A program made the position numbers and the translations under genes. This document shows, piece after piece, positions 1 through 64,000 of a DNA stretch of 64,000 nt. Every line of letters starts with the position of its first letter. Position 1 is the first letter of the stretch. The stretch is from a bacterium (lineage in GTDB: Bacteria; Zhuqueibacterota; QNDG01; JAFGCO01): NCBI GenBank assembly GCA_016932575.1, contig JAFGCO010000048.1, positions 1 through 64,000 on the forward strand, in the 5' to 3' direction. The notes beneath the pieces were generated by a model. It saw only the letters and a program-made list of their open reading frames with translations, ran no database searches and was not told where the DNA came from.

Positions 1-713
1 TCATTTACCACACCGTCGAGGCTGCTCAGTACATCGGGCAGGATCTTGGCTGCTGTCACCGCATCGTCCGCCAGATTATCCGTGTCCACACTGCCGTCCT
101 GGATCATTCCGCCTGTGACAGTAAGAGGATCCGTTCCGCCTTCCTGATGCGTTTCTGCGTGCGCACCTCCAGAATGACCCGCCGGAAGCACCGATTGCGG
201 GAATTTTCCGTCAGGACCCAGCGGATAAAGACTGTTGGCCGCGGGAGTCGCACTTGCAGAAATACCGTTCACGCTGTCCGCATTCTGAGACTTCAGAGAC
301 CGGAAACTATAGGCCGTACTGGTCAGCGCAATGCGCGGAGTCAGTTCAGGATCGACACCCACTTTGATCTCAAGCCAGTACGGCTTGTCGAAAAGCAGGT
401 CCATCGGGATTTCACTTCCCAGCAAGGCGCTGAAAATGCCTTTCTCGACAACCACGGTCTGGCTTTCTGTCCAGAGAGCGTCGCCCTCTTCCTCGACATC
501 GTAAAGCGAAAAAGAGAGGCGATATTCACCGTCCGGAACCGATTCACCATTTTCATTTGTCAATAATCCCTGATAACTCAGGGTCCGGGGTGGTCCGGCA
601 TAAACCGCAGTCTGAAGCGCATCGGTGTGCAGAATCGCAAATAACAACAGGACACACATTCCCGATCCTATTCTCCCGATTTGAAGCGTCTTTTGAAACC
701 GGCTGACGTTCAT
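1..713 (-). CDS. Surface/tail-fibre-like protein, C-terminus cut by window edge
   Basis: The frame is open from an ATG at 713 to the left edge with no stop, so about 237 N-terminal residues are visible. A strong Shine-Dalgarno (AGGAGGG) lies 6-7 nt upstream. The N-terminus has a hydrophobic signal-like segment (MCVLLLFAIL) followed by PRTLSYQGLLTNENG, VPDGEYRLSFSLYD and LWTESQTVVVEKGIFSALLG. This LSYQG...LYD...G.F...LG domain is common at the start of secreted, often fibre-like proteins in FCB-group bacteria. After it come low-complexity segments (GGTDPLTVTGGMIQDGSVDTDNL is the start of this part in shorter form: GGTDPLTV, IQDGSVDTDNL) typical of stalk or fibre proteins. It is probably exported to the cell surface. 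Exact function is unknown because the C-terminal part is missing. Confidence 0.8.
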   Translation of the reverse strand, partial: MNVSRFQKTLQIGRIGSGMCVLLLFAILHTDALQTAVYAGPPRTLSYQGLLTNENGESVPDGEYRLSFSLYDVEEEGDALWTESQTVVVEKGIFSALLGSEIPMDLLFDKPYWLEIKVGVDPELTPRIALTSTAYSFRSLKSQNADSVNGISASATPAANSLYPLGPDGKFPQSVLPAGHSGGAHAETHQEGGTDPLTVTGGMIQDGSVDTDNLADDAVTAAKILPDVLSSLDGVVN

Positions 714-1047
714 TGCTCTTCCCTCCTATATAACAATGGATTAATATATCGAATAAATAAAACTTTGTGACGGGATAGACAACGGACTTTCCTTCCCGAG
801 AAGTCCGGAAATAATAAATCAATGAGGTTTTTTGAGAAGGAAAACTTTGTGAAGTTTAAGAAAAAAAAATGACATTGTCAAGACATTTCCGATGGTCCCG
901 GGTCGATCCGTCTGAGTCCTGTCACGGATGGTTTCAACACTTTTTTTCAGCTTAATATTTATTTGCCCGGAAGGCACATATATCCTTCCCGCGCACAGGA
1001 AAGCCCGCGGCAATCATACCTTCATTTATATGGTCAATCCGGTAAAA
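714..1047. other. Intergenic region, 334 bp
   Basis: Between two minus-strand genes. It holds the putative promoter at 754-782, an 11-bp near-palindrome TGACATTGTCA around 871-881, and a hairpin without a T-tract near 978-998 (GGAAGG...CCTTCC on the minus strand). No convincing gene is seen. Confidence 0.5.
754..782 (-). promoter_or_regulatory. Putative sigma70-type promoter for the left-edge surface protein
   Basis: On the minus strand TTGTCT (782-777) and TATTTA (759-754) are separated by exactly 17 bp. The gene start lies 41 nt downstream. Matches are partial, so this is a motif-based guess. Confidence 0.35.
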
Positions 1048-1761
1048 TCACTGTTTGTCAAGATTCACATTCATGCTTCCCAGACTGTTGCATGAAAATT
1101 CGCCGGTAAGCGTCGTTTTATCCTGACTAAGCTGTAATGACCAGTGACCCCATTCGATGATCAGCATTCCGGACGCATGTATTGACACCACGCCTGTACC
1201 GGCAACTTCGCCCGTGTCACTCATCGTCCATTCATCATCAGAAAATGAAAAATCTCCTCCGGCACCGGTTCCCGATGCGATCCCTTCATTGCTGATCGTA
1301 ACCGTCACAGAAAAATTATTCCGCGCATTCTGTACATTGCCTGACCATGTGCCAGCCAGATCGGTCATACTGTACAGGGGAGCGGTGACTGTGACAGTGA
1401 AATTTTGGCTGTCGGACCCGCCTTCTCCGTCATTCACCTGAACGGTCACATCGAAAGTCCCGGAGATTGTTCCGCCCGGTGCGATATTTAAAACGGCTGT
1501 TGCGGTATTCCCGTCCTGTGAAAAATCTGTTATTGTGAGAAATCCGGGATTTGTCGGGATGCTGAATGTCAGCGGGTCGCCATCCGCATCAGCTGCAGAA
1601 AGCGTGATATTTATTGTCACGCCCGCCTGAATCGTTTGATTTCCGATGCCGGACAGTACCGGAGCGGTATTCCCCGGACCGGTCGAGCTGCTGTCTTTTT
1701 TACCGCAGGAAATCAATAACATGATCAGTGCAATCATTGCCAGTTTCATATTGGGTTTCAT
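1048..1761 (-). CDS. Lipoprotein with Ig/cadherin-like domain
   Basis: 237 residues. The N-terminus MKPNMKLAMIALIMLLISCGKK has a lipobox (L-I-S-C), so the protein is predicted to be lipid-anchored after cleavage before the Cys at about residue 20. Residues 30-125 look like a putative Ig-like/cadherin-like fold (APVLSGIGNQTIQAGV, LSAADADGDPLTFSI, VTVQVNDGEGGSD), a module common in surface adhesins. Residues 130-237 form a beta-rich domain beginning LAGTWSGN, as in small lipocalin-like barrels. The start has a good ribosome site (GGGAGGG, 5 nt away). It is monocistronic, with its own promoter upstream. Function unknown beyond envelope location. Confidence 0.85.
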   Translation of the reverse strand: MKPNMKLAMIALIMLLISCGKKDSSSTGPGNTAPVLSGIGNQTIQAGVTINITLSAADADGDPLTFSIPTNPGFLTITDFSQDGNTATAVLNIAPGGTISGTFDVTVQVNDGEGGSDSQNFTVTVTAPLYSMTDLAGTWSGNVQNARNNFSVTVTISNEGIASGTGAGGDFSFSDDEWTMSDTGEVAGTGVVSIHASGMLIIEWGHWSLQLSQDKTTLTGEFSCNSLGSMNVNLDKQ

Positions 1762-1796
1762 TTTTCCCTCCCTTCGATGGGTTGATTCAAAGCGAC

Positions 1797-1825
1797 TGTA
1801 TAAATTTATTTATATGGTGTATCAA
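1797..1825 (-). promoter_or_regulatory. Putative sigma70-type promoter for the lipoprotein
   Basis: Minus-strand TTGATA (1825-1820) and TATACA (1802-1797) with a 17-bp spacer, 36 nt upstream of the ATG at 1761. Both boxes match the consensus at 4-5 of 6 positions. Confidence 0.5.
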
Positions 1826-1977
1826 TATATATTGCCCGTTACCGGAAAAGTGTCTGATGATCCCGTGATACCGGACAAATCATGATCTCTCTGCAGGATT
1901 TTTATTGAGCGCGAAAGTCTTCAATTATCGTTTGAGGTAGAATTGACTTATTATAACAACAATCGGTTATAAAATCA

Positions 1978-2018
1978 ATAAAAAAAAGGCGGGTTTAAAG
2001 TATCGCAGTCCCGCCTTT
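1978..2018 (-). terminator. Rho-independent terminator of the TonB receptor gene
   Basis: On the minus strand AAAGGCGGG (2018-2010) pairs with CCCGCCTTT (1993-1985) around a 16-nt loop, followed by a T-rich tail. It lies 70 bp past the stop of the receptor gene. The rest of 1762-2088 holds the lipoprotein promoter and no gene. Confidence 0.85.
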
Positions 2019-2088
2019 GATTCATGACGGATCCGTTGATCATGTCGGATTTCAACGGGTTCAATCCAGTCCGCGGATCCAGAACAGC

Positions 2089-4269
2089 TTAATAATCGAT
2101 GCCCATTGTAATCCGGTATGCCCGTCCGGGGAGGGGATATCCGTCGTTGATAAAGATTTTTCTGTCCGTTAAATTCAATCCCTGAAGTCTCATGTGGAAG
2201 CTGAATCCGGAGATTGACAGCGAGGTTCTGATATTGGCATCCAGAATCCGGTAGCCGTCCAGGTGTTTCGAATTGTCCGCGGTCGTGTATGATTTACCGA
2301 CGATGCGATAGTTCAGGCTGGTTCCCACCGGGCCCAGTTTTGCGCCCAGAAGAATATCCCACTTGTTATCCGGACGATAGATCAGGCGGTTGCCCCGGTT
2401 CCCGGAACCGTCGGTCTTATCGAGCGCTTTCATCTTCGTATAATAGATATTCACGTAAGCGATTTCCGAAGGCAGCCTGAAATTCAGCCCGCTCTCAATG
2501 CCGCTGATTTCAGCCCTGCCGATATTGACCGGACGCCAGATATAATCGCTGCCTGACTGCCAGACAATCAGATTTTTAATCGTGTTGCTGAAATAAGTGA
2601 CCTCGGCCTGAACGAGCCCGTTTGTGTAATTTAAAAACCGGACACCCACATCAAAATTGGTCCCGGTTTCGGGAACCAGATCGGGATTGCCTGCAGTGTA
2701 TTCATCCGACGGCCAGTAAAGGTCGTTGAATGTGGGAACATGATACGATTTTCCGATATTGCCTTTCAGCGCGGCATCGGCATTGTTCCCCACAGTCACC
2801 ATAACACCCATTTTGGGGGATGACCTGGACCCGACATCATTGTAATCATCCCATCGAACCGCGGGAATCCACGTCCACCGGCTGATCGACAGATTGTGTT
2901 TCAATTCAATCTGGCCGAACAGGCTTTTCATGATCCTGCTGTTCACATTCTTGAATTTTGTGCTGGACAAATCGTCTTTTTGAATACTCATGCCGCCTGA
3001 GGCTGTTACATTGCCTGTTACTGTATAGAGCCCCTGAATATCGGCGCTGAGGGCCGTATTTTTATGACAATCGTCTTCGGGGATCCAGCTTTCCGGATTC
3101 ACATAGTGATAATCATATGTATGATAACCGATTTGTTCTTTGAGCAGCAGGCGGGGTGTAAGCTGGTTGTCGGATTCAATTTTTAACGCATTTCTTTTGC
3201 TGTCCGAACGGGCTTTGGGAGTGGTTTGAGGCAGCCCGGTCCATTCACTGATATTCACATTTCCGGCAATGCCCTGTTCGGTCTGTAAACGGTGGTATAC
3301 CATCTGAAACGTATTCTGTTCGTCAATTGCAAATTTGCCTTTCAGAAAGATATTGTCGGTTCTCGAATCATTATTCACCCGTGTTTTCAATTCACCCGAT
3401 TCCGGAGCCCTGTACTTGAAATCACCGTCGCTCTGCGTCCGGTTGTAACCCGCAAAAAGAGTGACCGATCCGATATGATGGGCACCGTTAAGCGTTAACA
3501 GCCGGGTGCCGAACGATCCCAGAGTGGTTTTTGCACTGTAATGAAATTGTTTCAGTGTGAGCATATCGTTTGAAATGAGATGAATCGCTCCGCCGATCGC
3601 GTCTGATCCGAGAAGCGCGGAATGGCCGCCTTTAATGATTTCAATACGCTCGATTGCCGCCAGCGGAATAACATTCAAATCCACACCGCCGCCCTGGCCT
3701 GTGTTTAATCGTAATCCGTCCATTAAAACGAGGACCTGTGAGGGTTCCGAACCCCTGATCGACGGTGTATTCAGACCAGCCAGTCCGTCATAACTTTTTG
3801 TGTAAACACCGCGGATCGATTTGATCATTTCTCCTGTTGTATTGCCATTGAGTTCCTGCAGACGGCTTTTGGTTAACACATCGACCGAGGCAGTGACATT
3901 TGATTGACGATGCTCCGACAGCGTTGCCGTGACCACCACCGGATCATATTCGATGGCTCTCGGTTCCAGGGCAAAATCAAGCGTTTTTTGTTGAGGAACT
4001 GAAACATCCCTGACAACAGAAGCATAGCCTATAACGCTGACCTTTATCTTATATTTTCCGGCCGGAAGATCTTCAAGGAAGTAATATCCGCCGTCTCTCG
4101 AAGAAGTGCCGCGACCGGTATGAAGCACTGTGATATTGGCGTCGGGAATGGACTGGCCGGTTTCCCTGTTGATAATTGTTCCGGTCAGCAGTACCCGGGC
4201 CATTAATGCAGACTGAATCAGCAGCATTGTTACAAACAAAACAAAACGGGATTTTTTTTGAATTCGCAT
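2089..4269 (-). CDS. btuB: TonB-dependent outer-membrane receptor, probable vitamin B12 (cobalamin) receptor
   Basis: 726 residues. Signal peptide about 1-24; carboxypeptidase-regulatory-like beta-sandwich about 27-105 (TGTIINRETGQSIPDANITV, GGYYFLEDLPAGKYKIKV); a TonB-box-like DPVVVTATL near 113; plug domain about 120-235 (IRGSEPSQVLVLMDG, IEIIKGGHSALLGSDAIGG); then a 22-strand-type barrel ending in an aromatic residue (GIDY). Such receptors import scarce ligands across the outer membrane using TonB/ExbBD energy. The ligand is inferred from the cobalamin riboswitch in the leader, not from the protein alone. The start codon follows CAGGAG. No BtuFCD transporter is in the window. The N-terminal extension is usual in FCB receptors but absent from E. 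coli BtuB. Confidence 0.88.
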   Translation of the reverse strand: MRIQKKSRFVLFVTMLLIQSALMARVLLTGTIINRETGQSIPDANITVLHTGRGTSSRDGGYYFLEDLPAGKYKIKVSVIGYASVVRDVSVPQQKTLDFALEPRAIEYDPVVVTATLSEHRQSNVTASVDVLTKSRLQELNGNTTGEMIKSIRGVYTKSYDGLAGLNTPSIRGSEPSQVLVLMDGLRLNTGQGGGVDLNVIPLAAIERIEIIKGGHSALLGSDAIGGAIHLISNDMLTLKQFHYSAKTTLGSFGTRLLTLNGAHHIGSVTLFAGYNRTQSDGDFKYRAPESGELKTRVNNDSRTDNIFLKGKFAIDEQNTFQMVYHRLQTEQGIAGNVNISEWTGLPQTTPKARSDSKRNALKIESDNQLTPRLLLKEQIGYHTYDYHYVNPESWIPEDDCHKNTALSADIQGLYTVTGNVTASGGMSIQKDDLSSTKFKNVNSRIMKSLFGQIELKHNLSISRWTWIPAVRWDDYNDVGSRSSPKMGVMVTVGNNADAALKGNIGKSYHVPTFNDLYWPSDEYTAGNPDLVPETGTNFDVGVRFLNYTNGLVQAEVTYFSNTIKNLIVWQSGSDYIWRPVNIGRAEISGIESGLNFRLPSEIAYVNIYYTKMKALDKTDGSGNRGNRLIYRPDNKWDILLGAKLGPVGTSLNYRIVGKSYTTADNSKHLDGYRILDANIRTSLSISGFSFHMRLQGLNLTDRKIFINDGYPLPGRAYRITMGIDY

Positions 4270-4365
4270 TTTGATTTTCTCCTGATTAAAATAGTCATTT
4301 AAATTCTGATTTTCGTGGTTTCAAACGCCTCTGTTTAAAAAAAGAGACGCATCCCTGCGAAAGAT

Positions 4366-4377
4366 TTACACTCTCAT
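4366..4377 (-). other. Three-codon minimal ORF with strong ribosome site in the btuB leader
   Basis: Directly after the riboswitch terminator the transcript reads AAAGGAGG, 9 nt, ATG AGA GTG TAA (Met-Arg-Val-stop). The receptor start is about 97 nt further on. The ribosome site is stronger than that of the receptor itself. It may be chance or a relic; no function is claimed. Confidence 0.2.
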
Positions 4378-4422
4378 TTTCGGTTCCTCCTTTTCTTTCT
4401 TAGAGGGCTGTCTGAAACCAAC

Positions 4423-4453
4423 AAAAAACCCCACCGTTCGATCCGGTTGGGGT
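4423..4453 (-). terminator. Riboswitch expression-platform terminator
   Basis: Minus-strand ACCCCAACCG, a short loop, then CGGTGGGGT followed by TTTTTT. The stem has one bulged A. It lies between the cobalamin aptamer and the receptor start, as expected for transcriptional switching off when cobalamin is bound. Confidence 0.8.
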
Positions 4454-4510
4454 CATGTCATTTGTATCCATCGGCCTGCCCTCGCCCTCGAAGGTTGTCG
4501 GCAAAACATC

Positions 4511-4734
4511 CAATGGCAGGTCTCCTGGCTCAGGGCTCAAATTTTCCGGCCGCACCTTCCCATCCCGATGCTTCAGGACAGTGGTTTCTGAATCCGCCTT
4601 TCACTTGTGATTCAGATGCGATCCCAATGGCCCATCACAGTTGCGGGGCAGCTCCCGATTTCCGGATCCGGCTGAAGCGTCAGCGGATCGGTCACGGGAT
4701 TCCCTATTCTTTCCGGTATACCGGAACACCATTG
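4511..4734 (-). promoter_or_regulatory. Cobalamin (adenosylcobalamin) riboswitch aptamer
   Basis: The minus strand has the conserved blocks of the cobalamin riboswitch in order: GAATAGGGAATCCCGTG (4709-4693), GCCCCGCAACTGTG (4649-4636), and the B12-box AGCCAGGAGACCTGCC (4530-4515). The ends CAATGG (4734-4729) and CCATTG (4516-4511) can pair as P1. A terminator follows at 4423-4453, and the gene controlled is the TonB receptor. The established role is to shut down B12 uptake genes when the cofactor is abundant. The whole 4270-4943 gap is leader and promoter DNA with no protein gene. Confidence 0.95.
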
Positions 4735-4761
4735 CATGATTATGACAAAGAACAACGTTTC

Positions 4762-4790
4762 AATTTAGAAAATTGAATGGTGAAATGCAA
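4762..4790 (-). promoter_or_regulatory. Putative promoter of the riboswitch-receptor transcript
   Basis: Minus-strand TTGCAT (4790-4785) and TAAATT (4767-4762), 17-bp spacer. Transcription would begin around 4755, about 20 nt before the aptamer. Confidence 0.5.
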
Positions 4791-4943
4791 GCGGATTTAC
4801 GGCAATATTTTCGGTTCGTATCCGAAATCCGGATGTTTTTTCACTATCGGGGGCCAGTCAATATTGAATGAAAAATCATCAATCGTTTTTTTCTCAGATG
4901 CGGTCATTTATTCATAAAACAAATGCCTTCGGTTGGAGTCTGA

Positions 4944-7193
4944 TCAGGCATTGTTCCTGATATCTTGATTATCGGCGCATTTTTTATTATCAGCCATGAC
5001 CCTGACAATCTGAATTTTTCGTCTGCAGGTTGAAACCACAGAGATAACCGCAAGGAGTAATATTCCGGCCATGCCAAGAATCAGCAATTGAATTCGCAAG
5101 CCGGACACTCCGGCATCGACAGACACAATATGCCTGCCTGCAGGCGCCTGAATCACAATCAATCCCAGGGCGGACGGGTGTATTTCAACCGGTTTGCCGT
5201 CAATACTCACTTTGAGGTACGGAAAATAAGCAAATGATAGCTGGATAATTCCTTTTACAGAACTTAGATATTCCATTGTGAAATGCGTATGAGATTCACT
5301 GGAATTCAGGATGGCGAATTCGGCAGATTCAGAATGACGGCTTTCATTGTTCAGACAGGAAACCTCCTGAGAAGTGAGAGACGGGTGCATGACGATTGCA
5401 TCTGCAACGGGTTGTCTGCTGTGGATCCGCATTTTTTCTATGATCTCATCGGTCAACGCATAGTCAAGCGTCCGATCTTCGAAACGGGCACGGACATTCA
5501 GCCATGACATTTTCTCCAGCCTGGTATAGTCCGGTTGTCCCTGAACTGCACGGGCTGCAAAAATCGCTGGTGCCGCCTGTTTGAATTCACAGGTTCGCTG
5601 CTGATCCGGTATCACAAGTTTTGAGACGTTCAGTATGCGGAAAGCATCCCGGGAGAGGCCATCGAGATCTTTGTTGCTGTCGAGGATGTCAACCACCGCC
5701 CTGGTGCAGATGGCAGCCACATAGGGGTGGGCTTTTGTTGATAATTGCGGGATGCCCCCGAAAATGGAAGCGCGGCCGGTAACAGCAAAATCGAGGCTGC
5801 GCCACAGGGTCATTGATGATTGATGGAGCACAGCAAGGCGTCCTGCAGAGGTGTTTTTTTCAGAGAAATCAAAAGCCGGAAGGGAGCAGTGGTAAGATCG
5901 CTGCACAAGCGTCATGCCGCAGTCGAGAAGCAGCAGGCTCACCAGGATTAAAAACAGGTATTTCTTCAGCAAGCCGGGGAATCGTTTGGCTGCATGTGAG
6001 TTTAATATGAACAGGATTCCCCAGGCTGAAATCAGACATGCAAGTAAAAACCAGATATTGATATATCTTGAGGTGACTGCCAGCGGAAGCCCGAGGATGA
6101 ATGTGATTGTGTAGCTTGCAACCCTTGAGTCCGTTCGTCCGTTTCTGTGAAAGCCTCTGATCAGTCCAAATCCCGTGATTATCAGCGGGATGCAGCCAAA
6201 ATAAAAGAAATGCCAGGAGGTACGGCGCGAAGGAATCATGATACGCTTACCTGCATCAATGATCATCGGCCAGGAAAAGTGCCCGGTCAGATTTTTTATT
6301 GAATTTTGTGAAGAAAGAAAAAGATATCGTTTTTCAGCGATGAAGGGTATAAGAAACCAGCTTGAGAGTATCATCGCTGCGATTCCGGTAATAAAAAGAA
6401 ATTTTACAAGGGCCCAGGCACAACGATTGTTCCGGCGAATAAATAAAAGGACCACACGAATGATGACGACAGAAAAGAAGCATATCACTGCATAAAAACC
6501 ATACTGGATATGGGTGAAGAATAGACATGATACCAGAACAGCCGCCAGAATCCCGGAGTGTAAAAGGCTGCGGTCAGGAATTTCGTATACCCTTTCCATC
6601 GATATAAACAGCAGGGGGAGCAGCAGGAAAACCAGGCCGAGAGGGAGCGCTCCGGCAAGGATAATGATTCCGGTGTGCTGGAATGAGTAAACATAAAAGA
6701 GGGAAGCAAACAAGGCCGTTCTTGAGTCTTTGCAGCACAGAAAAGCCAGATAAAAGACAGCAAAACCGGAGGCAGCATGAAAAAGGACAAGAAGCAGTTT
6801 GGTGACAAGGATCGGCGAGAGGCCGGTCAGAGTGGCTGTCGCTCCGGTTAAGAAGTAATAGAGGAATCCGTAATAGAGTCCGATCGGGTATCCCAGATAC
6901 CATTTGTTTGTCCATATCGGGATTTCGCCTTTCGATAAAATGTCCGCGAACAACCATGTTCTGCCCGTATGGGTATGCGCATCCCCGCCGAGGATATCTC
7001 CCGTGAGAAAATAAGAACACAATCCAAGGCCGAAGAGAAGAAAGAGCCAGATATTGGAACCCAGGGAAAAAGGAGGCTTTATCTTCCGTTTAAAATATTC
7101 GGTCAAACGGTAAACGATGCAAAATAAAACGATCATGAGGATAAACGTGCACGCGAGCGTCAAAAGACGGTTTTCATCAAACGGGAAGGTCAT
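4944..7193 (-). CDS. Large integral membrane protein, GT-C / YfhO-like (PTPS-related) family
   Basis: 749 residues with many hydrophobic helices from the N-terminus (LTLACTFILMIVLFCIVYRL) to about 430, a soluble stretch about 440-680, and a final helix near 710. After the second helix comes GGDAHTHTGRTWLFADIL, then GEIPIWTNKWYLGYP, resembling the acidic first periplasmic loop of lipid-phosphate-sugar-dependent glycosyltransferases (YfhO and 6-pyruvoyl-tetrahydropterin-synthase-related membrane families). These act in the cytoplasmic membrane on glycans or cell-wall polymers; the substrate is unknown. It is single, divergent from the NUDIX gene. The start has AGGAG about 11 nt upstream, a slightly long spacing. 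The family assignment is moderate. Confidence 0.75.
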   Translation of the reverse strand: MTFPFDENRLLTLACTFILMIVLFCIVYRLTEYFKRKIKPPFSLGSNIWLFLLFGLGLCSYFLTGDILGGDAHTHTGRTWLFADILSKGEIPIWTNKWYLGYPIGLYYGFLYYFLTGATATLTGLSPILVTKLLLVLFHAASGFAVFYLAFLCCKDSRTALFASLFYVYSFQHTGIIILAGALPLGLVFLLLPLLFISMERVYEIPDRSLLHSGILAAVLVSCLFFTHIQYGFYAVICFFSVVIIRVVLLFIRRNNRCAWALVKFLFITGIAAMILSSWFLIPFIAEKRYLFLSSQNSIKNLTGHFSWPMIIDAGKRIMIPSRRTSWHFFYFGCIPLIITGFGLIRGFHRNGRTDSRVASYTITFILGLPLAVTSRYINIWFLLACLISAWGILFILNSHAAKRFPGLLKKYLFLILVSLLLLDCGMTLVQRSYHCSLPAFDFSEKNTSAGRLAVLHQSSMTLWRSLDFAVTGRASIFGGIPQLSTKAHPYVAAICTRAVVDILDSNKDLDGLSRDAFRILNVSKLVIPDQQRTCEFKQAAPAIFAARAVQGQPDYTRLEKMSWLNVRARFEDRTLDYALTDEIIEKMRIHSRQPVADAIVMHPSLTSQEVSCLNNESRHSESAEFAILNSSESHTHFTMEYLSSVKGIIQLSFAYFPYLKVSIDGKPVEIHPSALGLIVIQAPAGRHIVSVDAGVSGLRIQLLILGMAGILLLAVISVVSTCRRKIQIVRVMADNKKCADNQDIRNNA

Positions 7194-7456
7194 TTTCAGT
7201 GCTTCTCCTGCCGATTCTGTGGATCAATGGGCCGGATACATCAATGGCCCCATGGCATTATTATTTCCCCGGCAATTGAGTGCAGCTGGGATTTTAGAAT
7301 ATTCAGTATTTCAGATGCATTATCATTTTCATCAGAACTGAGCGATTCTATATGAACTGAACGTAAATATACAACCATATTTTTTGCGATGAAAGGTTTT
7401 TCTGGGTTATTTTTTTTCGATTTATCATGAATTGTCCGGATTCAGATAAAAATATC

Positions 7457-7485
7457 TTGATCAATTCTGTTTGTTTTTGTATTGT
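7457..7485 (+). promoter_or_regulatory. Putative promoter for the NUDIX hydrolase
   Basis: TTGATC (7457-7462), 17 bp, TATTGT (7480-7485), about 80 nt before the chosen ATG. This sits in the 371-bp AT-rich divergent region 7194-7564, which otherwise holds no recognisable feature. Confidence 0.35.
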
Positions 7486-7564
7486 AAGGCATGTTGTAGT
7501 AGGTATATTTTTCAACGAAATGTATATGAAGGTGGAAGTCAGGCATGTTATCAAAGGACGGAAA

Positions 7565-8158
7565 ATGAAAAAGACCAATATGGAAGAAGGATCGGTTTTT
7601 GAGAAGATTCTTCACGAGGAAACACTATATGAGGGAACATACCTGAACCTGAAGAAACTGGAGATTGAATTGCCCAATGGAAACAGGGGGATTCGGGAAA
7701 TTGTTGAGGTGCGTAATGCTTCCGCCATTTTTGCCGTGGATGATCAGCAGAATGTGCTTTTGGTCAGGCAGTCGCGGCCGGCGATCCGGAAAACAGCGCT
7801 TGAAATTCCGGCCGGCCTGATTGATGATGGCGAAAGCGAAGACGATGCTGTCCGGCGGGAATGTGAAGAGGAAACCGGATACCGGCCCAGGAAGGTCCGC
7901 CGGTTGGTAAAATACGCCCATGCGGAAGGCTATTCTACAGGATTTATCACCCTGTATCTCGGCATCGGTCTCGAGCATACCGGAAACATGAAGCTGGATG
8001 CCACGGAGTATGTCGAACCTGTTCTGGTTGCCCTGGATGAAGTCATCCGGCTGATCCGCCAAAATAAGATTACAGACTCAAAAACCATTCTGGGCGTGGC
8101 CTTATGCGAGCGTTTTGTACGGAAAGGTTGCCGGGATGAAGGATTATTGCTGGTATGA
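7565..8158 (+). CDS. NUDIX hydrolase, ADP-ribose pyrophosphatase type
   Basis: 197 residues from the ATG at 7565, chosen because AAAGGA lies 6-7 nt upstream; the frame is open further back but without a ribosome site. The NUDIX box is perfect: G-LIDDG-E-SEDDAVR-RECEEETGY, matching Gx5Ex7REUxEExGU at about residues 80-103, preceded by EIPAG as in the NudF/ADP-ribose pyrophosphatase group. The family cleaves nucleoside diphosphates linked to another group (ADP-ribose, ADP-sugars) with Mg2+ held by the box glutamates. It is monocistronic; the next gene converges 26 bp downstream. Substrate inferred from family only. Confidence 0.92.
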   Translation: MKKTNMEEGSVFEKILHEETLYEGTYLNLKKLEIELPNGNRGIREIVEVRNASAIFAVDDQQNVLLVRQSRPAIRKTALEIPAGLIDDGESEDDAVRRECEEETGYRPRKVRRLVKYAHAEGYSTGFITLYLGIGLEHTGNMKLDATEYVEPVLVALDEVIRLIRQNKITDSKTILGVALCERFVRKGCRDEGLLLV

Positions 8159-8184
8159 GAGTGTATTTTGAGGTGAGAATAGAT

Positions 8185-9840
8185 TCATTTGGTACTGTGA
8201 AGTTCAGTATTCAGAAAAACCGGATTGGTTAAGCAGAAATATTGATTGATTCCTGACTGGGTATCGAGTTCGGCGCGGATATAGGCGGGGGCTTCATTAT
8301 TAAATTCTATTTGATCAGAAAAATCATAGGCAGGTACCGAACTCTCGAATTGTTTGAACAATCGTTCCTTTTTTAACAGCAAATCTCCCAGATAGATCCG
8401 GCAATATTTAATATGACCGAATTCTGCGCTTGATTTTCCGCGGATTTGAAGCGTGAATTTCTGCCCCGTGATTGTGTCTCCGATACCCGCCGAATCTCCC
8501 GATTTGTTCATTATACGCATGTCCATCACAGGGCCGGTTGATATTACAGCCCTTCCCTGACGAATCGCGTCCATGATATTTTTCCGATTCGGACCGTTGG
8601 TTAAGCGGAGCAGAGTTCTTCCCCGTCCGAATGTATGTTCCTTGCTTTCTGCAATATAGAGAAAGGGGCGGCCCAGCTTTCGATGCCTGTTGAAGTTGCC
8701 GTGGGCGTCGTTGCCTGCAATCACAACCGGCCGGCGGCCCCGGAGCAGTTCCCGGATCCACATTTTACGTCCCCGTTTGAAATGCCGGCTTCCTCCGCCG
8801 TTATAGATTTGCAACCCATGCAGCCGGGGATGCCTGAAATCCCTGCAGTGCCAGATGCCCCTTCGCAGTAAAATCCGCTGAAGCGGGGCGAAAGTCACAC
8901 CCGGATGGGCGGCAAACGCCAGCGTGTATTCGTCAATTTGATTTAAAATGTCATGAACGCGCATATCCGGCTGGTTTTGGAACCATCGTTCGTTACTGTC
9001 GCCTGCTCCCGGAAAATAATGCCGATTGTTTAAAAGAAGCAGATGGGTGTTTTCATTTCGATGATTGCCGCAGGAGACTTCCTCGCCGGGAACGACGACG
9101 AGTCCGGTTTCCTTTTCAATTTTTTCCGTTTCCAGGTGCATGGCATGCCACTTGGGAAGTTCCGGATCATGCTCAAGATAATTGTCCATGCGGTCATCCA
9201 GGTCATATGAATGGTCCGTGACTGCCATAAATTTCAGCCCCAGGGCGCCTGCCATTCTCACGGCGGGATTCAGCGGAGCGCCGTATTCCACCTGATCATT
9301 GGTATTGGCCGAGTGGAAGTGAAGGTCGCCGCTATGCCAGTTTTCAAAAGCAGGGAGGGGATCCGGCGCGATCATGATATCCAGCGGCCGGTGAGTACTG
9401 CTCCAGAGATTGTCCGTTTGAAAAGTATGTGATTTTCCGGTTTTCAGATACAGGGCGTTAAATTGAGCAGAGAGTTGTATATGTCCCTTCTTTTTCGGCT
9501 CAATTTCCCAGAGACGATGCCACCACTGAGTTTCGATCGTCTTTGGCAGTCCGTCCAGAAATTGATTCTCAACAGATCCGTCCTCATACACGATTCTGAC
9601 ACTGACCTGTTCGATTTTCACCGGAAACCGGTGGGCGTCCTTCACCAGAATCATTAATGGCAGGATCTGTCCCGGCTCCAACCGCCAGGGCGCATCAGCC
9701 AGGATCTCCGGCCGGCGTCTGAATACCAGACTGAATCCTTTTAATGTATAGTGGATTTCCGCGTAGGCGACAGGGAGGACGAGCAAAATACACAAAATTG
9801 TGAGCACGTCGAAACGGATAAGGGGCACTTCCATCCCCAT
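8185..9840 (-). CDS. PHP-domain metallo-phosphoesterase (CehA/McbA-like) with N-terminal anchor
   Basis: 551 residues. One hydrophobic segment at about 10-28 (FDVLTILCILLVLPVAYA) is a signal or membrane anchor. A beta-sandwich-like region (50-160) precedes the PHP domain, whose motifs are visible: GDLHFHS (about 172), AVTDHSYDLDD, PGEEVSCGNHR...NTHLLLL, FAAHPG, and GNDAHGNF. These His/Asp residues bind the di- or trinuclear metal site of PHP hydrolases. The gene starts inside the stop of the acyl-CoA synthetase (TAATG, one-base overlap), so it is translationally coupled. A role linked to lipids is possible from this neighbour, but the substrate is not known. Confidence 0.85.
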   Translation of the reverse strand: MGMEVPLIRFDVLTILCILLVLPVAYAEIHYTLKGFSLVFRRRPEILADAPWRLEPGQILPLMILVKDAHRFPVKIEQVSVRIVYEDGSVENQFLDGLPKTIETQWWHRLWEIEPKKKGHIQLSAQFNALYLKTGKSHTFQTDNLWSSTHRPLDIMIAPDPLPAFENWHSGDLHFHSANTNDQVEYGAPLNPAVRMAGALGLKFMAVTDHSYDLDDRMDNYLEHDPELPKWHAMHLETEKIEKETGLVVVPGEEVSCGNHRNENTHLLLLNNRHYFPGAGDSNERWFQNQPDMRVHDILNQIDEYTLAFAAHPGVTFAPLQRILLRRGIWHCRDFRHPRLHGLQIYNGGGSRHFKRGRKMWIRELLRGRRPVVIAGNDAHGNFNRHRKLGRPFLYIAESKEHTFGRGRTLLRLTNGPNRKNIMDAIRQGRAVISTGPVMDMRIMNKSGDSAGIGDTITGQKFTLQIRGKSSAEFGHIKYCRIYLGDLLLKKERLFKQFESSVPAYDFSDQIEFNNEAPAYIRAELDTQSGINQYFCLTNPVFLNTELHSTK

Positions 9841-11528
9841 TACTTTCGGGTTTCCGGAATATATAAATATCGTTTCACTTTGTTGGTCGGGGTCTTTTCA
9901 AAGGGTTCCGGATATTCAATTAATACGGAAAGCCTTGAAAAAACGGGCAGACGGTCGTTGTATTCATGCCGTACCAGTTCCAGAATTTCCAGTTTTTTGT
10001 TCTGCATTTCAGATTCTGTCATGGAGGTGAAATGATAAGCACTTTCCATATAATCCTTTTCCAGATACACTTTGGCCACGAGCTGATTATTATCCTGATA
10101 AACCACGATTTCCTGGATCACCGGGCTCTTGAGGAAGAGTTGTTCGATTATTTCAGGATAGATATTTTCTCCTGAAGGGCCGACAATAACATTTTTCGAG
10201 CGGCCTTTTATATACAAATATCTCTCATTGTCCAGGAAGCCCAGATCTCCGGTTTTCAGCCAGCCGTCTTCGGTAAAAATCGACCGGGTGGCCTCAGGAT
10301 TGTTGTAATATCCCTGCATGATATTCGGCCCCGTGACCACGATTTCTCCGATGCCGGTCTCCGGATGTGGATTATCGATTCGGATGTCCACATTGGGTAT
10401 GGCCTGTCCGCATGAACCCATCCTGACCCTTCCGAAGGGATTGATTGTCAATATCGGGGATGTTTCTGTCATTCCGTACCCCGTTGAGTAGCTGATTCCT
10501 GCATCTCTCAGAAATATCTCCACATCTTCATTCAGAGCGGCGCCGCCGAACATGAAAAAGCGTAATTGTCCGCCCAGGGTCTGAATGAGTTTACGCCCTG
10601 CTGCTTTGTGCAGGATTTTCCGTGTGACCGGGATTTTATACAGCGCACCGGTGACCGGATTTTTCTGAATTTTTGGAAGAATGCGCCGCCTGTAGATTTT
10701 GTCTACGACCAAAGGAACAGTCAGAACCGCTGTGGGATGGGCGGTTTGCATGGCATTCAGTAACTTCTGGGGTGTCGGCAGGCCGTCCATATAAACGATG
10801 CTGGCGCCCACACTGAGGGGGCACAGCATACCGCCTGTGGCTTCGAATGTGTGAGAAAGAGGCAGAATAGAAAGAAATTTATCCTCTTTAACAATCGGAA
10901 ACTTTTCAACACCGTTGATGACATTGGAAATTATGTTTTGATGGGTCAGTATGACACCTTTTGAAAATCCCGTGGTACCGGATGTATAGATAATGACTGC
11001 CAGATCTTTGGCAGCCGGTTTTGGCAATGCTTCCAAGCTCAATCTGTCCTTTCTGGATTTGTTGAGCATGAATCGGACCTTTTTTCCCAGTGATTTTGAT
11101 TTTTGCTTTGAAAGCGTCAGTTCATCCAGAGAAATAACATTTTTCAAGTCGGGAAGCGGAGCATCCTCAATCATCGTGTGGTATTTTTCTGATACAAAAA
11201 TGGCCTTGCATTCCGATTCTCTTAGAATATGATGAACGTCTCCCTCAGGAAAGCCGGGTAATATGGGTACTGCAACCGCATTGATGATCGTCACAGAAAA
11301 ATAGGCAATAACCCAGTTCGGGCTGTTCGAGCCTAAAATGGCAATCCGGTCGCCAGGATGGATGCCCATGTCCAATAACTGCCGGCTGAGGGCTATCACT
11401 TCCATGCCGAGTGTGTGATAGGTCATCGGGGATTCGCCGACAAAAGACAGTGCGTCCCGCTGAGAAAAGAGGGACAGACTTCTTTCAAATAATTGCCTTA
11501 TTGTTGGCTCGGATAACTCGACAATCAT
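9840..11528 (-). CDS. AMP-forming long-chain acyl-CoA synthetase
   Basis: 562 residues from the ATG at 11528, preferred over an in-frame TTG upstream because AGGAGG precedes it closely. ANL-superfamily motifs: P-loop YTSGTTGFSKGVILTH (about 181-196), YGMTETSPI (about 350), GWLKTGDLG, and YIKGRSKNVIVGPSGENIYP with the hinge region. The enzyme activates a fatty acid to acyl-AMP and transfers it to CoA; the C-terminal catalytic Lys would lie in TPTNKVKR. First gene of a two-gene operon with the PHP protein. Length fits bacterial FadD-like enzymes. Chain-length preference cannot be read. Confidence 0.92.
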   Translation of the reverse strand: MIVELSEPTIRQLFERSLSLFSQRDALSFVGESPMTYHTLGMEVIALSRQLLDMGIHPGDRIAILGSNSPNWVIAYFSVTIINAVAVPILPGFPEGDVHHILRESECKAIFVSEKYHTMIEDAPLPDLKNVISLDELTLSKQKSKSLGKKVRFMLNKSRKDRLSLEALPKPAAKDLAVIIYTSGTTGFSKGVILTHQNIISNVINGVEKFPIVKEDKFLSILPLSHTFEATGGMLCPLSVGASIVYMDGLPTPQKLLNAMQTAHPTAVLTVPLVVDKIYRRRILPKIQKNPVTGALYKIPVTRKILHKAAGRKLIQTLGGQLRFFMFGGAALNEDVEIFLRDAGISYSTGYGMTETSPILTINPFGRVRMGSCGQAIPNVDIRIDNPHPETGIGEIVVTGPNIMQGYYNNPEATRSIFTEDGWLKTGDLGFLDNERYLYIKGRSKNVIVGPSGENIYPEIIEQLFLKSPVIQEIVVYQDNNQLVAKVYLEKDYMESAYHFTSMTESEMQNKKLEILELVRHEYNDRLPVFSRLSVLIEYPEPFEKTPTNKVKRYLYIPETRK

Positions 11529-11596
11529 AGGACCTCCTGGGTTGTTCAACGATTGTATTTACGATGAATTTCTCACAAAAGCAAGTGGAAATTAAA

Positions 11597-11625
11597 TTGA
11601 TATGGTTATAAAAATTTTGTAAATT
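11597..11625 (+). promoter_or_regulatory. Putative promoter of pdxST
   Basis: TTGATA (11597-11602), 17-bp AT-rich spacer, TAAATT (11620-11625), about 64 nt before the pdxS ATG. Confidence 0.5.
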
Positions 11626-11688
11626 AGACTATCTGCCGATAGTTAAATAAATATCAAGCATCTGTTGAAATCAGAGGAAGGTGACAAA

Positions 11689-12582
11689 ATGCAAATGTTC
11701 AAATTTGACAAGAATCATAAATTAAAGATCGGTCTCGCGGAAATGCTGAAGGGCGGGGTGATCATGGATGTCACAACTGCCGACCAGGCAAAGATTGCTG
11801 AAGATGCAGGTGCCGTGGCTGTTATGGCGCTGGAACGCATCCCCGCTGATATTCGTGCTCAGGGAGGTGTGGCCCGGATGTCCAGCCCTGCGATGATCAA
11901 AGAAATTATGGATCGGGTCACCATACCGGTTATGGCCAAATGCCGGATCGGGCACTTTGCCGAAGCTCAGATACTGCAATCCATCGGTGTGGATTTCATT
12001 GATGAAAGCGAGGTGCTTACCCCGGCAGACGATCAATTTCATGTGGATAAATGGGCATTTAAAGTGCCTTTTGTATGCGGCTGCCGGGACCTGGGCGAAG
12101 CACTGCGGCGTATTGCAGAGGGCGCGGCCATGATTCGCACAAAAGGCGAGGCGGGAACCGGAAATATTATCGAAGCTGTACGCCACATGCGCGGGGTTCA
12201 AGCCGGTATTCGCGAAGTGAAGACGCTTGGGTCTGAAGAGCTGGTTATTCGCGCCAAAGAGATGGGCGTGCCGGTGGATCAGCTGGTGTACATTCAGAAA
12301 AGGGGCAAATTACCGGTACCCAATTTTGCCGCCGGCGGAGTTGCCACACCCGCAGATGCATCTTTGATGATGCAGTTAGGCGCCGAATCGATTTTTGTCG
12401 GTTCAGGAATTTTTAAGTCGGACGATCCCGAGAATCGTGCCAGAGCCATTGTCATGGCCACGACCAATTACGACAATCCGGACATTGTTGCCAAAGCATC
12501 AGAGTCTCTGAAATCTGCAATGCACGGTCTGGAGATTTCGGAAATTCCTGAATCTGAAATCATGCAGCACCGGGGCTGGTAA
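11689..12582 (+). CDS. pdxS: Pyridoxal 5'-phosphate synthase, lyase subunit PdxS
   Basis: 297 residues; the ATG at 11689 follows GAGGAAGGTG. It forms pyridoxal 5'-phosphate from ribose 5-phosphate, glyceraldehyde 3-phosphate and ammonia (DXP-independent route), as a (beta/alpha)8 barrel that assembles into a dodecamer with PdxT. Family motifs: GGVIMDVTT with the substrate Asp, [13 protein letters not shown] with the Schiff-base Lys about residue 83, [10 protein letters not shown], and [10 protein letters not shown] with the second Lys about 152. It overlaps pdxT by one base (TAATG), keeping the partners in step. Length is typical. Confidence 0.98.
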
Positions 12583-13163
12583 TGTCCGATATGGTCGGCG
12601 TGCTGGCCCTGCAGGGTGATTTTGCCAAGCATCTCGAATCTCTCAAACGCCTCAGGGTCTCTGCCAAGCCCGTACGCTGGCCCGAAGAGCTGGACAGGTG
12701 CAGGGGGCTGATTTTGCCTGGCGGGGAGTCCACAACCTTTGTTAATCTTCTAAAAAAATCCGGACTTTATGAATCCATCATTGCTTTTGCGATTGATCGT
12801 GCGGTCATGGGAACCTGCGCGGGTCTCATTGCCTTATCAACTGCCATTGTCAATGATCGAATGAAGACCCTCGGGCTGATTGACCTTGAGGTAGAGAGAA
12901 ATGCGTATGGCCGGCAGGTTGATTCCTTTTTTGATACAGTCCGTATTCCCATGTTTAAGGAAAAGCCTGATTTTGAAGGCGTCTTTATCCGGGCACCCAG
13001 GATCCTCTCATTCGGAAACGATGTGGAAGAGCTGGGGTATCATGACAGTCAGGTGGTCATGGCTAAAAACCGGCGCGTTCTGGTCTGTACGTTTCATCCT
13101 GAGTTAACCCGTGACACCCGCATTCATCAGTATTTTGTTGAATCGATGGTTGAACATCAATAA
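12582..13163 (+). CDS. pdxT: Pyridoxal 5'-phosphate synthase, glutaminase subunit PdxT
   Basis: 193 residues. Class I glutamine amidotransferase supplying ammonia to PdxS. Visible: LPGGESTT, the nucleophile Cys in MGTCAGLI (about residue 79), conserved RAPRI, and the His/Glu of the triad in FHPELT near the C-terminus. The start overlaps the pdxS stop. Length matches the family (about 190). Confidence 0.98.
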   Translation: MSDMVGVLALQGDFAKHLESLKRLRVSAKPVRWPEELDRCRGLILPGGESTTFVNLLKKSGLYESIIAFAIDRAVMGTCAGLIALSTAIVNDRMKTLGLIDLEVERNAYGRQVDSFFDTVRIPMFKEKPDFEGVFIRAPRILSFGNDVEELGYHDSQVVMAKNRRVLVCTFHPELTRDTRIHQYFVESMVEHQ

Positions 13164-13239
13164 AAAGCGAAGTATTTTTAAATTTTTTCTCTGCCCTTGT
13201 TTATATGATTCTTGCGGGAGCAGAAGAGGCGATGATTGA

Positions 13240-13270
13240 TTCCGGCCTGCTGATCCGGAACCCTCTTTTT
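13240..13270 (+). terminator. Possible terminator of pdxST
   Basis: TTCCGG (13240-13245) and CCGGAA (13255-13260) form a 6-bp stem with a 9-nt loop, followed by CCCTCTTTTT. Modest stem but correct place, 77 nt after pdxT. Confidence 0.4.
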
Positions 13271-13332
13271 CTCATCTGAAACTCCGGATCATATTTCAGT
13301 GCGGTGACAAAATGACCCGTCTCCTGTTGCCG

Positions 13333-13379
13333 GACGAAAAAATAAACCGCCGGATTGCTGTACACCTATCCAGCGGTTT
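13333..13379 (-). terminator. Terminator of the beta-barrel protein gene
   Basis: On the minus strand AAACCGCTGG (13379-13370) pairs with CCGGCGGTTT (13353-13344; one G-T pair), followed by ATTTTTTCG. It lies about 58 bp past the stop of the outer-membrane protein gene. Confidence 0.7.
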
Positions 13380-13436
13380 GGGAATAAACAATGGAAGAGA
13401 AATGGCCTGCGATTAATAATAATCAGGCGAATACGA

Positions 13437-14018
13437 TTACAAAGGCCGTGAATAACCGATGATGACCTGGATGCAGTTGTTTTCGCCGAATTTATTTTCG
13501 AAAAGATCTTTATAGCCATATAAATAGCGTGCTTCAACAAAACAGATATTTTTTGCAAAATTAAAATTAATACCGCATCCCGCAACTCCATTCAGATTGA
13601 CAGAACGGGTGTTATTTTTATTGTCCACCTTGAATTCATCATATGAAGGATAGTCCTTGATTATCTGAGACTGCGCCAGAAAACCGATACTCGGTCCCAA
13701 TTTGACATAGGGGAGCAGATTATCGGTTAATTTTAAAGAATATTTCAATAATACGGGGATGTCCGCGTAAATCACTTTGTATGAATTATTGGGCTGTTCC
13801 CCTCCGATTTCGGAATATAATATTTCGGAATAAAGCGATAAGTTTTTGATTAACAATTGATTTGTTTCCAGAGACACTCCCGCGACTATACCCAGTCTGC
13901 TGTCAGAATTATCAAATTTGGCTAAATTTCCTCCTCCTACAATCCCCATAGACGAGATGCCGGAAAATACATTGAAAGGAATGATCAACAGGAACAGACA
14001 TAATAATAACTTTTTCAT
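13437..14018 (-). CDS. Small outer-membrane beta-barrel protein
   Basis: 193 residues. Clear signal peptide MKKLLLCLFLLIIPFNVFS, then alternating short beta-strands (MGIVGGGNLAKF, LSLYSEILYSEIGG, YADIPVLLKYSL, LLPYVKLGPSIGF, FVEARYLYGY, VIIGYSRPL) typical of the PorT/OMP_b-brl family of 8-stranded barrels in FCB bacteria. Ribosome site AAGGAG. Monocistronic with its own terminator. Function unknown; barrels of this kind often have structural or transport-assembly roles. Confidence 0.8.
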   Translation of the reverse strand: MKKLLLCLFLLIIPFNVFSGISSMGIVGGGNLAKFDNSDSRLGIVAGVSLETNQLLIKNLSLYSEILYSEIGGEQPNNSYKVIYADIPVLLKYSLKLTDNLLPYVKLGPSIGFLAQSQIIKDYPSYDEFKVDNKNNTRSVNLNGVAGCGINFNFAKNICFVEARYLYGYKDLFENKFGENNCIQVIIGYSRPL

Positions 14019-14545
14019 TTTAATCTCCTTGCTTTTTTGGTTAATGGAATGAAATCGATTAAATCTCTGGTTATTCTATAATAACTCTCAGCGGTAACGA
14101 TAAATTTAAAGTGATATTGTTCCGATGTATTATAATAACAAGTTGTTATCTCATTTTTCCGGTAAAAATGAGCCCGATAAAGAACATCAATCCTGTTTGA
14201 TAATATATATTGATATTGTTGAATTTAAAAATTTTATTATCAAAATCAAGAAGATTTTGATAAAAAATGGAGGATCGTATTGCTGAGGGCGTACAACACG
14301 GCTCAGCCGGTTTTAAAAGGCGTGTTCAAATTTTTTGAGGAGGTGAAGAAAAAATTTTTCTAAAGAGGAAGGCCGCAGAGAGATGCTGATAAAAGGCGAG
14401 CCCCTTGCCCTCCAGCATGATATCCCCCTGTCGCAGAACCGCAGGAATCCGCAGGGAACATCCGCCTGGTTACATGAATCAGACCGCCATGCAACCAGGT
14501 CGGTGTTCATCCCCATGAGTATTTATGAAGCCCGCTTGTTCGGAT
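14019..14545. other. Intergenic region, 527 bp, AT-rich then GC-richer
   Basis: Holds the upstream region of the beta-barrel gene (TATTATAG-like boxes, TTATTCTATAATAA near 14073) and a GC-richer part 14290-14545. A 68-codon plus-strand frame from 14383 lacks a ribosome site and protein-like composition. No gene, repeat or RNA is recognised. Confidence 0.5.
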
Positions 14546-14848
14546 TTATTTTTTATCCACAAGCTTTTGCGTGTTTTCGGCGATTTTAAAGATGACGATA
14601 ACCAGTTCCATCCATACTCTGATCAAGATAAGATAAATAATATAAATGAGGGGCAACAGCAGGATGCCCAATATGGCAACTCCAGGTTCATCCCCGATAC
14701 GGGTAATCATTACAATAAACGCGATTAATGCTCCTAATGACAAAAGAATGATAAGCAGGATAAAGAAGAATTTAATGACCTTGATCGTAATAAATTCTGA
14801 AAATGATGTATCAAACAGGCTGCCCAAGAATCCTTTTTCTCCACTCAT
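14546..14848 (-). CDS. DUF4282-family small membrane protein
   Basis: 100 residues from the ATG at 14848, chosen over one two codons upstream because AAAGGA then has normal spacing. Pattern FLGSLFDTSFSEFITIKVIKFFF, a first helix (ILLIILLSLGALIAFIVMI), a second helix (GVAILGILLLPLIYIIYLILIRV), then WMELVIVIFKIAENTQKLV. The R.wmElvivifki.Ent end matches DUF4282 proteins, two-helix membrane proteins of unknown function. Monocistronic. Confidence 0.75.
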   Translation of the reverse strand: MSGEKGFLGSLFDTSFSEFITIKVIKFFFILLIILLSLGALIAFIVMITRIGDEPGVAILGILLLPLIYIIYLILIRVWMELVIVIFKIAENTQKLVDKK

Positions 14849-15357
14849 AATCATTTCCTTTCAGTACATGTGTTTGTGTTTTTTCAATAAACATATTCAA
14901 CATTGCCGGGCGACGCACCTCCTTTCAATGCCTTTGATGTCTGCGATGCAGGACCGCCGGTATCCCGGCCGGCTTCTGCCGTGTCATGGCAGACATCTTT
15001 TTAACGTTTTCTGCGGCATGGCAAAACAGATGGGTACAATGAGGATACCGTCGCTTTCACTGTCAGGCAGGTGTTCACATATGCAAGTCAGCCGCAGGAC
15101 CATTTGTGTTGATTCAAGCGATAATAAAAAAAACGCTTTATTGACTGTTAAAACTGTTATGATATCTATGATAAAAATGTACTGAAAATAACAGACAAGG
15201 GATAGATTCTGCTCAATGTAATTGACTAAATTTTTAATCATTCATTATGATGGTATAATAAAAGTATGCTGAAAAACAAATTAAATTTCAGGAAAATTTA
15301 TTAAAAGTTCAGGAAAAAGTCAAGTAAATATTCGGTAGCGCCTGACTCCCTGCGTCA
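14849..15357. other. Intergenic region, 509 bp
   Basis: Lies between two minus-strand genes. No clear gene, promoter pair or hairpin with a T-tract was found. A plus-strand open frame crossing it also runs antisense through the DUF4282 gene and has no ribosome site. Confidence 0.45.
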
Positions 15358-16470
15358 TTATTTTGTTTCTGTATCCTGAACATAGGGGGTATATGTTTTC
15401 AATTGTGGCTCCTGAAACGTCAGGCAGAAGCTGGCTTTTGACAGATCCTGGTCGAGTTTTCCTTTGAGCTGGGAAGCAAGAAGATGGGCCAGAGTCAGTT
15501 TACTCGATAAAACCTCGGCTTCGGCATCAGTTATTTCGAATTCTGACAATTTTATTTCAAGCAGATAGTCGGAATTTTGACCTTTTTTGAAATACATTTC
15601 GAATTCAAGTGGATTGGGCAGGGCTGGCCGGAGCCCGAGAACAGAAGAGATCACTTCAATGGTTAAAAGACCAAGGGGGATGACTGTATTGATGTGCAAA
15701 AAAACACTGTCGAAATCCGATTTGATACGGAGCATCTGATTGTTTCTTGCATAACGCTGCCTGATCAGGGGAATGAGCTGATTATAAAATTCTTTCATGG
15801 GGATTTTCATGAGATCTTTTTCATTTTGCGCGAGATTGTGAGTCAAGGCAATAATCTGGATCGCGCATAAAAAATCCCGCATGGCGATTTTTGTTTCCGG
15901 ATGTTCAATATTTTTTAAACGCAATTGCAGCAGACTGATACTCATTTGAAGCATATTTTTCACGCGATGGGTTAATTCAAGAATCAGCAGTTCTTTTTCA
16001 TCCAATGTGCTCCGAAGCTTTTTTGTCCTTTCAGCGACCATTTGCTCTAATTGATGATTGATATATTCGAGTTCCTGCTGCTGTTTTTTAATCTTAATAT
16101 GGGTTGCCACACGTGCTTTGAGTTCCAGCAGATGATAGGGTTTTGTGATATAATCCTGACATCCCAGTTCAAACCCTTTGCGAATATTTTCGGGATCCAG
16201 CTGCCCGGTAAGAAATATAATTGGGATGTCACGGGTCAGTTTATTTGTTTTCAGCTGTTTTGCGATTTCAAATCCGTCGATTCGGGGCATCATGATATCC
16301 AATAAGATCAAATCAATGGGCTCGCCTGAAAAGGCTGTTTTCAAGGCATTTTCTCCGGAGTTGAATGTCAGGAGATTGTACTCTTTGATTAGAAATCTTT
16401 TAAGAATATCGAGATTGTGATTTTCATCATCGACGGCAAGGATTGTCTGTTTTGGAATTTGACGTTTCAT
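15358..16470 (-). CDS. Receiver plus HisKA_2-type histidine kinase with degenerate ATPase domain
   Basis: 370 residues. Receiver about 8-125 with DDEN, phospho-acceptor LILLDIMMP, and ITKPYH; coiled coil about 125-160; HisKA_2 dimerisation domain with LTHRVKNMLQ (H box about 170). The C-terminal part aligns in position with a HATPase domain but lacks its signatures: the N-box reads LGLLTIEVISSVLGL (Ser where Asn is expected) and there is no DxGxG G1 motif (the region reads EFEITDAEAEVLSSKL). It may therefore not bind ATP and could act as a phospho-acceptor or scaffold. It starts 4 nt after the upstream kinase gene, so they are cotranscribed. No DNA-binding domain. Confidence 0.85.
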   Translation of the reverse strand: MKRQIPKQTILAVDDENHNLDILKRFLIKEYNLLTFNSGENALKTAFSGEPIDLILLDIMMPRIDGFEIAKQLKTNKLTRDIPIIFLTGQLDPENIRKGFELGCQDYITKPYHLLELKARVATHIKIKKQQQELEYINHQLEQMVAERTKKLRSTLDEKELLILELTHRVKNMLQMSISLLQLRLKNIEHPETKIAMRDFLCAIQIIALTHNLAQNEKDLMKIPMKEFYNQLIPLIRQRYARNNQMLRIKSDFDSVFLHINTVIPLGLLTIEVISSVLGLRPALPNPLEFEMYFKKGQNSDYLLEIKLSEFEITDAEAEVLSSKLTLAHLLASQLKGKLDQDLSKASFCLTFQEPQLKTYTPYVQDTETK

Positions 16471-16474
16471 GATT

Positions 16475-17578
16475 TCATTCCGTATTTTTAGCCAAAGGCA
16501 AAGTAAACAGAAACCGGCTGCCTTTGCCCGGTTCGCTTTCTATTCGGATATGACCCTGATTTCTCTTAATAAACTCGTAGCACAGAATTAATCCCAGACC
16601 GGATCCCTCTTCGTTTTCAGTACCAATGGTTGAAATATGATTTCCCACTTTGAATAACTGATTTTGAATTTCATCGGGAATTCCCACGCCGGTGTCTGCG
16701 ACTGAGACCTGGCATTTGTGGTCAATCGATTCTGCAGAAAGAGTAATGCAGCCCTTGCGCGGTGTAAATTTAACGGCATTACTGATCAGATTTCTGATTA
16801 CCGTTAAAATCATGTTCCGGTCAATCAATACCCAAAGATTTTCAGGAACTTGAGAGGATAATGCGATTTCTTTTTCTTTGGCGGTCTTTTGCATAAATGA
16901 AATATTTTCTTCAATGAGCCTGCGCAGCTCAATCTTTTCCGGATGAAATTCAAGACTTCCGGTCTGTGAACGGGCCCAGGCGAGCAGGTTTTCAAAGAGC
17001 TGATACGATTGTCTGGAAACGGAAAGGATATCATTAATAATATCCCGTTTGACCGCATCTTCCATTTTGGTATAGTCTTCGATCAGAAACTCCGAGAATC
17101 CGATCAGTGTGGAAAACGGGGCGCGCAGATCATGAGCGATGATTGAAAAAAACCGGTCTTTTGTTGCATTGGCTTCCTTGAGCGCTTCTCTGGATAATTT
17201 TAAATCCAGATGCGTTTTTACACGCGCCAGGAGTTCGGTGCCATGAAATGGCTTGGTCACATAATCGACGGCTCCCAGCTTCAAACCATGGATGATATCA
17301 TCGGTTTCTGTGCGTGCTGTCAGAAAAATAATGGGGATTTCCGCTGTTTTTGGATTGGCTTTTAAACGTTTGCATGTTTCAAACCCATCCATTTCCGGCA
17401 TCATGACATCCAGCAAAATGAGGTCCGGCATGGTTTTTTGAGCGGCACTCAGAGCCTGATTTCCGTTGGTAGCCACAGCAATTTCCATATTTTCCTGTTT
17501 CAGATGGCTACCCAGAACCTGCAGATTTTTAGGTACGTCATCCACAATAAGAACCAAGGGTTTGGATGTTTTTGCCAT
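16475..17578 (-). CDS. Receiver-histidine kinase hybrid (REC-HisKA-HATPase)
   Basis: 367 residues. Receiver about 8-122 (VDDVPKN, LILLDVMMPEMDG, YVTKPFH), followed by a short helical linker, HisKA with FFSIIAHDLRAPFSTLIGF (about 145-163), and a complete HATPase: N-box VIRNLISNAVKFTP, G1 VADTGVGIP, G2 EGSGLGL. Cytoplasmic; no membrane segment or sensor domain, so it takes input through its receiver from another kinase, plausibly the large PAS kinase encoded 63 bp upstream. The gene downstream follows after 4 nt. This receiver-first layout is common in multistep relays. Confidence 0.92.
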   Translation of the reverse strand: MAKTSKPLVLIVDDVPKNLQVLGSHLKQENMEIAVATNGNQALSAAQKTMPDLILLDVMMPEMDGFETCKRLKANPKTAEIPIIFLTARTETDDIIHGLKLGAVDYVTKPFHGTELLARVKTHLDLKLSREALKEANATKDRFFSIIAHDLRAPFSTLIGFSEFLIEDYTKMEDAVKRDIINDILSVSRQSYQLFENLLAWARSQTGSLEFHPEKIELRRLIEENISFMQKTAKEKEIALSSQVPENLWVLIDRNMILTVIRNLISNAVKFTPRKGCITLSAESIDHKCQVSVADTGVGIPDEIQNQLFKVGNHISTIGTENEEGSGLGLILCYEFIKRNQGHIRIESEPGKGSRFLFTLPLAKNTE

Positions 17579-17641
17579 TAAGCCTTGCCCGGATGTGTTT
17601 TTATTGTGTTATATAAAATATAAAGATTTTATAATAATATA

Positions 17642-20600
17642 TCAATGGTTTTTATGTGTTAAAAAACCTTCCATTTTTTTGACCAGATGGGGGAACTTGT
17701 TTAATGTGTCCGGAATCTTCTCCATATCAAAACTGGCGGTTTGCTGAAGCAGTGATTTTGACCATTTTGATAATGGATCTGTTCGGGCCTTATTACTCAT
17801 CTCTGAAATATCATTGGCGAATGATTCAATTTCTCCAATGATGAAAGTTTCTTTCAAACCTTTCCATCTCGGAAGATATTCATGCTGTAATTGTTTCAAT
17901 AATTTTACGAACGCTTTTTTATCTGAATTTTGCCATACACTTTCAGGCCCGGATTTGTCAGCCATCAATTTGTCAGCAGGAGAAACATCCCTGGCGTGTT
18001 TAATGTGCCTGGAAAGCTCCAGCAATAATTGTTTTTTTGTAATCGGTTTTCTCAGATAGCCGGCGATATGCAGCGCTTTCACTTTTAACGGATCCTTCCG
18101 CATACCTGAAGCGCTGAGTATCACAACAGGAATATGATTCAAATCCGGATCGGTTTTTAATATATTAATAGCCGTATATCCGTCCATGACCGGCATTTTT
18201 AAATCCATGAGAATGAGATCGGGATGGTGGTTTTGGGCCATATTCACAGCTTCCCGCCCGTTTTCTGCTTCGATAACCGTGAGTGGACAGGCTTCTAAAA
18301 AACCTTTGACCAAATCACGATTGGTGACATTGTCATCTGCCACGAGTATTGTGGCTTTCTCAAAAAGGATTGATGAGCTTACTGCGTCCTGGCTGTCCTG
18401 AAGCGTATCCTGTACCGAAGCCACGGCGATATTTTTCAATACAATCCTAAAAACTGTGCCGGTACCAGGTTCGCTTTGCAGATGAATGTGTCCATGCATC
18501 ATATCCACAAGGCGTTTGGTGATGGTGAGTCCCAAACCGGTCCCGCCATATTTTGCCTGATCCTGCCCGGTCTGCTGCTCAAAAGCATTAAAAATATTTT
18601 TCTGTTGTTTTGTGTGGATTCCTATGCCGGAGTCAGCCACGGAAAAATAAAGATCCAGTTTTGAGTGATCGCCATCTGTGTAGATTTTATGCGCAGATAA
18701 TTTGATAAATCCATTGGAAGTGAATTTCACCGCATTGCCCACCAGATTCAATAATATCTGTCGTATGCGCACCTCATCAAGAATCAATGCCTCCGGCAGA
18801 GCGGGATCAATATCAAGTTGAAACTTTAATCCCTTTTCTCTGATTTTAAATGAAAAAATCTGCTCAACTTCTCTGAACATATTTTTAATATTGAGAGCAG
18901 AGTATTGCAGCTCGAATTTACCTGCCTCAATTTTGGAAAGATCCAGTATATCATTAATCAATTGCAGCAGTGTTTTACCGCTCGTTTGAATGGACTGTAT
19001 ATAGTGAAGGATTTGATCATTTTTGACTTTACCGGCCATAATTTCCGTGAAACCAAGAATCGCATTCATCGGTGTCCGGATTTCATGACTCATGTTGGCT
19101 AAAAATTCAGACTTGGCTTTTGTCGCAGCTTCCGCTCTTTGTTTGGCCTCTTCCAGAGCGACATTTTTTTCCTGAAGCTCCAACTGGGCTTTTTTAATTT
19201 CCGTGATGTCCCGCGAAATACCCGCGATGCCCGTCGGCTTTCCACGGGTATCATAGATAGGTACTTTCGTGACAGACACCCATTTTTCCCATCCGTCAGC
19301 TCTTGTGATTCTTTCTTGTTTGTTGATCAGCGGAACACCGGTTTTCATGATTTGTTTTTCATCCTGGAATGCGGGATTTGCTATTTCTTTTGTAAAAAAA
19401 TTGAAATCGCTTTTTCCTATCACCTCTTCCGGATTCTCTACACCCAGCAGAGCAGCCTGTGCTGCATTAACGCGGATAAAACGGCTTTTTTCATCTTTAA
19501 AATATATCGTATCAGGGATATTATCCATCAGGGTCTGCAGCAGGTGCTTTTCACTGGCCAATGCTGCTTCCATATGCTTGCGCTCGGTGATATCCACTTT
19601 TACAGCAATAAAATGAGAAATTTGCCCGCTGTCATCGATCATGGGAGCGATACTGCAATTTTCCCAGTAGAGTTCCCCGTTTTTCTTTTTGTTATACAAA
19701 TCTCCTATCCACATATCCAGAGAAAGAATGGTATTCCAGAGGTTTTCATAATGGGATTTTGGCAGGCCTTCAGCCTTTAATATTCTGGGATTCTTCCCCA
19801 GGACTTCTTCCTGTGTGTATCCTGTCAGTTGGCAAAAATATTCATTCACATATTCGATTCGTCCCTGTTTATCCGTGATAACGACTGATGCAGGACTTTG
19901 TGAAATGGACTGAGAGAGTTTTCGCAACTCCAGTTCGGTTTTTTTTCTTTCCGTAATATTCCAGAATGAGCCTTCAAGACCTATATGCTGATTCTGCGGA
20001 TCCTGTATCCAGTGGGCATTCACAGACACCCAGATGGTTTGACCCGTTTTGGTTTTTAATCGAATTTCATAATCATCGACCTGGTTGTCCTGCTTCAATT
20101 TATCAAGCAGAGAACGCCGATCCGACGGATCCAGATAAATCATACTGACATTTTTACCCAATAATTCGTAAGGCTGATAACCTGTATATTTTTCGATGGA
20201 CGGACTGAGTTCGATGAATGTCCCGTCCATGGTGGTTTGATAAAAAACATCCTGCACATTTTCAAAGATGGTTCTGTATTTTTTTTCATTTTGACGAACT
20301 TCCGCTTCCTTGGCTTTCATTTCACGAATATCTACAAAACTGTTAATCAGAACGCGTTCACCAAGAAATTCCCATTCGCTCACGTTTTTTAAAATAGGAA
20401 TGCTTTCACTGTGAATATTGAGCAATTCGCATTCAGCATTTTCGATTTTTTCACCAAGATCGGTTATCGGACATTCATTCTGTTTGCAGGGACATATAAA
20501 CTGATGGCATTTCCTGCCGATGACATCGTCCTTTCTTGCTCCGATCAGTTTCAGTGCTGTTTGATTTGCATCGATGATGACATGTGTATCTCTGTTGATC

Positions 20601-21178
20601 ATAACGATGCCGGTTTGAACTGCTTCGAAAATCGATTTCAGCCATTGGTCGCGTTCAAACAGATTAATTGAGCTGGATTGTGCGGATTTTTCTCTCAAGG
20701 TTTCATAATTCAATACTGCGTATATGGCCGTTTTGAGAGATTCATGCCAATCTTCCCAATCCTCCCATTGTTCAGAAACAAGACGGATCAACCATATCCA
20801 CCGTTCCTTTTCAAAGAGCGGAATAAGATGACTGCCTGGTTTGGTCCGGCCTGCGGAGATAGGGATATTCTGATTTTGCCGAAGTTTTTTTACCTGAATA
20901 TCGGATAAGCGGAATGAAGGCAGTACGTTTTTCCTTTTGTCACGTGAAAACCCGGGAGGAAAGCCTTCATAGCGACTTGAAAATTTTTGTCCGTTATTTT
21001 CAACCGAAAGAATCTGGATTGCCTGCCATTTGCATTGTTCAGCCAGTGTATCGAGATTTTCGTTAATCGGATCTGCCAGATCTGGAAGGGAATGATTAAT
21101 CAGCTGCGGATAGATGTTCTCTAACCAATTATAAATAATAGATTTAATAGATTTCTTCCTTTTTGAGGCCTGAGACAT
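17642..21178 (-). CDS. Large multi-PAS hybrid histidine kinase with C-terminal receiver
   Basis: 1178 residues. Order: N-terminal GAF-like region (about 20-165), PAS1 about 175-290 with a Cys-rich loop (GRKCHQFICPCKQNECPI), PAS2 about 300-420, PAS3 about 425-540, PAS4 about 545-665, coiled coil, HisKA (FLANMSHEIRTPMNAILGF), HATPase (ILLNLVGNAVKFT, VADSGIGI, YGGTGLGLTI), receiver about 945-1060 (VADDNVTN, LILMDLKMPVMDG, YLRKPI), and a helical tail of about 100 residues without an obvious HPt histidine. No membrane segments, so it senses a cytoplasmic signal. The start has AGGGAG upstream. It heads the three-kinase set. Confidence 0.93.
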   Translation of the reverse strand: MSQASKRKKSIKSIIYNWLENIYPQLINHSLPDLADPINENLDTLAEQCKWQAIQILSVENNGQKFSSRYEGFPPGFSRDKRKNVLPSFRLSDIQVKKLRQNQNIPISAGRTKPGSHLIPLFEKERWIWLIRLVSEQWEDWEDWHESLKTAIYAVLNYETLREKSAQSSSINLFERDQWLKSIFEAVQTGIVMINRDTHVIIDANQTALKLIGARKDDVIGRKCHQFICPCKQNECPITDLGEKIENAECELLNIHSESIPILKNVSEWEFLGERVLINSFVDIREMKAKEAEVRQNEKKYRTIFENVQDVFYQTTMDGTFIELSPSIEKYTGYQPYELLGKNVSMIYLDPSDRRSLLDKLKQDNQVDDYEIRLKTKTGQTIWVSVNAHWIQDPQNQHIGLEGSFWNITERKKTELELRKLSQSISQSPASVVITDKQGRIEYVNEYFCQLTGYTQEEVLGKNPRILKAEGLPKSHYENLWNTILSLDMWIGDLYNKKKNGELYWENCSIAPMIDDSGQISHFIAVKVDITERKHMEAALASEKHLLQTLMDNIPDTIYFKDEKSRFIRVNAAQAALLGVENPEEVIGKSDFNFFTKEIANPAFQDEKQIMKTGVPLINKQERITRADGWEKWVSVTKVPIYDTRGKPTGIAGISRDITEIKKAQLELQEKNVALEEAKQRAEAATKAKSEFLANMSHEIRTPMNAILGFTEIMAGKVKNDQILHYIQSIQTSGKTLLQLINDILDLSKIEAGKFELQYSALNIKNMFREVEQIFSFKIREKGLKFQLDIDPALPEALILDEVRIRQILLNLVGNAVKFTSNGFIKLSAHKIYTDGDHSKLDLYFSVADSGIGIHTKQQKNIFNAFEQQTGQDQAKYGGTGLGLTITKRLVDMMHGHIHLQSEPGTGTVFRIVLKNIAVASVQDTLQDSQDAVSSSILFEKATILVADDNVTNRDLVKGFLEACPLTVIEAENGREAVNMAQNHHPDLILMDLKMPVMDGYTAINILKTDPDLNHIPVVILSASGMRKDPLKVKALHIAGYLRKPITKKQLLLELSRHIKHARDVSPADKLMADKSGPESVWQNSDKKAFVKLLKQLQHEYLPRWKGLKETFIIGEIESFANDISEMSNKARTDPLSKWSKSLLQQTASFDMEKIPDTLNKFPHLVKKMEGFLTHKNH

Positions 21179-21487
21179 TCCATATCTCCCTTATATGCTC
21201 AAACTGATAAAGATATGAATGACGTTTATATCCATGATACTGTATACATTTTACTAATAAACACTTCATAAAAATTAAGGCAAATAATGTGCCTGAGGGG
21301 GAATGAGTGTAAAGTATTAAAAGTTGAAAGGTTATCCGGAATATCTATTCACAGAAGCATTCATAATGAAAAATCAGAATGTGCGGCTTATTTGACTATT
21401 GCTGGCGTATTCGGGATCTTCAGTAGTATTGACAATCGATATAAAGACCGAACATGCGTCCGGTCTTTATATCGATGCATGTTGATT
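21179..21487. other. Intergenic region, 309 bp
   Basis: Contains the upstream region of the multi-PAS kinase and, at its right end, a long perfect inverted repeat. A possible minus-strand promoter TTGCCT-17-TTATTA lies near 21255-21285 but is weak. No gene seen. Confidence 0.4.
21435..21476. terminator. 16-bp perfect inverted repeat, probable terminator of the one-carbon operon
   Basis: Arms 21435-21450 (ATCGATATAAAGACCG) and 21461-21476 are perfectly complementary around a 10-nt loop. It starts 12 nt after the stop of the corrinoid protein gene, which fits a transcription end, though there is no T-tract. The symmetrical arms allow action on both strands. Confidence 0.55.
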
Positions 21488-22159
21488 TCAGGTACCGGCA
21501 GAAGAACGGTTCATATATTCCGCTGCTTTTTGCGGATCCGGAGAATAAAAATCAGCCCCGATTTTTTCACAAAAATTTTGATTGACCGGAGCACCGCCGA
21601 TGAGTATTTTGGTTTCAGGGCAATGATCTCTGATTGCCTGCACACTTTTTTCCATATTGGCCATGGTTGTCGTCAGCAAGGCACTTAAGCCGACAAAGCA
21701 GCCCGGGTTTTCCCGGATGGTTTTAATGAATTTTTCAGAAGGCACATCGACACCCAGGTCGATAATCTCAAATCCGCTGCCCTTTATGGTCATGGCAACG
21801 AGATTTTTGCCAATATCATGCAGATCTCCTGAAACCGTTCCGATAACAAATTTACCCTTATGCTTGACTGCTCCCGATTCGAGAAATGGCTTTAAGTGCT
21901 TCATGACTTCGTTCATTGCTTTCGCCGCCATGAGCAGTTCAGGAACAAATACTTTGTTTTCGCTGAATTTTACTCCGATGCGATCCATGCCAAGCATACA
22001 TCCATCAAGTAAAACATCCGGTGGAATATTATTTTTTAAAGCAGCAGCGGCAATTTCATCCGCACCGTCCTGATCTTTCATATCTGGAGGGAAGGGTGAT
22101 TGTTTGTTGACTTTTCCTTTTTCAACACAGGCTGCGATCTGTTCGATGATGTTTTCCAT
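21488..22159 (-). CDS. Corrinoid (cobalamin-binding) methyl-carrier protein, MtbC/MtgC-like
   Basis: 223 residues from the ATG at 22159 (GGGAG 7-9 nt upstream); the frame extends upstream but into metF. N-terminal helical cap (about 10-90: AAAALKNNIPPDVLLDGCMLGMDRIG, FVPELLMAAKAMNEV) and a C-terminal Rossmann-like B12 domain with GDLHDIGKNLV (lower-ligand His), GLSALLTTT and IGGAPVN. This architecture belongs to carriers such as MtbC, MtmC, MtgC and the methionine-synthase B12 module. It accepts a methyl group on cobalt from one methyltransferase and donates it to another, here presumably the pterin methyltransferase of the same operon. Last gene of the block, 17 nt after metF. Confidence 0.92.
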   Translation of the reverse strand: MENIIEQIAACVEKGKVNKQSPFPPDMKDQDGADEIAAAALKNNIPPDVLLDGCMLGMDRIGVKFSENKVFVPELLMAAKAMNEVMKHLKPFLESGAVKHKGKFVIGTVSGDLHDIGKNLVAMTIKGSGFEIIDLGVDVPSEKFIKTIRENPGCFVGLSALLTTTMANMEKSVQAIRDHCPETKILIGGAPVNQNFCEKIGADFYSPDPQKAAEYMNRSSAGT

Positions 22160-22176
22160 AATATGGCTCCCAAGTT

Positions 22177-23076
22177 TTATAATCGGTTCAGGCCTGATTC
22201 GCGGATGATGACAGGAGTGACGCTCTCCCACATCACTGGCATCAGATGAATGCCCCGAATGCCTTTGATTGACCGAATTGCCTGAATAATTTCCACTGCT
22301 ATTTTAATCCCCTCTTCTTTTGGATCTGAAGCGTTTTTCATACGTGAGATATATTCCGGACTGATGCGAACCCCCGGGACTTCTTTTTGCATGTGAAGCA
22401 GGGCATTCACCGATTTCACAGGCATGACACCAGCCAAAACGGCTGTTTTTTCGGACAACTTCAGCTCCTGAACCCGATCCATCCACCGGGCAAACAGATC
22501 CAAATCAAATACTGCCTGAGTTTGAATAAAATGTGCGCCGGCGGTGATTTTTTTATACAGGCGGATCAGGCGCATTTCAAAAGGATCTGCAAATGGATTG
22601 GCGGCTGCTCCGATACAAAATTCGGGTTTGGTTTTAATTTCATCGCCTGATAGAAATCGTCCTTCATTCATGCCGGCAACTGTGGCAATGAGTTGAATTG
22701 AATCCAGATCAAAAACACCCCTCGATTCCGGATGATTGCCGAATTTTTGATGATCTCCCGTCAGACAGAGCACGTTGCGGATGCCAAGAGCGGCTGCACC
22801 CAGGAGATCGCTTTGAATGGCGATCCTGTTCCGATCACGGCAGGTCATCTGAATAATCGGTTCGATTTTTTCTTCCATGAGAATTTTTGCAGAAGCTATG
22901 CTGGACAGACGGACGATGGCTGTTTGATTGTCTGTGATATTTACTGCATCTATGCGTTGCCGAAAATGTTCAGATTTATTTCGAATCACCGCTCCCTTGC
23001 AGCTCTGAGGCGGTCCCAGTTCTCCGCATACAAGAAACCGGCCCGATTCGATTTTATCTTTGAATGTCATTGCCAT
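22177..23076 (-). CDS. metF: Methylenetetrahydrofolate reductase catalytic subunit
   Basis: 299 residues, the usual size of bacterial MetF. Interconverts 5,10-methylene- and 5-methyl-THF with FAD. Visible family features: the N-terminal barrel start FLVCGELGPPQSCKG, VNITDNQTA, QMTCRDRNR, VLCLTGDH (FAD/folate side), GAAANPF, and GAHFIQTQAVFD. The ATG lies 6 nt after AAAGGA. It overlaps the end of metV by 23 bp, fitting a MetVF complex as in acetogens, where MetF works together with the Cys-rich MetV. Confidence 0.93.
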   Translation of the reverse strand: MAMTFKDKIESGRFLVCGELGPPQSCKGAVIRNKSEHFRQRIDAVNITDNQTAIVRLSSIASAKILMEEKIEPIIQMTCRDRNRIAIQSDLLGAAALGIRNVLCLTGDHQKFGNHPESRGVFDLDSIQLIATVAGMNEGRFLSGDEIKTKPEFCIGAAANPFADPFEMRLIRLYKKITAGAHFIQTQAVFDLDLFARWMDRVQELKLSEKTAVLAGVMPVKSVNALLHMQKEVPGVRISPEYISRMKNASDPKEEGIKIAVEIIQAIRSIKGIRGIHLMPVMWESVTPVIIRESGLNRL

Positions 23077-23503
23077 GGATTTTCCTTTGTTTCTGTGTTC
23101 TGTTTAAAAACAGGATGGGAGGATCAATACGCTTCCAAAAAACATTCATCCATGCAGAGGTTCTTTCCAGATTCCAGTTATGAATTTTTTTAATATCAAA
23201 AAGCATGGGGAGTCTTCCGAGCCATTTCGAACGTTTATGAATCAGAAACCAGATACATTTTCTGTCCGGATAAACTTCGCAAGAGCCGTCATCTCCTGTG
23301 CCTCCGCAAGGACCATTACGCAGGCGTTTGGGGCATCTCTGGGAGCAGGTAAATCCTGTTGAAGAGAGGATGCATTCGCCGCACCTTTGGCAACGGAACA
23401 ATGGCACCTTGATGAGGTCTTCAAAAAAGAGAAGGAACCGGGAAAATTTTCTTTCCCCGGGAGTCAGTGTCCTGGTTTCCAATGTAACAAGTTTGTTTGG
23501 CAT
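23054..23503 (-). CDS. metV: MetV-like cysteine-rich partner of MTHFR (MTHFR_C domain)
   Basis: 149 residues from the ATG at 23503, chosen because AAGGA lies upstream; an earlier in-frame start overlaps the methyltransferase gene. The centre has eight cysteines: RCQRCGEC, GFTCSQRCPK, LRNGPCGG, GSCEV, RKCIW, which is the pattern of the MTHFR C-terminal/MetV family that binds a metal or Fe-S cluster. In acetogens MetV forms the MetVF methylenetetrahydrofolate reductase and helps take electrons from carriers other than NADH. Its end overlaps the start of metF. Assignment rests on the Cys pattern and neighbours. Confidence 0.88.
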   Translation of the reverse strand: MPNKLVTLETRTLTPGERKFSRFLLFFEDLIKVPLFRCQRCGECILSSTGFTCSQRCPKRLRNGPCGGTGDDGSCEVYPDRKCIWFLIHKRSKWLGRLPMLFDIKKIHNWNLERTSAWMNVFWKRIDPPILFLNRTQKQRKIHGNDIQR

Positions 23504-23552
23504 ATTGTTTATATCCTTAAATTTTGCATTTATTGAAAAACAGAGCATCCGT

Positions 23553-24425
23553 TCAGGAATAGAATTCCATAACCCGGACAATCACATCGAATCCATCCAG
23601 TTGTAATATGTCGCTTAGGCATTGCATGGCCGGATGGCTTTCTTCCAAGATCCGATACTTACGTTTGACGGAACCAATGACCATATTTAATCCCAAAGGC
23701 ATAGCCATGGTCAGAAAGGCGCTTTCAAGCGCACTTTTCACAGGCGATCCGTCTGCACACTTTGGGGGCAGCATGACAGTAAAATTGCTTAATCCTACCG
23801 ACATATTTACGCCTGCCAGATCGGGATCGGAATGAATCCTCGCTGCTGATTCCATAAGACGCTTGAAATAGCCTTCCGAATCGCTTCCGATGGGCACGAT
23901 TCCGGGATCCAGGATGCATTGGTCATTTGAAAAATCATCCATTGATTGTTCTGCGATTTTCATCATTTTCTTTGCCGTATTGTAGGTGGCTTCTGCTGTA
24001 TGATTCATCACCGATTCACCATTTTCATTGACGTCTTCTGTTGTCAGCAATATCGGTATAAAAGGCTGGTTTTTATATAAATCAAACATGTTCAGACGTA
24101 ACCGGGAGATTGAATTTAAAATGGGTTTCTGATGATTAGCCAGCTCCGGTTGATAGGCTTCCAGGCCCGCGGCAGCTATTTCAATATCCGGTGTGTCTAT
24201 CGATAAGGGCTTTGAAGTCACTTTTTGAATTTTTTTTACCAGATCCGCCATAAACCCGGGTTCACGCAGCCCGATGTTTACATCGATATATTTCGCACCC
24301 TTCTCATCCTGATATTTTGCCAGTTCAAGAATGCCTTCAATATTTGAATCCTCGAATAACTGATGGGTGGAAGGTACAGAATCATTAATCGATTCTCCTA
24401 TTATGGTCAGAACTTCAATACTCAT
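23553..24425 (-). CDS. Methyltetrahydrofolate:corrinoid methyltransferase (pterin-binding, MtgA/AcsE-like)
   Basis: 290 residues. DHPS-like TIM barrel: IIGESINDSVPS, EKGAKYIDVNIG, LSIDTPD, ILNSIS, CILDPGIVPIG, VNMSVGLSNF. These match pterin-binding residues of methyltransferases that move a methyl between N5 of THF and the cobalt of a corrinoid protein. AcsE uses the CFeSP in the Wood-Ljungdahl pathway, while MtgA/MtvA-type enzymes work with small corrinoid proteins. Because the only corrinoid partner here is MtbC-like and no acsCD is present, an MtgA-like role is more likely. Ribosome site AAAGGAG. Direction of methyl flow is not shown by sequence. Confidence 0.88.
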   Translation of the reverse strand: MSIEVLTIIGESINDSVPSTHQLFEDSNIEGILELAKYQDEKGAKYIDVNIGLREPGFMADLVKKIQKVTSKPLSIDTPDIEIAAAGLEAYQPELANHQKPILNSISRLRLNMFDLYKNQPFIPILLTTEDVNENGESVMNHTAEATYNTAKKMMKIAEQSMDDFSNDQCILDPGIVPIGSDSEGYFKRLMESAARIHSDPDLAGVNMSVGLSNFTVMLPPKCADGSPVKSALESAFLTMAMPLGLNMVIGSVKRKYRILEESHPAMQCLSDILQLDGFDVIVRVMEFYS

Positions 24426-24597
24426 GAACGGCTCCTTTAATGCATGGCGTCTGTTATATTATGTTATGGAACTTTGACGAATTTTCTGTTTTAAGTTCAT
24501 CTATTAATCTTATCATGGCGTGTTTTTTTTAGTTTAAATCGCCTCTGGTTTTTATATGACATACTTCATTCGTACCGAACAGCACCCTTCAATCCTT

Positions 24598-25647
24598 TTA
24601 TGTTTTCCGAATAATAATTTCCGGCTGGAGGACATATTGAGAATAAGACACATCCTCACCGTTGAGTTTCTGCTGAATAATGTTCGCGGTGGTCATGGCC
24701 ATTTTCTGACTGTGGGGATTGATTGATGTAATGGCAGGTGTAAAATATTTGGCCATATCCGTGTTCCCGTAGCTTACAATGGAGACATCTTCAGGAATGG
24801 AGAACCCCCATTCTTTCAGCCGCCCGATAATACGAATCGCATCATGATCGTCACAGCAGAAAAATCCCCGGATATTTTTTTGCTGAACAAGTGTTTTGCT
24901 GATATGATAGACATTATTCACAATCATCGATGTGTGGCCATTATCTTTGTCTGAAATAAACTTCTGAAATGTATCCCACATCAATTCCTGTACCATATTC
25001 CTGCGCAGCCAGATATTGTCTTTAACGAATGCCAATGTGCCTTTCGGACTCTGCAAGAGATGATTGACAGCCCTTTTTACTCCCAAATCGTAGCTTTGAA
25101 TCACATAGGTAAAATAGCTGCCAGCCATGGTATGGTCGATTAATGAAACGACTGTGCCTGTGGATTTTAATCGTGTATAGAATGAAGCTGTCCGGGTTTC
25201 ATCGAAAGTGGGAATGACAATCACGGCTTCAACTTTCTGATTGATCAGTCTGCCCACCAGCTGGATTTCTTCTTCCCAGTGGTTATAGTCAACAAAATGT
25301 TCCAATTCCCGGCCGAATTTTACAGCCTCCTCACGTAAATAAAATATCAGTTCTTCGATGTGCGCTGAAAAAAATGGGACAACAACTCCCCATATTTTTT
25401 TTAGGGGGCCACGGTCAATGACAAAAGAGCCCTTTCCCGGTTTTTGAATAATAAGTCCCTCATCAGACAGCATTTTCAAGATAATTTTTGCTGTTTCTCT
25501 GGCGATATGGTGGCGGGCAATCAACTCATTAATCGAAGGGATGCGGTTTCCGGGTTGATATTGTTGTGTGATGATTGCGTTCTTATAATAATCATACAAT
25601 TTCTGATAGATCGGAACAAAGGGTTCGTTGTTATTTTTTTTAATCAT
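24598..25647 (-). CDS. GntR-type DNA-binding regulator with LacI-like ligand domain
   Basis: 349 residues. Winged helix about 10-82 (IYQKLYDYYKNAII, GNRIPSINELIARH, AKIILKMLSDEGLI, GKGSFV) followed by a periplasmic-binding-protein-like domain about 88-345 (IWGVVVPFF, LINQKVEAVIVIP, GFFCCDDHDAIRI, VSIVSYGNTDMAKYFTPAITSI). This AraR-like layout usually responds to a sugar or other small ligand. It lies inside the one-carbon block between folD and the methyltransferase gene, same strand, so it may control that block; the ligand is unknown. A 10-bp palindrome GTAAATTTAC at 25787-25796, just upstream, is a possible binding site. Confidence 0.88.
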   Translation of the reverse strand: MIKKNNNEPFVPIYQKLYDYYKNAIITQQYQPGNRIPSINELIARHHIARETAKIILKMLSDEGLIIQKPGKGSFVIDRGPLKKIWGVVVPFFSAHIEELIFYLREEAVKFGRELEHFVDYNHWEEEIQLVGRLINQKVEAVIVIPTFDETRTASFYTRLKSTGTVVSLIDHTMAGSYFTYVIQSYDLGVKRAVNHLLQSPKGTLAFVKDNIWLRRNMVQELMWDTFQKFISDKDNGHTSMIVNNVYHISKTLVQQKNIRGFFCCDDHDAIRIIGRLKEWGFSIPEDVSIVSYGNTDMAKYFTPAITSINPHSQKMAMTTANIIQQKLNGEDVSYSQYVLQPEIIIRKT

Positions 25648-25819
25648 GTCCTGGCAGCCGTTTTTATCGATTAAAATGTGTTATCGATTCACTTTTTCTG
25701 TGCATGACTCTCATCCAGATCCCTTTCAAGAGGGAGAAAGGGATAACAAGGTATTTTTAATAAGTTTTTATTTGAAATCCGATCATGTAAATTTACTGTC
25801 ATATCAGTAAAAAACGGGC

Positions 25820-26707
25820 TTAAACGGCTCTCGATAACCTGGCGGATTTAATGGTGTTGTGAAGCAGCATGGTAATGGTCATGGGGCCGACTCCGCCCGG
25901 AACCGGGGTAATGGCACTGGCTTTTTTACTCACATTTTCAAAGTCTGCATCACCCACAAGACGGTACCCTTTTTCCCTTGTATTGTCTTCGATTCGATTG
26001 ACTCCCACATCGACAACAACAACGCCTTCCGAAACCATGTCCGCTGTCACTGTGTTCGGCCTGCCGGCAGCTGCAACGACAATGTCAGCCTGCCGGGTGA
26101 AATGACCGATATCTTTTGTGCGCGTATGGCATACGGTGACAGTGGCATTGGCATTCTTCAGTTTCTGGCAAAGCATCATGGCGAGAGGTTTTCCCACAAT
26201 GTTGCTTCTGCCCACAATCACAACATGTTTCGATTCAATTGAAATTTCATTTCGGACAAGCAGCTGTTGGATTCCATGGGGTGTACAGGGCAGAAAGGTA
26301 TCTTCTCCGATCATCATTTTTCCCACATTAAAGGGATGAAAGCCATCCACATCCTTATCCGGATTGATCTCATACAATACTTTTTTATCATCGATGTGTT
26401 TCGGCAGCGGCAGTTGAACCAGAATGCCGTGTATTGCCGGATCATTGTTGAGTTCTTTTATCAGAGTCAGCAACTTCTCTTCAGGGAATGTTTCCGGATG
26501 ATTTTCTTCCCGCGAGTATATCCCGATTTTTTCACAGGCTTTCCGTTTGCCGGTGACGTAAGAGACCGACGCCGGATTTTCTCCGACCAGCACCACGGCC
26601 AGGCCCGGGATCAGATTGTGTTTTTCTTTCAGTGATATGACCTCAAGGCGCATTTCCTCCCGCATATCACGGGCGGTCTTTTTTCCATCGAGAATTTTGG
26701 CATCCAT
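25820..26707 (-). CDS. folD: Bifunctional methylenetetrahydrofolate dehydrogenase / methenyl-THF cyclohydrolase
   Basis: 295 residues from the ATG at 26707, preferred since AGGGG sits 6 nt upstream; an in-frame ATG eight codons earlier lacks a site. FolD motifs: SVSYVTGKRKACEKIGI with the Tyr and Lys of the YxxxK catalytic set, GILVQLPLPKH, PCTPHGI, VVIVGRSNIVGKPLAMML (Rossmann), TVCHTRT, ADIVVAAAG and TPVPGGVGPMTI. Interconverts methylene-, methenyl- and formyl-THF. Follows fhs by 29 nt in the same operon. Confidence 0.97.
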   Translation of the reverse strand: MDAKILDGKKTARDMREEMRLEVISLKEKHNLIPGLAVVLVGENPASVSYVTGKRKACEKIGIYSREENHPETFPEEKLLTLIKELNNDPAIHGILVQLPLPKHIDDKKVLYEINPDKDVDGFHPFNVGKMMIGEDTFLPCTPHGIQQLLVRNEISIESKHVVIVGRSNIVGKPLAMMLCQKLKNANATVTVCHTRTKDIGHFTRQADIVVAAAGRPNTVTADMVSEGVVVVDVGVNRIEDNTREKGYRLVGDADFENVSKKASAITPVPGGVGPMTITMLLHNTIKSARLSRAV

Positions 26708-26736
26708 ATAAATCCCCTGTGATTTAGTCATGTTTA

Positions 26737-28500
26737 TTAATACAATCCCTTAACTTTACCTGTTTCAACATCAACATCGATACGACGGAATGCGGGATTG
26801 GATCCTGTTCCGGGCATTAGACTGATATTTCCGGCAACCACAACAATAAACCCGGCACCATTGTACAATAGAATATCACGAACATGCAGTTTCCATCCTT
26901 TTGGAACACCCTTTGATCCGGCGGTGTCTGACAATGACAAATGGGTTTTTACGACACATGTGCTTAATTTAGAAAAATTTTCGTCATTTTCAATTTTTTT
27001 TGCTTTTTTGTTCGCTTCCAGGCTGTATTCAACACCATCCGCACCGTATACATATTTGGCCAGGCGTTCAATCCGCTCTCGCAAAGGCAGGCCGTTTTCA
27101 TACAGGAATTTGAAATTCTGCTTTTCTTTACACGCATCCATAACGGCTTCGGTCAATTCAAGCGCACCTTCACCGCCCTTTGCCCAGTGCTCGGATGCGG
27201 CGACCCGTGCACCCGCAGCTTCGGCAATTCGCCGGATAGCGGCGATTTCATTTTTGGTATCAGTGGTGAATGTATTGATGCAGACCACCGGATTGATTCC
27301 TGCCTTTTTAACCGTATTAATGTGGTGAATCAGATTTTCGCATCCTTTTTCCACCCAGCCTATATTCTCCTTCAGATATTCCTCGGGCATGGGCTTCCCG
27401 GGCACGGGCACCGGGGCCCCTCCATGGCACTTCAAAGCCCGAACTGTGGCCACTATAACGGCTGCATTGGGTTTCAGGCCGCTCATGCGGCATTTGATAT
27501 TCCAGAATTTTTCAAAACCGATATCTGCTCCAAAGCCGGATTCTGTAATATGGTAATCGCTCAGTTTTAATCCGATCCGGTCCGTGATAATGGAGGATTG
27601 ACCGATCGCGATGTTGGCAAAAGGGCCCGCATGAACAAAAACAGGCTGTCCCTCGATGGTTTGCATCAGTGACGGATTCAATGCATCCAGCATCCAGGCA
27701 GTCATGGCGCCGTCCACTTCAAGATCGGCTGTGGTGACCGGATTATTTTTTTTATCGTAAGCAACGATGATCTTCGCCATGCGTTCCCGCATATCCTTTA
27801 AATCGTTGGCTACCGCCAGGATGGCCATGACTTCGGAGGATACAGCGATACCAAAGCTGCTTTCCATCGTATAACCATTCATTCTTCCGCCCAGACCGAT
27901 GACAATATTACGCAAGGATTGTGCGCAAAAATCAATCACCCAGCCCATTTCCACTCTTGAAGGATCGATGTCCAGTCTTTTCAATCCGATCTTGGCCAGG
28001 CGGTCGTCGTCATAGTTTCTTTCATGCTGCATGCGCGCGGTCAGTGCGACCATGGCCAGATTGTGTGCGTTCATGACTGCATTGATGTCGCCGGTCAGAC
28101 CCAGAGAAAACGGGGTCAGGGGGATGCATTGCGAAAGTCCTCCTCCGGCCGCCGATCCTTTAATGTTCATGGTGGGTCCGCCCGAAGGCTGCCGGATGGC
28201 GGCCGTGGCTTTCATGCCTTTTTTGCCAAATCCCTGCAGCAATCCGATGGTGGTGGTGGATTTTCCTTCTCCCAGCGGTGTGGGGGTGATGGCTGTGACA
28301 TTGATATATTTGCCGTTCGGCTTGTCTTGCAATCTGTCCAGAATTTTTTTATAATCAACTTTGGCCACATAATGACCATGGGGCAATAATTCCTCTTCAG
28401 CCATTCCCAGCTCGTCACGAAGCTGGTATACGGTTTTCATGGTTTTTTCAGCCTCTTCCGCGATTTCCCAGTCGGCGTGCTTTATCGGATCTAAATTCAA
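26737..28500 (-). CDS. fhs: Formate-tetrahydrofolate ligase
   Basis: 587 residues from a TTG at 28500, chosen because AGGAGT lies 5-6 nt upstream and the product then starts where the family starts ([10 protein letters not shown]...LGM). The frame is open further upstream, but that part overlaps the promoter. P-loop [11 protein letters not shown] near 73, then [30 protein letters not shown], and [10 protein letters not shown]. The enzyme makes 10-formyl-THF from formate, THF and ATP, or the reverse to yield ATP. First gene of the one-carbon block. Confidence 0.96.
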
Positions 28501-28602
28501 TTTTGACTCCTGTTGAATAGATTGATGTTTTTCTTGAACTTTGGAAAATTTAATCGAAAAACAGACAGACGCTCCGGTTTTGATTGATCCATATTCTTCC
28601 AT

Positions 28603-28631
28603 AGTATACTGATTCAAATTGTAAAAGTCAA
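28603..28631 (-). promoter_or_regulatory. Promoter of the fhs-led one-carbon operon
   Basis: Minus-strand TTGACT (28631-28626) and TATACT (28608-28603), 17-bp spacer, near-consensus. The leader to the TTG start would be about 100 nt. Confidence 0.65.
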
Positions 28632-28678
28632 TAAATAATCACATCACAGCATATTAAATTTTATTCATAAATTTCATA

Positions 28679-28707
28679 TTGACATTCCATGTAAAACTTT
28701 ATACACT
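28679..28707 (+). promoter_or_regulatory. Putative promoter of the esterase gene
   Basis: TTGACA (28679-28684), 17 bp, TACACT (28702-28707). The ATG is at 28714, so a transcript would begin at or next to the start codon. Confidence 0.45.
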
Positions 28708-28713
28708 GTTTTT

Positions 28714-29862
28714 ATGTCAGGACTAACAATCCGGTTTTTCATGATATTTTTTATTGGTATGTCCGTTTCAGGTCAGATTGATCCCGAACTTGACGCGCGG
28801 CTCGAACGGCGATCTCACACTTATGAAGAACTGACGCTGCCGTATCGTCTGTTTGTTCCGGATCATTATCATTCCTTTGTACAATATCCGCTGCTGGTGT
28901 TTTTACACGGCGCCAGGTGGAGTGGTTCAGATAATGCTGCTCAGCTGGATAATGCATTTGCTGTTTATTGGGTTCAGGACAGTATTCAAACGCAATATCC
29001 CAGTTTTATTGTTTATCCCCAATGCTCCCTTGGCAGTTCATGGGAATCGGTTTCAGGGGTGGTTCCCTTGTTTCCCCCCGATCCGGAACAGGAAACCGTT
29101 CACGATCTGCTGGATTCGTTAATCCGTGAATTTTCCATCGACATGAGCCGAATCTATATAGCGGGTAAGTCTATGGGGGGCCATGGCGCATATGGCATGC
29201 TTTCCCGGTATCCACAGGATTTCGCAGCAGCAGTCATCGTAGCGGGGAATTATGTTTATCGGGATATCTCCGAGATTTTACATATCCCGATGTGGCTTTT
29301 GCATGCCAGACAGGACAATGTCATCTCTATCGAGCAATCCCGGCATGTTGTAAATGAACTGGAGACGCTGGGAAAAAATTTTGTTTATACTCACTGTAAT
29401 TTCCATTTGGATTCGTGCGAACCGCTTCCGAAGGGAGCTATCGATCAGGCCATCGGAAACGGTGCCCGTTTTTTCTTTTCCGAGTTTGATACCTCGGGAC
29501 ACCAGGTCGAACCCAAAGTTGTCCGCACCTATGGATTGTATCAGTGGGTATTTTCTCAACAGAAGCAATCCGCGCATGTTACCGCTGTGCCTTCCCCTGA
29601 ATTATCTCTCCTGAAGATGAATTATCCCAATCCGTTTAATGCCAAAACAAGAATCTGTTACCAACTGTTCGAACGGAGCAGGATCAGTCTGATCATTTTC
29701 AACAGCAGAGGAATCGAAATCTGCCCGTTGCTGGATGAAACCCAGGAACCGGGAGAGCATTGGATCCTGTTCGACGGGAGCCGTCTGCCTTCAGGAATTT
29801 ATGTGGCTGAATTGAAAGCAGGGGGGAAGGTTTGGAGGATGAAGATGGCGCTGGTCAAATGA
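28714..29862 (+). CDS. Secreted alpha/beta-hydrolase (esterase/PHB-depolymerase-like) with C-terminal sorting domain
   Basis: 382 residues. Signal peptide about 1-20 (IRFFMIFFIGMSVSG). Catalytic domain about 35-275: oxyanion-hole region FLHGARWSG, nucleophile elbow GKSMGGHG with Ser about 153, acidic residue in HARQDNVIS, and a His in FDTSGHQVEP. The last 85 residues begin LLKMNYPNPFNAKTRICY and end SGIYVAELKAGG...MALVK, the FlgD-like/T9SS-type C-terminal sorting domain of FCB bacteria, so it is probably exported and surface-bound. No Shine-Dalgarno before the ATG. Substrate unknown; carbohydrate or polyester esters are typical for relatives. Confidence 0.87.
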   Translation: MSGLTIRFFMIFFIGMSVSGQIDPELDARLERRSHTYEELTLPYRLFVPDHYHSFVQYPLLVFLHGARWSGSDNAAQLDNAFAVYWVQDSIQTQYPSFIVYPQCSLGSSWESVSGVVPLFPPDPEQETVHDLLDSLIREFSIDMSRIYIAGKSMGGHGAYGMLSRYPQDFAAAVIVAGNYVYRDISEILHIPMWLLHARQDNVISIEQSRHVVNELETLGKNFVYTHCNFHLDSCEPLPKGAIDQAIGNGARFFFSEFDTSGHQVEPKVVRTYGLYQWVFSQQKQSAHVTAVPSPELSLLKMNYPNPFNAKTRICYQLFERSRISLIIFNSRGIEICPLLDETQEPGEHWILFDGSRLPSGIYVAELKAGGKVWRMKMALVK

Positions 29863-29984
29863 GGAGTTGTCTGGAGTTCAAGTTCTTCATTATTCTTTTT
29901 CAATATAATCCTAAATAATATCAGCAAATTTAAGAAAAAGGAAAGCTAGCCTTCTCTGTTCATTGAATAGCGGATTGTCGGTTC

Positions 29985-30083
29985 AGAAGGTAACCTTTTT
30001 TATTTTCCGGGATCGGTTTTTTACAACTTACTAACCTAAGACTGATTTAAAAAAACTTTGTTTATATTAAAAGGTTACCTTCT
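29985..30083. repeat. 99-bp segment bounded by 15-bp perfect inverted repeats
   Basis: AGAAGGTAACCTTTT at 29985-29999 and its exact complement at 30069-30083. Each arm contains the near-palindrome AAGGTnACCTT. No target-site duplication is seen at the outer edges. It may be a small non-autonomous element or a pair of regulator sites upstream of the hsd promoter. Confidence 0.6.
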
Positions 30084-30163
30084 AAGAAAATTGTTAAAAC
30101 TCAAAAGATAATATAGTAAATACCATCCGTTTTACAGAAATCCAGTTACAACATAAAAAAGTC

Positions 30164-30192
30164 TTGACAAAACATTTCCATTATCGTATATT
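30164..30192 (+). promoter_or_regulatory. Promoter of the restriction-modification operon
   Basis: TTGACA (30164-30169), 17-bp spacer, TATATT (30187-30192): full -35 and 5 of 6 at -10. Confidence 0.7.
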
Positions 30193-30198
30193 TCACAA

Positions 30199-30240
30199 TG
30201 TTGAAACGGCTTTACTGTAATATAAAGGGTGTTCATTGAA
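30199..30240 (+). CDS. Short leader ORF ahead of the hsd operon
   Basis: Thirteen codons, MLKRLYCNIKGVH, starting exactly 7 nt after the -10 box, so it would be a leaderless start. Its TGA overlaps the TTG start of the next gene (TTGA), an arrangement that would couple their translation. Too short to judge by composition; coding status uncertain. Confidence 0.25.
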
Positions 30241-30811
30241 AGTTCAGTTAAAAAATATCGCATCACTTCAAATGGGTTACCCCTTTCGATCCCGGCTTAA
30301 ACACAGCCATGCAGGCTCAATTTCTGTGATTCAGATGAAGGATCTCACAGATATGAATGTGGTTGACTGTCATTCTCTGATCCGGGTTGATGTGGGGAGT
30401 TTAAAAACACACCATCTTGTAAAGCCCGGCGAATTAATCTTTCGTTCACGAGGAAAGATGGCCACGACCGCGTTATTAAACGTGGATCCAGGCGATGCTG
30501 TGGTGGCTGCTCCATTGATCAGGATTCAAATTAAAAACCGACAGATTTTACCTGAATATTTAAACTGGTACTTTTCACAATCAAATACACAAAACTGGTT
30601 CGCCGCGCGTCGCGAAGGCACGCATGGCGGGATGATCAATAAGCTGACACTTGAGCATTTTGAAGTGGAGATCCCTTCCATTAAAACCCAGAAAGAAATA
30701 CTGGAAATCAGCGAATTGTTGAAAAAAGAAAATAAATTGACAGAAGAATTACAGGTGAAACGGAATATCTATGTATCCACCCTGTTAATGCAACTGGCTC
30801 AGGGAGAATAA
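30236..30811 (+). CDS. Single-domain HsdS-like specificity protein
   Basis: 191 residues from a TTG with AAGGGTG upstream. It has one target-recognition domain: VQLKNIASLQMGYPFRS start, LVKPGELIFRSRGKMATTA, PEYLNWYFSQSNTQNW, GTHGGMINKLTLEHFEVEIP, then one helical conserved region (TQKEILEISELLKKENKLTEEL). Complete HsdS proteins have two such halves (about 390-450 residues); this one is half-size. It precedes hsdM by 5 nt and a full hsdS lies 2.5 kb downstream. It could dimerise to recognise a palindromic site, replace the full subunit, or regulate it. Not obviously a truncation, as its end is a normal helical region. Confidence 0.85.
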   Translation: MKVQLKNIASLQMGYPFRSRLKHSHAGSISVIQMKDLTDMNVVDCHSLIRVDVGSLKTHHLVKPGELIFRSRGKMATTALLNVDPGDAVVAAPLIRIQIKNRQILPEYLNWYFSQSNTQNWFAARREGTHGGMINKLTLEHFEVEIPSIKTQKEILEISELLKKENKLTEELQVKRNIYVSTLLMQLAQGE

Positions 30812-30816
30812 AAGCA

Positions 30817-32373
30817 ATGAGTGATAAAATTGAACAGAAGGATATTAACAATGCCGCATGGGCGGCCTGTGATACGTTTCGGGGCGTGGTCGATCCGGCG
30901 CAATATAAGGATTATATTCTGGTCATGCTCTTTTTAAAATATATTTCCGATATCTGGAAAGATCATTATGAATCCTATCGCGAACAGTATGGCGACGATG
31001 ATGTGCGGATTCGCCGCAAACTGGAGCGCGAACGTTTTGTGCTGCCCCTGATCAAGTTGAAAGATCCCCATAGCGGAAAAGAATTGGATTCTTTTTTGGC
31101 GGATTATTACAGCTTGTACGAACGGCGTAATGAAGCGAATATCGGCGAGCTGATCAATATTGTTTTAGAGCATGTGGAAAGCGCGAATAAAACAAAACTC
31201 GAAGGCGTTTTTCGGAATATCGATTTTAACAGCGAAGCCAATCTTGGGAAAACCAAAGACCGCAACCGGCGGTTAAAACTGCTTCTGGAGGATTTTCACA
31301 AACCCGAATTAGATATGCGGCCGAGCAGGGTGTCTGCCGATGTGATCGGGAATACCTATATTTTTCTGATTGAGCGTTTTGCTTCGGATGCCGGTAAAAA
31401 AGCGGGTGAATTCTACACACCCGAAATGGTTTCAAAACTGGTGGCTAAATTGGCTGGCCCGAAAACCGGTCATCGTATTTGCGATCCGGCATGCGGTTCA
31501 GGCGGTCTTCTCATCGAAGCGGCCCGTGAAGTGGGTGATAAAAATTACGCGTTGTTCGGTATGGAAGTGAACGGCAGTACCTGGGCGCTGGCAAGCATGA
31601 ACATGTTTCTGCATCAGGCGGACAGCGCGCGTATTGAATGGTGCAATACCTTGACCAGCCCGGCCCTGGTGGAACATGACCGGCTCATGAAGTTCAATAT
31701 CGTCGTGGCCAATCCCCCGTTTTCTCTGGATAAATGGGGCGCTGAAGAGGCGGAAAAAGATCCATACAACCGGTTCTGGCGCGGCATTCCGCCCAAAAGC
31801 AAGGGCGACTGGGCTTTTATCAGCCATATGGTGGAAGCGGCCTTTGAAAAAGAGGGCCGGGTGTCTGTGGTTGTGCCGCATGGGGTTCTGTTCCGGGGTG
31901 CTGCGGAGGGGCGCATCAGACGGAAGATGATTGAAGACAATTTGCTAGATGCTGTGGTCGGCCTGCCTGCCAACCTTTTTCCTACTACCAGTATTCCTGT
32001 GGCCATTCTGGTGTTTGACCGAAGGCGTGAAGAGGGTGGTTCAAAAGAAAATTGTAAAAATGTGTTCTTCATCGACGCCAGTCGGGAATTCATGCCGGGC
32101 AAGAATCAGAATATTTTATTGGATGAGCATATACAGAAAATTGTGAATACTTACAAAGCCCGGAAAGACGTAGACAAATATGCGCATGCGGCTTCGTTTG
32201 ATGAGATCAAGGAAAATGATTTTAATCTGAATGTTCCACGGTATGTGGATACGTTTGAGGAGGAAGAAGAAATTGATATCGATGAAGTGCAGAAAGAGAT
32301 CGATGCGCTGGAAAAGGAGCTGGTGGAAGTGAGGGAGAAGATGGCGGAGAAATTGAGGGGGATAAATAGATGA
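30817..32373 (+). CDS. hsdM: Type I restriction-modification DNA methyltransferase HsdM
   Basis: 518 residues. N-terminal helical HsdM_N region (about 8-140), then the N6-adenine methylase: AGEFYTPEMVSKLV, SAM-binding DPACGSGGLLIEA (about 222), catalytic NPPFSLDKWG (about 298), and HGVLFRG. The C-terminal tail is a charged coiled coil (EEEEEIDIDEVQKEI, then LEKELVEVREKMAEKL). It modifies host DNA and forms the core of the M2S/R2M2S complex. GGGAG precedes the start. Its stop overlaps the dinD start (ATGA). The last roughly 70 bp are repeated after dinD. Confidence 0.97.
   Translation: MSDKIEQKDINNAAWAACDTFRGVVDPAQYKDYILVMLFLKYISDIWKDHYESYREQYGDDDVRIRRKLERERFVLPLIKLKDPHSGKELDSFLADYYSLYERRNEANIGELINIVLEHVESANKTKLEGVFRNIDFNSEANLGKTKDRNRRLKLLLEDFHKPELDMRPSRVSADVIGNTYIFLIERFASDAGKKAGEFYTPEMVSKLVAKLAGPKTGHRICDPACGSGGLLIEAAREVGDKNYALFGMEVNGSTWALASMNMFLHQADSARIEWCNTLTSPALVEHDRLMKFNIVVANPPFSLDKWGAEEAEKDPYNRFWRGIPPKSKGDWAFISHMVEAAFEKEGRVSVVVPHGVLFRGAAEGRIRRKMIEDNLLDAVVGLPANLFPTTSIPVAILVFDRRREEGGSKENCKNVFFIDASREFMPGKNQNILLDEHIQKIVNTYKARKDVDKYAHAASFDEIKENDFNLNVPRYVDTFEEEEEIDIDEVQKEIDALEKELVEVREKMAEKLRGINR
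32287..32357 (+). repeat. Direct repeat copy 1 (3' end of hsdM)
   Basis: 71 bp starting GTGCAGAAAGAGATC, matching 33241-33311 with about four mismatches over the first 69 bp, three of them synonymous in the hsdM frame. It encodes the HsdM coiled-coil tail. Confidence 0.9.
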
Positions 32374-33236
32374 AAGAAAATGACATTGAACAAATGCATC
32401 ACAGAACTTTTGATAGCATGAAAGAGACCGATTCAGAAGGCAGAGAATATTGGACTGCCCGAAAATTGGCAAGAATTTTGGATTATTCGGAGTACAGACA
32501 CTTTCAACCTGTAATAAAAAAAGCCATCGAAGCCTGTAAAAACAGCGGACACGCAATCTTAGACCATTTCGAGGACTTCCTCGATATGGTCGAAATCGGT
32601 TCAGGAGCTAAACGGAAATTGAAAGATGTCAGACTTTCCCGTTACGCATGCTACCTCATCGTTCAGAACGGTGATCCGAACAAGCCTGTGATTGCCAACG
32701 GCCAGACCTATTTTGCCATGCAGACCCGGCGACAGGAACTGTCCGATGATGTCAGGTTTCAAAGTCTTCAGGAAAATGAAAAACGAATCTTCCTTCGCAA
32801 TGAACTGAAGGCGCACAACAAACAACTGGTTGAGGTTGCTCAGAAGGCGGGTGTTGAGACCGGTCTTGATTTTGCCATTTTTCAGAATCATGGATATAAA
32901 GGACTGTATGGCGGATTGGATGCCAAAGACATTCACAAACGCAAGGGATTAAAAAAGAGCCAGAAGATTCTGGATAATATGGGCAGCACTGAACTGGCCG
33001 CCAATCTGTTCCGTGCAACGCAGACCGAAGACAAACTGCGCAGGGAAAACATTCATGGAAAAATCAAAGCCAACAGAACCCATTTTGATGTGGGCAAAAA
33101 AGTTCGCCAGACAATCTCGGAATTGGGCGGCACCATGCCTGAAGATCTGCCGACGCCTGATGAGGATTTGAAGAAGTTGAAGAAAAGTACAAAAGAAGAT
33201 AAGGAGCAGTTGGGAGGTGGGAGTGAAAATACCTGA
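32370..33236 (+). CDS. dinD: DNA damage-inducible protein D (DinD) homologue
   Basis: 288 residues. It matches the DinD family: EYWTARKLARILDYSEYRHFQPVIKKA, GSGAKRKLKDVRLSRYACYLIVQNGDP, and PVIANGQTYFAMQTRRQEL. In E. coli dinD is LexA-controlled and its product inhibits RecA-driven strand exchange; homologues often sit within type I restriction loci. It starts with ATGA overlap on hsdM, so it is translated with it. It is flanked by two copies of the hsdM tail, which marks it as an insertion between hsdM and hsdS. No LexA box is apparent. Confidence 0.93.
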   Translation: MKENDIEQMHHRTFDSMKETDSEGREYWTARKLARILDYSEYRHFQPVIKKAIEACKNSGHAILDHFEDFLDMVEIGSGAKRKLKDVRLSRYACYLIVQNGDPNKPVIANGQTYFAMQTRRQELSDDVRFQSLQENEKRIFLRNELKAHNKQLVEVAQKAGVETGLDFAIFQNHGYKGLYGGLDAKDIHKRKGLKKSQKILDNMGSTELAANLFRATQTEDKLRRENIHGKIKANRTHFDVGKKVRQTISELGGTMPEDLPTPDEDLKKLKKSTKEDKEQLGGGSENT

Positions 33237-33240
33237 CGCG

Positions 33241-33327
33241 GTGCAGAAAGAGATCAATGCGTTGGAAAAGGAGCTGGTGGAAGTGAGGGAAAAGATGGCG
33301 GAGAAGTTGAACGGAATTTTAAAATGA
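33241..33327 (+). pseudogene. Orphan hsdM 3'-end remnant between dinD and hsdS (includes repeat copy 2)
   Basis: The frame GTG CAG AAA ... reads VQKEINALEKELVEVREK, then MAEKLNGILK, followed by TGA, and that stop overlaps the hsdS ATG (ATGA at 33324-33327). This is the same tail and the same coupling seen at the true hsdM/dinD junction. Most likely it is the original hsdM end, cut off from its gene when dinD entered. It may still be translated as a 28-residue coupling peptide. Confidence 0.8.
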
Positions 33328-34502
33328 AATTCATTGATAAAATACCTGATTCTTGGGAATTAAGAACCCTTAAAAGCCTTACAACAAAGGAAATTCAAAA
33401 TGGCTATTCTCCAAATTGCCCAGATAAACCAACGGGTAATTGGATTCTTAGTTTGGCAAATCTTACAGAAACTGGTTTTAATATTACTGGAGTCAAACCA
33501 GCTCCATTGAATGACACAAAAATTAATGAATTTTTACTTGAACCGGGTGATTTCCTTATTAGTAGATCAAATACAATTGATAAAGTAGGTAGAGTTATTC
33601 TTTTTCAAGGTGAAATACCAAATTGCTCCTATCCTGACTTATTAATGCGATTTCGCGTTAATGATGAAGATGTTACAAGAAAATATTTAGAAAATTATCT
33701 AAAAGGTATCGTAGCAAGAAAATATATTCAGAGTTGTGCCTCAGGAACAAGTGTTAGTATGGTCAAAATAAATAAAAGAACTGTTGAGAAAATCCCTGTT
33801 CTACTTCCCCCACTTCCCGAACAAAAAGCCATTGCTGAATTGCTTTCAACCTGGGATGAGGCGATTGAGAAAACGGAGCGGTTGATTGAGGCGAAGGAGA
33901 AGCGGTTTAAGTGGTTGGTGGATTATTTGATAATTGACAAATGTAAAAACCAAAAATGGGGAAAAATTAAATTGCATGAGATTGTAAAAGTTGTAAAAGG
34001 ACAACAATTAAATCGATCTGACCTGCTTGATAATGGAAAATATTATGCGTTAAACGGAGGTGTTGAACCATCTGGATATACCAATAATTGGAATACGCTT
34101 GAAAATACAATAACTATCAGTGAGGGCGGTAATTCATGTGGATATGTAAATTTTAACAGAGAAAAATTTTGGTCTGGAGGTCATTGTTATTCATTATTGA
34201 ATTTAAAATCCGATTTAAATAATGAGTTTCTATTCTATTATTTAAAATCCCAGGAAAGAAAGATTATGAATTTGAGAGTAGGTTCTGGTCTCCCAAATAT
34301 TCAAAGAAAAGATATTGAAAATTTAATTGTTATGAAACCTCGTATTGAAGAGCAAAAACAGATTGCAGAAATTTTAAATATAGCAATAATAGAAATTGAT
34401 ATTTTAAAACAAATGATGAAAAAATATAAAGAACAGAAACGTGGTTTAATGCAGAAATTGTTGACCGGGCAATGGCGGGTGAAATGTGACGACGTTCCGT
34501 AG
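33324..34502 (+). CDS. hsdS: Type I restriction-modification specificity subunit HsdS
   Basis: 392 residues with the usual two halves. TRD1 about 1-155 (VPDSW-like start IPDSWELRTLKSL, LEPGDFLISRSNT, GTSVSMVKINKRTVEKIPV), conserved helical region about 158-204 (PLPEQKAIAELLSTWDEAIE, EAKEKRFKWLV), TRD2 about 210-345 (GSGLPNIQRKDIENL), and second helical region to the end (EEQKQIAEIL, LMQKLLTGQWRVK). TRDs read the two halves of a split DNA target. The two TRDs are clearly AT-richer than the helical regions, the usual sign of domain exchange. Start coupled to the hsdM-tail remnant. Confidence 0.95.
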   Translation: MKFIDKIPDSWELRTLKSLTTKEIQNGYSPNCPDKPTGNWILSLANLTETGFNITGVKPAPLNDTKINEFLLEPGDFLISRSNTIDKVGRVILFQGEIPNCSYPDLLMRFRVNDEDVTRKYLENYLKGIVARKYIQSCASGTSVSMVKINKRTVEKIPVLLPPLPEQKAIAELLSTWDEAIEKTERLIEAKEKRFKWLVDYLIIDKCKNQKWGKIKLHEIVKVVKGQQLNRSDLLDNGKYYALNGGVEPSGYTNNWNTLENTITISEGGNSCGYVNFNREKFWSGGHCYSLLNLKSDLNNEFLFYYLKSQERKIMNLRVGSGLPNIQRKDIENLIVMKPRIEEQKQIAEILNIAIIEIDILKQMMKKYKEQKRGLMQKLLTGQWRVKCDDVP

Positions 34503-34616
34503 GGGCAGATCCATGTATCTGTCCCAAAAGAATGAAAGGGCAAACATGCGGGTTTGCCAAAACATCAGATCAACCGCACACCACCCCGGGGCAAACACGT
34601 GGGTTTGCCCGTACGA
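34500..34616. repeat. REP/BIME cluster A: three hairpin repeats
   Basis: Three short inverted repeats: 34502-34525 (GGGGCAGAT...ATCTGTCCC), 34538-34558 (GGGCAAAC...GGGTTTGCC) and 34588-34610 (GGGCAAAC...GTTTGCCC). The same three, in the same order and orientation, recur inside the following transposase gene. They are the likely substrates of that enzyme. Confidence 0.85.
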
Positions 34617-34645
34617 TTGAATAAAAATATTATTGTGGTTATTGC

Positions 34646-35398
34646 GTGAAAAAGAAAATCAAATACAATCCGGAAATTCATCATCGCCGGTCGATCCGGT
34701 TGAAGGGATATGATTATTCGCAGCCCGGTTATTATTTTGTGACCATTTGCGTTCAGAAGCGATTATGTTTATTCGGCGAAATCATCGATGGTATGATGAA
34801 ATTGAATGATGCGGGATTAATGATTGAAAAATGGTGGAAGAAATTATCAGAGAAATATGATTGTATCAGATGCGATGAATACACAGTGATGCCGAATCAT
34901 TTTCATGGGATTATAAAATTCGTAGGGGCGGACCCATGTGTCCACTCCGATAAAACGACCGGACGATCAGATAAATCGCGACAAATTCATCACACAGAAG
35001 GTCAAACATGTGGGTTTGCCAAAACACCGGATCAACCACATCCCACCCCAGGGCAAACACGCGGGTTTGCCCCTACGGATATACCGAGGGTGGTTCAATG
35101 GTTTAAAACCATGTCTACAAATGAATATATCCGGTATGTGAAATCTGACAATTGGAAACCATTTATTGGAAAATTATGGCAGCGCAATTATTGGGAACAT
35201 GTTATACGAAATGATGATGAATTAAATCGTATTCGTGAATACATACAATACAATCCACAGAATTGGTTCAAAGACAAATTGTATGTAGGGGCGGAGCCTT
35301 GTGCCCGCCCAAAACAAAATATAGAGAAGAACCAAAATGACATATTATCCATTTCGGATCACATCCCCCTGTACGGAGAAAAATCATGGATGATATAA
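34646..35398 (+). CDS. rayT: REP-associated tyrosine transposase (RAYT, Y1/HUH family)
   Basis: 250 residues from a GTG at 34646 (no good ribosome site). HUH motif in VMPNHFHGIIKF (about residue 88), candidate catalytic Tyr in WFKTMSTNEYIRYVK, and the family end LWQRNYWEHVIRNDDELN, REYIQYNPQNW. These single-stranded DNA transferases recognise and spread REP hairpins. Between the HUH motif and IPRVVQWF is a roughly 50-residue insertion (GADPCVHSD, GQTCGFAK, GQTRGFAPTD) encoded by REP DNA itself, and another REP makes AEPCARPK near the C-terminus. It lies inside the hsd operon between hsdS and hsdR. Frame is intact. Confidence 0.93.
   Translation: MKKKIKYNPEIHHRRSIRLKGYDYSQPGYYFVTICVQKRLCLFGEIIDGMMKLNDAGLMIEKWWKKLSEKYDCIRCDEYTVMPNHFHGIIKFVGADPCVHSDKTTGRSDKSRQIHHTEGQTCGFAKTPDQPHPTPGQTRGFAPTDIPRVVQWFKTMSTNEYIRYVKSDNWKPFIGKLWQRNYWEHVIRNDDELNRIREYIQYNPQNWFKDKLYVGAEPCARPKQNIEKNQNDILSISDHIPLYGEKSWMI
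34923..35078. repeat. REP/BIME cluster B inside the transposase gene
   Basis: Hairpin units at 34925-34948 (GGGGCGGACC...GGTCCACTCC-like, imperfect), 35000-35020 (GGTCAAAC...GGGTTTGCC) and 35050-35072 (GGGCAAAC...GTTTGCCC). Units two and three plus their spacer (AAAACA...GATCAACC...CCACCCC) closely match 34538-34610. Confidence 0.8.
35288..35310. repeat. REP unit near the 3' end of the transposase gene
   Basis: GGGGCGGAGCCTTGTGCCCGCCC, a hairpin of the same class as units 34502-34525 and 34925-34948, preceded like them by GTA. Confidence 0.65.
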
Positions 35399-35772
35399 AT
35401 CACAACCTCCCCACCCAATCCCAATTGCTCCTCTACCAGACCGAAGACGGACAGACACGGATTGAGGTGAGGCTGCAGGATGAAACGGTGTGGCTGACGA
35501 TTAATCAGATGGCGGAACTGTTTCAGGTAGACAAATCCGGCATCAGCCGTCATCTCAAAAATATTTATGATACGCATGAATTGACACGGGAGGCAACTGT
35601 TGCAAAATTTGCAACAGTTCAGCAGGAAGCCATGGATAAAGTGCATTCAGAATATGAAAAAATCAGACTAAAACAAATGAATGAACTTTCACCCGTGGAA
35701 AAACATTTTCTGAAATCCATGAAGGAAATGAAGAAAATTGAGGCGTCCGTCAAAAGGAGCAAAAAGTCATGA
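35386..35772 (+). CDS. Short RhuM-like HTH protein, probably internally deleted
   Basis: 128 residues; ATG preceded by GGAG 7 nt away. The N-terminal 80 residues match the virulence protein RhuM / Fic-linked family: LLLYQTEDGQTRIEVRLQDETVWLTINQMAELF, cut here for length, followed by VDKSGISRHLKNIYDTHEL and ATVAKFATVQQE. Full RhuM proteins are about 330 residues; here the N-terminal HTH part passes directly into a short charged tail (KVHSEYEKIRLKQMNEL) resembling the family's extreme C-terminus, so the middle seems missing. RhuM genes commonly sit in type I restriction loci. It overlaps rayT by 13 bp and hsdR by 4 bp (ATGA). Role unknown. Confidence 0.75.
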   Translation: MDDINHNLPTQSQLLLYQTEDGQTRIEVRLQDETVWLTINQMAELFQVDKSGISRHLKNIYDTHELTREATVAKFATVQQEAMDKVHSEYEKIRLKQMNELSPVEKHFLKSMKEMKKIEASVKRSKKS

Positions 35773-38700
35773 GTCAGGACGGACCGGTTTATCACTCAGA
35801 CGGATTCCGGTTTAATGAGAAGTATCTCTCCCAGATTCCGGCCATTCAACTTTTAATAAATCTCGGATATGTGTATCTGACTCCTCAGGAAGCGTTGAAA
35901 GAACGGCTGGATAAAACAGATCAAATTCTGTTAGAGGGCATACTTCGCGTACAGTTGAAAAAAATCAACCGGATTCAATATAAAGGCCAGGAATTTTTAT
36001 TTACGGAAGAAAATATTCAATCCGCCATTCAAAAGCTAAAAAACATTCCTTATGACGGGCTCCTTAAAACCAATGAAGCGGTTTATGACTTAATCACCCT
36101 GGGCACTGCTCTTGAGCAGAATATCGAAGGCGATTCCAAGAGTTTTAATTTAAAATATATCGACTGGCAGAATCCTGAACGGAACATGTTTCACGTCACT
36201 TCGGAATTCAGTGTGGAACGATCCCGAAGCACGGAAACAGTTCGGCCGGATATTGTCTTGTTTGTGAATGGCATTCCTTTTGTCATTATAGAATGCAAGT
36301 CGCCTAAAATAGAAATTGATCAGGCCATTTCCCAGTCCATAAGAAACCAGGGATTTGAATACATCCCAAAATTATTTATGTATGCGCAAATGGTTTTGGG
36401 CTTAAATAAGAATGAGGCACGGTTTGCCACTGTAGGCAGTGACAAAGAATTCTGGGCCATATGGAAAGAAAAAAAGGATAAAAAAGAAAAGATCATTAAA
36501 ATCGTTAATCAATTCTTGACTGTCGATCAGAAAGATCATCTTTTCAGCGGCGAATTCGACATTGCACGCTCTCATTTTAATGCACTTGAAAAAGAAGAGC
36601 GGCTTGTCACAGAACAGGACAAAGCTTTATTCAGTCTATGCCGGCCGGAGCGGTTACTTGAACTGAACTATAAATTTACAGTTTTCGAAGGCATCGACCG
36701 AAAGATTGCACGGTATCAACAATATTTTGTAATAAAATCGACCCTTGAAAGAATCAAGCAAAAAAATGCCAAAGGCATTCGAAAGGGCGGCATTATCTGG
36801 CATACACAGGGATCGGGTAAATCACTGACCATGGTGATGTTAGCTCGTAATCTCGCATTGGATTCTGAAATTCCAAATCCGCGTCTAATCCTTGTCACAG
36901 ACAGAAAGAACCTCGATGAACAGTTAAGCAATACGTTCGCAACATGCGGGCTGGATCGTAGTCATGCCACATCCGGACGGGATTTGCTGAAACTAATTTC
37001 CAAAGATAAAGCGACCATTGTCACAACATTGATCCAAAAATTTGAAAAAGCGTTGAATATTCAGAGATTTCAGGATGATTCTCCCAATATATTTATGCTG
37101 ATCGATGAGAGCCACCGCAGTCAGTTTGGATCAATGGCCGCCCGTATGCGTCAAATGTTCCCCAAAGCGTGTTATATTGGCTTTACAGGAACGCCCTTGA
37201 TGAAATCGGAAAAAAATAACTTCATCAAGTTTGGCGGCTTAATTGAACCATACTATTCCATTACCCAAGCTGTGGATGACAAATCGGTGGTCCCTCTATT
37301 ATATGAAGGCCGTATGGTTGAAATGGAGCAAAACAAGGCGGCTATCGATCTTTGGTTTGAACGCCATACCAGCAATATGACAGACAAACAAAAAGCGGAT
37401 CTGAAAAGGAAATATGCTCGAGCGGAAATGCTGAATAAGGCGGATCGGGTTGTTTATATGCGCGCATTCGACATCAGTGAACATTACCGGTCCACATGGC
37501 AGGGCACAGGCTTTAAAGCCCAATTAGTGGCACCAAATAAATCAACAGCAATTAAATATCATATGTATTTAAACGAAATAGGACTTGTCTCATCCGAAGT
37601 CGTTATCTCCGGGCCGGATGCACGGGAGGGATATGATGAGGTAGACGAAGAACCCACTGATGATGTGATAAGGTTCTGGAAAAAAATGATGAGGCGGTTC
37701 GGTAATGAAGAAAATTACAATAAACAGATCATCAATCAGTTTAAAGCAGGAGACACTCCGGAAATTATTATTGTTGTCAGCAAACTTTTGACTGGATTTG
37801 ACGCACCCAAGAACACAGTGATTTATCTTTGTAAAGAGTTGAGAGAACATTCATTACTCCAGGCGATTGCGCGTGTCAACCGGATACATGAAAATAAAGA
37901 GTTCGGTTATGTTGTGGATTATGTCGGATTGCTTGGCAAATTAGATGAAGCACTCACCATGTACAGTGCTCTTGAAAATTTTGATGAAGCAGATTTGGCA
38001 GGAGCGCTTTTAGCCATTGACAAAGAGATTGAGAAACTGCCCCAAAAACATTCGGACCTGTGGGACCTGTTTAAAACCATAAAAAATAGCCGTGACGAAG
38101 AAGCGTATGAAGTCTTCCTGAGAGAAGGCAAAGCACGGGACGAATTTTATGAGAGGTTATCCGAATTCAGCAGAACATTGACAATAGCCCTTTCGTCTCA
38201 TGATTTTATTATCAATATTGAGAATAATAAACTCCGCCAATATAAAACCGATTTGAAACGATTTCAAAATCTGAAATCGTCAGTCAGGTTGAGATACGCG
38301 GAATCGATCAGTTATAAAGATTATGAACCCAAAATAAAAAAGCTGTTAGACACCCATATTCAGGCCAATGAGGTAATTCAACTCAATGAACCTGTCAATA
38401 TTTTTGATGATGATGCGTTTATGGGAATCAAAGACCAGCAAGGTGTCTATGAACGGTCGACCGCTTCACAGGCGGATTCGATTGCGCACGCCTTAAAAAA
38501 GACAATCACAGAAAAAATGGAAGAAGATCCGGCTTTTTATGAAAAATTCTCAAAACTGATTCAGAAAGCCATTGATGATTTCAGAAACAAGCGAATTTCG
38601 GATTTGGAATACTTAAAGAGAACACGGGAAATCCGGGATAAATTCGTATCTCATCAACACGATGATGTTCCTGATGCATTGGACGGCAACGAGGATGCCA

Positions 38701-38987
38701 TGGCCTATTTTGGTATTCTGAAACCCTATTTTGAAAAGCAGTCAGGAAAATCAGACCAATGGGAAACAATCGCTACGAACACAGCAGTCGCAATTCAGGA
38801 AATATTAAAGAAACACTGGAAGGTTCATTTTTGGGATGACCATGACGCACAAAAACAGGCGATAAACGATATCGATGATTATCTTTTTGATGAAGTTAAA
38901 AATGTTCATGGATTTCAATTCAGTCTCACAGCGATGGATGAGATTATTGAAAGAACCATGCGCGTAGCCCGGCACAGGAGCAGTTAA
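35769..38987 (+). CDS. hsdR: Type I restriction enzyme HsdR (nuclease and translocase subunit)
   Basis: 1072 residues. N-terminal PD-(D/E)xK nuclease: VRPDIVLFVNGIPFVIIECKSP (about 160-180). SF2 motor: Walker A HTQGSGKSLTMV (about 344), LILVTDRKNLDEQL, DEAD-box-like LIDESHRSQFG, GFTGTPL, LLTGFDAPK, and IARVNRIHE (motif VI). C-terminal helical region joins HsdM. It cuts unmodified DNA after ATP-driven translocation. Coupled by ATGA to the RhuM-like gene. No frameshift is seen, so restriction should be functional. Confidence 0.96.
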   Translation: MSQDGPVYHSDGFRFNEKYLSQIPAIQLLINLGYVYLTPQEALKERLDKTDQILLEGILRVQLKKINRIQYKGQEFLFTEENIQSAIQKLKNIPYDGLLKTNEAVYDLITLGTALEQNIEGDSKSFNLKYIDWQNPERNMFHVTSEFSVERSRSTETVRPDIVLFVNGIPFVIIECKSPKIEIDQAISQSIRNQGFEYIPKLFMYAQMVLGLNKNEARFATVGSDKEFWAIWKEKKDKKEKIIKIVNQFLTVDQKDHLFSGEFDIARSHFNALEKEERLVTEQDKALFSLCRPERLLELNYKFTVFEGIDRKIARYQQYFVIKSTLERIKQKNAKGIRKGGIIWHTQGSGKSLTMVMLARNLALDSEIPNPRLILVTDRKNLDEQLSNTFATCGLDRSHATSGRDLLKLISKDKATIVTTLIQKFEKALNIQRFQDDSPNIFMLIDESHRSQFGSMAARMRQMFPKACYIGFTGTPLMKSEKNNFIKFGGLIEPYYSITQAVDDKSVVPLLYEGRMVEMEQNKAAIDLWFERHTSNMTDKQKADLKRKYARAEMLNKADRVVYMRAFDISEHYRSTWQGTGFKAQLVAPNKSTAIKYHMYLNEIGLVSSEVVISGPDAREGYDEVDEEPTDDVIRFWKKMMRRFGNEENYNKQIINQFKAGDTPEIIIVVSKLLTGFDAPKNTVIYLCKELREHSLLQAIARVNRIHENKEFGYVVDYVGLLGKLDEALTMYSALENFDEADLAGALLAIDKEIEKLPQKHSDLWDLFKTIKNSRDEEAYEVFLREGKARDEFYERLSEFSRTLTIALSSHDFIINIENNKLRQYKTDLKRFQNLKSSVRLRYAESISYKDYEPKIKKLLDTHIQANEVIQLNEPVNIFDDDAFMGIKDQQGVYERSTASQADSIAHALKKTITEKMEEDPAFYEKFSKLIQKAIDDFRNKRISDLEYLKRTREIRDKFVSHQHDDVPDALDGNEDAMAYFGILKPYFEKQSGKSDQWETIATNTAVAIQEILKKHWKVHFWDDHDAQKQAINDIDDYLFDEVKNVHGFQFSLTAMDEIIERTMRVARHRSS

Positions 38988-38988
38988 T

Positions 38989-39699
38989 TTGAATCAAACG
39001 GCAACAATCAAGTATGGTTCAGAACGCATTAAATTCCAGATCATATATTCCGAAAGAAAAACTCTGGAAATATCGGTGCATCCTGATTCAAATGTGGTCG
39101 TCAGAGCACCCAAAAATACTGATTTTCGGGAAATAGAAGAACGTGTTATAAAACGATCCCGCTGGATTCAAAAGAAACGGTTGTATTTTCGGCAATTCGA
39201 ACCAAGAACACCGGTAAAAAAATTTGTGGCTGGCGAGTCACATCTGTATTTAGGTAAAAGATATCGGTTAAAAATTACGTGTGATGAAACAAATTCTGTA
39301 AAGCTGGTTCAAGGGTTTTTTCATATTACAATAAATGGAACAATAATGCCTGAGATGGTTAAAATTTTGCTTGATAAATGGTATTATGGGAAATCAATAA
39401 TTAAATTAAACGAATTTTATGAAAACTGCTGGGCCTCATTTAAAAAATACTCAAATACAAAGCCTGTATTAAAAATTCAAGAAATGAAAACAAGATGGGG
39501 CAGTTTATCTCAGAGAAGAATGCTGACATTAAACAGAAGATTGATCAAGGCGCCAAAAGAATGTATTGACTACGTCATCTTTCATGAATTATGTCACCTG
39601 ATCCATAAAAATCACAGTCCTGAATTCTATAATTTGCTTGAGAAGGTTATGCCGGACTGGGAAAAAAGGAAGCATCGGTTGGAGATGGCGTTGGTATAA
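38989..39699 (+). CDS. YgjP-type (DUF45, M48-like) metallopeptidase
   Basis: 236 residues from a TTG 1 nt after the hsdR stop; AGGAG lies about 9-10 nt upstream. N-terminal beta-rich part (KTLEISVHPDSNVVVRAP, FREIEERVIKRSRWI), centre MKTRWGSLSQRRMLTLNRRL, then zinc motif VIFHELCHLIHKNHSPEFY (HExxH plus downstream His) and MPDWEKRKHRL. This is the YgjP/DUF45 family, often encoded next to type I restriction hsdR genes. Its role there is unknown; processing or control of the restriction complex is a possible reason for the linkage. Last gene of the island; copA converges 4 bp away. Confidence 0.9.
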   Translation: MNQTATIKYGSERIKFQIIYSERKTLEISVHPDSNVVVRAPKNTDFREIEERVIKRSRWIQKKRLYFRQFEPRTPVKKFVAGESHLYLGKRYRLKITCDETNSVKLVQGFFHITINGTIMPEMVKILLDKWYYGKSIIKLNEFYENCWASFKKYSNTKPVLKIQEMKTRWGSLSQRRMLTLNRRLIKAPKECIDYVIFHELCHLIHKNHSPEFYNLLEKVMPDWEKRKHRLEMALV

Positions 39700-39703
39700 A
39701 TGT

Positions 39704-42211
39704 TCACGATCCCTCCTTAAAAATAGATTTTGAAATCCTTTTTAATCTCAATGCGTTCATGATGACCGATACTGAGCTGAGTGACATGGCGGCTGCCGCG
39801 AAGACCGGTTTCAGGAGAATCCCCCATAACGGATAGAGGGCACCCGCTGCGACGGGGATCCCGATAATATTGTAAAAGAATGCCCAAAAAAGATTTTGCT
39901 TGATGACTCTGAGCGTTTTTTCGGAAAGACGAATCGCACGCACAACATTCCACAAATTATTTTTAATCAGTGTGATATGCGAAACTTCAATGGCCTGATC
40001 CGTACCGCTTCCCATGGAAATCGAGACATCTGCCGCCGCCAGGGCCGGGGCATCGTTGATGCCGTCTCCGATCATGGCAATCTTTCGGCCTTCCTGCTGC
40101 AATTCCCGGATCACTTTTGCCTTTTGTTCCGGAAGCAATTCACTGTATATCCGGTCGATTTCCAGGATTCTGCCAATTTGCTGAGCAACCGCGTTTCGAT
40201 CTCCGGTCAGTAAAACCGTGGTCAGACCTTTTTTCCTGATACTGTGAACGACTTTCTTTGCCTCCGGACGCAGTGAGTCGGTTATGGCAAGTACACCCTG
40301 AACTTCCTGATCAAGAGCAACCATGACAATACTGTGTTCCAGGTTTTTCCAATGCCGCATCGTTTCCTGAAAAGGTTTGATATTAATATCATATTGTGAA
40401 AAAAAATTGGGATTGCCAACCATTAAAATATGGTTTCCCCATTTGGCTTCAATACCGAATCCGGGATGTGATTTGAATTTGGTGACCGGTTCCAAAACGA
40501 GAGACAGGTCCCGGGCATATTTGACAATGGCCTTTGCAAGCGGATGTTCTGAGTGTTGTTCTGCAGAGGCGGCCAGAATCATCAGCCAGTTATCAGAAAC
40601 GCCGGGACGGGATTGCATCTGAGTCACAGCCGGTTGGTTTTGCGTCAGGGTTCCGGTTTTATCGAATACCACCGTGTCCACATGATGAATAGACTCGAGT
40701 ACGGCTCCTCCTTTTATGAGAATCCCGTTTTCGGCGCCTATTCCGGAACCGACAATAATTGCTGTGGGCGTGGCAAGACCCAGCGCACACGGGCAGGCAA
40801 TGATCAATACTGCAATAAATCTTAACATGGCCTGGGTGAAGGCAAAACCCGGTGCAAACAATATCCAGATCATGAAAGTCAGCAGGGCGACAGCCATCAC
40901 AGCTGGGACGAAGATGGCTGCGACACGGTCGGCCACACGCTGGATCGGAGCTTTACTGGACTGGGCTTTGCGGACCAGACGGATAATCCTTGAAAGCATG
41001 GTAAATTCACCGATATTTTTCGCTTCCATATCAAAACTGCCGGTGGTATTCAGGGTGCCTCCGATCACGGAATCTCCAACACCTTTTTCCGCCGGAAGTG
41101 ATTCTCCGGTCATCATAGATTCATCGATCGCAGTCATCCCCCGGATGATGACTCCGTCAACAGGAACTGATTCGCCGGGTTGAATACGTAAAATCTGGCC
41201 TTTCCTGATTTGGTGAATCGGCAATTCCTCAATATGGTCATTATGAACAACGCGGGCGAATTTTGGCTGCAAATGCATCAGTTTCTGAATGGCTCCGGAA
41301 GTACGATGCCTTGCACGGGCTTCGAGAAAACGTCCAAGCAGAATCAGTGCGATAATCATGGCGGATGTGTCGTAATACACATGTAAATCAGCGCCTGCAT
41401 CCTTAATACAGTCAGGGAACCAGGTAACAAAGCCGGAATACAGGAAGGCAGTGCCAGTACCCATGGCCACAAGTGTATTCATATCTGCCGTAAGACGGCG
41501 CAATTGTTTATATGCACCGGTAAAAAATGATTGACCTGCCCAGAAAATGACCGGCAATGTCAGGAAAAAGAGCAGTGGATGAAGGATGCGTTCCGGGATT
41601 TCCGGTATTCCGGGGATGATATGGAGCTTGGATAAGATCAAAATCAGCGATGATAACGGGATGCCTATCCGTAACCGTTTTTTTAATTGCTTTGCGTCGT
41701 TCTGATCGTAGATGCCGTTTCTTGATACGGAATGCTCTGCATGCATATGGCGGATACGATAATCACCCACCGAAGCAAGGCCATTTTGAATATCCTTCAG
41801 TGTCGCTGATCCGGGGATGACTTCCAGTATCGCCTCCTGTGTGACCAGATTCACCTCTGAGGTTAATATATGCGGATTTTTTTCAAAAGCTGATTTGACA
41901 CGCGATACACATGAAGCGCAATGCATTCCCTCGACCTGAAATAGTAATTTATCAGTCTTTACTTTATAACCCAGATTATGAATCGCATTGATGAAGTCTG
42001 ATGGATTTATGATAATGGAATCATATTGAATTGATACAGTCTCTGCCGGTAAATTTACTGCCACGTCATTGATTCCTTCAATTTCTGATAATTGTTTTTC
42101 AAGCCGTGCGACGCATGACGCGCAACGCATACCGGTAATACCCAGCTCGATCCATAATACCTTTTCTGTTTTATCATTCTTGTTTTGATCGATACTCATA
42201 TTTAACGCCAT
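39704..42211 (-). CDS. copA: Copper-exporting P1B-type ATPase
   Basis: 835 residues. Two N-terminal heavy-metal-associated domains (GMRCASCVARLEKQL about 25; GMHCASCVSRVKSAF about 95), eight predicted helices, actuator MTGESLPAEKG, membrane metal site CPCALGLATPTA (about 475), phosphorylation site FDKTGTLTQ (about 517), EHPLAKAI, and MIGDGINDAPALAAADVS. This set defines Cu(I) exporters that pump copper to the periplasm. No copper regulator or chaperone gene is adjacent. Follows the rseC-like gene on the same strand after a terminator. Confidence 0.96.
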   Translation of the reverse strand: MALNMSIDQNKNDKTEKVLWIELGITGMRCASCVARLEKQLSEIEGINDVAVNLPAETVSIQYDSIIINPSDFINAIHNLGYKVKTDKLLFQVEGMHCASCVSRVKSAFEKNPHILTSEVNLVTQEAILEVIPGSATLKDIQNGLASVGDYRIRHMHAEHSVSRNGIYDQNDAKQLKKRLRIGIPLSSLILILSKLHIIPGIPEIPERILHPLLFFLTLPVIFWAGQSFFTGAYKQLRRLTADMNTLVAMGTGTAFLYSGFVTWFPDCIKDAGADLHVYYDTSAMIIALILLGRFLEARARHRTSGAIQKLMHLQPKFARVVHNDHIEELPIHQIRKGQILRIQPGESVPVDGVIIRGMTAIDESMMTGESLPAEKGVGDSVIGGTLNTTGSFDMEAKNIGEFTMLSRIIRLVRKAQSSKAPIQRVADRVAAIFVPAVMAVALLTFMIWILFAPGFAFTQAMLRFIAVLIIACPCALGLATPTAIIVGSGIGAENGILIKGGAVLESIHHVDTVVFDKTGTLTQNQPAVTQMQSRPGVSDNWLMILAASAEQHSEHPLAKAIVKYARDLSLVLEPVTKFKSHPGFGIEAKWGNHILMVGNPNFFSQYDINIKPFQETMRHWKNLEHSIVMVALDQEVQGVLAITDSLRPEAKKVVHSIRKKGLTTVLLTGDRNAVAQQIGRILEIDRIYSELLPEQKAKVIRELQQEGRKIAMIGDGINDAPALAAADVSISMGSGTDQAIEVSHITLIKNNLWNVVRAIRLSEKTLRVIKQNLFWAFFYNIIGIPVAAGALYPLWGILLKPVFAAAAMSLSSVSVIMNALRLKRISKSIFKEGS

Positions 42212-42247
42212 TCTTTTTGCATATCATACTCTAAGTGAATTGATAAT

Positions 42248-42276
42248 AAAAAAGTTCCCCGAAGGGAACTTTTTTT
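42248..42276 (-). terminator. Strong terminator after the RseC-like gene
   Basis: AAAAAAGTTCCC (42248-42259), loop CGAA, GGGAACTTTTTT (42264-42275). The minus-strand copy lies 9 bp past the gene stop and ends in a T-tract. It could work in both directions. Confidence 0.9.
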
Positions 42277-42284
42277 ATCGTGAA

Positions 42285-42704
42285 TTAATATTCTGTTTTT
42301 TTGCCAATGATTTTAGGCTCAAAAAAGGTGCTGCGTCCAAAAAGACGGTCAAACACCATAATACACAATTCAGCGATGATAAAACAGACGAAGAAAGCAA
42401 CCAGTGCCCAACCCTGGCTTTGCATATGGTGAAATACCACAAAATAGGCGGTTCCGGACAAAAGCAAAGGAAAAATAAAAATCAGGAATGCGGCTGAAAG
42501 CAGACTGCGTGCCGGTGTTTCAATATCCACAAAATCTCCGACTTCAACACTCAATCCATTCAGCGGCAGACGAATCTGCCGTTTGGCCGTACCGGATATG
42601 TGACACATGCCGCTGGCTGCGCAGGAAGCGCAGCTTGCTGTAGTATTCAGACAAACCAGAGCAAAGCCCTCACGAATTTCGATAATCTGACCGGATTCCC
42701 TCAT
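42285..42704 (-). CDS. RseC/MucC-family membrane protein
   Basis: 139 residues. N-terminal cytoplasmic part with a Cys cluster (CASCAASGMCHIS) near 25-36 and a small beta domain (LSVEVGDFVDIETPARSLL), then two membrane helices (SAAFLIFIFPLLLSGTAYFVVF and LVAFFVCFIIAELCIMVF). RseC proteins are linked to the Rnf/Rsx electron-transfer complex and to reduction of the SoxR Fe-S cluster. No rnf genes are in view, so the partner is unknown. Confidence 0.88.
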   Translation of the reverse strand: MRESGQIIEIREGFALVCLNTTASCASCAASGMCHISGTAKRQIRLPLNGLSVEVGDFVDIETPARSLLSAAFLIFIFPLLLSGTAYFVVFHHMQSQGWALVAFFVCFIIAELCIMVFDRLFGRSTFFEPKIIGKKTEY

Positions 42705-42911
42705 GATTCAAGTCGCTCATAAATGAAGATTAAATCGTATTAAAACTGTAACGTTATAATGGATCATCGGGTTCCTAAAAGTCGGATTGATATGAATAAA
42801 AGTTAAATTTTAAAAAGGGGATCGCATTTTTCTGTTAAAGTTTGTATATTTATTTATCAGTCTGCACGCTTGAAATTTGAAAATGGATAAAAATCAAATA
42901 CGGAGTATTTT

Positions 42912-44528
42912 ATGAGGTTCAAGTTTGATTTTTCAGTTAAATCCTTGCTTATCATTTTCATGTTGATATCCACTATTGTGTCTGCAGCAATTGATCTAAC
43001 CGGCATCGGCACACGGGCGCAGTCAATGGGCGGCAACTTCCGGTCAATCGCTGACGATTACAGCGCCATGTTCTGGAATCCGGCCGGACTGGCTTTTCAG
43101 GAAGGTTCACATCTGGGATTCAGTATGACTCTGGTCAACCAGTCTTCCAGTTATCTGGCTGCGCCGAGTCCCTTTTATCAGGAACGCATTGATCAGGGAA
43201 TGGATCCCGGTTCTCTATCCGGGCTCAGACAGTACAGCGCCACTTATGCCCACACAGCGCACAGCAGTACACCGCTGGTTGCAGTTCCGAGTATCGGTTT
43301 TTATCAAAGCCATGATAAATGGTCATGGGGCATCGGCGCCTGGGCCGCGTTTGGGATCCGGGCCAGCTTTGATTTAATTGGAACTTCCAATTATAATCAA
43401 ACAATTAATTCCTTTCCGGATGAAGATTGGGAAGATGATATGAAATTTATTGATATTCATCCGACGGTGGCTTATCGGATTTCTGAGCAATTATCTGTCG
43501 GTGCAGGGGTGAGTTTGATGATTGCGGATATATATTTGAGAAAACCGGCGTTTTCACCTATGAATCCCTATATCAGTAATACAGAAGTGGAAACATATTA
43601 TCTTGATTATGTCAGCACATTGCCGGAGAGTTATCAGAGATCCATGCAGCAGGCATTGCTCGAAATTCAGTCTTCGCCAAAGGATCATGTGATTGCAGAT
43701 ACTTATCTGACCGGTTTCGGATTGAGTACAGGAGGGAATATCGGTTTCATGTTTAAACCCAATGATAAATTCAGTATAGGTGCATCAATTCAGTACTATA
43801 ATGATGTTCCGCTGGAGGGCGATGCAACAATTTATACTTATTACCCCTATCAGGCAGATATTGCAAACATGCTTCAGGATTCAATCCGAATCAATAATCA
43901 TTCTATGGAAGGACTTTTAAGTTATTACAAGCGGCTTTTTCAGTCGAAAAAAATTAGTTTTGAGGATTACTATGTGCTTCCAAAGATTGGAACCGGTCTG
44001 ATTGATACGCTCCGCAATAGAGATAAAATCCGGGCGGATATGTCTTTGCCTATCCGGATGGGAATCGGTATCAGCTATACAGGAATCGATCATTTCATTT
44101 TTGCTGCAGATGTGGGAATTTCCACCTGGTCAGCGTGGGATGTATTTCATATCTACGATGAAGACGATAATCCAGTAAGCAAAATCGAGAAAAACTGGAA
44201 AGATGTCATCCGTTTTGGCATCGGCATAGAATATGCAGCCTCCTTATTAAAATTAAGAAGCGGATTTTATACGGAATCCCGCGCCGCTGTCAATGCCACC
44301 ATGGTCCCCACCAATCCGGATGTGAGCAGGCGTAATGTGTTCTCTTTCGGGGCGGAACTCCCGGCGGGAAAATACAGGTTTCATCTTTGCTTCGAACACA
44401 TGTTTATGAAGGATTTGGATATCGAGACCTGGGTGCCGTTTGACAATGAGCTTGATTATAAGAATATGGCGGGTCATTATTCTGCTTCAATGCAGAATTT
44501 TATGTTTGGTATGGATGTTGAGCTTTAA
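42912..44528 (+). CDS. FadL/TodX-type outer-membrane transporter (OmpP1)
   Basis: 538 residues. Signal peptide about 1-25 (SLLIIFMLISTIVSAA), then the family hallmark GIGTRAQSMGGNFRSIADDYSAMFWNPAG, followed by long alternating strands to the end (FMFGMDVEL). FadL proteins are 14-stranded barrels that let long-chain fatty acids or aromatic hydrocarbons cross the outer membrane by lateral diffusion. Longer than E. coli FadL (about 420 mature), with extra insertions about 190-350. The acyl-CoA synthetase at 9.8-11.5 kb could act on imported fatty acids, but the two are not linked. Confidence 0.88.
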   Translation: MRFKFDFSVKSLLIIFMLISTIVSAAIDLTGIGTRAQSMGGNFRSIADDYSAMFWNPAGLAFQEGSHLGFSMTLVNQSSSYLAAPSPFYQERIDQGMDPGSLSGLRQYSATYAHTAHSSTPLVAVPSIGFYQSHDKWSWGIGAWAAFGIRASFDLIGTSNYNQTINSFPDEDWEDDMKFIDIHPTVAYRISEQLSVGAGVSLMIADIYLRKPAFSPMNPYISNTEVETYYLDYVSTLPESYQRSMQQALLEIQSSPKDHVIADTYLTGFGLSTGGNIGFMFKPNDKFSIGASIQYYNDVPLEGDATIYTYYPYQADIANMLQDSIRINNHSMEGLLSYYKRLFQSKKISFEDYYVLPKIGTGLIDTLRNRDKIRADMSLPIRMGIGISYTGIDHFIFAADVGISTWSAWDVFHIYDEDDNPVSKIEKNWKDVIRFGIGIEYAASLLKLRSGFYTESRAAVNATMVPTNPDVSRRNVFSFGAELPAGKYRFHLCFEHMFMKDLDIETWVPFDNELDYKNMAGHYSASMQNFMFGMDVEL

Positions 44529-44555
44529 TGAATTTTGGATTGTCAGGAGGCGTTA

Positions 44556-44681
44556 TTGGATCATATGAGCAACAGATTGAATAAAATTAGTAAAACAAAA
44601 TGCGAATTTGGTCGTATTATTATTGATGCTGAACACGAACTGATTTTTAAATTTTGTCAGGGATTTTTATTCTTAAATTAA
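44556..44681 (+). CDS. Possible 41-codon small ORF
   Basis: TTG start 5 nt after GGAGG, reading LDHMSNRLNKISKTK, then CEFGRIIIDAEHELIF and KFCQGFLFLN. It lies in the 183-bp gap after the porin gene. The strong ribosome site is the only support; no family is recognised. Confidence 0.25.
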   Translation: MDHMSNRLNKISKTKCEFGRIIIDAEHELIFKFCQGFLFLN

Positions 44682-44711
44682 TAATGTAATAAGTCATACG
44701 GAGGTGTAAAG

Positions 44712-45074
44712 ATGTCCAAATTTATTGATGACCTGAAACAAACGTCCCAGAAACTGTTTTCTTCAGCCAAAGTCAAGGCGGATGAATATGCGAAAATAGG
44801 AAAGGCCAAGGGCGAGATCGTTATTCTTAAACAGAAGCTGACCAAAGCGTACAGTGATCTGGGTGAGGCTGTTCGGCCTCTTCTTGAGAAAGATAAAAAG
44901 TCTCCTCTGGCTGAAAATGAACCCGTAAAAGCGAGCTTAAAAAAGATTACGGATATTGAAAAATCTATCAAAGAAAAAGAAAAAGAAATCGAAGCTGCAA
45001 AAAAAGAAGCAGAAGCAAAGACTGAAGGGAATCAGCAGGTAAAAACAACGAAAAAAAATAAAAGCACAGAGTAA
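44712..45074 (+). CDS. Small coiled-coil protein of unknown function
   Basis: 120 residues, very strong ribosome site (GGAGGTG, 5 nt). It starts MSKFIDDLKQTSQKLFSSAK, then heptad-rich helix (GEIVILKQKLTKAYSDLGEAV) and a second helix rich in Lys/Glu (IEKSIKEKEKEIEAAKKEAE), ending in a basic tail. The pattern resembles small phasin-like or zinc-ribbon-headed helical proteins, but no zinc ribbon is present. Likely cytoplasmic. Has its own terminator. Confidence 0.75.
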   Translation: MSKFIDDLKQTSQKLFSSAKVKADEYAKIGKAKGEIVILKQKLTKAYSDLGEAVRPLLEKDKKSPLAENEPVKASLKKITDIEKSIKEKEKEIEAAKKEAEAKTEGNQQVKTTKKNKSTE

Positions 45075-45127
45075 CCCTGATATTGCTTCTGTTTGTTTGG
45101 AGGTTTGTGCTTCTGGCCTAAGAGACC

Positions 45128-45168
45128 AAAAACACCAGTGCTGTTCAACTGGTGTTTTCCATTTTTTA
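45128..45168 (+). terminator. Rho-independent terminator after the coiled-coil gene
   Basis: AAAACACCAGT (45129-45139) and ACTGGTGTTTT (45148-45158), perfect 11-bp stem with an 8-nt loop, followed by CCATTTTTT. Confidence 0.88.
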
Positions 45169-45199
45169 AATCAAGTTTATTTTTTTTATTGCTGAGGAT

Positions 45200-46303
45200 A
45201 TGAACATCAAATGGTGTAAGTGCAATATTCCGATATCGCTTTTTCTTGTCATGTTCACCGGATATCGATTACAATCGCAGGACGCATTCCCGACGGATAC
45301 AATATTGATTGCGGCTGTGGGCGATATCATGTTGGGAACAGACTATCCCTCAGAAGCTTATCTGCCGCCGGAAGGGGACTGCCATTTTCTTTTTGATGAA
45401 GTCCGAGAATATTTGATCAGGGGTGATTTGACTTTTGGAAATCTCGAAGGCACTTTTGCAGGTCCCTATGGCCAGGCAAAGCAGGGCAGGCATTGTTATG
45501 CGTTTCGTATGCCGGTTCGATTTGCACCTTGCCTGAGCCAGGCTGGTTTTGATTTTTTCAGCCTCGCCAATAATCATGCCCTGGATTTCGGTATTGCAGG
45601 ATATCGAAACACCTTGAGGGTTTTAAATCAAATTGGCATACAGGGATTGGGTTTGAAAGATGCTCCTGCGACTATTATTCGGATCAATGACATAAACATT
45701 GGATTCTGTGCTTTTTCCTATAATCCGGCACTGTGTGATTTCAGGGACGCTAAATTGGTGAAAAACGTCATTCGTTCCCTTTCAGAAGGCACGGATATTG
45801 TCATTGTTTCGTTTCATGGCGGTGCAGAAGGTGCGAAATATCGGCATGTACCCAGGCATACCGAATATTATTTGGGGGAGGACCGGGGGGATGTGCACAC
45901 ATTTGCCCATACGGCCATTGATGCAGGAGCCGATCTTGTTCTAGGACATGGTCCGCATGTACTGAGAGCCGTTGAATTGTACAAAAACAAATTCATTGCA
46001 TACAGTCTCGGGAATTTTTGTACTTATGGGCGGTTCAATCTGGGACATTTCAATGGGACATCGCTGATTCTATACATCACGCTGAGTTCCCGGGGAGATT
46101 TTCTTATCGGAAAAATCATTCCTGTTTATCAGGAAGTGCCGGGCATCCCGAAAATCGATTCCCGTAATCGTGCGATCTCGCAAATCAGGAACCTGACAAG
46201 AAAAGATTTTCCTGATACAGATCTTGAAATTCTTGATAATGGAGATATTTTAAAACGCAATCTCAATTCCGATGGGACAATGATCCGATCCCGGGACTTC
46301 TGA
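45200..46303 (+). CDS. CapA-family (PGA_cap) metallophosphatase-fold protein, exported
   Basis: 367 residues. Signal-like N-terminus ([16 protein letters not shown]). Family motifs: [13 protein letters not shown] (about 36), [31 protein letters not shown], and [15 protein letters not shown] with IAYSLGNF. CapA proteins belong to the calcineurin-like fold and take part in poly-gamma-glutamate capsule anchoring or other envelope polymers; no capBC genes are nearby, so this one may have another role. The 3' end overlaps the convergent exonuclease gene by 54 bp. Confidence 0.9.
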
Positions 46304-47023
46304 CAGGATGAAAGCAGACTGCAGGTTTGATCTCAGGTTATCGCTGATAAAAAAGTAATCGATGCGCCAGCCCACATTTCTTTCCCGGGCCCGGCTTTTA
46401 TAATCCCACCAACTGTAATTCCCGCCTTCCTGATTGAATAAACGGAAAGTGTCCAAATACCCTTGTGAGAGAAATGTATCGATCCATGCGCGTTCTTCAG
46501 GCAGAAATCCGGATATCATTTCATTTTCTTTAGGTCTGGAAAGGTCAATGGGTTTATGGGCTGTATTGACATCACCACATATGATTAGAGGATGTCCCTT
46601 TTTTCTATATTCGCCGGCTGATTTTAAAAATGCTGAATAAAAATCCATCTTATACTGCAGTCGGTCTTTTGAGGCTTTACCGTTGGGGTAATAAATATTG
46701 AATAGAGTGAAATTTTCAAATTCGGCGATTAAAGTGCGACCTTCCCGGTCGAATTTTTCAATGCCCAGACCTCGATGAATTCTATTGGGTTTTTGTTTCG
46801 AATATAAAGCGACGCCGCTGTATCCTTTTTTTTCGGCAGCAACAAATATACTTTTATATTCGGATACTTCAAGGATTTCCGGGGGCAATTGTTCGGGATG
46901 GGCTTTTGTTTCCTGGAGGCAAAGCATATCCGGAGATTCCTGCTGGAACCATTCAAGAAATCCCTTTTTTAAAACAGCACGCAATCCGTTGACATTCCAG
47001 GACAAGAGCCGATAAGTTGCCAT
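46250..47023 (-). CDS. xthA: Exodeoxyribonuclease III / AP endonuclease
   Basis: 257 residues from the ATG at 47023 (GGAG, 5 nt). Motifs of the ExoIII family: [20 protein letters not shown] with the metal-binding Glu, [31 protein letters not shown] and the catalytic SDHCPI near the end. Removes abasic sites and 3' blocks in base-excision repair. The product's C-terminal end is encoded antisense to the CapA-like gene end. Confidence 0.96.
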
Positions 47024-47115
47024 AGAAACTCCGAGCAAAAGTCTATATAATGTCTATGCCTATTAAAATATAAATATAAATAACAAGGATCGCAAGAGAT
47101 GAGATTGCGGTATGC

Positions 47116-47547
47116 CTATGATGTGCCATTGATAGAAAGGCGGTTGACATCTGATTCGATGAGAAAGATAAAACGGATTCTGTCTTCTTTTTTCATTCTT
47201 GATAATGGCAGCTGAATTATATGTTTTTCATTGATCTGAAAATTAATATGCCTATCCGGCTTGATTGTATGAATGTTGGTAATTTGGCTGAATTCGAAAT
47301 GATGAGGTATAATAAAAAATCCTTTTCGAACAATAATACCGGTCTCGTTAAAGATAACATAGTGAAAGAGCCATACACAGATCATACGATATATCCAATA
47401 AATGGCAATGAGAATACAAAATGTAAATATGAGTGGTTCACGGACATTGAAATTTCCCGCGGCAAATACAAATAAAAAAATAATGGGCAAAGGGATCCAT
47501 CGCTCTACTGCATTGAATCTAAAACGTGCAAAATGGTTCGTCGACAT
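47116..47547 (-). CDS. Two-helix membrane protein with bacterial PH-like domain
   Basis: 143 residues. Two helices (IPLPIIFLFVFAAGNF and LIFTFCILIAIYWIYRMICVW), then a beta-rich part (YVIFNETGIIVRKGFFIIPHHFEFSQI cut to: IFNETGIIVRKGFF, FSQITNIHTI) like bPH2/DUF304 domains. Last gene of the second kinase cluster, 5 bp after the lone receiver. Function unknown; it may have the role of a membrane partner. Confidence 0.65.
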   Translation of the reverse strand: MSTNHFARFRFNAVERWIPLPIIFLFVFAAGNFNVREPLIFTFCILIAIYWIYRMICVWLFHYVIFNETGIIVRKGFFIIPHHFEFSQITNIHTIKPDRHINFQINEKHIIQLPLSRMKKEDRIRFIFLIESDVNRLSINGTS

Positions 47548-47552
47548 TCGGA

Positions 47553-47945
47553 TTACTCCGGTTTTGATTCTTTATTATCAATCAAATCTTCAATAATTCC
47601 CACGATATTGGTTGGTGAATCAATGCCTTTTGTCCGGTAATAATTGGCCCCCAAATCAATGGCTTTATCAATATCTTTCGATTCACCCAGAACAGAGAAA
47701 ACAACCACGGGGATATCTTTTGTCTCCTCATGATTTCGTACTTTTTCCAGGACTTCATATCCGGTGAGGCCCGGCAGAACAAGATCCAATAAGATCAAAT
47801 CCGGATGCTTTGATTTTGCCAATTCCCATCCCTTTTTTCCGTCTTCCGCTTCTATAACTTGAAAACCCTCATTTTCTAGTACACCACGATAAATCAGACG
47901 AAAAACGGTTTCGTCTTCAACGATGAGTACATTTCCCTTTGCCAT
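47553..47945 (-). CDS. Stand-alone CheY-like response regulator
   Basis: 130 residues, one receiver domain: LIVEDETVFR, acceptor LILLDLVLPGLTG (Asp about 53), VVFSVLGESKD, and YYRTKGIDSP holding the conserved Lys. No output domain. It probably passes phosphate or binds a partner. 16 bp after the REC-PAS kinase. Confidence 0.92.
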   Translation of the reverse strand: MAKGNVLIVEDETVFRLIYRGVLENEGFQVIEAEDGKKGWELAKSKHPDLILLDLVLPGLTGYEVLEKVRNHEETKDIPVVVFSVLGESKDIDKAIDLGANYYRTKGIDSPTNIVGIIEDLIDNKESKPE

Positions 47946-47961
47946 GATAGTCTCCTATGCT

Positions 47962-49425
47962 TCAATTACTTAATGGAATTTCAAAAATAAATGTCGCCCC
48001 TTTTCCTACTTTTGATTTTACTAAAATGTTGCCTTTTTGTAATTGCATAAATTGGTGAGCAATATAAAGCCCCAAACCGCATCCGCCATGGGTCGAAGGG
48101 GCACCTTTGAATATCTGTTTTCGCTGGAACAGACTGTTTTTTTGGTTTGCAGGGATGCCGCTTCCTGTATCGTGAATTTCGACACTTCCATATTCGCGGG
48201 TTCTTTTTACAATAATGGAAATACTGCCCTTCTCAGTGAATTTATATGCATTGTGTATTACATTGTTCAGGGCTTCAACCATTTTATCCTGATCGGCCAT
48301 CACAGAAATATGGTTGTCCGATTTCATGATATTCAGCTTCAGACCTTTGGATTCAATATTATCTTTGTGTTCACGGACTGCCAGGTCTACAATCTCATCC
48401 AAATTTGCCGGTTTGATGTTCATTGAAATGACACCACGTTCTATTCGGGAAATGTTCAACAGATCGGAAATAATCCGATAATTCCGTTTGCTGATATCCT
48501 GCATTACCCGAAGATATTCAATTTGTTGAGGAGATAATTTTCCTGTCAATCCCTTCAACATATTGTCTATACAGCCAAGAATACCCGAGACAGGTGTTTT
48601 TAGCTGATGGGAAACCAGAGAGACAAAGTCACTTTTCATTGATTCGACTTTTTTTCGTTCTGTAATATTCCGGGCAATAATCGTAAAGAAGATTTCATCG
48701 CGAATAATCCAAGATGCCAATGAGAATTCCATGGGAAATTCAGTGCCGTCTTTTCGAATTGCAATCGTCTCTGTGGTTTTGCCAATATAGTCCGATTCCT
48801 CTGTTAAAACCATCCGATCCATTTCATTGATAATGGTTTGTCTGAAACGCTCCGTTATTAAAAATGTAAAATGCTGACCAGAAGCCTCGGTTTGTGAATA
48901 ACCAAACATCATTTCAGCAGCACGGTTCCAGAAGATGATTCTCATTTTAATATCAATGGTGATAATGGCTTCGGTGGCTGAATCAACGACTGATCGATAC
49001 TGTTCTTCTGAGGCTTTTAACTGGGATTCCGCCTGTTTTCGGTAGAGAGCAACTTCAATAGCCGCTTTTAATTCATCGCCCTGAAATGGTTTTATGACAA
49101 AACCATAGGGCTCAACACTTTTGGCCCGTTCCAGTATTTTTTCACCCCCATATGCCGTAAGAAATACCACAGGAATGTCCAGTTCTTCTCGAATCATTCC
49201 TGCAGCAGTAATACCATCAAGATCACTGTCTGGCATCACGATATCCATGAGAATAATATCGGGTTTTTTCTCTCTGGCCATTTTTATTGCTTCTTTGCCG
49301 TTATTGGCAATGCCGACCACTTGATATTCCATATTTTCAAAGTAGTCCTGAAGTTGTGTGGTTATGATCACTTCATCATCAACAATCAAGATACGATGTG
49401 TCTTATTTTGAATTAAAGTTTGCAC
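47962..49425 (-). CDS. REC-PAS histidine kinase
   Basis: 487 residues. Receiver about 12-128 (LIVDDEVI, IILMDIVMPDSDLDG, FVIKPFQ), PAS about 140-258 (IITIDIKMRIIFWNRAAEMMFGY), HisKA with FVSLVSHQLKTPVSGI (about 275), HATPase with ALNNVIHNAYKF, IHDTGSGIP and GGCGLGLYIA. Soluble; no membrane segment. Input is through its receiver and PAS domain. Clustered with two other kinases upstream and the lone receiver downstream. Confidence 0.93.
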   Translation of the reverse strand: MQTLIQNKTHRILIVDDEVIITTQLQDYFENMEYQVVGIANNGKEAIKMAREKKPDIILMDIVMPDSDLDGITAAGMIREELDIPVVFLTAYGGEKILERAKSVEPYGFVIKPFQGDELKAAIEVALYRKQAESQLKASEEQYRSVVDSATEAIITIDIKMRIIFWNRAAEMMFGYSQTEASGQHFTFLITERFRQTIINEMDRMVLTEESDYIGKTTETIAIRKDGTEFPMEFSLASWIIRDEIFFTIIARNITERKKVESMKSDFVSLVSHQLKTPVSGILGCIDNMLKGLTGKLSPQQIEYLRVMQDISKRNYRIISDLLNISRIERGVISMNIKPANLDEIVDLAVREHKDNIESKGLKLNIMKSDNHISVMADQDKMVEALNNVIHNAYKFTEKGSISIIVKRTREYGSVEIHDTGSGIPANQKNSLFQRKQIFKGAPSTHGGCGLGLYIAHQFMQLQKGNILVKSKVGKGATFIFEIPLSN

Positions 49426-49548
49426 GTTTCAATCCCGCACTATTTCAATTTGTAATTTGAAAGCACCTTTTTTTTGTTTATGGCATATATCACAATGCAA
49501 AGTGATAATATTTCAAAAGTTGTGCCAAAAAGTTTAATTACATTGATC

Positions 49549-51327
49549 TTAAGATATTTTATTCGAATGTTTTTCAGATTGTTTTTCTTTAAAAATGATA
49601 TGAAATAAGGTTTCGGGTGTTCGTTTGAATATTAATTTTCCATGCATTTGTTCTTCGCACAGCAACCGTACAAGACGCAGCCCGAGTGTATGCGTGTTCC
49701 TGATGTCAACATTTTTTGGAATTTCCACGCCATCATATTTTACTATCAATTCAAATGTTTTTACCTCTTTTGGGTATTGGCGCATGGAGACTGTTATATT
49801 TCCTTTTTGGTTAGAGGGGAAGGCATATTTTAAAGCATTTGAAATCAATTCATTAATGATTAAACCGCAGTACACCGAATTTTTAATGCTGAGATTACAT
49901 TTTTCGATGTTCAAATGAAGAGATACACGATCCTGCGTTGGGATGTGCTGATTGAAAAGATGCCGGATCAATGCTCGCACATAATATTCAAAATCAATAT
50001 GGGAGAAATCTTCTGTATGATAGAGCTGTTCATGAAGGATTGCCATGGTTCGAATACGATTTTGACTTTGCCTGATGCAATTGAGAATTTTATCGTCAGT
50101 AAATTGAAAAGACTGCAGATGAAGCAGGCTCGAGATGATTTGCAGATTATTTTTTACCCGATGATGAATTTCCTGGAGTAAAATTTCTTTTTCGTGCAAA
50201 GACATACGGATTTTATTTTCCTGCTTAATACGTTCTGTAATATCATGAAAAATGACAATAAAACCAAGATTGCCCTGAGCCCGAGGCGTATGAATTTCAA
50301 AGATCCGGTTATTGAATTCCAATTCATAGGGTTCAACATTTTTTTCTTGAAACATATCTTTTACGTAGGAAAGGACACGAATGCGATCCTTTCCTCCAAG
50401 TAATTTTTTCGCGAGTTTGCTGGTATTTTGACCGATCAATACCTGATGTGATATTCCGATCATATTACAAAGCGCTGAATTAACCTGACAAATGATACCT
50501 CTCATGTCGACAAGGATAATACCGTCAACAGCGCTTTCCAAAATGCTCTGGAGCCTGTCATCACTGGGTTGAAGGTCAAAAGTGTCCGCATTTTTTCTGA
50601 AAATAAAAACAGCCCCATCCCTGATTTTACTTATAGCAAATTCAATTGGCCATGAATTGCCATCCATCAGGCACAGCAGGACTGCCTGTCCCTTGATTTC
50701 TTTTGTTCCGGATTTAAGTGCCTTGAGAACGGGATCGGGTATTATTTTTTTACTGGCATTGTTTTTCAATTGAAAGACATCTTTTATTTTATGGCCAAGT
50801 ATTTCAGCATTATGATGGAAAAACAGATCCCCGGCAGTTTTGTTGATAAATACTATTCGCGTGTTTTTATCCGTAATGATTACTGCATCTTTGACATGAT
50901 CAAACGCCGTATGAATCTGGGATTCGATTTGAACCGCCTTATTTTCCAGCCTGTAATGAACCACTGCAGTGTTCATTACGGTCTTAAGCTGTGACGCATC
51001 GTCTGGTTTGATCATCTGTGCGTACGGATCGGTTGATTTAATTCTTTTTTGTATATTTGCCTTGTTTTCTTCTGAGACATAAATCATGGGGATATTTCGG
51101 TCATGCACAATTTTATGAGCTGCTTTTGTTGCTGATGAATTGTCTTCTAACATAATATCCATAAAAACGATGTCCGGAGAATTCTTCTTCAGTGATTTCA
51201 ATGCTTGAGGATTGGAAGGGGCAATTTGGATGTTCTGATATCCCAGCCTTTGCAGAGAATGTTGCATTCGTTCAGCGATTTTTTTATGATTTTCGACAAT
51301 TAAAATGGAAGTTTCTGCAATCATCAT
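49549..51327 (-). CDS. REC-PAS-PAS histidine kinase of HisKA_2 type
   Basis: 592 residues. Receiver-like about 6-120 with acceptor IVFMDIMLED and QMIKPDD, but the acidic pair reads VENH rather than DD. PAS1 about 130-245 (VIITDKNTRIVFINKTAGDLFF), PAS2 about 258-370 (IILVDMRGIICQVNSALCNMIG), HisKA_2 with HHRVKNNLQIISSLLHLQ (about 390), ATPase N-box IINELISNALKYAF, and G1 KYDGVEIP (Glu instead of the second Gly). It overlaps the preceding kinase gene by 4 bp. Confidence 0.92.
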   Translation of the reverse strand: MMIAETSILIVENHKKIAERMQHSLQRLGYQNIQIAPSNPQALKSLKKNSPDIVFMDIMLEDNSSATKAAHKIVHDRNIPMIYVSEENKANIQKRIKSTDPYAQMIKPDDASQLKTVMNTAVVHYRLENKAVQIESQIHTAFDHVKDAVIITDKNTRIVFINKTAGDLFFHHNAEILGHKIKDVFQLKNNASKKIIPDPVLKALKSGTKEIKGQAVLLCLMDGNSWPIEFAISKIRDGAVFIFRKNADTFDLQPSDDRLQSILESAVDGIILVDMRGIICQVNSALCNMIGISHQVLIGQNTSKLAKKLLGGKDRIRVLSYVKDMFQEKNVEPYELEFNNRIFEIHTPRAQGNLGFIVIFHDITERIKQENKIRMSLHEKEILLQEIHHRVKNNLQIISSLLHLQSFQFTDDKILNCIRQSQNRIRTMAILHEQLYHTEDFSHIDFEYYVRALIRHLFNQHIPTQDRVSLHLNIEKCNLSIKNSVYCGLIINELISNALKYAFPSNQKGNITVSMRQYPKEVKTFELIVKYDGVEIPKNVDIRNTHTLGLRLVRLLCEEQMHGKLIFKRTPETLFHIIFKEKQSEKHSNKIS

Positions 51328-53222
51328 TTCTCCGATGCATCAGCTTCAGGTAAGGTGAAGTAGAATGTGGAACCTTTTCCTTTGACAGAATCTACCCAGA
51401 TCTTGCCTCCATGCCGGTCGACAATACGTTTGCATATTGAAAGTCCTATTCCCATGCCCTCTATTTTTTGTACGTTTTCTGCCCGTTGGAAAATCGTGAA
51501 AATTCGTTTTATGTCTTCGGAAGATATACCGATACCATTGTCTTTGATGGCAAACTTCCAGTAATCGTCGAGGCGAACAGCAGAAATATGTATTTCCGGA
51601 GATGATTGGCCATGAAATTTCAGTGAATTGGAGATAAGATTCTGGAACAGTTGGTGTAACTGACTTTCATCTGCATTTATCTGGGGCAGTTTTTCGTGTG
51701 TGACTTTAGCCTGCCGATCTTTTATCAGAATATCGAGATTCATCAGCACCAATTGCAATGCTTTATTGGAATCGACAATGATGAATTCATGGCCGCGTGT
51801 TCCTACCCGCGAGTATTGAAGCAAGGCCCTAATCATATTGGTCATACGGTTGGCACCATCCACGGCATACTTGATAAATGTATTGGCATCTTCATCCAAT
51901 TTGTTTTTATACCGGCGCTGCAATAATTGCAGATAACTGGTTATCATTCGCAGAGGTTCCTGAAGATCATGAGAGGCAACGTACGCAAATTGCTCTAACT
52001 GTTCATTGCTCCGTTTCAGTTCCTCTGCATACTGTTTTTGTGCGATTTCTCCTTGCTTTATACTGCTGATATCGACAAATATCCCCCGTGAGTGAATAAA
52101 TTGACCATTACGGAACAGGCCATTTACATTCGCAAGAACCGGAATTGGCTTTCCATTTTTTCTTTTAAATGCAATTTCCATGTTGTAAATTTTTTTTCCT
52201 TGTTTCATGGAATGATACATTTTTTTATAAATTGCGAGATGATCCGAATGGATAACATCCTCATATGTCATTTGCATGGCTTCCTGTTTGGAAAATCCAA
52301 GTTTTTTGCACCACGCATTATTGACATTAATAATCCTGCCATTGGAATCACATTGCTGAATAAGTTCAGAGGCATTATCAAAAAAATCCTGCAGGTTTGC
52401 CTGATTTTCGCGAAGTTTATTATACACTTCTTTTTCATTGGTAATATCCCGGATCACACCAAACGCGCCGGAGAATTCCCCTTGAAGATTATATCGCGGA
52501 GAGATAGAGACACGCAACCATTTGACATGATTCCGCTGTGTTTTTAAAGGCAATTCATATATAGAAGATTCTCCCTGTTTGCGCTTTTCTGTTTGCTTGA
52601 GGATGATTTCACGATCTTTTTTATTAAAAAATTGTAACAGATTCTTTCCAATAAGCTGGTGCAATGGCACTTCAAATATACTGGCAAAGGCCGGATTGCA
52701 GTATTGAATTATCTCTTTCGTATCTACAATACCGATACCGTCGTGAACCGTATTGATCAGCTCTTCCTGAAAGGTGTCGTGCTGTTCTGTTTTTTGTTTT
52801 GATTCTTTTTCGCAGCTGATATCCTGTTTAAATGCAAAAAAGCCGGCAATATCCTTTTTATTATCTAAAATCGGATATATGGTTGCTTTTTCATAATAAA
52901 AAGAGCCATCCTTTTTTTTATTGCAAAATTCACCTGTCCAGCTTTTTTTATTACAGAGCCGTTTCCACATGTTTTGATAAAAGTATGCGTTCTGTTTTCC
53001 GGATTTGAGAATACGGGGATTCTTGCCCAGAACTTCATCGGCTTTGTATTGCGTCACATTCGTAAATTCAGCATTGACATATTTTATCCTGCCTTCAGCG
53101 TCTGTAATGATCACGCTATGAGGCCCTTGCTCAATAATTTGTATCAGCAGGTGATCGATTTGATTCGAATGCAGGGGACAGTTGAATAAATCATTTATTG
53201 TCTTCATTATTTTAACTGTCAT
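51324..53222 (-). CDS. Triple-PAS histidine kinase
   Basis: 632 residues. PAS1 about 20-135 (HSVIITDAEGRIKYVNAEF, GKNPRILKSG), PAS2 about 150-262 (GIGIVDTKEIIQYCNPAFA), PAS3 about 270-388 (IQQCDSNGRIINVNNAW), HisKA with FAYVASHDLQEPLRMITSYL (about 415), HATPase with LFQNLISNSLKFHG, IKDNGIGI and GMGIGLSICKRIV. The VASHDLQEPLR box is that of phytochrome-like cytosolic kinases. No membrane helix. First gene of the cluster; no clear ribosome site at the chosen ATG. Confidence 0.92.
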   Translation of the reverse strand: MTVKIMKTINDLFNCPLHSNQIDHLLIQIIEQGPHSVIITDAEGRIKYVNAEFTNVTQYKADEVLGKNPRILKSGKQNAYFYQNMWKRLCNKKSWTGEFCNKKKDGSFYYEKATIYPILDNKKDIAGFFAFKQDISCEKESKQKTEQHDTFQEELINTVHDGIGIVDTKEIIQYCNPAFASIFEVPLHQLIGKNLLQFFNKKDREIILKQTEKRKQGESSIYELPLKTQRNHVKWLRVSISPRYNLQGEFSGAFGVIRDITNEKEVYNKLRENQANLQDFFDNASELIQQCDSNGRIINVNNAWCKKLGFSKQEAMQMTYEDVIHSDHLAIYKKMYHSMKQGKKIYNMEIAFKRKNGKPIPVLANVNGLFRNGQFIHSRGIFVDISSIKQGEIAQKQYAEELKRSNEQLEQFAYVASHDLQEPLRMITSYLQLLQRRYKNKLDEDANTFIKYAVDGANRMTNMIRALLQYSRVGTRGHEFIIVDSNKALQLVLMNLDILIKDRQAKVTHEKLPQINADESQLHQLFQNLISNSLKFHGQSSPEIHISAVRLDDYWKFAIKDNGIGISSEDIKRIFTIFQRAENVQKIEGMGIGLSICKRIVDRHGGKIWVDSVKGKGSTFYFTLPEADASEK

Positions 53223-53367
53223 ATACCAATGATTATGGGTAATTATGACCTATTTCAGTGGATATTTTGTACTGGTTTTTATTGATTATTGATCGAATTC
53301 CTTTCTTTTTCAACAGATTTAACGAATAACGGGCAATATAAATGCCAAAAAAAAAAGAAAGAAAAAA

Positions 53368-54126
53368 TCATTCATTTTTATTCACTAGCCAGTGCATGGG
53401 CCAGCGCCATTGTTTACCGTCCGCAGTTTCTATGATAATTCGTTTGGAATTACGCCGAATGGGTCGAACGACATGAACAATTTGGTTTGTATACACATGA
53501 TGAGGATCTTTTTGGATCATCAGCGGATCGCCAGCACTTAAATGTCTGAAGTTTTTGTAAGGATCGCGTCCGAATAAGGATATAGATTTTTTCGGCTGTG
53601 GTCTCCGTTTTTTATCCATTTTTCTGGCGGATACGCGGAAACCCAATGCCTGAACATGAGATAATGCCCAGCGATTGGCCCCGTGTTCCCCTTCTCTGAA
53701 ATGCAGGTTCAGATGATATCTACGATAATGATGTAATTCGTGAGCGAAAAGCGTGGCCAGCTGGTCTTCGAAGCGATAATACTTAAAGCACCAGCCATAT
53801 CCGTCCAGTTCTTCTCTCGGGAATTCCTGCCCTCTGCCGTCCAAACGCATTCGGATTAAGCGGAAAATTTTTGGCAAACTGTCCGGAACAGGAAAATGAT
53901 TTGTGAATGCCCAGTTGCCACGTTTTGTCCGAAAAGAATCTGCATTTGCCCACTGGCGAATATACACACCGCGCGTCTGATGAATTCCTGGCAGAAAATA
54001 ACAAACCGTAACCAGTTGGGAGATGTCTGTGCCTTCTGCAACACGGATCAGGATATCCGATACGTTTTTCAAGGATATGGCCAGTTGGTCCAGTTGTTTT
54101 TCCTGTCCGAAAATGTAGTACTTCAT
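53368..54126 (-). CDS. Unrecognised protein with HELHH zinc-protease-like motif
   Basis: 252 residues, no signal peptide. The centre reads LATLFAHELHHYRRYHLNL, then GEHGANRWALSHVQALGF: an HExxH helix followed after about 18 residues by E..AN..A, the layout of IrrE/ImmA-like and other gluzincin-type peptidases. The C-terminal 70 residues (GDPLMIQKDPHHVYTNQIVHV, then IIIETADGKQWRWPMHWL) look like a small SH3-like beta domain. Family not recognised; protease activity is inferred only from the motif. Isolated gene after the kinase cluster. Confidence 0.7.
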   Translation of the reverse strand: MKYYIFGQEKQLDQLAISLKNVSDILIRVAEGTDISQLVTVCYFLPGIHQTRGVYIRQWANADSFRTKRGNWAFTNHFPVPDSLPKIFRLIRMRLDGRGQEFPREELDGYGWCFKYYRFEDQLATLFAHELHHYRRYHLNLHFREGEHGANRWALSHVQALGFRVSARKMDKKRRPQPKKSISLFGRDPYKNFRHLSAGDPLMIQKDPHHVYTNQIVHVVRPIRRNSKRIIIETADGKQWRWPMHWLVNKNE

Positions 54127-54156
54127 GGATAAGGATAATCCTTTTGAAGATATAGA

Positions 54157-54182
54157 AAGGGACTGTTTATTAACAGTCCCTT
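54157..54182. terminator. 11-bp perfect hairpin between the HELHH gene and the small ORF
   Basis: AAGGGACTGTT (54157-54167), loop TATT, AACAGTCCCTT (54172-54182). It could end minus-strand transcripts from the M49-like gene (followed by TTTCTATAT) or sit in the leader of the plus-strand small ORF. Weak T-tract either way. Confidence 0.45.
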
Positions 54183-54210
54183 ACGAGGGAAAACCCAAGG
54201 AGGTGCGGCT

Positions 54211-54324
54211 ATGTTTTCCCCACGCATGAAATTATACGCAATATTCGAACAAAAGTTCTCCATGAAAGATCAGGATGGTTGTTCGAATTCTCCGGAACAA
54301 TATGATTTATTTTCTTTTATTTAA
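54211..54324 (+). CDS. Candidate 37-residue small protein with very strong ribosome site
   Basis: ATG at 54211 preceded by AAGGAGGTG 5 nt away. The product reads MFSPRMKLYAIFEQKF, then SMKDQDGCSNSPEQYDLFSFI. The ribosome site lies in the loop of an 8-bp stem (GGGAAAAC 54187-54194 with GTTTTCCC 54213-54220) whose 3' arm starts at the G of the ATG. The stop overlaps the stop of the convergent lipoprotein gene. No family known. The nearly ideal ribosome site in a gene gap is the main support. Confidence 0.45.
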   Translation: MFSPRMKLYAIFEQKFSMKDQDGCSNSPEQYDLFSFI

Positions 54325-55973
54325 ATTTCATTTTCAATGGGATATACAGGACGTATATCAATGGGTACATCTTTTAAACGGTTAATGACAGCCTGTGTTT
54401 CGGGGCGAATGATTCTGTACTGATCAATCAGTGCTTCGGCTGCCTCATAATCTCCATTGGCTTGAATGATTAAAAGGTCACGAGCCAGATTTTTTACTGC
54501 AGTTTTCATCTTCCGAACGTCTACTGTAAATCTTCCTTCCTGATCGACAGTGCAGGCGCCTGCATCCAAATATGTATTCAACTGAATTGCTACTCCGCCG
54601 CCATGCGCTGAATCAATGCCAAACCGGATGGAACGGAACATCCCACCCAGATTGGAAGCGTAGAGAGTCTCTTCCAATTCCTCTGGAAAAACATCCCAGT
54701 CAATCAGCAGCTGCGTGTTGTACATTCCCAGTACATCTGCTTTGGCCTCTTCTATTGTCGGATACAGTTCTTTCAGTTCCCTGTTTACCGTGGTCTGGAC
54801 ACCGTTAAGTTCGATGTTTCCCGGGCCTAAGCCATGACTCACTTCGTGCATCACGACATGCGTAAAATAGGCATCGAATGAAACATCATCCAGGGTTTCG
54901 GGAGAAAGTGCTTTTTCTACAATAGGAATCCAGCATTGATCAAATTTTGCCCTCATGACATTCTTCAGCATGACTTTCTTCGATCCTTTTTCATTGCGTA
55001 CGCGTTCATCATTGGGCAGATTGAACGCGCTTGTTTGAATACCTGCTTTTGTATCGCCTGCCGAATAAAGCAGATTGACGACTTTTATTGGGGAAGAGGT
55101 GCCTCGTTCATATGTTTCATCTATCGGGAGCGCCTCTTCCAGACGGATTAAATAATTTGCAATTTGTTCAAGTTTTTTGGATTCTTCATGATCGACAACA
55201 CAAATAAACGATTCGAAAGCGGCTTTATATCCAAATAAATTGTCTTCATAAACCTCGTAAGGACCGATCACGACTTCGATATCACCTGCCAGGTCCATCC
55301 AGTCCTTATCACTTTGATAATAATCATTATTCAACAAACCGTCAGCTCTGCTTTTCAGGTAAGTGGATAAAGAGAGGTCGGAAGTCAGTTCTGCGGCTTG
55401 ACGAAGGTAGGATACCACCTGCTGAATTTCATTTTTGAAGAATTCAGAATAGGGGATTGCTGTGAGGATATTATCTCTCTGCCGAATCATTGTGAAGTTG
55501 CTTTCAAAGGATTCTTTTTCTTCAGGATGTTTTTTTACCCAGGCCGTGAATTCATTTTTTCCCATATCCATCGGGTAATAATTGGCACCGTCGGGTTTTT
55601 TTACTTTGCCGATAAACGGCCGATTATCATCAATTCTATTCCAGGGGCCAAACATGATTTTAAATAGTTCAACATATTCTTCAGAATGCGGGCAATCGCT
55701 TTGTTCCAGTGTATTTAAAATATCAAGATTTTTTTCATAGACCTGGATTAAAAATATTCTATCAATGATCCTGGAGGCTTTAACCAAAAGTTTGATGACC
55801 TGGATTTCCTGATTTGGAAGGTAAGAGATATCATGAGTCAATGTCACCGGAGCCAGCTTGGTTTTTTCTGATTGTACATAATCCAGGGACGATTTCACGA
55901 GTGTTGCCTCCTTTTGACAACTGATGATTGTTAAGCCGATAATGACGTATAACCAAAATTGCTTGATAATCAT
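54321..55973 (-). CDS. Lipoprotein, dipeptidyl-peptidase III (M49)-like zinc peptidase
   Basis: 550 residues. Lipobox in LTIISCQKE (Cys about 20). The C-terminal half carries VVMHEVSHGLGPG and EEAKADVLGMYN, matching the zinc site of the M49/DPP III-related bacterial family, with FGPWNRIDDNRPF and GANYYPMDMG in the N-terminal part as in those proteins. Classical DPP III has HExxxH; the bacterial relatives have HExxH as here. Other fold marks: LYSAGDTKAGIQTSAFNLPND and SAHGGGVAIQLN. It should hydrolyse peptides, anchored to a membrane in the envelope. Has its own promoter. Confidence 0.82.
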   Translation of the reverse strand: MIIKQFWLYVIIGLTIISCQKEATLVKSSLDYVQSEKTKLAPVTLTHDISYLPNQEIQVIKLLVKASRIIDRIFLIQVYEKNLDILNTLEQSDCPHSEEYVELFKIMFGPWNRIDDNRPFIGKVKKPDGANYYPMDMGKNEFTAWVKKHPEEKESFESNFTMIRQRDNILTAIPYSEFFKNEIQQVVSYLRQAAELTSDLSLSTYLKSRADGLLNNDYYQSDKDWMDLAGDIEVVIGPYEVYEDNLFGYKAAFESFICVVDHEESKKLEQIANYLIRLEEALPIDETYERGTSSPIKVVNLLYSAGDTKAGIQTSAFNLPNDERVRNEKGSKKVMLKNVMRAKFDQCWIPIVEKALSPETLDDVSFDAYFTHVVMHEVSHGLGPGNIELNGVQTTVNRELKELYPTIEEAKADVLGMYNTQLLIDWDVFPEELEETLYASNLGGMFRSIRFGIDSAHGGGVAIQLNTYLDAGACTVDQEGRFTVDVRKMKTAVKNLARDLLIIQANGDYEAAEALIDQYRIIRPETQAVINRLKDVPIDIRPVYPIENEI

Positions 55974-56273
55974 TTTTCATTCTCCTAAATAACTCAAAGG
56001 TGTCAGATCAATGCTGATTAATAAAATATAGATAAACAGTATCGTGAATGCAACAACAATGTTTTGAAGTTTTTTTCAAATTCCAAGCCCCGGCAGAAAA
56101 AGAAACATGGGGCAGATAAATAAGAATTCATATTTTTATTATCAGAGCGCTGTTCATTCCGGACCGGATCACGTAAGGATTGAGTCATATGATTTCAGGC
56201 ACAGGCAAAAATATTATTGAGAACAATGCCTGATCCGTCATAATGACTGTTAATGACTTAAAAGTGCTTTTGT
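55974..56273. other. Intergenic region, 300 bp
   Basis: AT-rich leader and promoter DNA of the M49-like gene, then the 3' flank of the SDR gene. No further gene or clear terminator was seen. Confidence 0.45.
56025..56053 (-). promoter_or_regulatory. Putative promoter of the M49-like lipoprotein gene
   Basis: Minus-strand TTGCAT (56053-56048), 17-bp spacer, TATATT (56030-56025), 51 nt before the start. Confidence 0.55.
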
Positions 56274-57263
56274 TCATTTCGGCCGGGTATGATTATAATT
56301 TTCAATAATCGTATCCATCAACCGGTCAGCATTTTTATCCACCAGGCAGGCTTCCTGATGGGTATTGTACCAGGCCAAAATTTCCCGGGCACCCCAGTGA
56401 AAAGGAATGATGCAGTTAAATTCTGGAACAACACATTTGATCTTACTGTTATCAAAAATCATGCTGTGAGATTTATCTCCCAACAGATTGGGACCGTATT
56501 CCGGATCATAACTGGCCAACAGGTCCGAAGGGATGTGCACAGCATTCAATCGGGCTCCTGCTGCCTCTGCTATCATCTGATAGATTTGATTCCAGGTCAG
56601 CACTTCATCGGAGGTGATATGAAAGGCCTCGCCGATTGTCAGTGGATTCGCCAGTAATCCGACAAATCCCCTGGCAAAATCCCGGTGATGGGTCATGGTC
56701 CATAAAGAAGTGCCGTCTCCGTGAATGATCACCTTTTTCCCCTTTCGCATACGGTCCACAATTGTATATCGATAATGAAAGGGAAGGGTTCGTTCGTCAT
56801 AAGTATGGGATGGACGTACGATGGTTATCGGAAATCCATACGACCGATAGGTTTTTTTGAGTAAATCCTCGCAGGCAATTTTATCCCGAGAGTATTTCCA
56901 GAATGGATTTCGGAGGGGGGTCGATTCTGTCACCGGCAGACGGACCGGGGGTGTCTGGTAAGCGGAAGCCGAACTGATGAAAATATACTGTCCGGTTTTC
57001 CCCTCAAACAGGCGAATATCCCGTTCCACCTGATCGGGCGTGAATGCGATCCAATCGGTGACCGAGTCGAAAGTTCGGCCCTTTAATAATGAAACCACAG
57101 CGGTTTCGTCCGATATGTCTCCCCGAATCACTTCCACCCCTTTGGGAAGGGACCGGTCAGTTTGACCCCGGTTCAGGAGAGTGACATGGAATCCTTTTTC
57201 AACGGCCCGCCAGACGGAAGCCGAGCTGATAATGCCTGTGCCGCCGATAAAAAGAATGTTCAT
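56274..57263 (-). CDS. Atypical SDR, NAD-dependent epimerase/dehydratase-like
   Basis: 329 residues. N-terminal Rossmann motif FIGGTGIISSAS (GxxGxxS), VIRGDISDE, FISSASAYQTPP, then YSRDKIACEDLL with the Tyr and Lys of YxxxK, VRPSHTYDERT, and HHRDFARG. This matches atypical extended SDRs acting on nucleotide-linked sugars or related substrates; exact reaction unknown. Ends 32 bp before it would meet the large unknown envelope gene upstream, so the two are probably cotranscribed. Confidence 0.85.
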   Translation of the reverse strand: MNILFIGGTGIISSASVWRAVEKGFHVTLLNRGQTDRSLPKGVEVIRGDISDETAVVSLLKGRTFDSVTDWIAFTPDQVERDIRLFEGKTGQYIFISSASAYQTPPVRLPVTESTPLRNPFWKYSRDKIACEDLLKKTYRSYGFPITIVRPSHTYDERTLPFHYRYTIVDRMRKGKKVIIHGDGTSLWTMTHHRDFARGFVGLLANPLTIGEAFHITSDEVLTWNQIYQMIAEAAGARLNAVHIPSDLLASYDPEYGPNLLGDKSHSMIFDNSKIKCVVPEFNCIIPFHWGAREILAWYNTHQEACLVDKNADRLMDTIIENYNHTRPK

Positions 57264-57295
57264 GAGCAGTTTTCCTTATAAATAGATATTAACTG

Positions 57296-59764
57296 TCATC
57301 TCTTTTTTCTTCGGCTCTCTAGAAATTCCAGAAAACGTTTAGCAAACAGAATAATGGCCAAAAAGATGAGTATAACACCAATCATTGCGCCTTCCATAAA
57401 TAAAGAAAATCCAATTACAAACAGAATAAAAAGGAACACCCAGGATCGGCTCATTTTTCCGAGACCGGGTTTTATTTTTTTATAGCTTTTTTCTGCAATC
57501 ATCCATCCCTGTTTGAGGAGTGATACTGTCCGGCCGACGGGCCTTCTCAATAGATAAAGAATCAGGAGAATCAAAAGCAGGCAGATCCATCGAATCGCAA
57601 GAACAAGAGAATACCGCATATACGTAACCCGTATTTTCAGGGTGTCGTCACTCTTGATAATGGTCCTTGCAAATCTGTAAACCTGACCGGTGGTTGGGAT
57701 TTTAATCTGAATGGGCAGTACACCGGTAGACATGGATCCGGCAGCGGATTGCGGCACTTCCTGCCTGGATAACTGACCGAGCCGATCGCCGAACTGAAGC
57801 TCATTGGCCACCTGGCTTTTCATTTGATCCTCATCTACCGGCACATTTCGAAATCGACTACGGAATTCTTTGCCCTCATAGACCTGTTTCAGCTCTTCTT
57901 CGGGCATATCGTGAGATTCCAGATCTCTGCTGTCAACCAGCTTCTGCCGAGCACGGTCATTGATGATCCGCTTAGATCTGGCGAAGACATTGATTCCCCG
58001 GATCATTTCTTCTTTTTCAAGCGTACTCTTGAAATTCCAGTAAGCATAATCGTTCGGCAGGTAAACAGACCACAGAATTTGACTAACCAATAAATCAGTG
58101 CAGGGCAATTCCACCTCGAGAGTCTTCACGGTTTGAAAGGGATCTTGAACAACACATAAAATAACTTCAACAGAAAATGCATTTAATTGATTGTTAACAG
58201 ACTGAGAACGGATCAACGGAATCAGAAGATGGCCCTCATTGTTGAGAGAGCATTCCACAGGTTCATTGCTCACGAATACGCTCCACACATCTGCCTTCTC
58301 CGGAAGCTGCAGTACAAAAAACTGTTTGGCGCTGTTTCTCACCTGATAAACCAGACGATGTACGATCTTGCCGTCTTCCGTAAACAATGTGACAGTATTG
58401 GCTGATTCAACAGTAGCGACAGGGACTGCTATTTTTTCATGTTTCTCGATTCCAAGAATAAAATGATATGGATGTTTCAGATATTTAAAACCCAGAATCA
58501 TCGGTTTTTTTGATTTATCATACAGCCGCTGCGGTAGTTTTTGAATAGGAATTTTTTCAAGATTAAAGCTTTCACTGACATTGACTTCAGCACTGGTATT
58601 TAATTCTATTCCGACGAATCCGGTTTCCCTTACTGCGTTCAGTAATTGAATTCCCTGGAATGTTGTGGAAAGTTGTCCGTCTGCAAAGGGAGTTTCCGTG
58701 ACGATGATAATGGACATATGACCTTGTTTGCTGTAGGTAAACGGAATATGCAATATACGCCCATCCTGCTGTGAATTGTCCTGCCACTCACCCACACCCT
58801 CGCCTGAGACAGACAGGATATTTAAATTATCAGGCACCAAAAGCTGCACACTCTCGACTTCGCTGTGCAGTATATTCAGTAAAATTTCAGAATTTGTTTT
58901 CAATGCGTCATCTTCAATAGAAACAAGATGGTGCACCTCGGCATACAATTTAGGCGGAACTTTTTCAGTCACTGCCAGTTTTTTCCTCCATCGAATGCTG
59001 ATCTGATTGCCAGGTGATAAAATACCATAAAGCTTGGTGAGGCTCCTCTCTTCAGTTGCACGTAGATGTTGGGCCTGCGGAATTTCGACATCAATATTCT
59101 TAAGCGGAATTTCAAGTTCAATCAGAGTAATAGGCGTTTTTTGAATTTGAAGATCAATGCGATGCGGACCTTTTATCAGTGAGGATTCCATGGAAAATGT
59201 GGCCTGAACTTGATAAATACCCGGATCATTAAGAATAATCGTATGATATCCGCCCTGATCAACAATCATGGTTTGCTGCCGATTCAATTGAACATCTTCA
59301 AGCGCCATTGCTGCGGGCAATAGAGGAATCCGAACATACCCATCCTTTTTAAGCACATGCACAATAAATTCAGCCGTAAACCGGGTACTCTCATTTTGCA
59401 TTTTCCCAAGATACAATGCCTTGGTAATTAAGTATTCAAACGGCGGCTGTTCGTCCGGATCCTGTGGCGGCTTCATCTGATTGACCAGGCTTCTGAATGC
59501 CTGGCGACTGAGTACAACGTTTCCGTTTTTCATGGTATGTTCAGGTTTGGTTTTTACGCCTGTCTGTTTGAGTAATGTTTCGAAGGTTTCCAGAGAAATG
59601 ATAATTTCCTGATCATCCAGATGAAGCAAATCCTTAAATTCCGGCCAGGGCAATGTCAACCGGGTAGATGTATCCGGTTTTTTCCTGACCTCGGTGTCCT
59701 GACTTATTCCATTTTGGCCGCACAGAAGCATAATGATGACGGTAAAAAATACAAGCCGTTTCAT
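57296..59764 (-). CDS. Large envelope protein of unknown function with C-terminal membrane segments
   Basis: 822 residues from the ATG at 59764, chosen because AAGGAG lies just upstream and a signal peptide follows (MKRLVFFTVIIMLLCG). The long middle (about 110-700) is predicted beta-rich, with repeated strand-like blocks (TRFTAEFIVHVLKKDGYVRIPL, then IYQVQATFSMES, VESVQLLVPDNLNILSVSGEG). The C-terminus has a hydrophobic helix (IRWICLLLILLILYLL) and, after about 35 residues, a long hydrophobic stretch (FLFILFVIGFSLFMEG, IGVILIFLAIILFA) and a basic tail. It probably lies in the inner membrane with a large periplasmic part. No family recognised. Confidence 0.75.
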   Translation of the reverse strand: MKRLVFFTVIIMLLCGQNGISQDTEVRKKPDTSTRLTLPWPEFKDLLHLDDQEIIISLETFETLLKQTGVKTKPEHTMKNGNVVLSRQAFRSLVNQMKPPQDPDEQPPFEYLITKALYLGKMQNESTRFTAEFIVHVLKKDGYVRIPLLPAAMALEDVQLNRQQTMIVDQGGYHTIILNDPGIYQVQATFSMESSLIKGPHRIDLQIQKTPITLIELEIPLKNIDVEIPQAQHLRATEERSLTKLYGILSPGNQISIRWRKKLAVTEKVPPKLYAEVHHLVSIEDDALKTNSEILLNILHSEVESVQLLVPDNLNILSVSGEGVGEWQDNSQQDGRILHIPFTYSKQGHMSIIIVTETPFADGQLSTTFQGIQLLNAVRETGFVGIELNTSAEVNVSESFNLEKIPIQKLPQRLYDKSKKPMILGFKYLKHPYHFILGIEKHEKIAVPVATVESANTVTLFTEDGKIVHRLVYQVRNSAKQFFVLQLPEKADVWSVFVSNEPVECSLNNEGHLLIPLIRSQSVNNQLNAFSVEVILCVVQDPFQTVKTLEVELPCTDLLVSQILWSVYLPNDYAYWNFKSTLEKEEMIRGINVFARSKRIINDRARQKLVDSRDLESHDMPEEELKQVYEGKEFRSRFRNVPVDEDQMKSQVANELQFGDRLGQLSRQEVPQSAAGSMSTGVLPIQIKIPTTGQVYRFARTIIKSDDTLKIRVTYMRYSLVLAIRWICLLLILLILYLLRRPVGRTVSLLKQGWMIAEKSYKKIKPGLGKMSRSWVFLFILFVIGFSLFMEGAMIGVILIFLAIILFAKRFLEFLESRRKKR

Positions 59765-59916
59765 TTTTTTTCTCCTTAAAAATTTTAATCGTCTTCGCGA
59801 GTCAGCACCAGATTGAAAAAAGACATCGGGCCTGTTGCTTTCAGTGTATTCCGGTTTGTCTGAAAATAAAGCATTTCCGAAGCTGCCTGCAGGCCATCGG
59901 TATCCCAGTAGACGGT

Positions 59917-60657
59917 TCAGCATAATTCATCCCACTGGGAAAGCATAATAGATGTCAGAACGATTCCGGCTGTTTCTGCCCTAAGGCGGCGGCTCCCTAA
60001 AGAAACGGGTGTATATCCGTTTTCCAAAGCCTGGTCGACTTCAGCAGCCGTAAATCCTCCTTCTGGACCTACCATGCAAATCGCCCGGGGAGTCTGGTGA
60101 GTTGCCGGTTTGGTTAACTGAACCGGCTGGCTGTCCGGCCCTGGATGTGCAATCAACCGGTATTGACAATTTGCACCCAGTGCGCACCCCTGTTCGAGCG
60201 TTCTGGGCTGGGAAATTTCGGGCAAAAAGCTCCGTCCGCACTGTTTCATGGCGCCCAGGGCGATCCGTTTCCATCGATTAATTTTACCGCTTCCTGCTTT
60301 AACAATGGTTTTTTCGCTGATGAGGGGAATGATCCTCCGGACACCGATTTCCACACACTTTTCGATAATCCAATCGAAACGGTCGCCCTTAATTATGGCC
60401 TGAACCAGTGTGATTTCAGCTGTGGGTTCACCCATACGCCGCTTGATTTGAAGAATGCGCCCTTCTGCATACAGTTTTGAAATACGGATAAGTTCCACTT
60501 CATAAGCAACTCCGCATCCGTCCACGGCCAGGATCACGTCTCCCATTTTATGGCGTTTTACCCGGGACAGATGGTGAACTTCCTGTTCAGTCAGAACAAT
60601 CAGGTCATCTTTAATGTTTCCGGGATCAACGTAATAACTTTCATGATGCAGTAACAT
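59917..60657 (-). CDS. rsmE: 16S rRNA (uracil-1498-N3)-methyltransferase
   Basis: 246 residues. N-terminal PUA-like part (EQEVHHLSRVKRHKMGD), then SPOUT/trefoil-knot domain: IIKGDRFDWIIEKCVEIGV, KQCGRSFLPEI, MVGPEGGFTAAEV and LGSRRLRAETA. Methylates U1498 of 16S rRNA. Lies at the end of the histidine operon in the same orientation, 59 bp after hisI. Its stop is followed in frame by about 43 further sense codons up to the next gene's ribosome site. Confidence 0.96.
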   Translation of the reverse strand: MLLHHESYYVDPGNIKDDLIVLTEQEVHHLSRVKRHKMGDVILAVDGCGVAYEVELIRISKLYAEGRILQIKRRMGEPTAEITLVQAIIKGDRFDWIIEKCVEIGVRRIIPLISEKTIVKAGSGKINRWKRIALGAMKQCGRSFLPEISQPRTLEQGCALGANCQYRLIAHPGPDSQPVQLTKPATHQTPRAICMVGPEGGFTAAEVDQALENGYTPVSLGSRRLRAETAGIVLTSIMLSQWDELC

Positions 60658-60716
60658 TATGAATTTTCCTGAGGGAATCAGATTATCGCGTTCATCTAAT
60701 ATTTTTAATCACTGAA

Positions 60717-61124
60717 TCATTGACAGAATTCATCCGTACACTTCACGCATCCGATATTTTTAATGGCTCCGGGCTTTTTGGCCAATGCACGGTAGAAGCA
60801 GGATTTTTCACCGGTGTGGCAGGCGGGACCTTTCTGGTCAATGAGCAGTACAAGGGCATCCTGATCACAATCCACCAGAATGCCTTTTACGGATTGCACG
60901 TTGCCGGATGTTTCTCCTTTTTTCCAAAGTTTTTGGCGAGAGCGGCTCCAGTAAGTGGCATAACCGGTTTCGAGTGTTATTTTTAAACTGTCCTGGTTCA
61001 TATATGCGACCATCAGTACAATACCTGTGGATATTTCCTGGGCAATGACCGGGATCAGACCTTTGTCATTAAATTTCAGACTATTCAAAAGTGCTGGCTC
61101 GACTTGCAAACTCTGTTCATGCAT
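60717..61124 (-). CDS. hisI: Phosphoribosyl-AMP cyclohydrolase
   Basis: 135 residues from the ATG at 61124 (GGGAG upstream). Opens the purine ring of PR-AMP in histidine synthesis. Family marks: [43 protein letters not shown], and zinc ligands in [10 protein letters not shown]. Monofunctional: the PR-ATP pyrophosphatase part (HisE) is not fused, so hisE must be elsewhere. Confidence 0.97.
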
Positions 61125-61173
61125 ATTTACGGCTCCCTTATTCAAGTATTCATCCCGGATTTAATAAAAACCA

Positions 61174-61260
61174 ATGAAAAATGAGTCGTTCAATTCGGGA
61201 TATGATGCAAAGTATCTCTCCTTTACCAGATTCTATATATTCAATGCAGTCAATGATTAA
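61174..61260 (+). CDS. Questionable 28-codon antisense-side ORF ending at a terminator
   Basis: ATG at 61174 reads MKNESFNSGYDAKYLS, then FTRFYIFNAVND and TAA at 61258-61260, right before a plus-strand hairpin. No ribosome site precedes it, so it may only be part of an RNA. It lies in the hisF-hisI gap on the opposite strand. Confidence 0.15.
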   Translation: MKNESFNSGYDAKYLSFTRFYIFNAVND

Positions 61261-61264
61261 CCAT

Positions 61265-61298
61265 GCGGATATTTTAAAAATCCGCCTTTTTTTATTTG
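61265..61298 (+). terminator. Plus-strand Rho-independent terminator inside the his operon
   Basis: GCGGAT (61265-61270) and ATCCGC (61280-61285) with an A/T-rich loop that can extend the stem, followed by CTTTTTTTATTTG. No plus-strand gene is known upstream, so it may end an antisense or small RNA. Confidence 0.6.
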
Positions 61299-61348
61299 AA
61301 TGCCTTCTCGGTTTATCGAGTATTAAATATTTTTACGCGGCAAACCAG

Positions 61349-62104
61349 TTACATTCTCACATGAATATTTCGTTCCTGCAAATAATTTTTGCATTCTTTT
61401 ACAGTATATTCCCTGTAGTGAAAAATGGAAGCGGCCAGGGCTGCGTCCGCTTTTCCCAGTGTGAATGCATCATGGATATGTTCCAGATGGCCGCATCCGC
61501 CGGAAGCAATTACCGGCACGGTGACAGCTTCAGATATTGTACGGGTCAGATCAATGTCAAAACCGTCTTTTGTGCCATCGCGATCCATGCTGGTCAGCAA
61601 AATCTCACCTGAACCAAGCGCTTCTACTCGCTGAGCCCATTCTACAGCATCCAGTTCAGTGGCGTCCCGTCCCCCATAAATATAAACATTCCACGAAATC
61701 CCCGAGCGTTTGGCGTCGATAGCGGTGACTGTGGCCTGACTGCCAAACCGGTCGGCGCACTCGGTGATTACGTCAGGATTTTTTACCGCAGCTGTATTGA
61801 TACTGATTTTGTCGGCTCCGCTTTCTAAAAGCAAACGGGCGTCTTCGGCAGTACGGATACCCCCTCCCACAGTCAGTGGGATGAACACTACTTCCGCGGT
61901 CCGGCGTACCACATCCAGCAGGATATCGCGTTTTTCATGAGATGCTGTTATATCTAAAAATACAATTTCATCTGCGCCCTGTTCATCGTAATACTGGGCC
62001 TGTACGACCGGGTCACCCGCATCCTGAAGATTTATAAAATTAACACCTTTGACCACACGTCCGTCTTTCACATCCAAACAGGGAATGATTCGTTTGGCTA
62101 ACAT
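61349..62104 (-). CDS. hisF: Imidazole glycerol phosphate synthase, cyclase subunit
   Basis: 251 residues, (beta/alpha)8 barrel. Catalytic Asp in [15 protein letters not shown] (about 11) and Asp in VTAIDAKR (about 130); phosphate loops VGGGIRT and ASGGCG. Uses ammonia from HisH to form IGP and AICAR. Ribosome site AAAGG. In the his block after hisA. Confidence 0.98.
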
Positions 62105-62181
62105 GAACTGCCTTTCTTTTATGTACGACGATGATAAGATACAATTGGTTTACGATTTCAATAACGAGCCTCATTGATTTG

Positions 62182-62910
62182 CTATGTTTGAAATTGTTGA
62201 ATGGCCTGGGCAACATCGATTTTGTTTTCGTAAATGGCCTTTCCTATGATGACACCTTCGATTCCTAAACCTGCGGCATCGGCCACTTTTCGAATATCCT
62301 GCATGGATCCAACACCTCCAGAGACAATCACAGATAAGCCTGTATTGCCTGCAATGTCGATCATGGTATCAATATTCGGCCCTGTCAGCATGCCGTCTGC
62401 AATAATATCTGTTACAATTACTCGACAAATCCCCAGGTTCTTCATGTTTTTGGCCAATTCGATGAACTGGATCTGCGTTTTTTCGGTCCAGCCTGAAATT
62501 GCAACCTTGCCTTCTTGAATATCAATACCGGCCACAATGGAATCTTCTCCATGTTTATCGATGGCCTGCTGTATAATTTCAGGAGATTGTACGGCCACAG
62601 ATCCCAATACGACACGGCCAATACCTCGCTCCAGCCAGAATTCGATGCGATCCAGAGTTCTAATACCACCGCCCAGTTCAATGGGGATATCCACATTTCG
62701 GGAGATCCGTTCAATAACTGCATCATTCATTCCCGGTCTCCCGAAAGCGCCGTCCAGATTGACCACATGAATCCATCGGGCGCCTGCTTCCTGATACTGT
62801 ATTGCGAATTCAAGCGGATCATCAGAGTAAACCGTGGCTGATTGTTCTTGCCCCTGGATGAGCCGCACGACTTTGCCATCCAATAGATCAATGGCAGGTA
62901 TGACAATCAT
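62182..62910 (-). CDS. hisA: ProFAR isomerase (phosphoribosylformimino-5-aminoimidazole carboxamide ribotide isomerase)
   Basis: 242 residues. Motifs: IPAIDLLDGKVVRL with the catalytic Asp, VVNLDGAF, ELGGGIRT, VTDIIADGMLTGPN with the second Asp, and VSGGVGS. Amadori rearrangement before HisHF. Strong ribosome site GGGAGGG. Confidence 0.98.
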   Translation of the reverse strand: MIVIPAIDLLDGKVVRLIQGQEQSATVYSDDPLEFAIQYQEAGARWIHVVNLDGAFGRPGMNDAVIERISRNVDIPIELGGGIRTLDRIEFWLERGIGRVVLGSVAVQSPEIIQQAIDKHGEDSIVAGIDIQEGKVAISGWTEKTQIQFIELAKNMKNLGICRVIVTDIIADGMLTGPNIDTMIDIAGNTGLSVIVSGGVGSMQDIRKVADAAGLGIEGVIIGKAIYENKIDVAQAIQQFQT

Positions 62911-63017
62911 TTTCCCTCCCTTGCATAATTGTTATTGGAACCACAAGGGTGTGATAAATATTTTACGCCTTGCTTCCGGTTCTTTCAATCACATTGCTAT
63001 TGATGTTGAATCGGAAT

Positions 63018-63614
63018 TTACAGGTTAATAAAATTTTCTAAAATTTTCAGGCCCCATTTTTGAGATTTTTCCGGATGAAATTGGCATCCGAAAAGCGTAT
63101 CTTTCCAAATAGACGAAACAAAGCTGATGTTATACTCTGTTTCACCGGCAATGACGGATGTATCCTCAGGAATCCCGTAATAGCTGTTCGCAAAACAGAA
63201 AAAACTGTCATCGGGAATGTCATTCCACAACGGAGAGGCCCGCCTCTGTGCTACCTGATTCCAGCCCAAATGAGGAATTTTTAATCCTTCCGGAAATCGT
63301 TTGACATGACCTTTCAGAATGGCGAGTCCTTCCACATCGGGGCTTTCTTCACTTGATTCAAAAAGAAGCTGCAGGCCTACACAGATGCCCAGGAAGGGTT
63401 TTTCATGGGCAGCCTGGCAGAGTGATTCCTTCAATTTCAGCCGATGAAGGGCTTCCATGGCTCTGCCGAATGCACCCACTCCGGGCAGCAATATTTTATC
63501 TGCTTTTTGAATGCCTTTCGGATTGTTTACGATTTTTACGGTCGCGCCGCATTTTTCAAGTGCCTTCATCACACTGTGAATGTTACCGGCTTCATAATTA
63601 ATCAATGCAATCAT
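63018..63614 (-). CDS. hisH: Imidazole glycerol phosphate synthase, glutaminase subunit
   Basis: 198 residues. Class I amidotransferase: LLPGVGAFG, nucleophile in GICVGLQLLFESS (Cys about 78), and the His/Glu pair in FHPEKSQ. The oxyanion-side strand reads FCFANSYYG, where many HisH have VHSYY. Coupled to hisB by an ATGA overlap. Confidence 0.97.
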   Translation of the reverse strand: MIALINYEAGNIHSVMKALEKCGATVKIVNNPKGIQKADKILLPGVGAFGRAMEALHRLKLKESLCQAAHEKPFLGICVGLQLLFESSEESPDVEGLAILKGHVKRFPEGLKIPHLGWNQVAQRRASPLWNDIPDDSFFCFANSYYGIPEDTSVIAGETEYNISFVSSIWKDTLFGCQFHPEKSQKWGLKILENFINL

Positions 63615-64000
63615 TTGAGTGTTCCTTTGGTTGAAGGCACTGAAGGATTGCCCGGATTGACTGCGAGCGCATGCTGCAAAGCCTTGGCAAAGCTTTTATA
63701 AAGAGATTCAACTGCATGATGCAAGTTGCGTCCTCGGATCAAATCTATATGCAGTGTCATGGCGCTGCCAATGGCAAGTCCCTGAAAAAATTCCGGAATG
63801 GTTTCCGTATGAAATGACCCTATTGACAGGAGATTCATAGGAAAATTCCAAACAAAGTGGGGACGGCCGCTGAGGTCAATTGCCACTCTGGTCAGCGATT
63901 CGTCCATAGGGCAGCAAGCCCAGCCGAACCGCTGGATACCGGACTTGTCTCCCATAGCCTTGGTCAAAGCCTGACCGATACAGATACCCACATCCTCTAC
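63611..64000 (-). CDS. hisB: Imidazoleglycerol-phosphate dehydratase, 5' end beyond the window
   Basis: The last 129 residues are present, open to the right edge: VEDVGICIGQALTKAMGDK, RVAIDLSGRPHFV, FFQGLAIGSAMTLHI and NLHHAVESLYKSFAKAL, the metal-binding HHxxE block of HisB. Dehydrates IGP to imidazole acetol phosphate. The N-terminal part lies outside, so a fusion with a phosphatase domain cannot be judged. Confidence 0.95.
   Translation of the reverse strand, partial: VEDVGICIGQALTKAMGDKSGIQRFGWACCPMDESLTRVAIDLSGRPHFVWNFPMNLLSIGSFHTETIPEFFQGLAIGSAMTLHIDLIRGRNLHHAVESLYKSFAKALQHALAVNPGNPSVPSTKGTLK

Follow-up and report, generated by a model that had tools for sequence, protein, structure and literature searches.

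In the window analysed here, a 64,000-nt stretch of DNA, a full-length dinD gene lies between hsdM and hsdS of a type I restriction-modification operon, and the final 87 nt of hsdM (32287-32373) are present again 3' of dinD (33241-33327), with the reading frame kept. The second copy forms part of an open frame whose stop codon overlaps the hsdS start, and related operons have orphan hsdM tails of the same kind, placed after a passenger gene and before hsdS. From these comparisons of sequence we consider it probable, though far from certain, that the hsdM-hsdS junction serves as an insertion slot and that the leftover tail is a mini-cistron of ~35 codons relaying translational coupling across the passenger.

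A repeated hsdM end around dinD

The operon comprises, in order, a half-length hsdS-like gene (from 30236), hsdM, dinD, the orphan tail, hsdS, a REP-type transposase gene, an rhuM fragment, hsdR, and a YgjP-like gene. Its main parts are as follows:

30236-30811, + strand: half-length HsdS-like gene with one Methylase_S domain, at the operon head (PF01420, 38 bits)
30817-32373, + strand: hsdM, DNA adenine methylase subunit (TIGR00497, 283 bits; PF02384; PF12161)
32287-32373, + strand: repeat copy 1, the 3' end of hsdM (repeat comparison)
32370-33236, + strand: dinD, the passenger in the hsdM-hsdS slot (NF008573, 463 bits; Bro-N, PF02498)
33223-33327, + strand: putative mini-cistron of ~34-35 codons (GTG start predicted from a GGAGG motif lying 5 nt before it)
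33241-33327, + strand: repeat copy 2, the orphan hsdM tail within the mini-cistron (translation VQKEINALEKELVEVREKMAEKLNGILK, then stop)
33324-34502, + strand: hsdS, specificity subunit with two domains (PF01420, 137 bits, two stretches)
35769-38987, + strand: hsdR, restriction subunit (TIGR00348, 465 bits)

The joint presence of HsdM (TIGR00497), a two-domain HsdS (PF01420), and HsdR (TIGR00348) identifies a type I system. DinD matches NF008573 over residues 4-284 with 463 bits against a cut-off of 242, and its gene is single-copy in the genome; the E. coli protein is an inhibitor of RecA filaments (as cited in PMC10602874). Being a non-hsd gene amid hsd genes on the same strand, in several relatives as well as here, dinD qualifies as an embedded gene. 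It is the sole gene with a family match in the 954-nt inserted segment, where no integrase or recombinase was found, which does not fit a site-specific integrative element that restores the 3' end of its target gene.

The direct repeat spans 32287-32375 and 33241-33329 (89 nt, 87% identity, spacing 954). Up to the stop codon the copies differ at 12 of 87 positions: four lie in the first 69 nt, three of them synonymous and one non-synonymous (D to N), and eight crowd into the last 18 nt, an uneven clustering (Fisher P = 0.0002), with no identical run exceeding 28 nt. Copy 2 is without the G-rich stretch that stands before dinD in copy 1, and has N at a site where every related hsdM shown has D or E. 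The initial annotation had reported the repeated hsdM 3' end with its ATGA and the four early differences; both observations hold, and to them can be added that the repeat extends over 87 nt as far as the stop, that an ATGA overlap marks either end, and that eight further differences follow. A chance repeat is ruled out, since the best other ungapped match to the 87-mer on either strand of the window is 42/87 and such tails recur in the operons of relatives. A dispersed genomic repeat is likewise ruled out by a whole-genome search, which returned two copies, both in the window, and no third. An assembly artefact is unlikely because the copies differ and because similar structures occur in other genomes, among them strain-named ones such as Oligosphaera ethanolica DSM 24202 (L012) and Chlorobium sp. 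N1 (L072).

The stop codon of hsdM (ending at 32373) overlaps the start of dinD (at 32370) by ATGA, and the TGA of the orphan frame (33325-33327) overlaps the hsdS ATG at 33324, again as ATGA. Three GTG codons could start the orphan frame, at 33217, 33223, and 33241, of which the first two lie inside the end of dinD; if 33223 is used, the mini-ORF overlaps dinD by 14 nt, and every junction from hsdM through dinD and the mini-ORF to hsdS is then an overlap. The orphan copy had been said to read in frame to the hsdS start; the frame is indeed open, but it opens upstream of VQKEI, at one of these GTG codons. Coupling, described as unbroken by the inserted gene, is formally preserved by the overlaps at the junctions.

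Passengers and orphan tails in related operons

The operon as a whole has relatives, their hsdM 74-81% identical, in genomes labelled Deltaproteobacteria, Chlorobi, Synergistaceae, Spirochaeta, Candidatus Fermentibacteria, and others, a spread that points to a horizontally travelling operon. Since the hsdM-dinD ATGA junction is common to L002, L006, L007, L013, and L049, the entry of dinD probably long predates this genome.

We scanned 106 methylase ORFs with downstream sequence, to which L059, missed by the motif filter, was added. Six clear orphan hsdM tails were found, those of the window, L021, L012, L072, and L194 in the scan as well as that of L059, and each of the six is flanked by a passenger gene upstream and by hsdS downstream; no operon of this set in which hsdM abuts hsdS has one. 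A decayed orphan tail stands in front of a second passenger (ORF6N) in L004. In L194, whose hsdM is 60% identical, the slot holds Fic, followed by an 83-nt, 94% copy of the operon's own hsdM tail, and the mini-ORF has 39 codons with an ATGA overlap at either end. No tail is present in L002, L013, and L062, where dinD joins hsdS directly by ATGA. Since L194 has a tail with Fic and these three have dinD with none, dinD is neither necessary nor sufficient for the tail. A dinD-specific cassette is thereby rejected as a general rule, and with it, by the refuting conditions that had come with it, the earlier tie of the duplicated tail to dinD; the more basic proposal, that a gene entered the hsdM-hsdS junction and that a copy of the hsdM tail was left before hsdS, is supported.

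Shorter hsdM relics, matching 18-20 of the last 23 nt compared with 15 to 16 for same-region shuffles, are found at the hsdS start in L005, L007, L026, and L043, and are taken as marks of a former hsdM-hsdS junction. Other occupants of the slot in relatives are RhuM, KilA-N, Schlafen AlbA_2, Abi_2, patatin, and SAVED-domain genes. In L180 (6330-7484) and L181 (6524-7489), SAVED-domain and patatin genes fill it, each time followed by another passenger ORF, an arrangement that resembles a CBASS-type module set within the restriction operon. None of the four plasmid-borne relatives compared has a copied hsdM tail, RhuM and GIY-YIG genes overlapping hsdS directly, and viral contigs yielded three hsdM loci only, all distant, as were those of phages. 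A weak likeness of hsdM tails to the HsdS C-terminal helix (e.g. in L138 and L058) was set aside as not being an orphan tail.

Other parts of the operon also vary. The half-S gene (43-52% identity) lies upstream of hsdM in most close operons, so that each operon pairs a conserved half-S with a variable full S; in L024, L027, L029, L058, L063, L064, L074, and L075 (hsdM ~54% identical), dinD stands between the half-S gene and hsdM. Between hsdS and hsdR the window contains a REP-associated transposase gene (34499-35398, an NF047646 match below cut-off), an 80-nt, 88% direct repeat, and three GTAGGGGC-type repeats. It also has an N-terminal rhuM fragment (35386-35772; ~80 residues alike, the remainder unclear) sharing an ATGA overlap with hsdR. 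Intact rhuM immediately precedes hsdR in L043, L046, and L168, and the fragment is possibly a second case of a passenger relic held in frame before an hsd gene.

The predicted relay between dinD and hsdS

The mechanism that we propose for these arrangements is as follows. Passenger genes, here dinD, would enter the slot at the hsdM-hsdS junction, and the insertion would leave the hsdM 3' end on both sides of dinD, as a working hsdM end overlapping dinD and as a second copy before hsdS. Translated as a ~35-codon mini-cistron that overlaps the stop of dinD at its start and the start of hsdS at its stop, this second copy would let ribosomes pass from hsdM to dinD, the mini-cistron, and hsdS by termination-reinitiation without meeting an 87-nt gap. 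Gaps of ~20 nt nearly abolish such coupling, for which the last 15 nt of the upstream gene are enough (Huber et al. 2023, PMC10666635), so that an hsdM-tail mini-cistron would be expected to repair the break in coupling that an 87-nt gap causes. The 4-nt overlaps and the sufficiency of short upstream 3' ends are shared with the systems described there, whereas in the window the upstream partner would be a relic of another gene acting as an adaptor.

In all seven long-tail cases, the decayed L004 included, an ATG or GTG of the orphan frame overlaps the passenger's stop codon, starting 3 to 13 nt before its last base. The frame ends on the start codon of the next gene in six of the seven, the exception being L059, where the mini-ORF stops ~50 nt short of hsdS. 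Bridging ORFs span 10 of 16 gapped passenger-hsdS junctions compared with 3.1 expected from shuffles (P ~5e-5), in a test that treats junctions as independent despite shared ancestry (those of L012 and L021 look homologous) and for which some hsdS starts were picked by eye. Without a long tail, gapped junctions are bridged in 4/10 cases versus 1.65 expected (P ~0.05). The bridges include some in which hsdM supplies only the last 18-20 nt (L005, L026, and L043) and, at some gapped junctions, ORFs of unrelated sequence. The dinD operons L006, L007, L010, L038, L046, and L050 have a junction gap of 45-94 nt that no ORF bridges, from which it follows that coupling is not essential.

The orphan tail could instead be a passive scar of insertion or local duplication, young in the window and functionless, with a frame inherited from hsdM and now decaying. 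Its 8 diverged positions among the last 18 and its D-to-N change suit this reading, as do the mutual proximity of the two window copies and the several dinD operons that manage without any bridge. A mere scar accounts poorly, however, for an open frame overlapping the passenger stop in 7/7 long-tail cases, for bridges built with only the last 18-20 nt of hsdM, and for pooled changes that are mostly synonymous, and we think it rather unlikely.

When the window is taken together with L021, L059, and L194, tail and orphan differ by ~20.5 changes at 66 synonymous sites and ~12.5 at 225 non-synonymous sites (P ~3e-6), a bias that can reflect either a past as working hsdM ends or constraint on the mini-cistron and decides for neither. 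The window's own signal is weak, 3/4 synonymous differences giving a binomial P of ~0.025. The initial annotation had argued from synonymy to functional hsdM genes as the source; the pooled bias over four operons is compatible with this, but the argument is thin for the window, where eight more differences crowd the last 18 nt. The same bias in four pairs would also be expected if the free tail peptide (~34 residues, like the HsdM C-terminal helix) acted as a protein, for example by competing with HsdM for HsdS or HsdR, and in a model of EcoKI (PMC3510504) the HsdM C-terminus does lie near the N-terminus of HsdS. We nevertheless regard an acting peptide as highly improbable, given that the decayed yet open L004 and L072 keep the frame while losing residues, and that bridging ORFs of unrelated sequence exist.

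Origin of the two copies, precedents, and meaning

The two window copies are each other's closest relatives (score 126; next best 88), and so are those of L194. The orphan of L012, by contrast, scores 98 against a Chlorobi hsdM tail and 30 against its own, and that of L059 scores 118 against the hsdM tail of the dinD-less sister operon L189 and 96 against its own. L059 and L189 form a with/without-dinD pair of the kind that had been suggested as a check: hsdM directly precedes hsdS in L189, hsdM is 94% and HsdR 89% identical, and along 77 nt the L059 orphan is 90% identical to the end of L189 hsdM. L189 may represent either the ancestral state or an excision product. No clear switch marking a mosaic breakpoint was found in L059 hsdM relative to L189, L185, and L186. 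Because both hsdM-tail copies of L059 (5888-5960 and 6929-6990) are followed by a similar intergenic stretch, CCACGAAA..GGCACAA, the duplicated unit there may be longer than the tail.

These scores support a derivation of the copies from different hsdM lineages in L012 and L059. For the window and L194, where each pair's copies are mutual closest relatives, a local duplication, a close-relative donor, or later gene conversion all fit equally well. Accordingly, the idea that two diverged hsdM genes were the source is supported for the former operons and not for the window, whose genome has a single hsdM of this clade and thus no second same-clade hsdM as donor. In its fuller form, an hsdM-tail-dinD cassette would have come from a second, diverged hsdM by homologous recombination, an account that concerns origin only and fits either function. 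The L012 and L059 orphans, nearer to the hsdM tails of other operons than to their own, and the synonymous bias speak for this route; the closeness of the window copies speaks against it, as do the lack of a second full-length close copy in the 15 relatives' genomes searched and of any dinD-less near relative of the window showing the resident allele. We entertain it as a tentative possibility.

In EcoKI, hsdM and hsdS also share a stop/start overlap and are translationally coupled (Roberts et al. 2012, PMC3510504). The window differs in having a foreign gene between the two, and in that the copied tail forms a separate mini-cistron before hsdS rather than being fused to it, as in the proposal that type IB systems arose when an HsdM tail was copied into an hsdS gene (PMC3510504). 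Accessory or defence genes within hsd operons are represented by the rlo and mlo genes of Campylobacter jejuni (Miller et al. 2005, cited in PMC5183652) and tgvAB of Vibrio cholerae (PMC11411939); the passages of these sources that describe them place rlo and tgvAB between hsdR and hsdS and mlo between hsdS and hsdM, whereas dinD lies between hsdM and hsdS, and make no mention of a duplicated hsdM tail. A short ORF also promotes translation of the next gene in axe-txe (PMC8708949), but that ORF has two codons and another origin, and belongs to a toxin-antitoxin operon. Embedded passengers and stop/start coupling are thus known, and in the open-access literature we found no account of an hsdM-tail mini-cistron between passenger and hsdS or of a recurrent relay of this kind. 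Nor did we find dinD reported there between hsdM and hsdS; the one candidate paper describes a dinD-like gene that is carried by a mobile element and is unrelated.

Defence operons often carry passengers, but how these enter a tightly coupled operon without uncoupling its subunits is rarely visible. In the window the join can be seen, and it is repeated across several bacterial groups with dinD and in a single operon with Fic. The hsdM tail might even be a standard adaptor, whose flanking copies allow dinD, Fic, and other passengers to be swapped by tail recombination while the mini-cistron ties hsdS translation to hsdM, an extension that we hold to be doubtful. The proposed mechanism predicts that the leftover gene end serves as a translational bridge, and that recombination between the repeats would excise exactly 954 nt and restore the direct hsdM-hsdS overlap.
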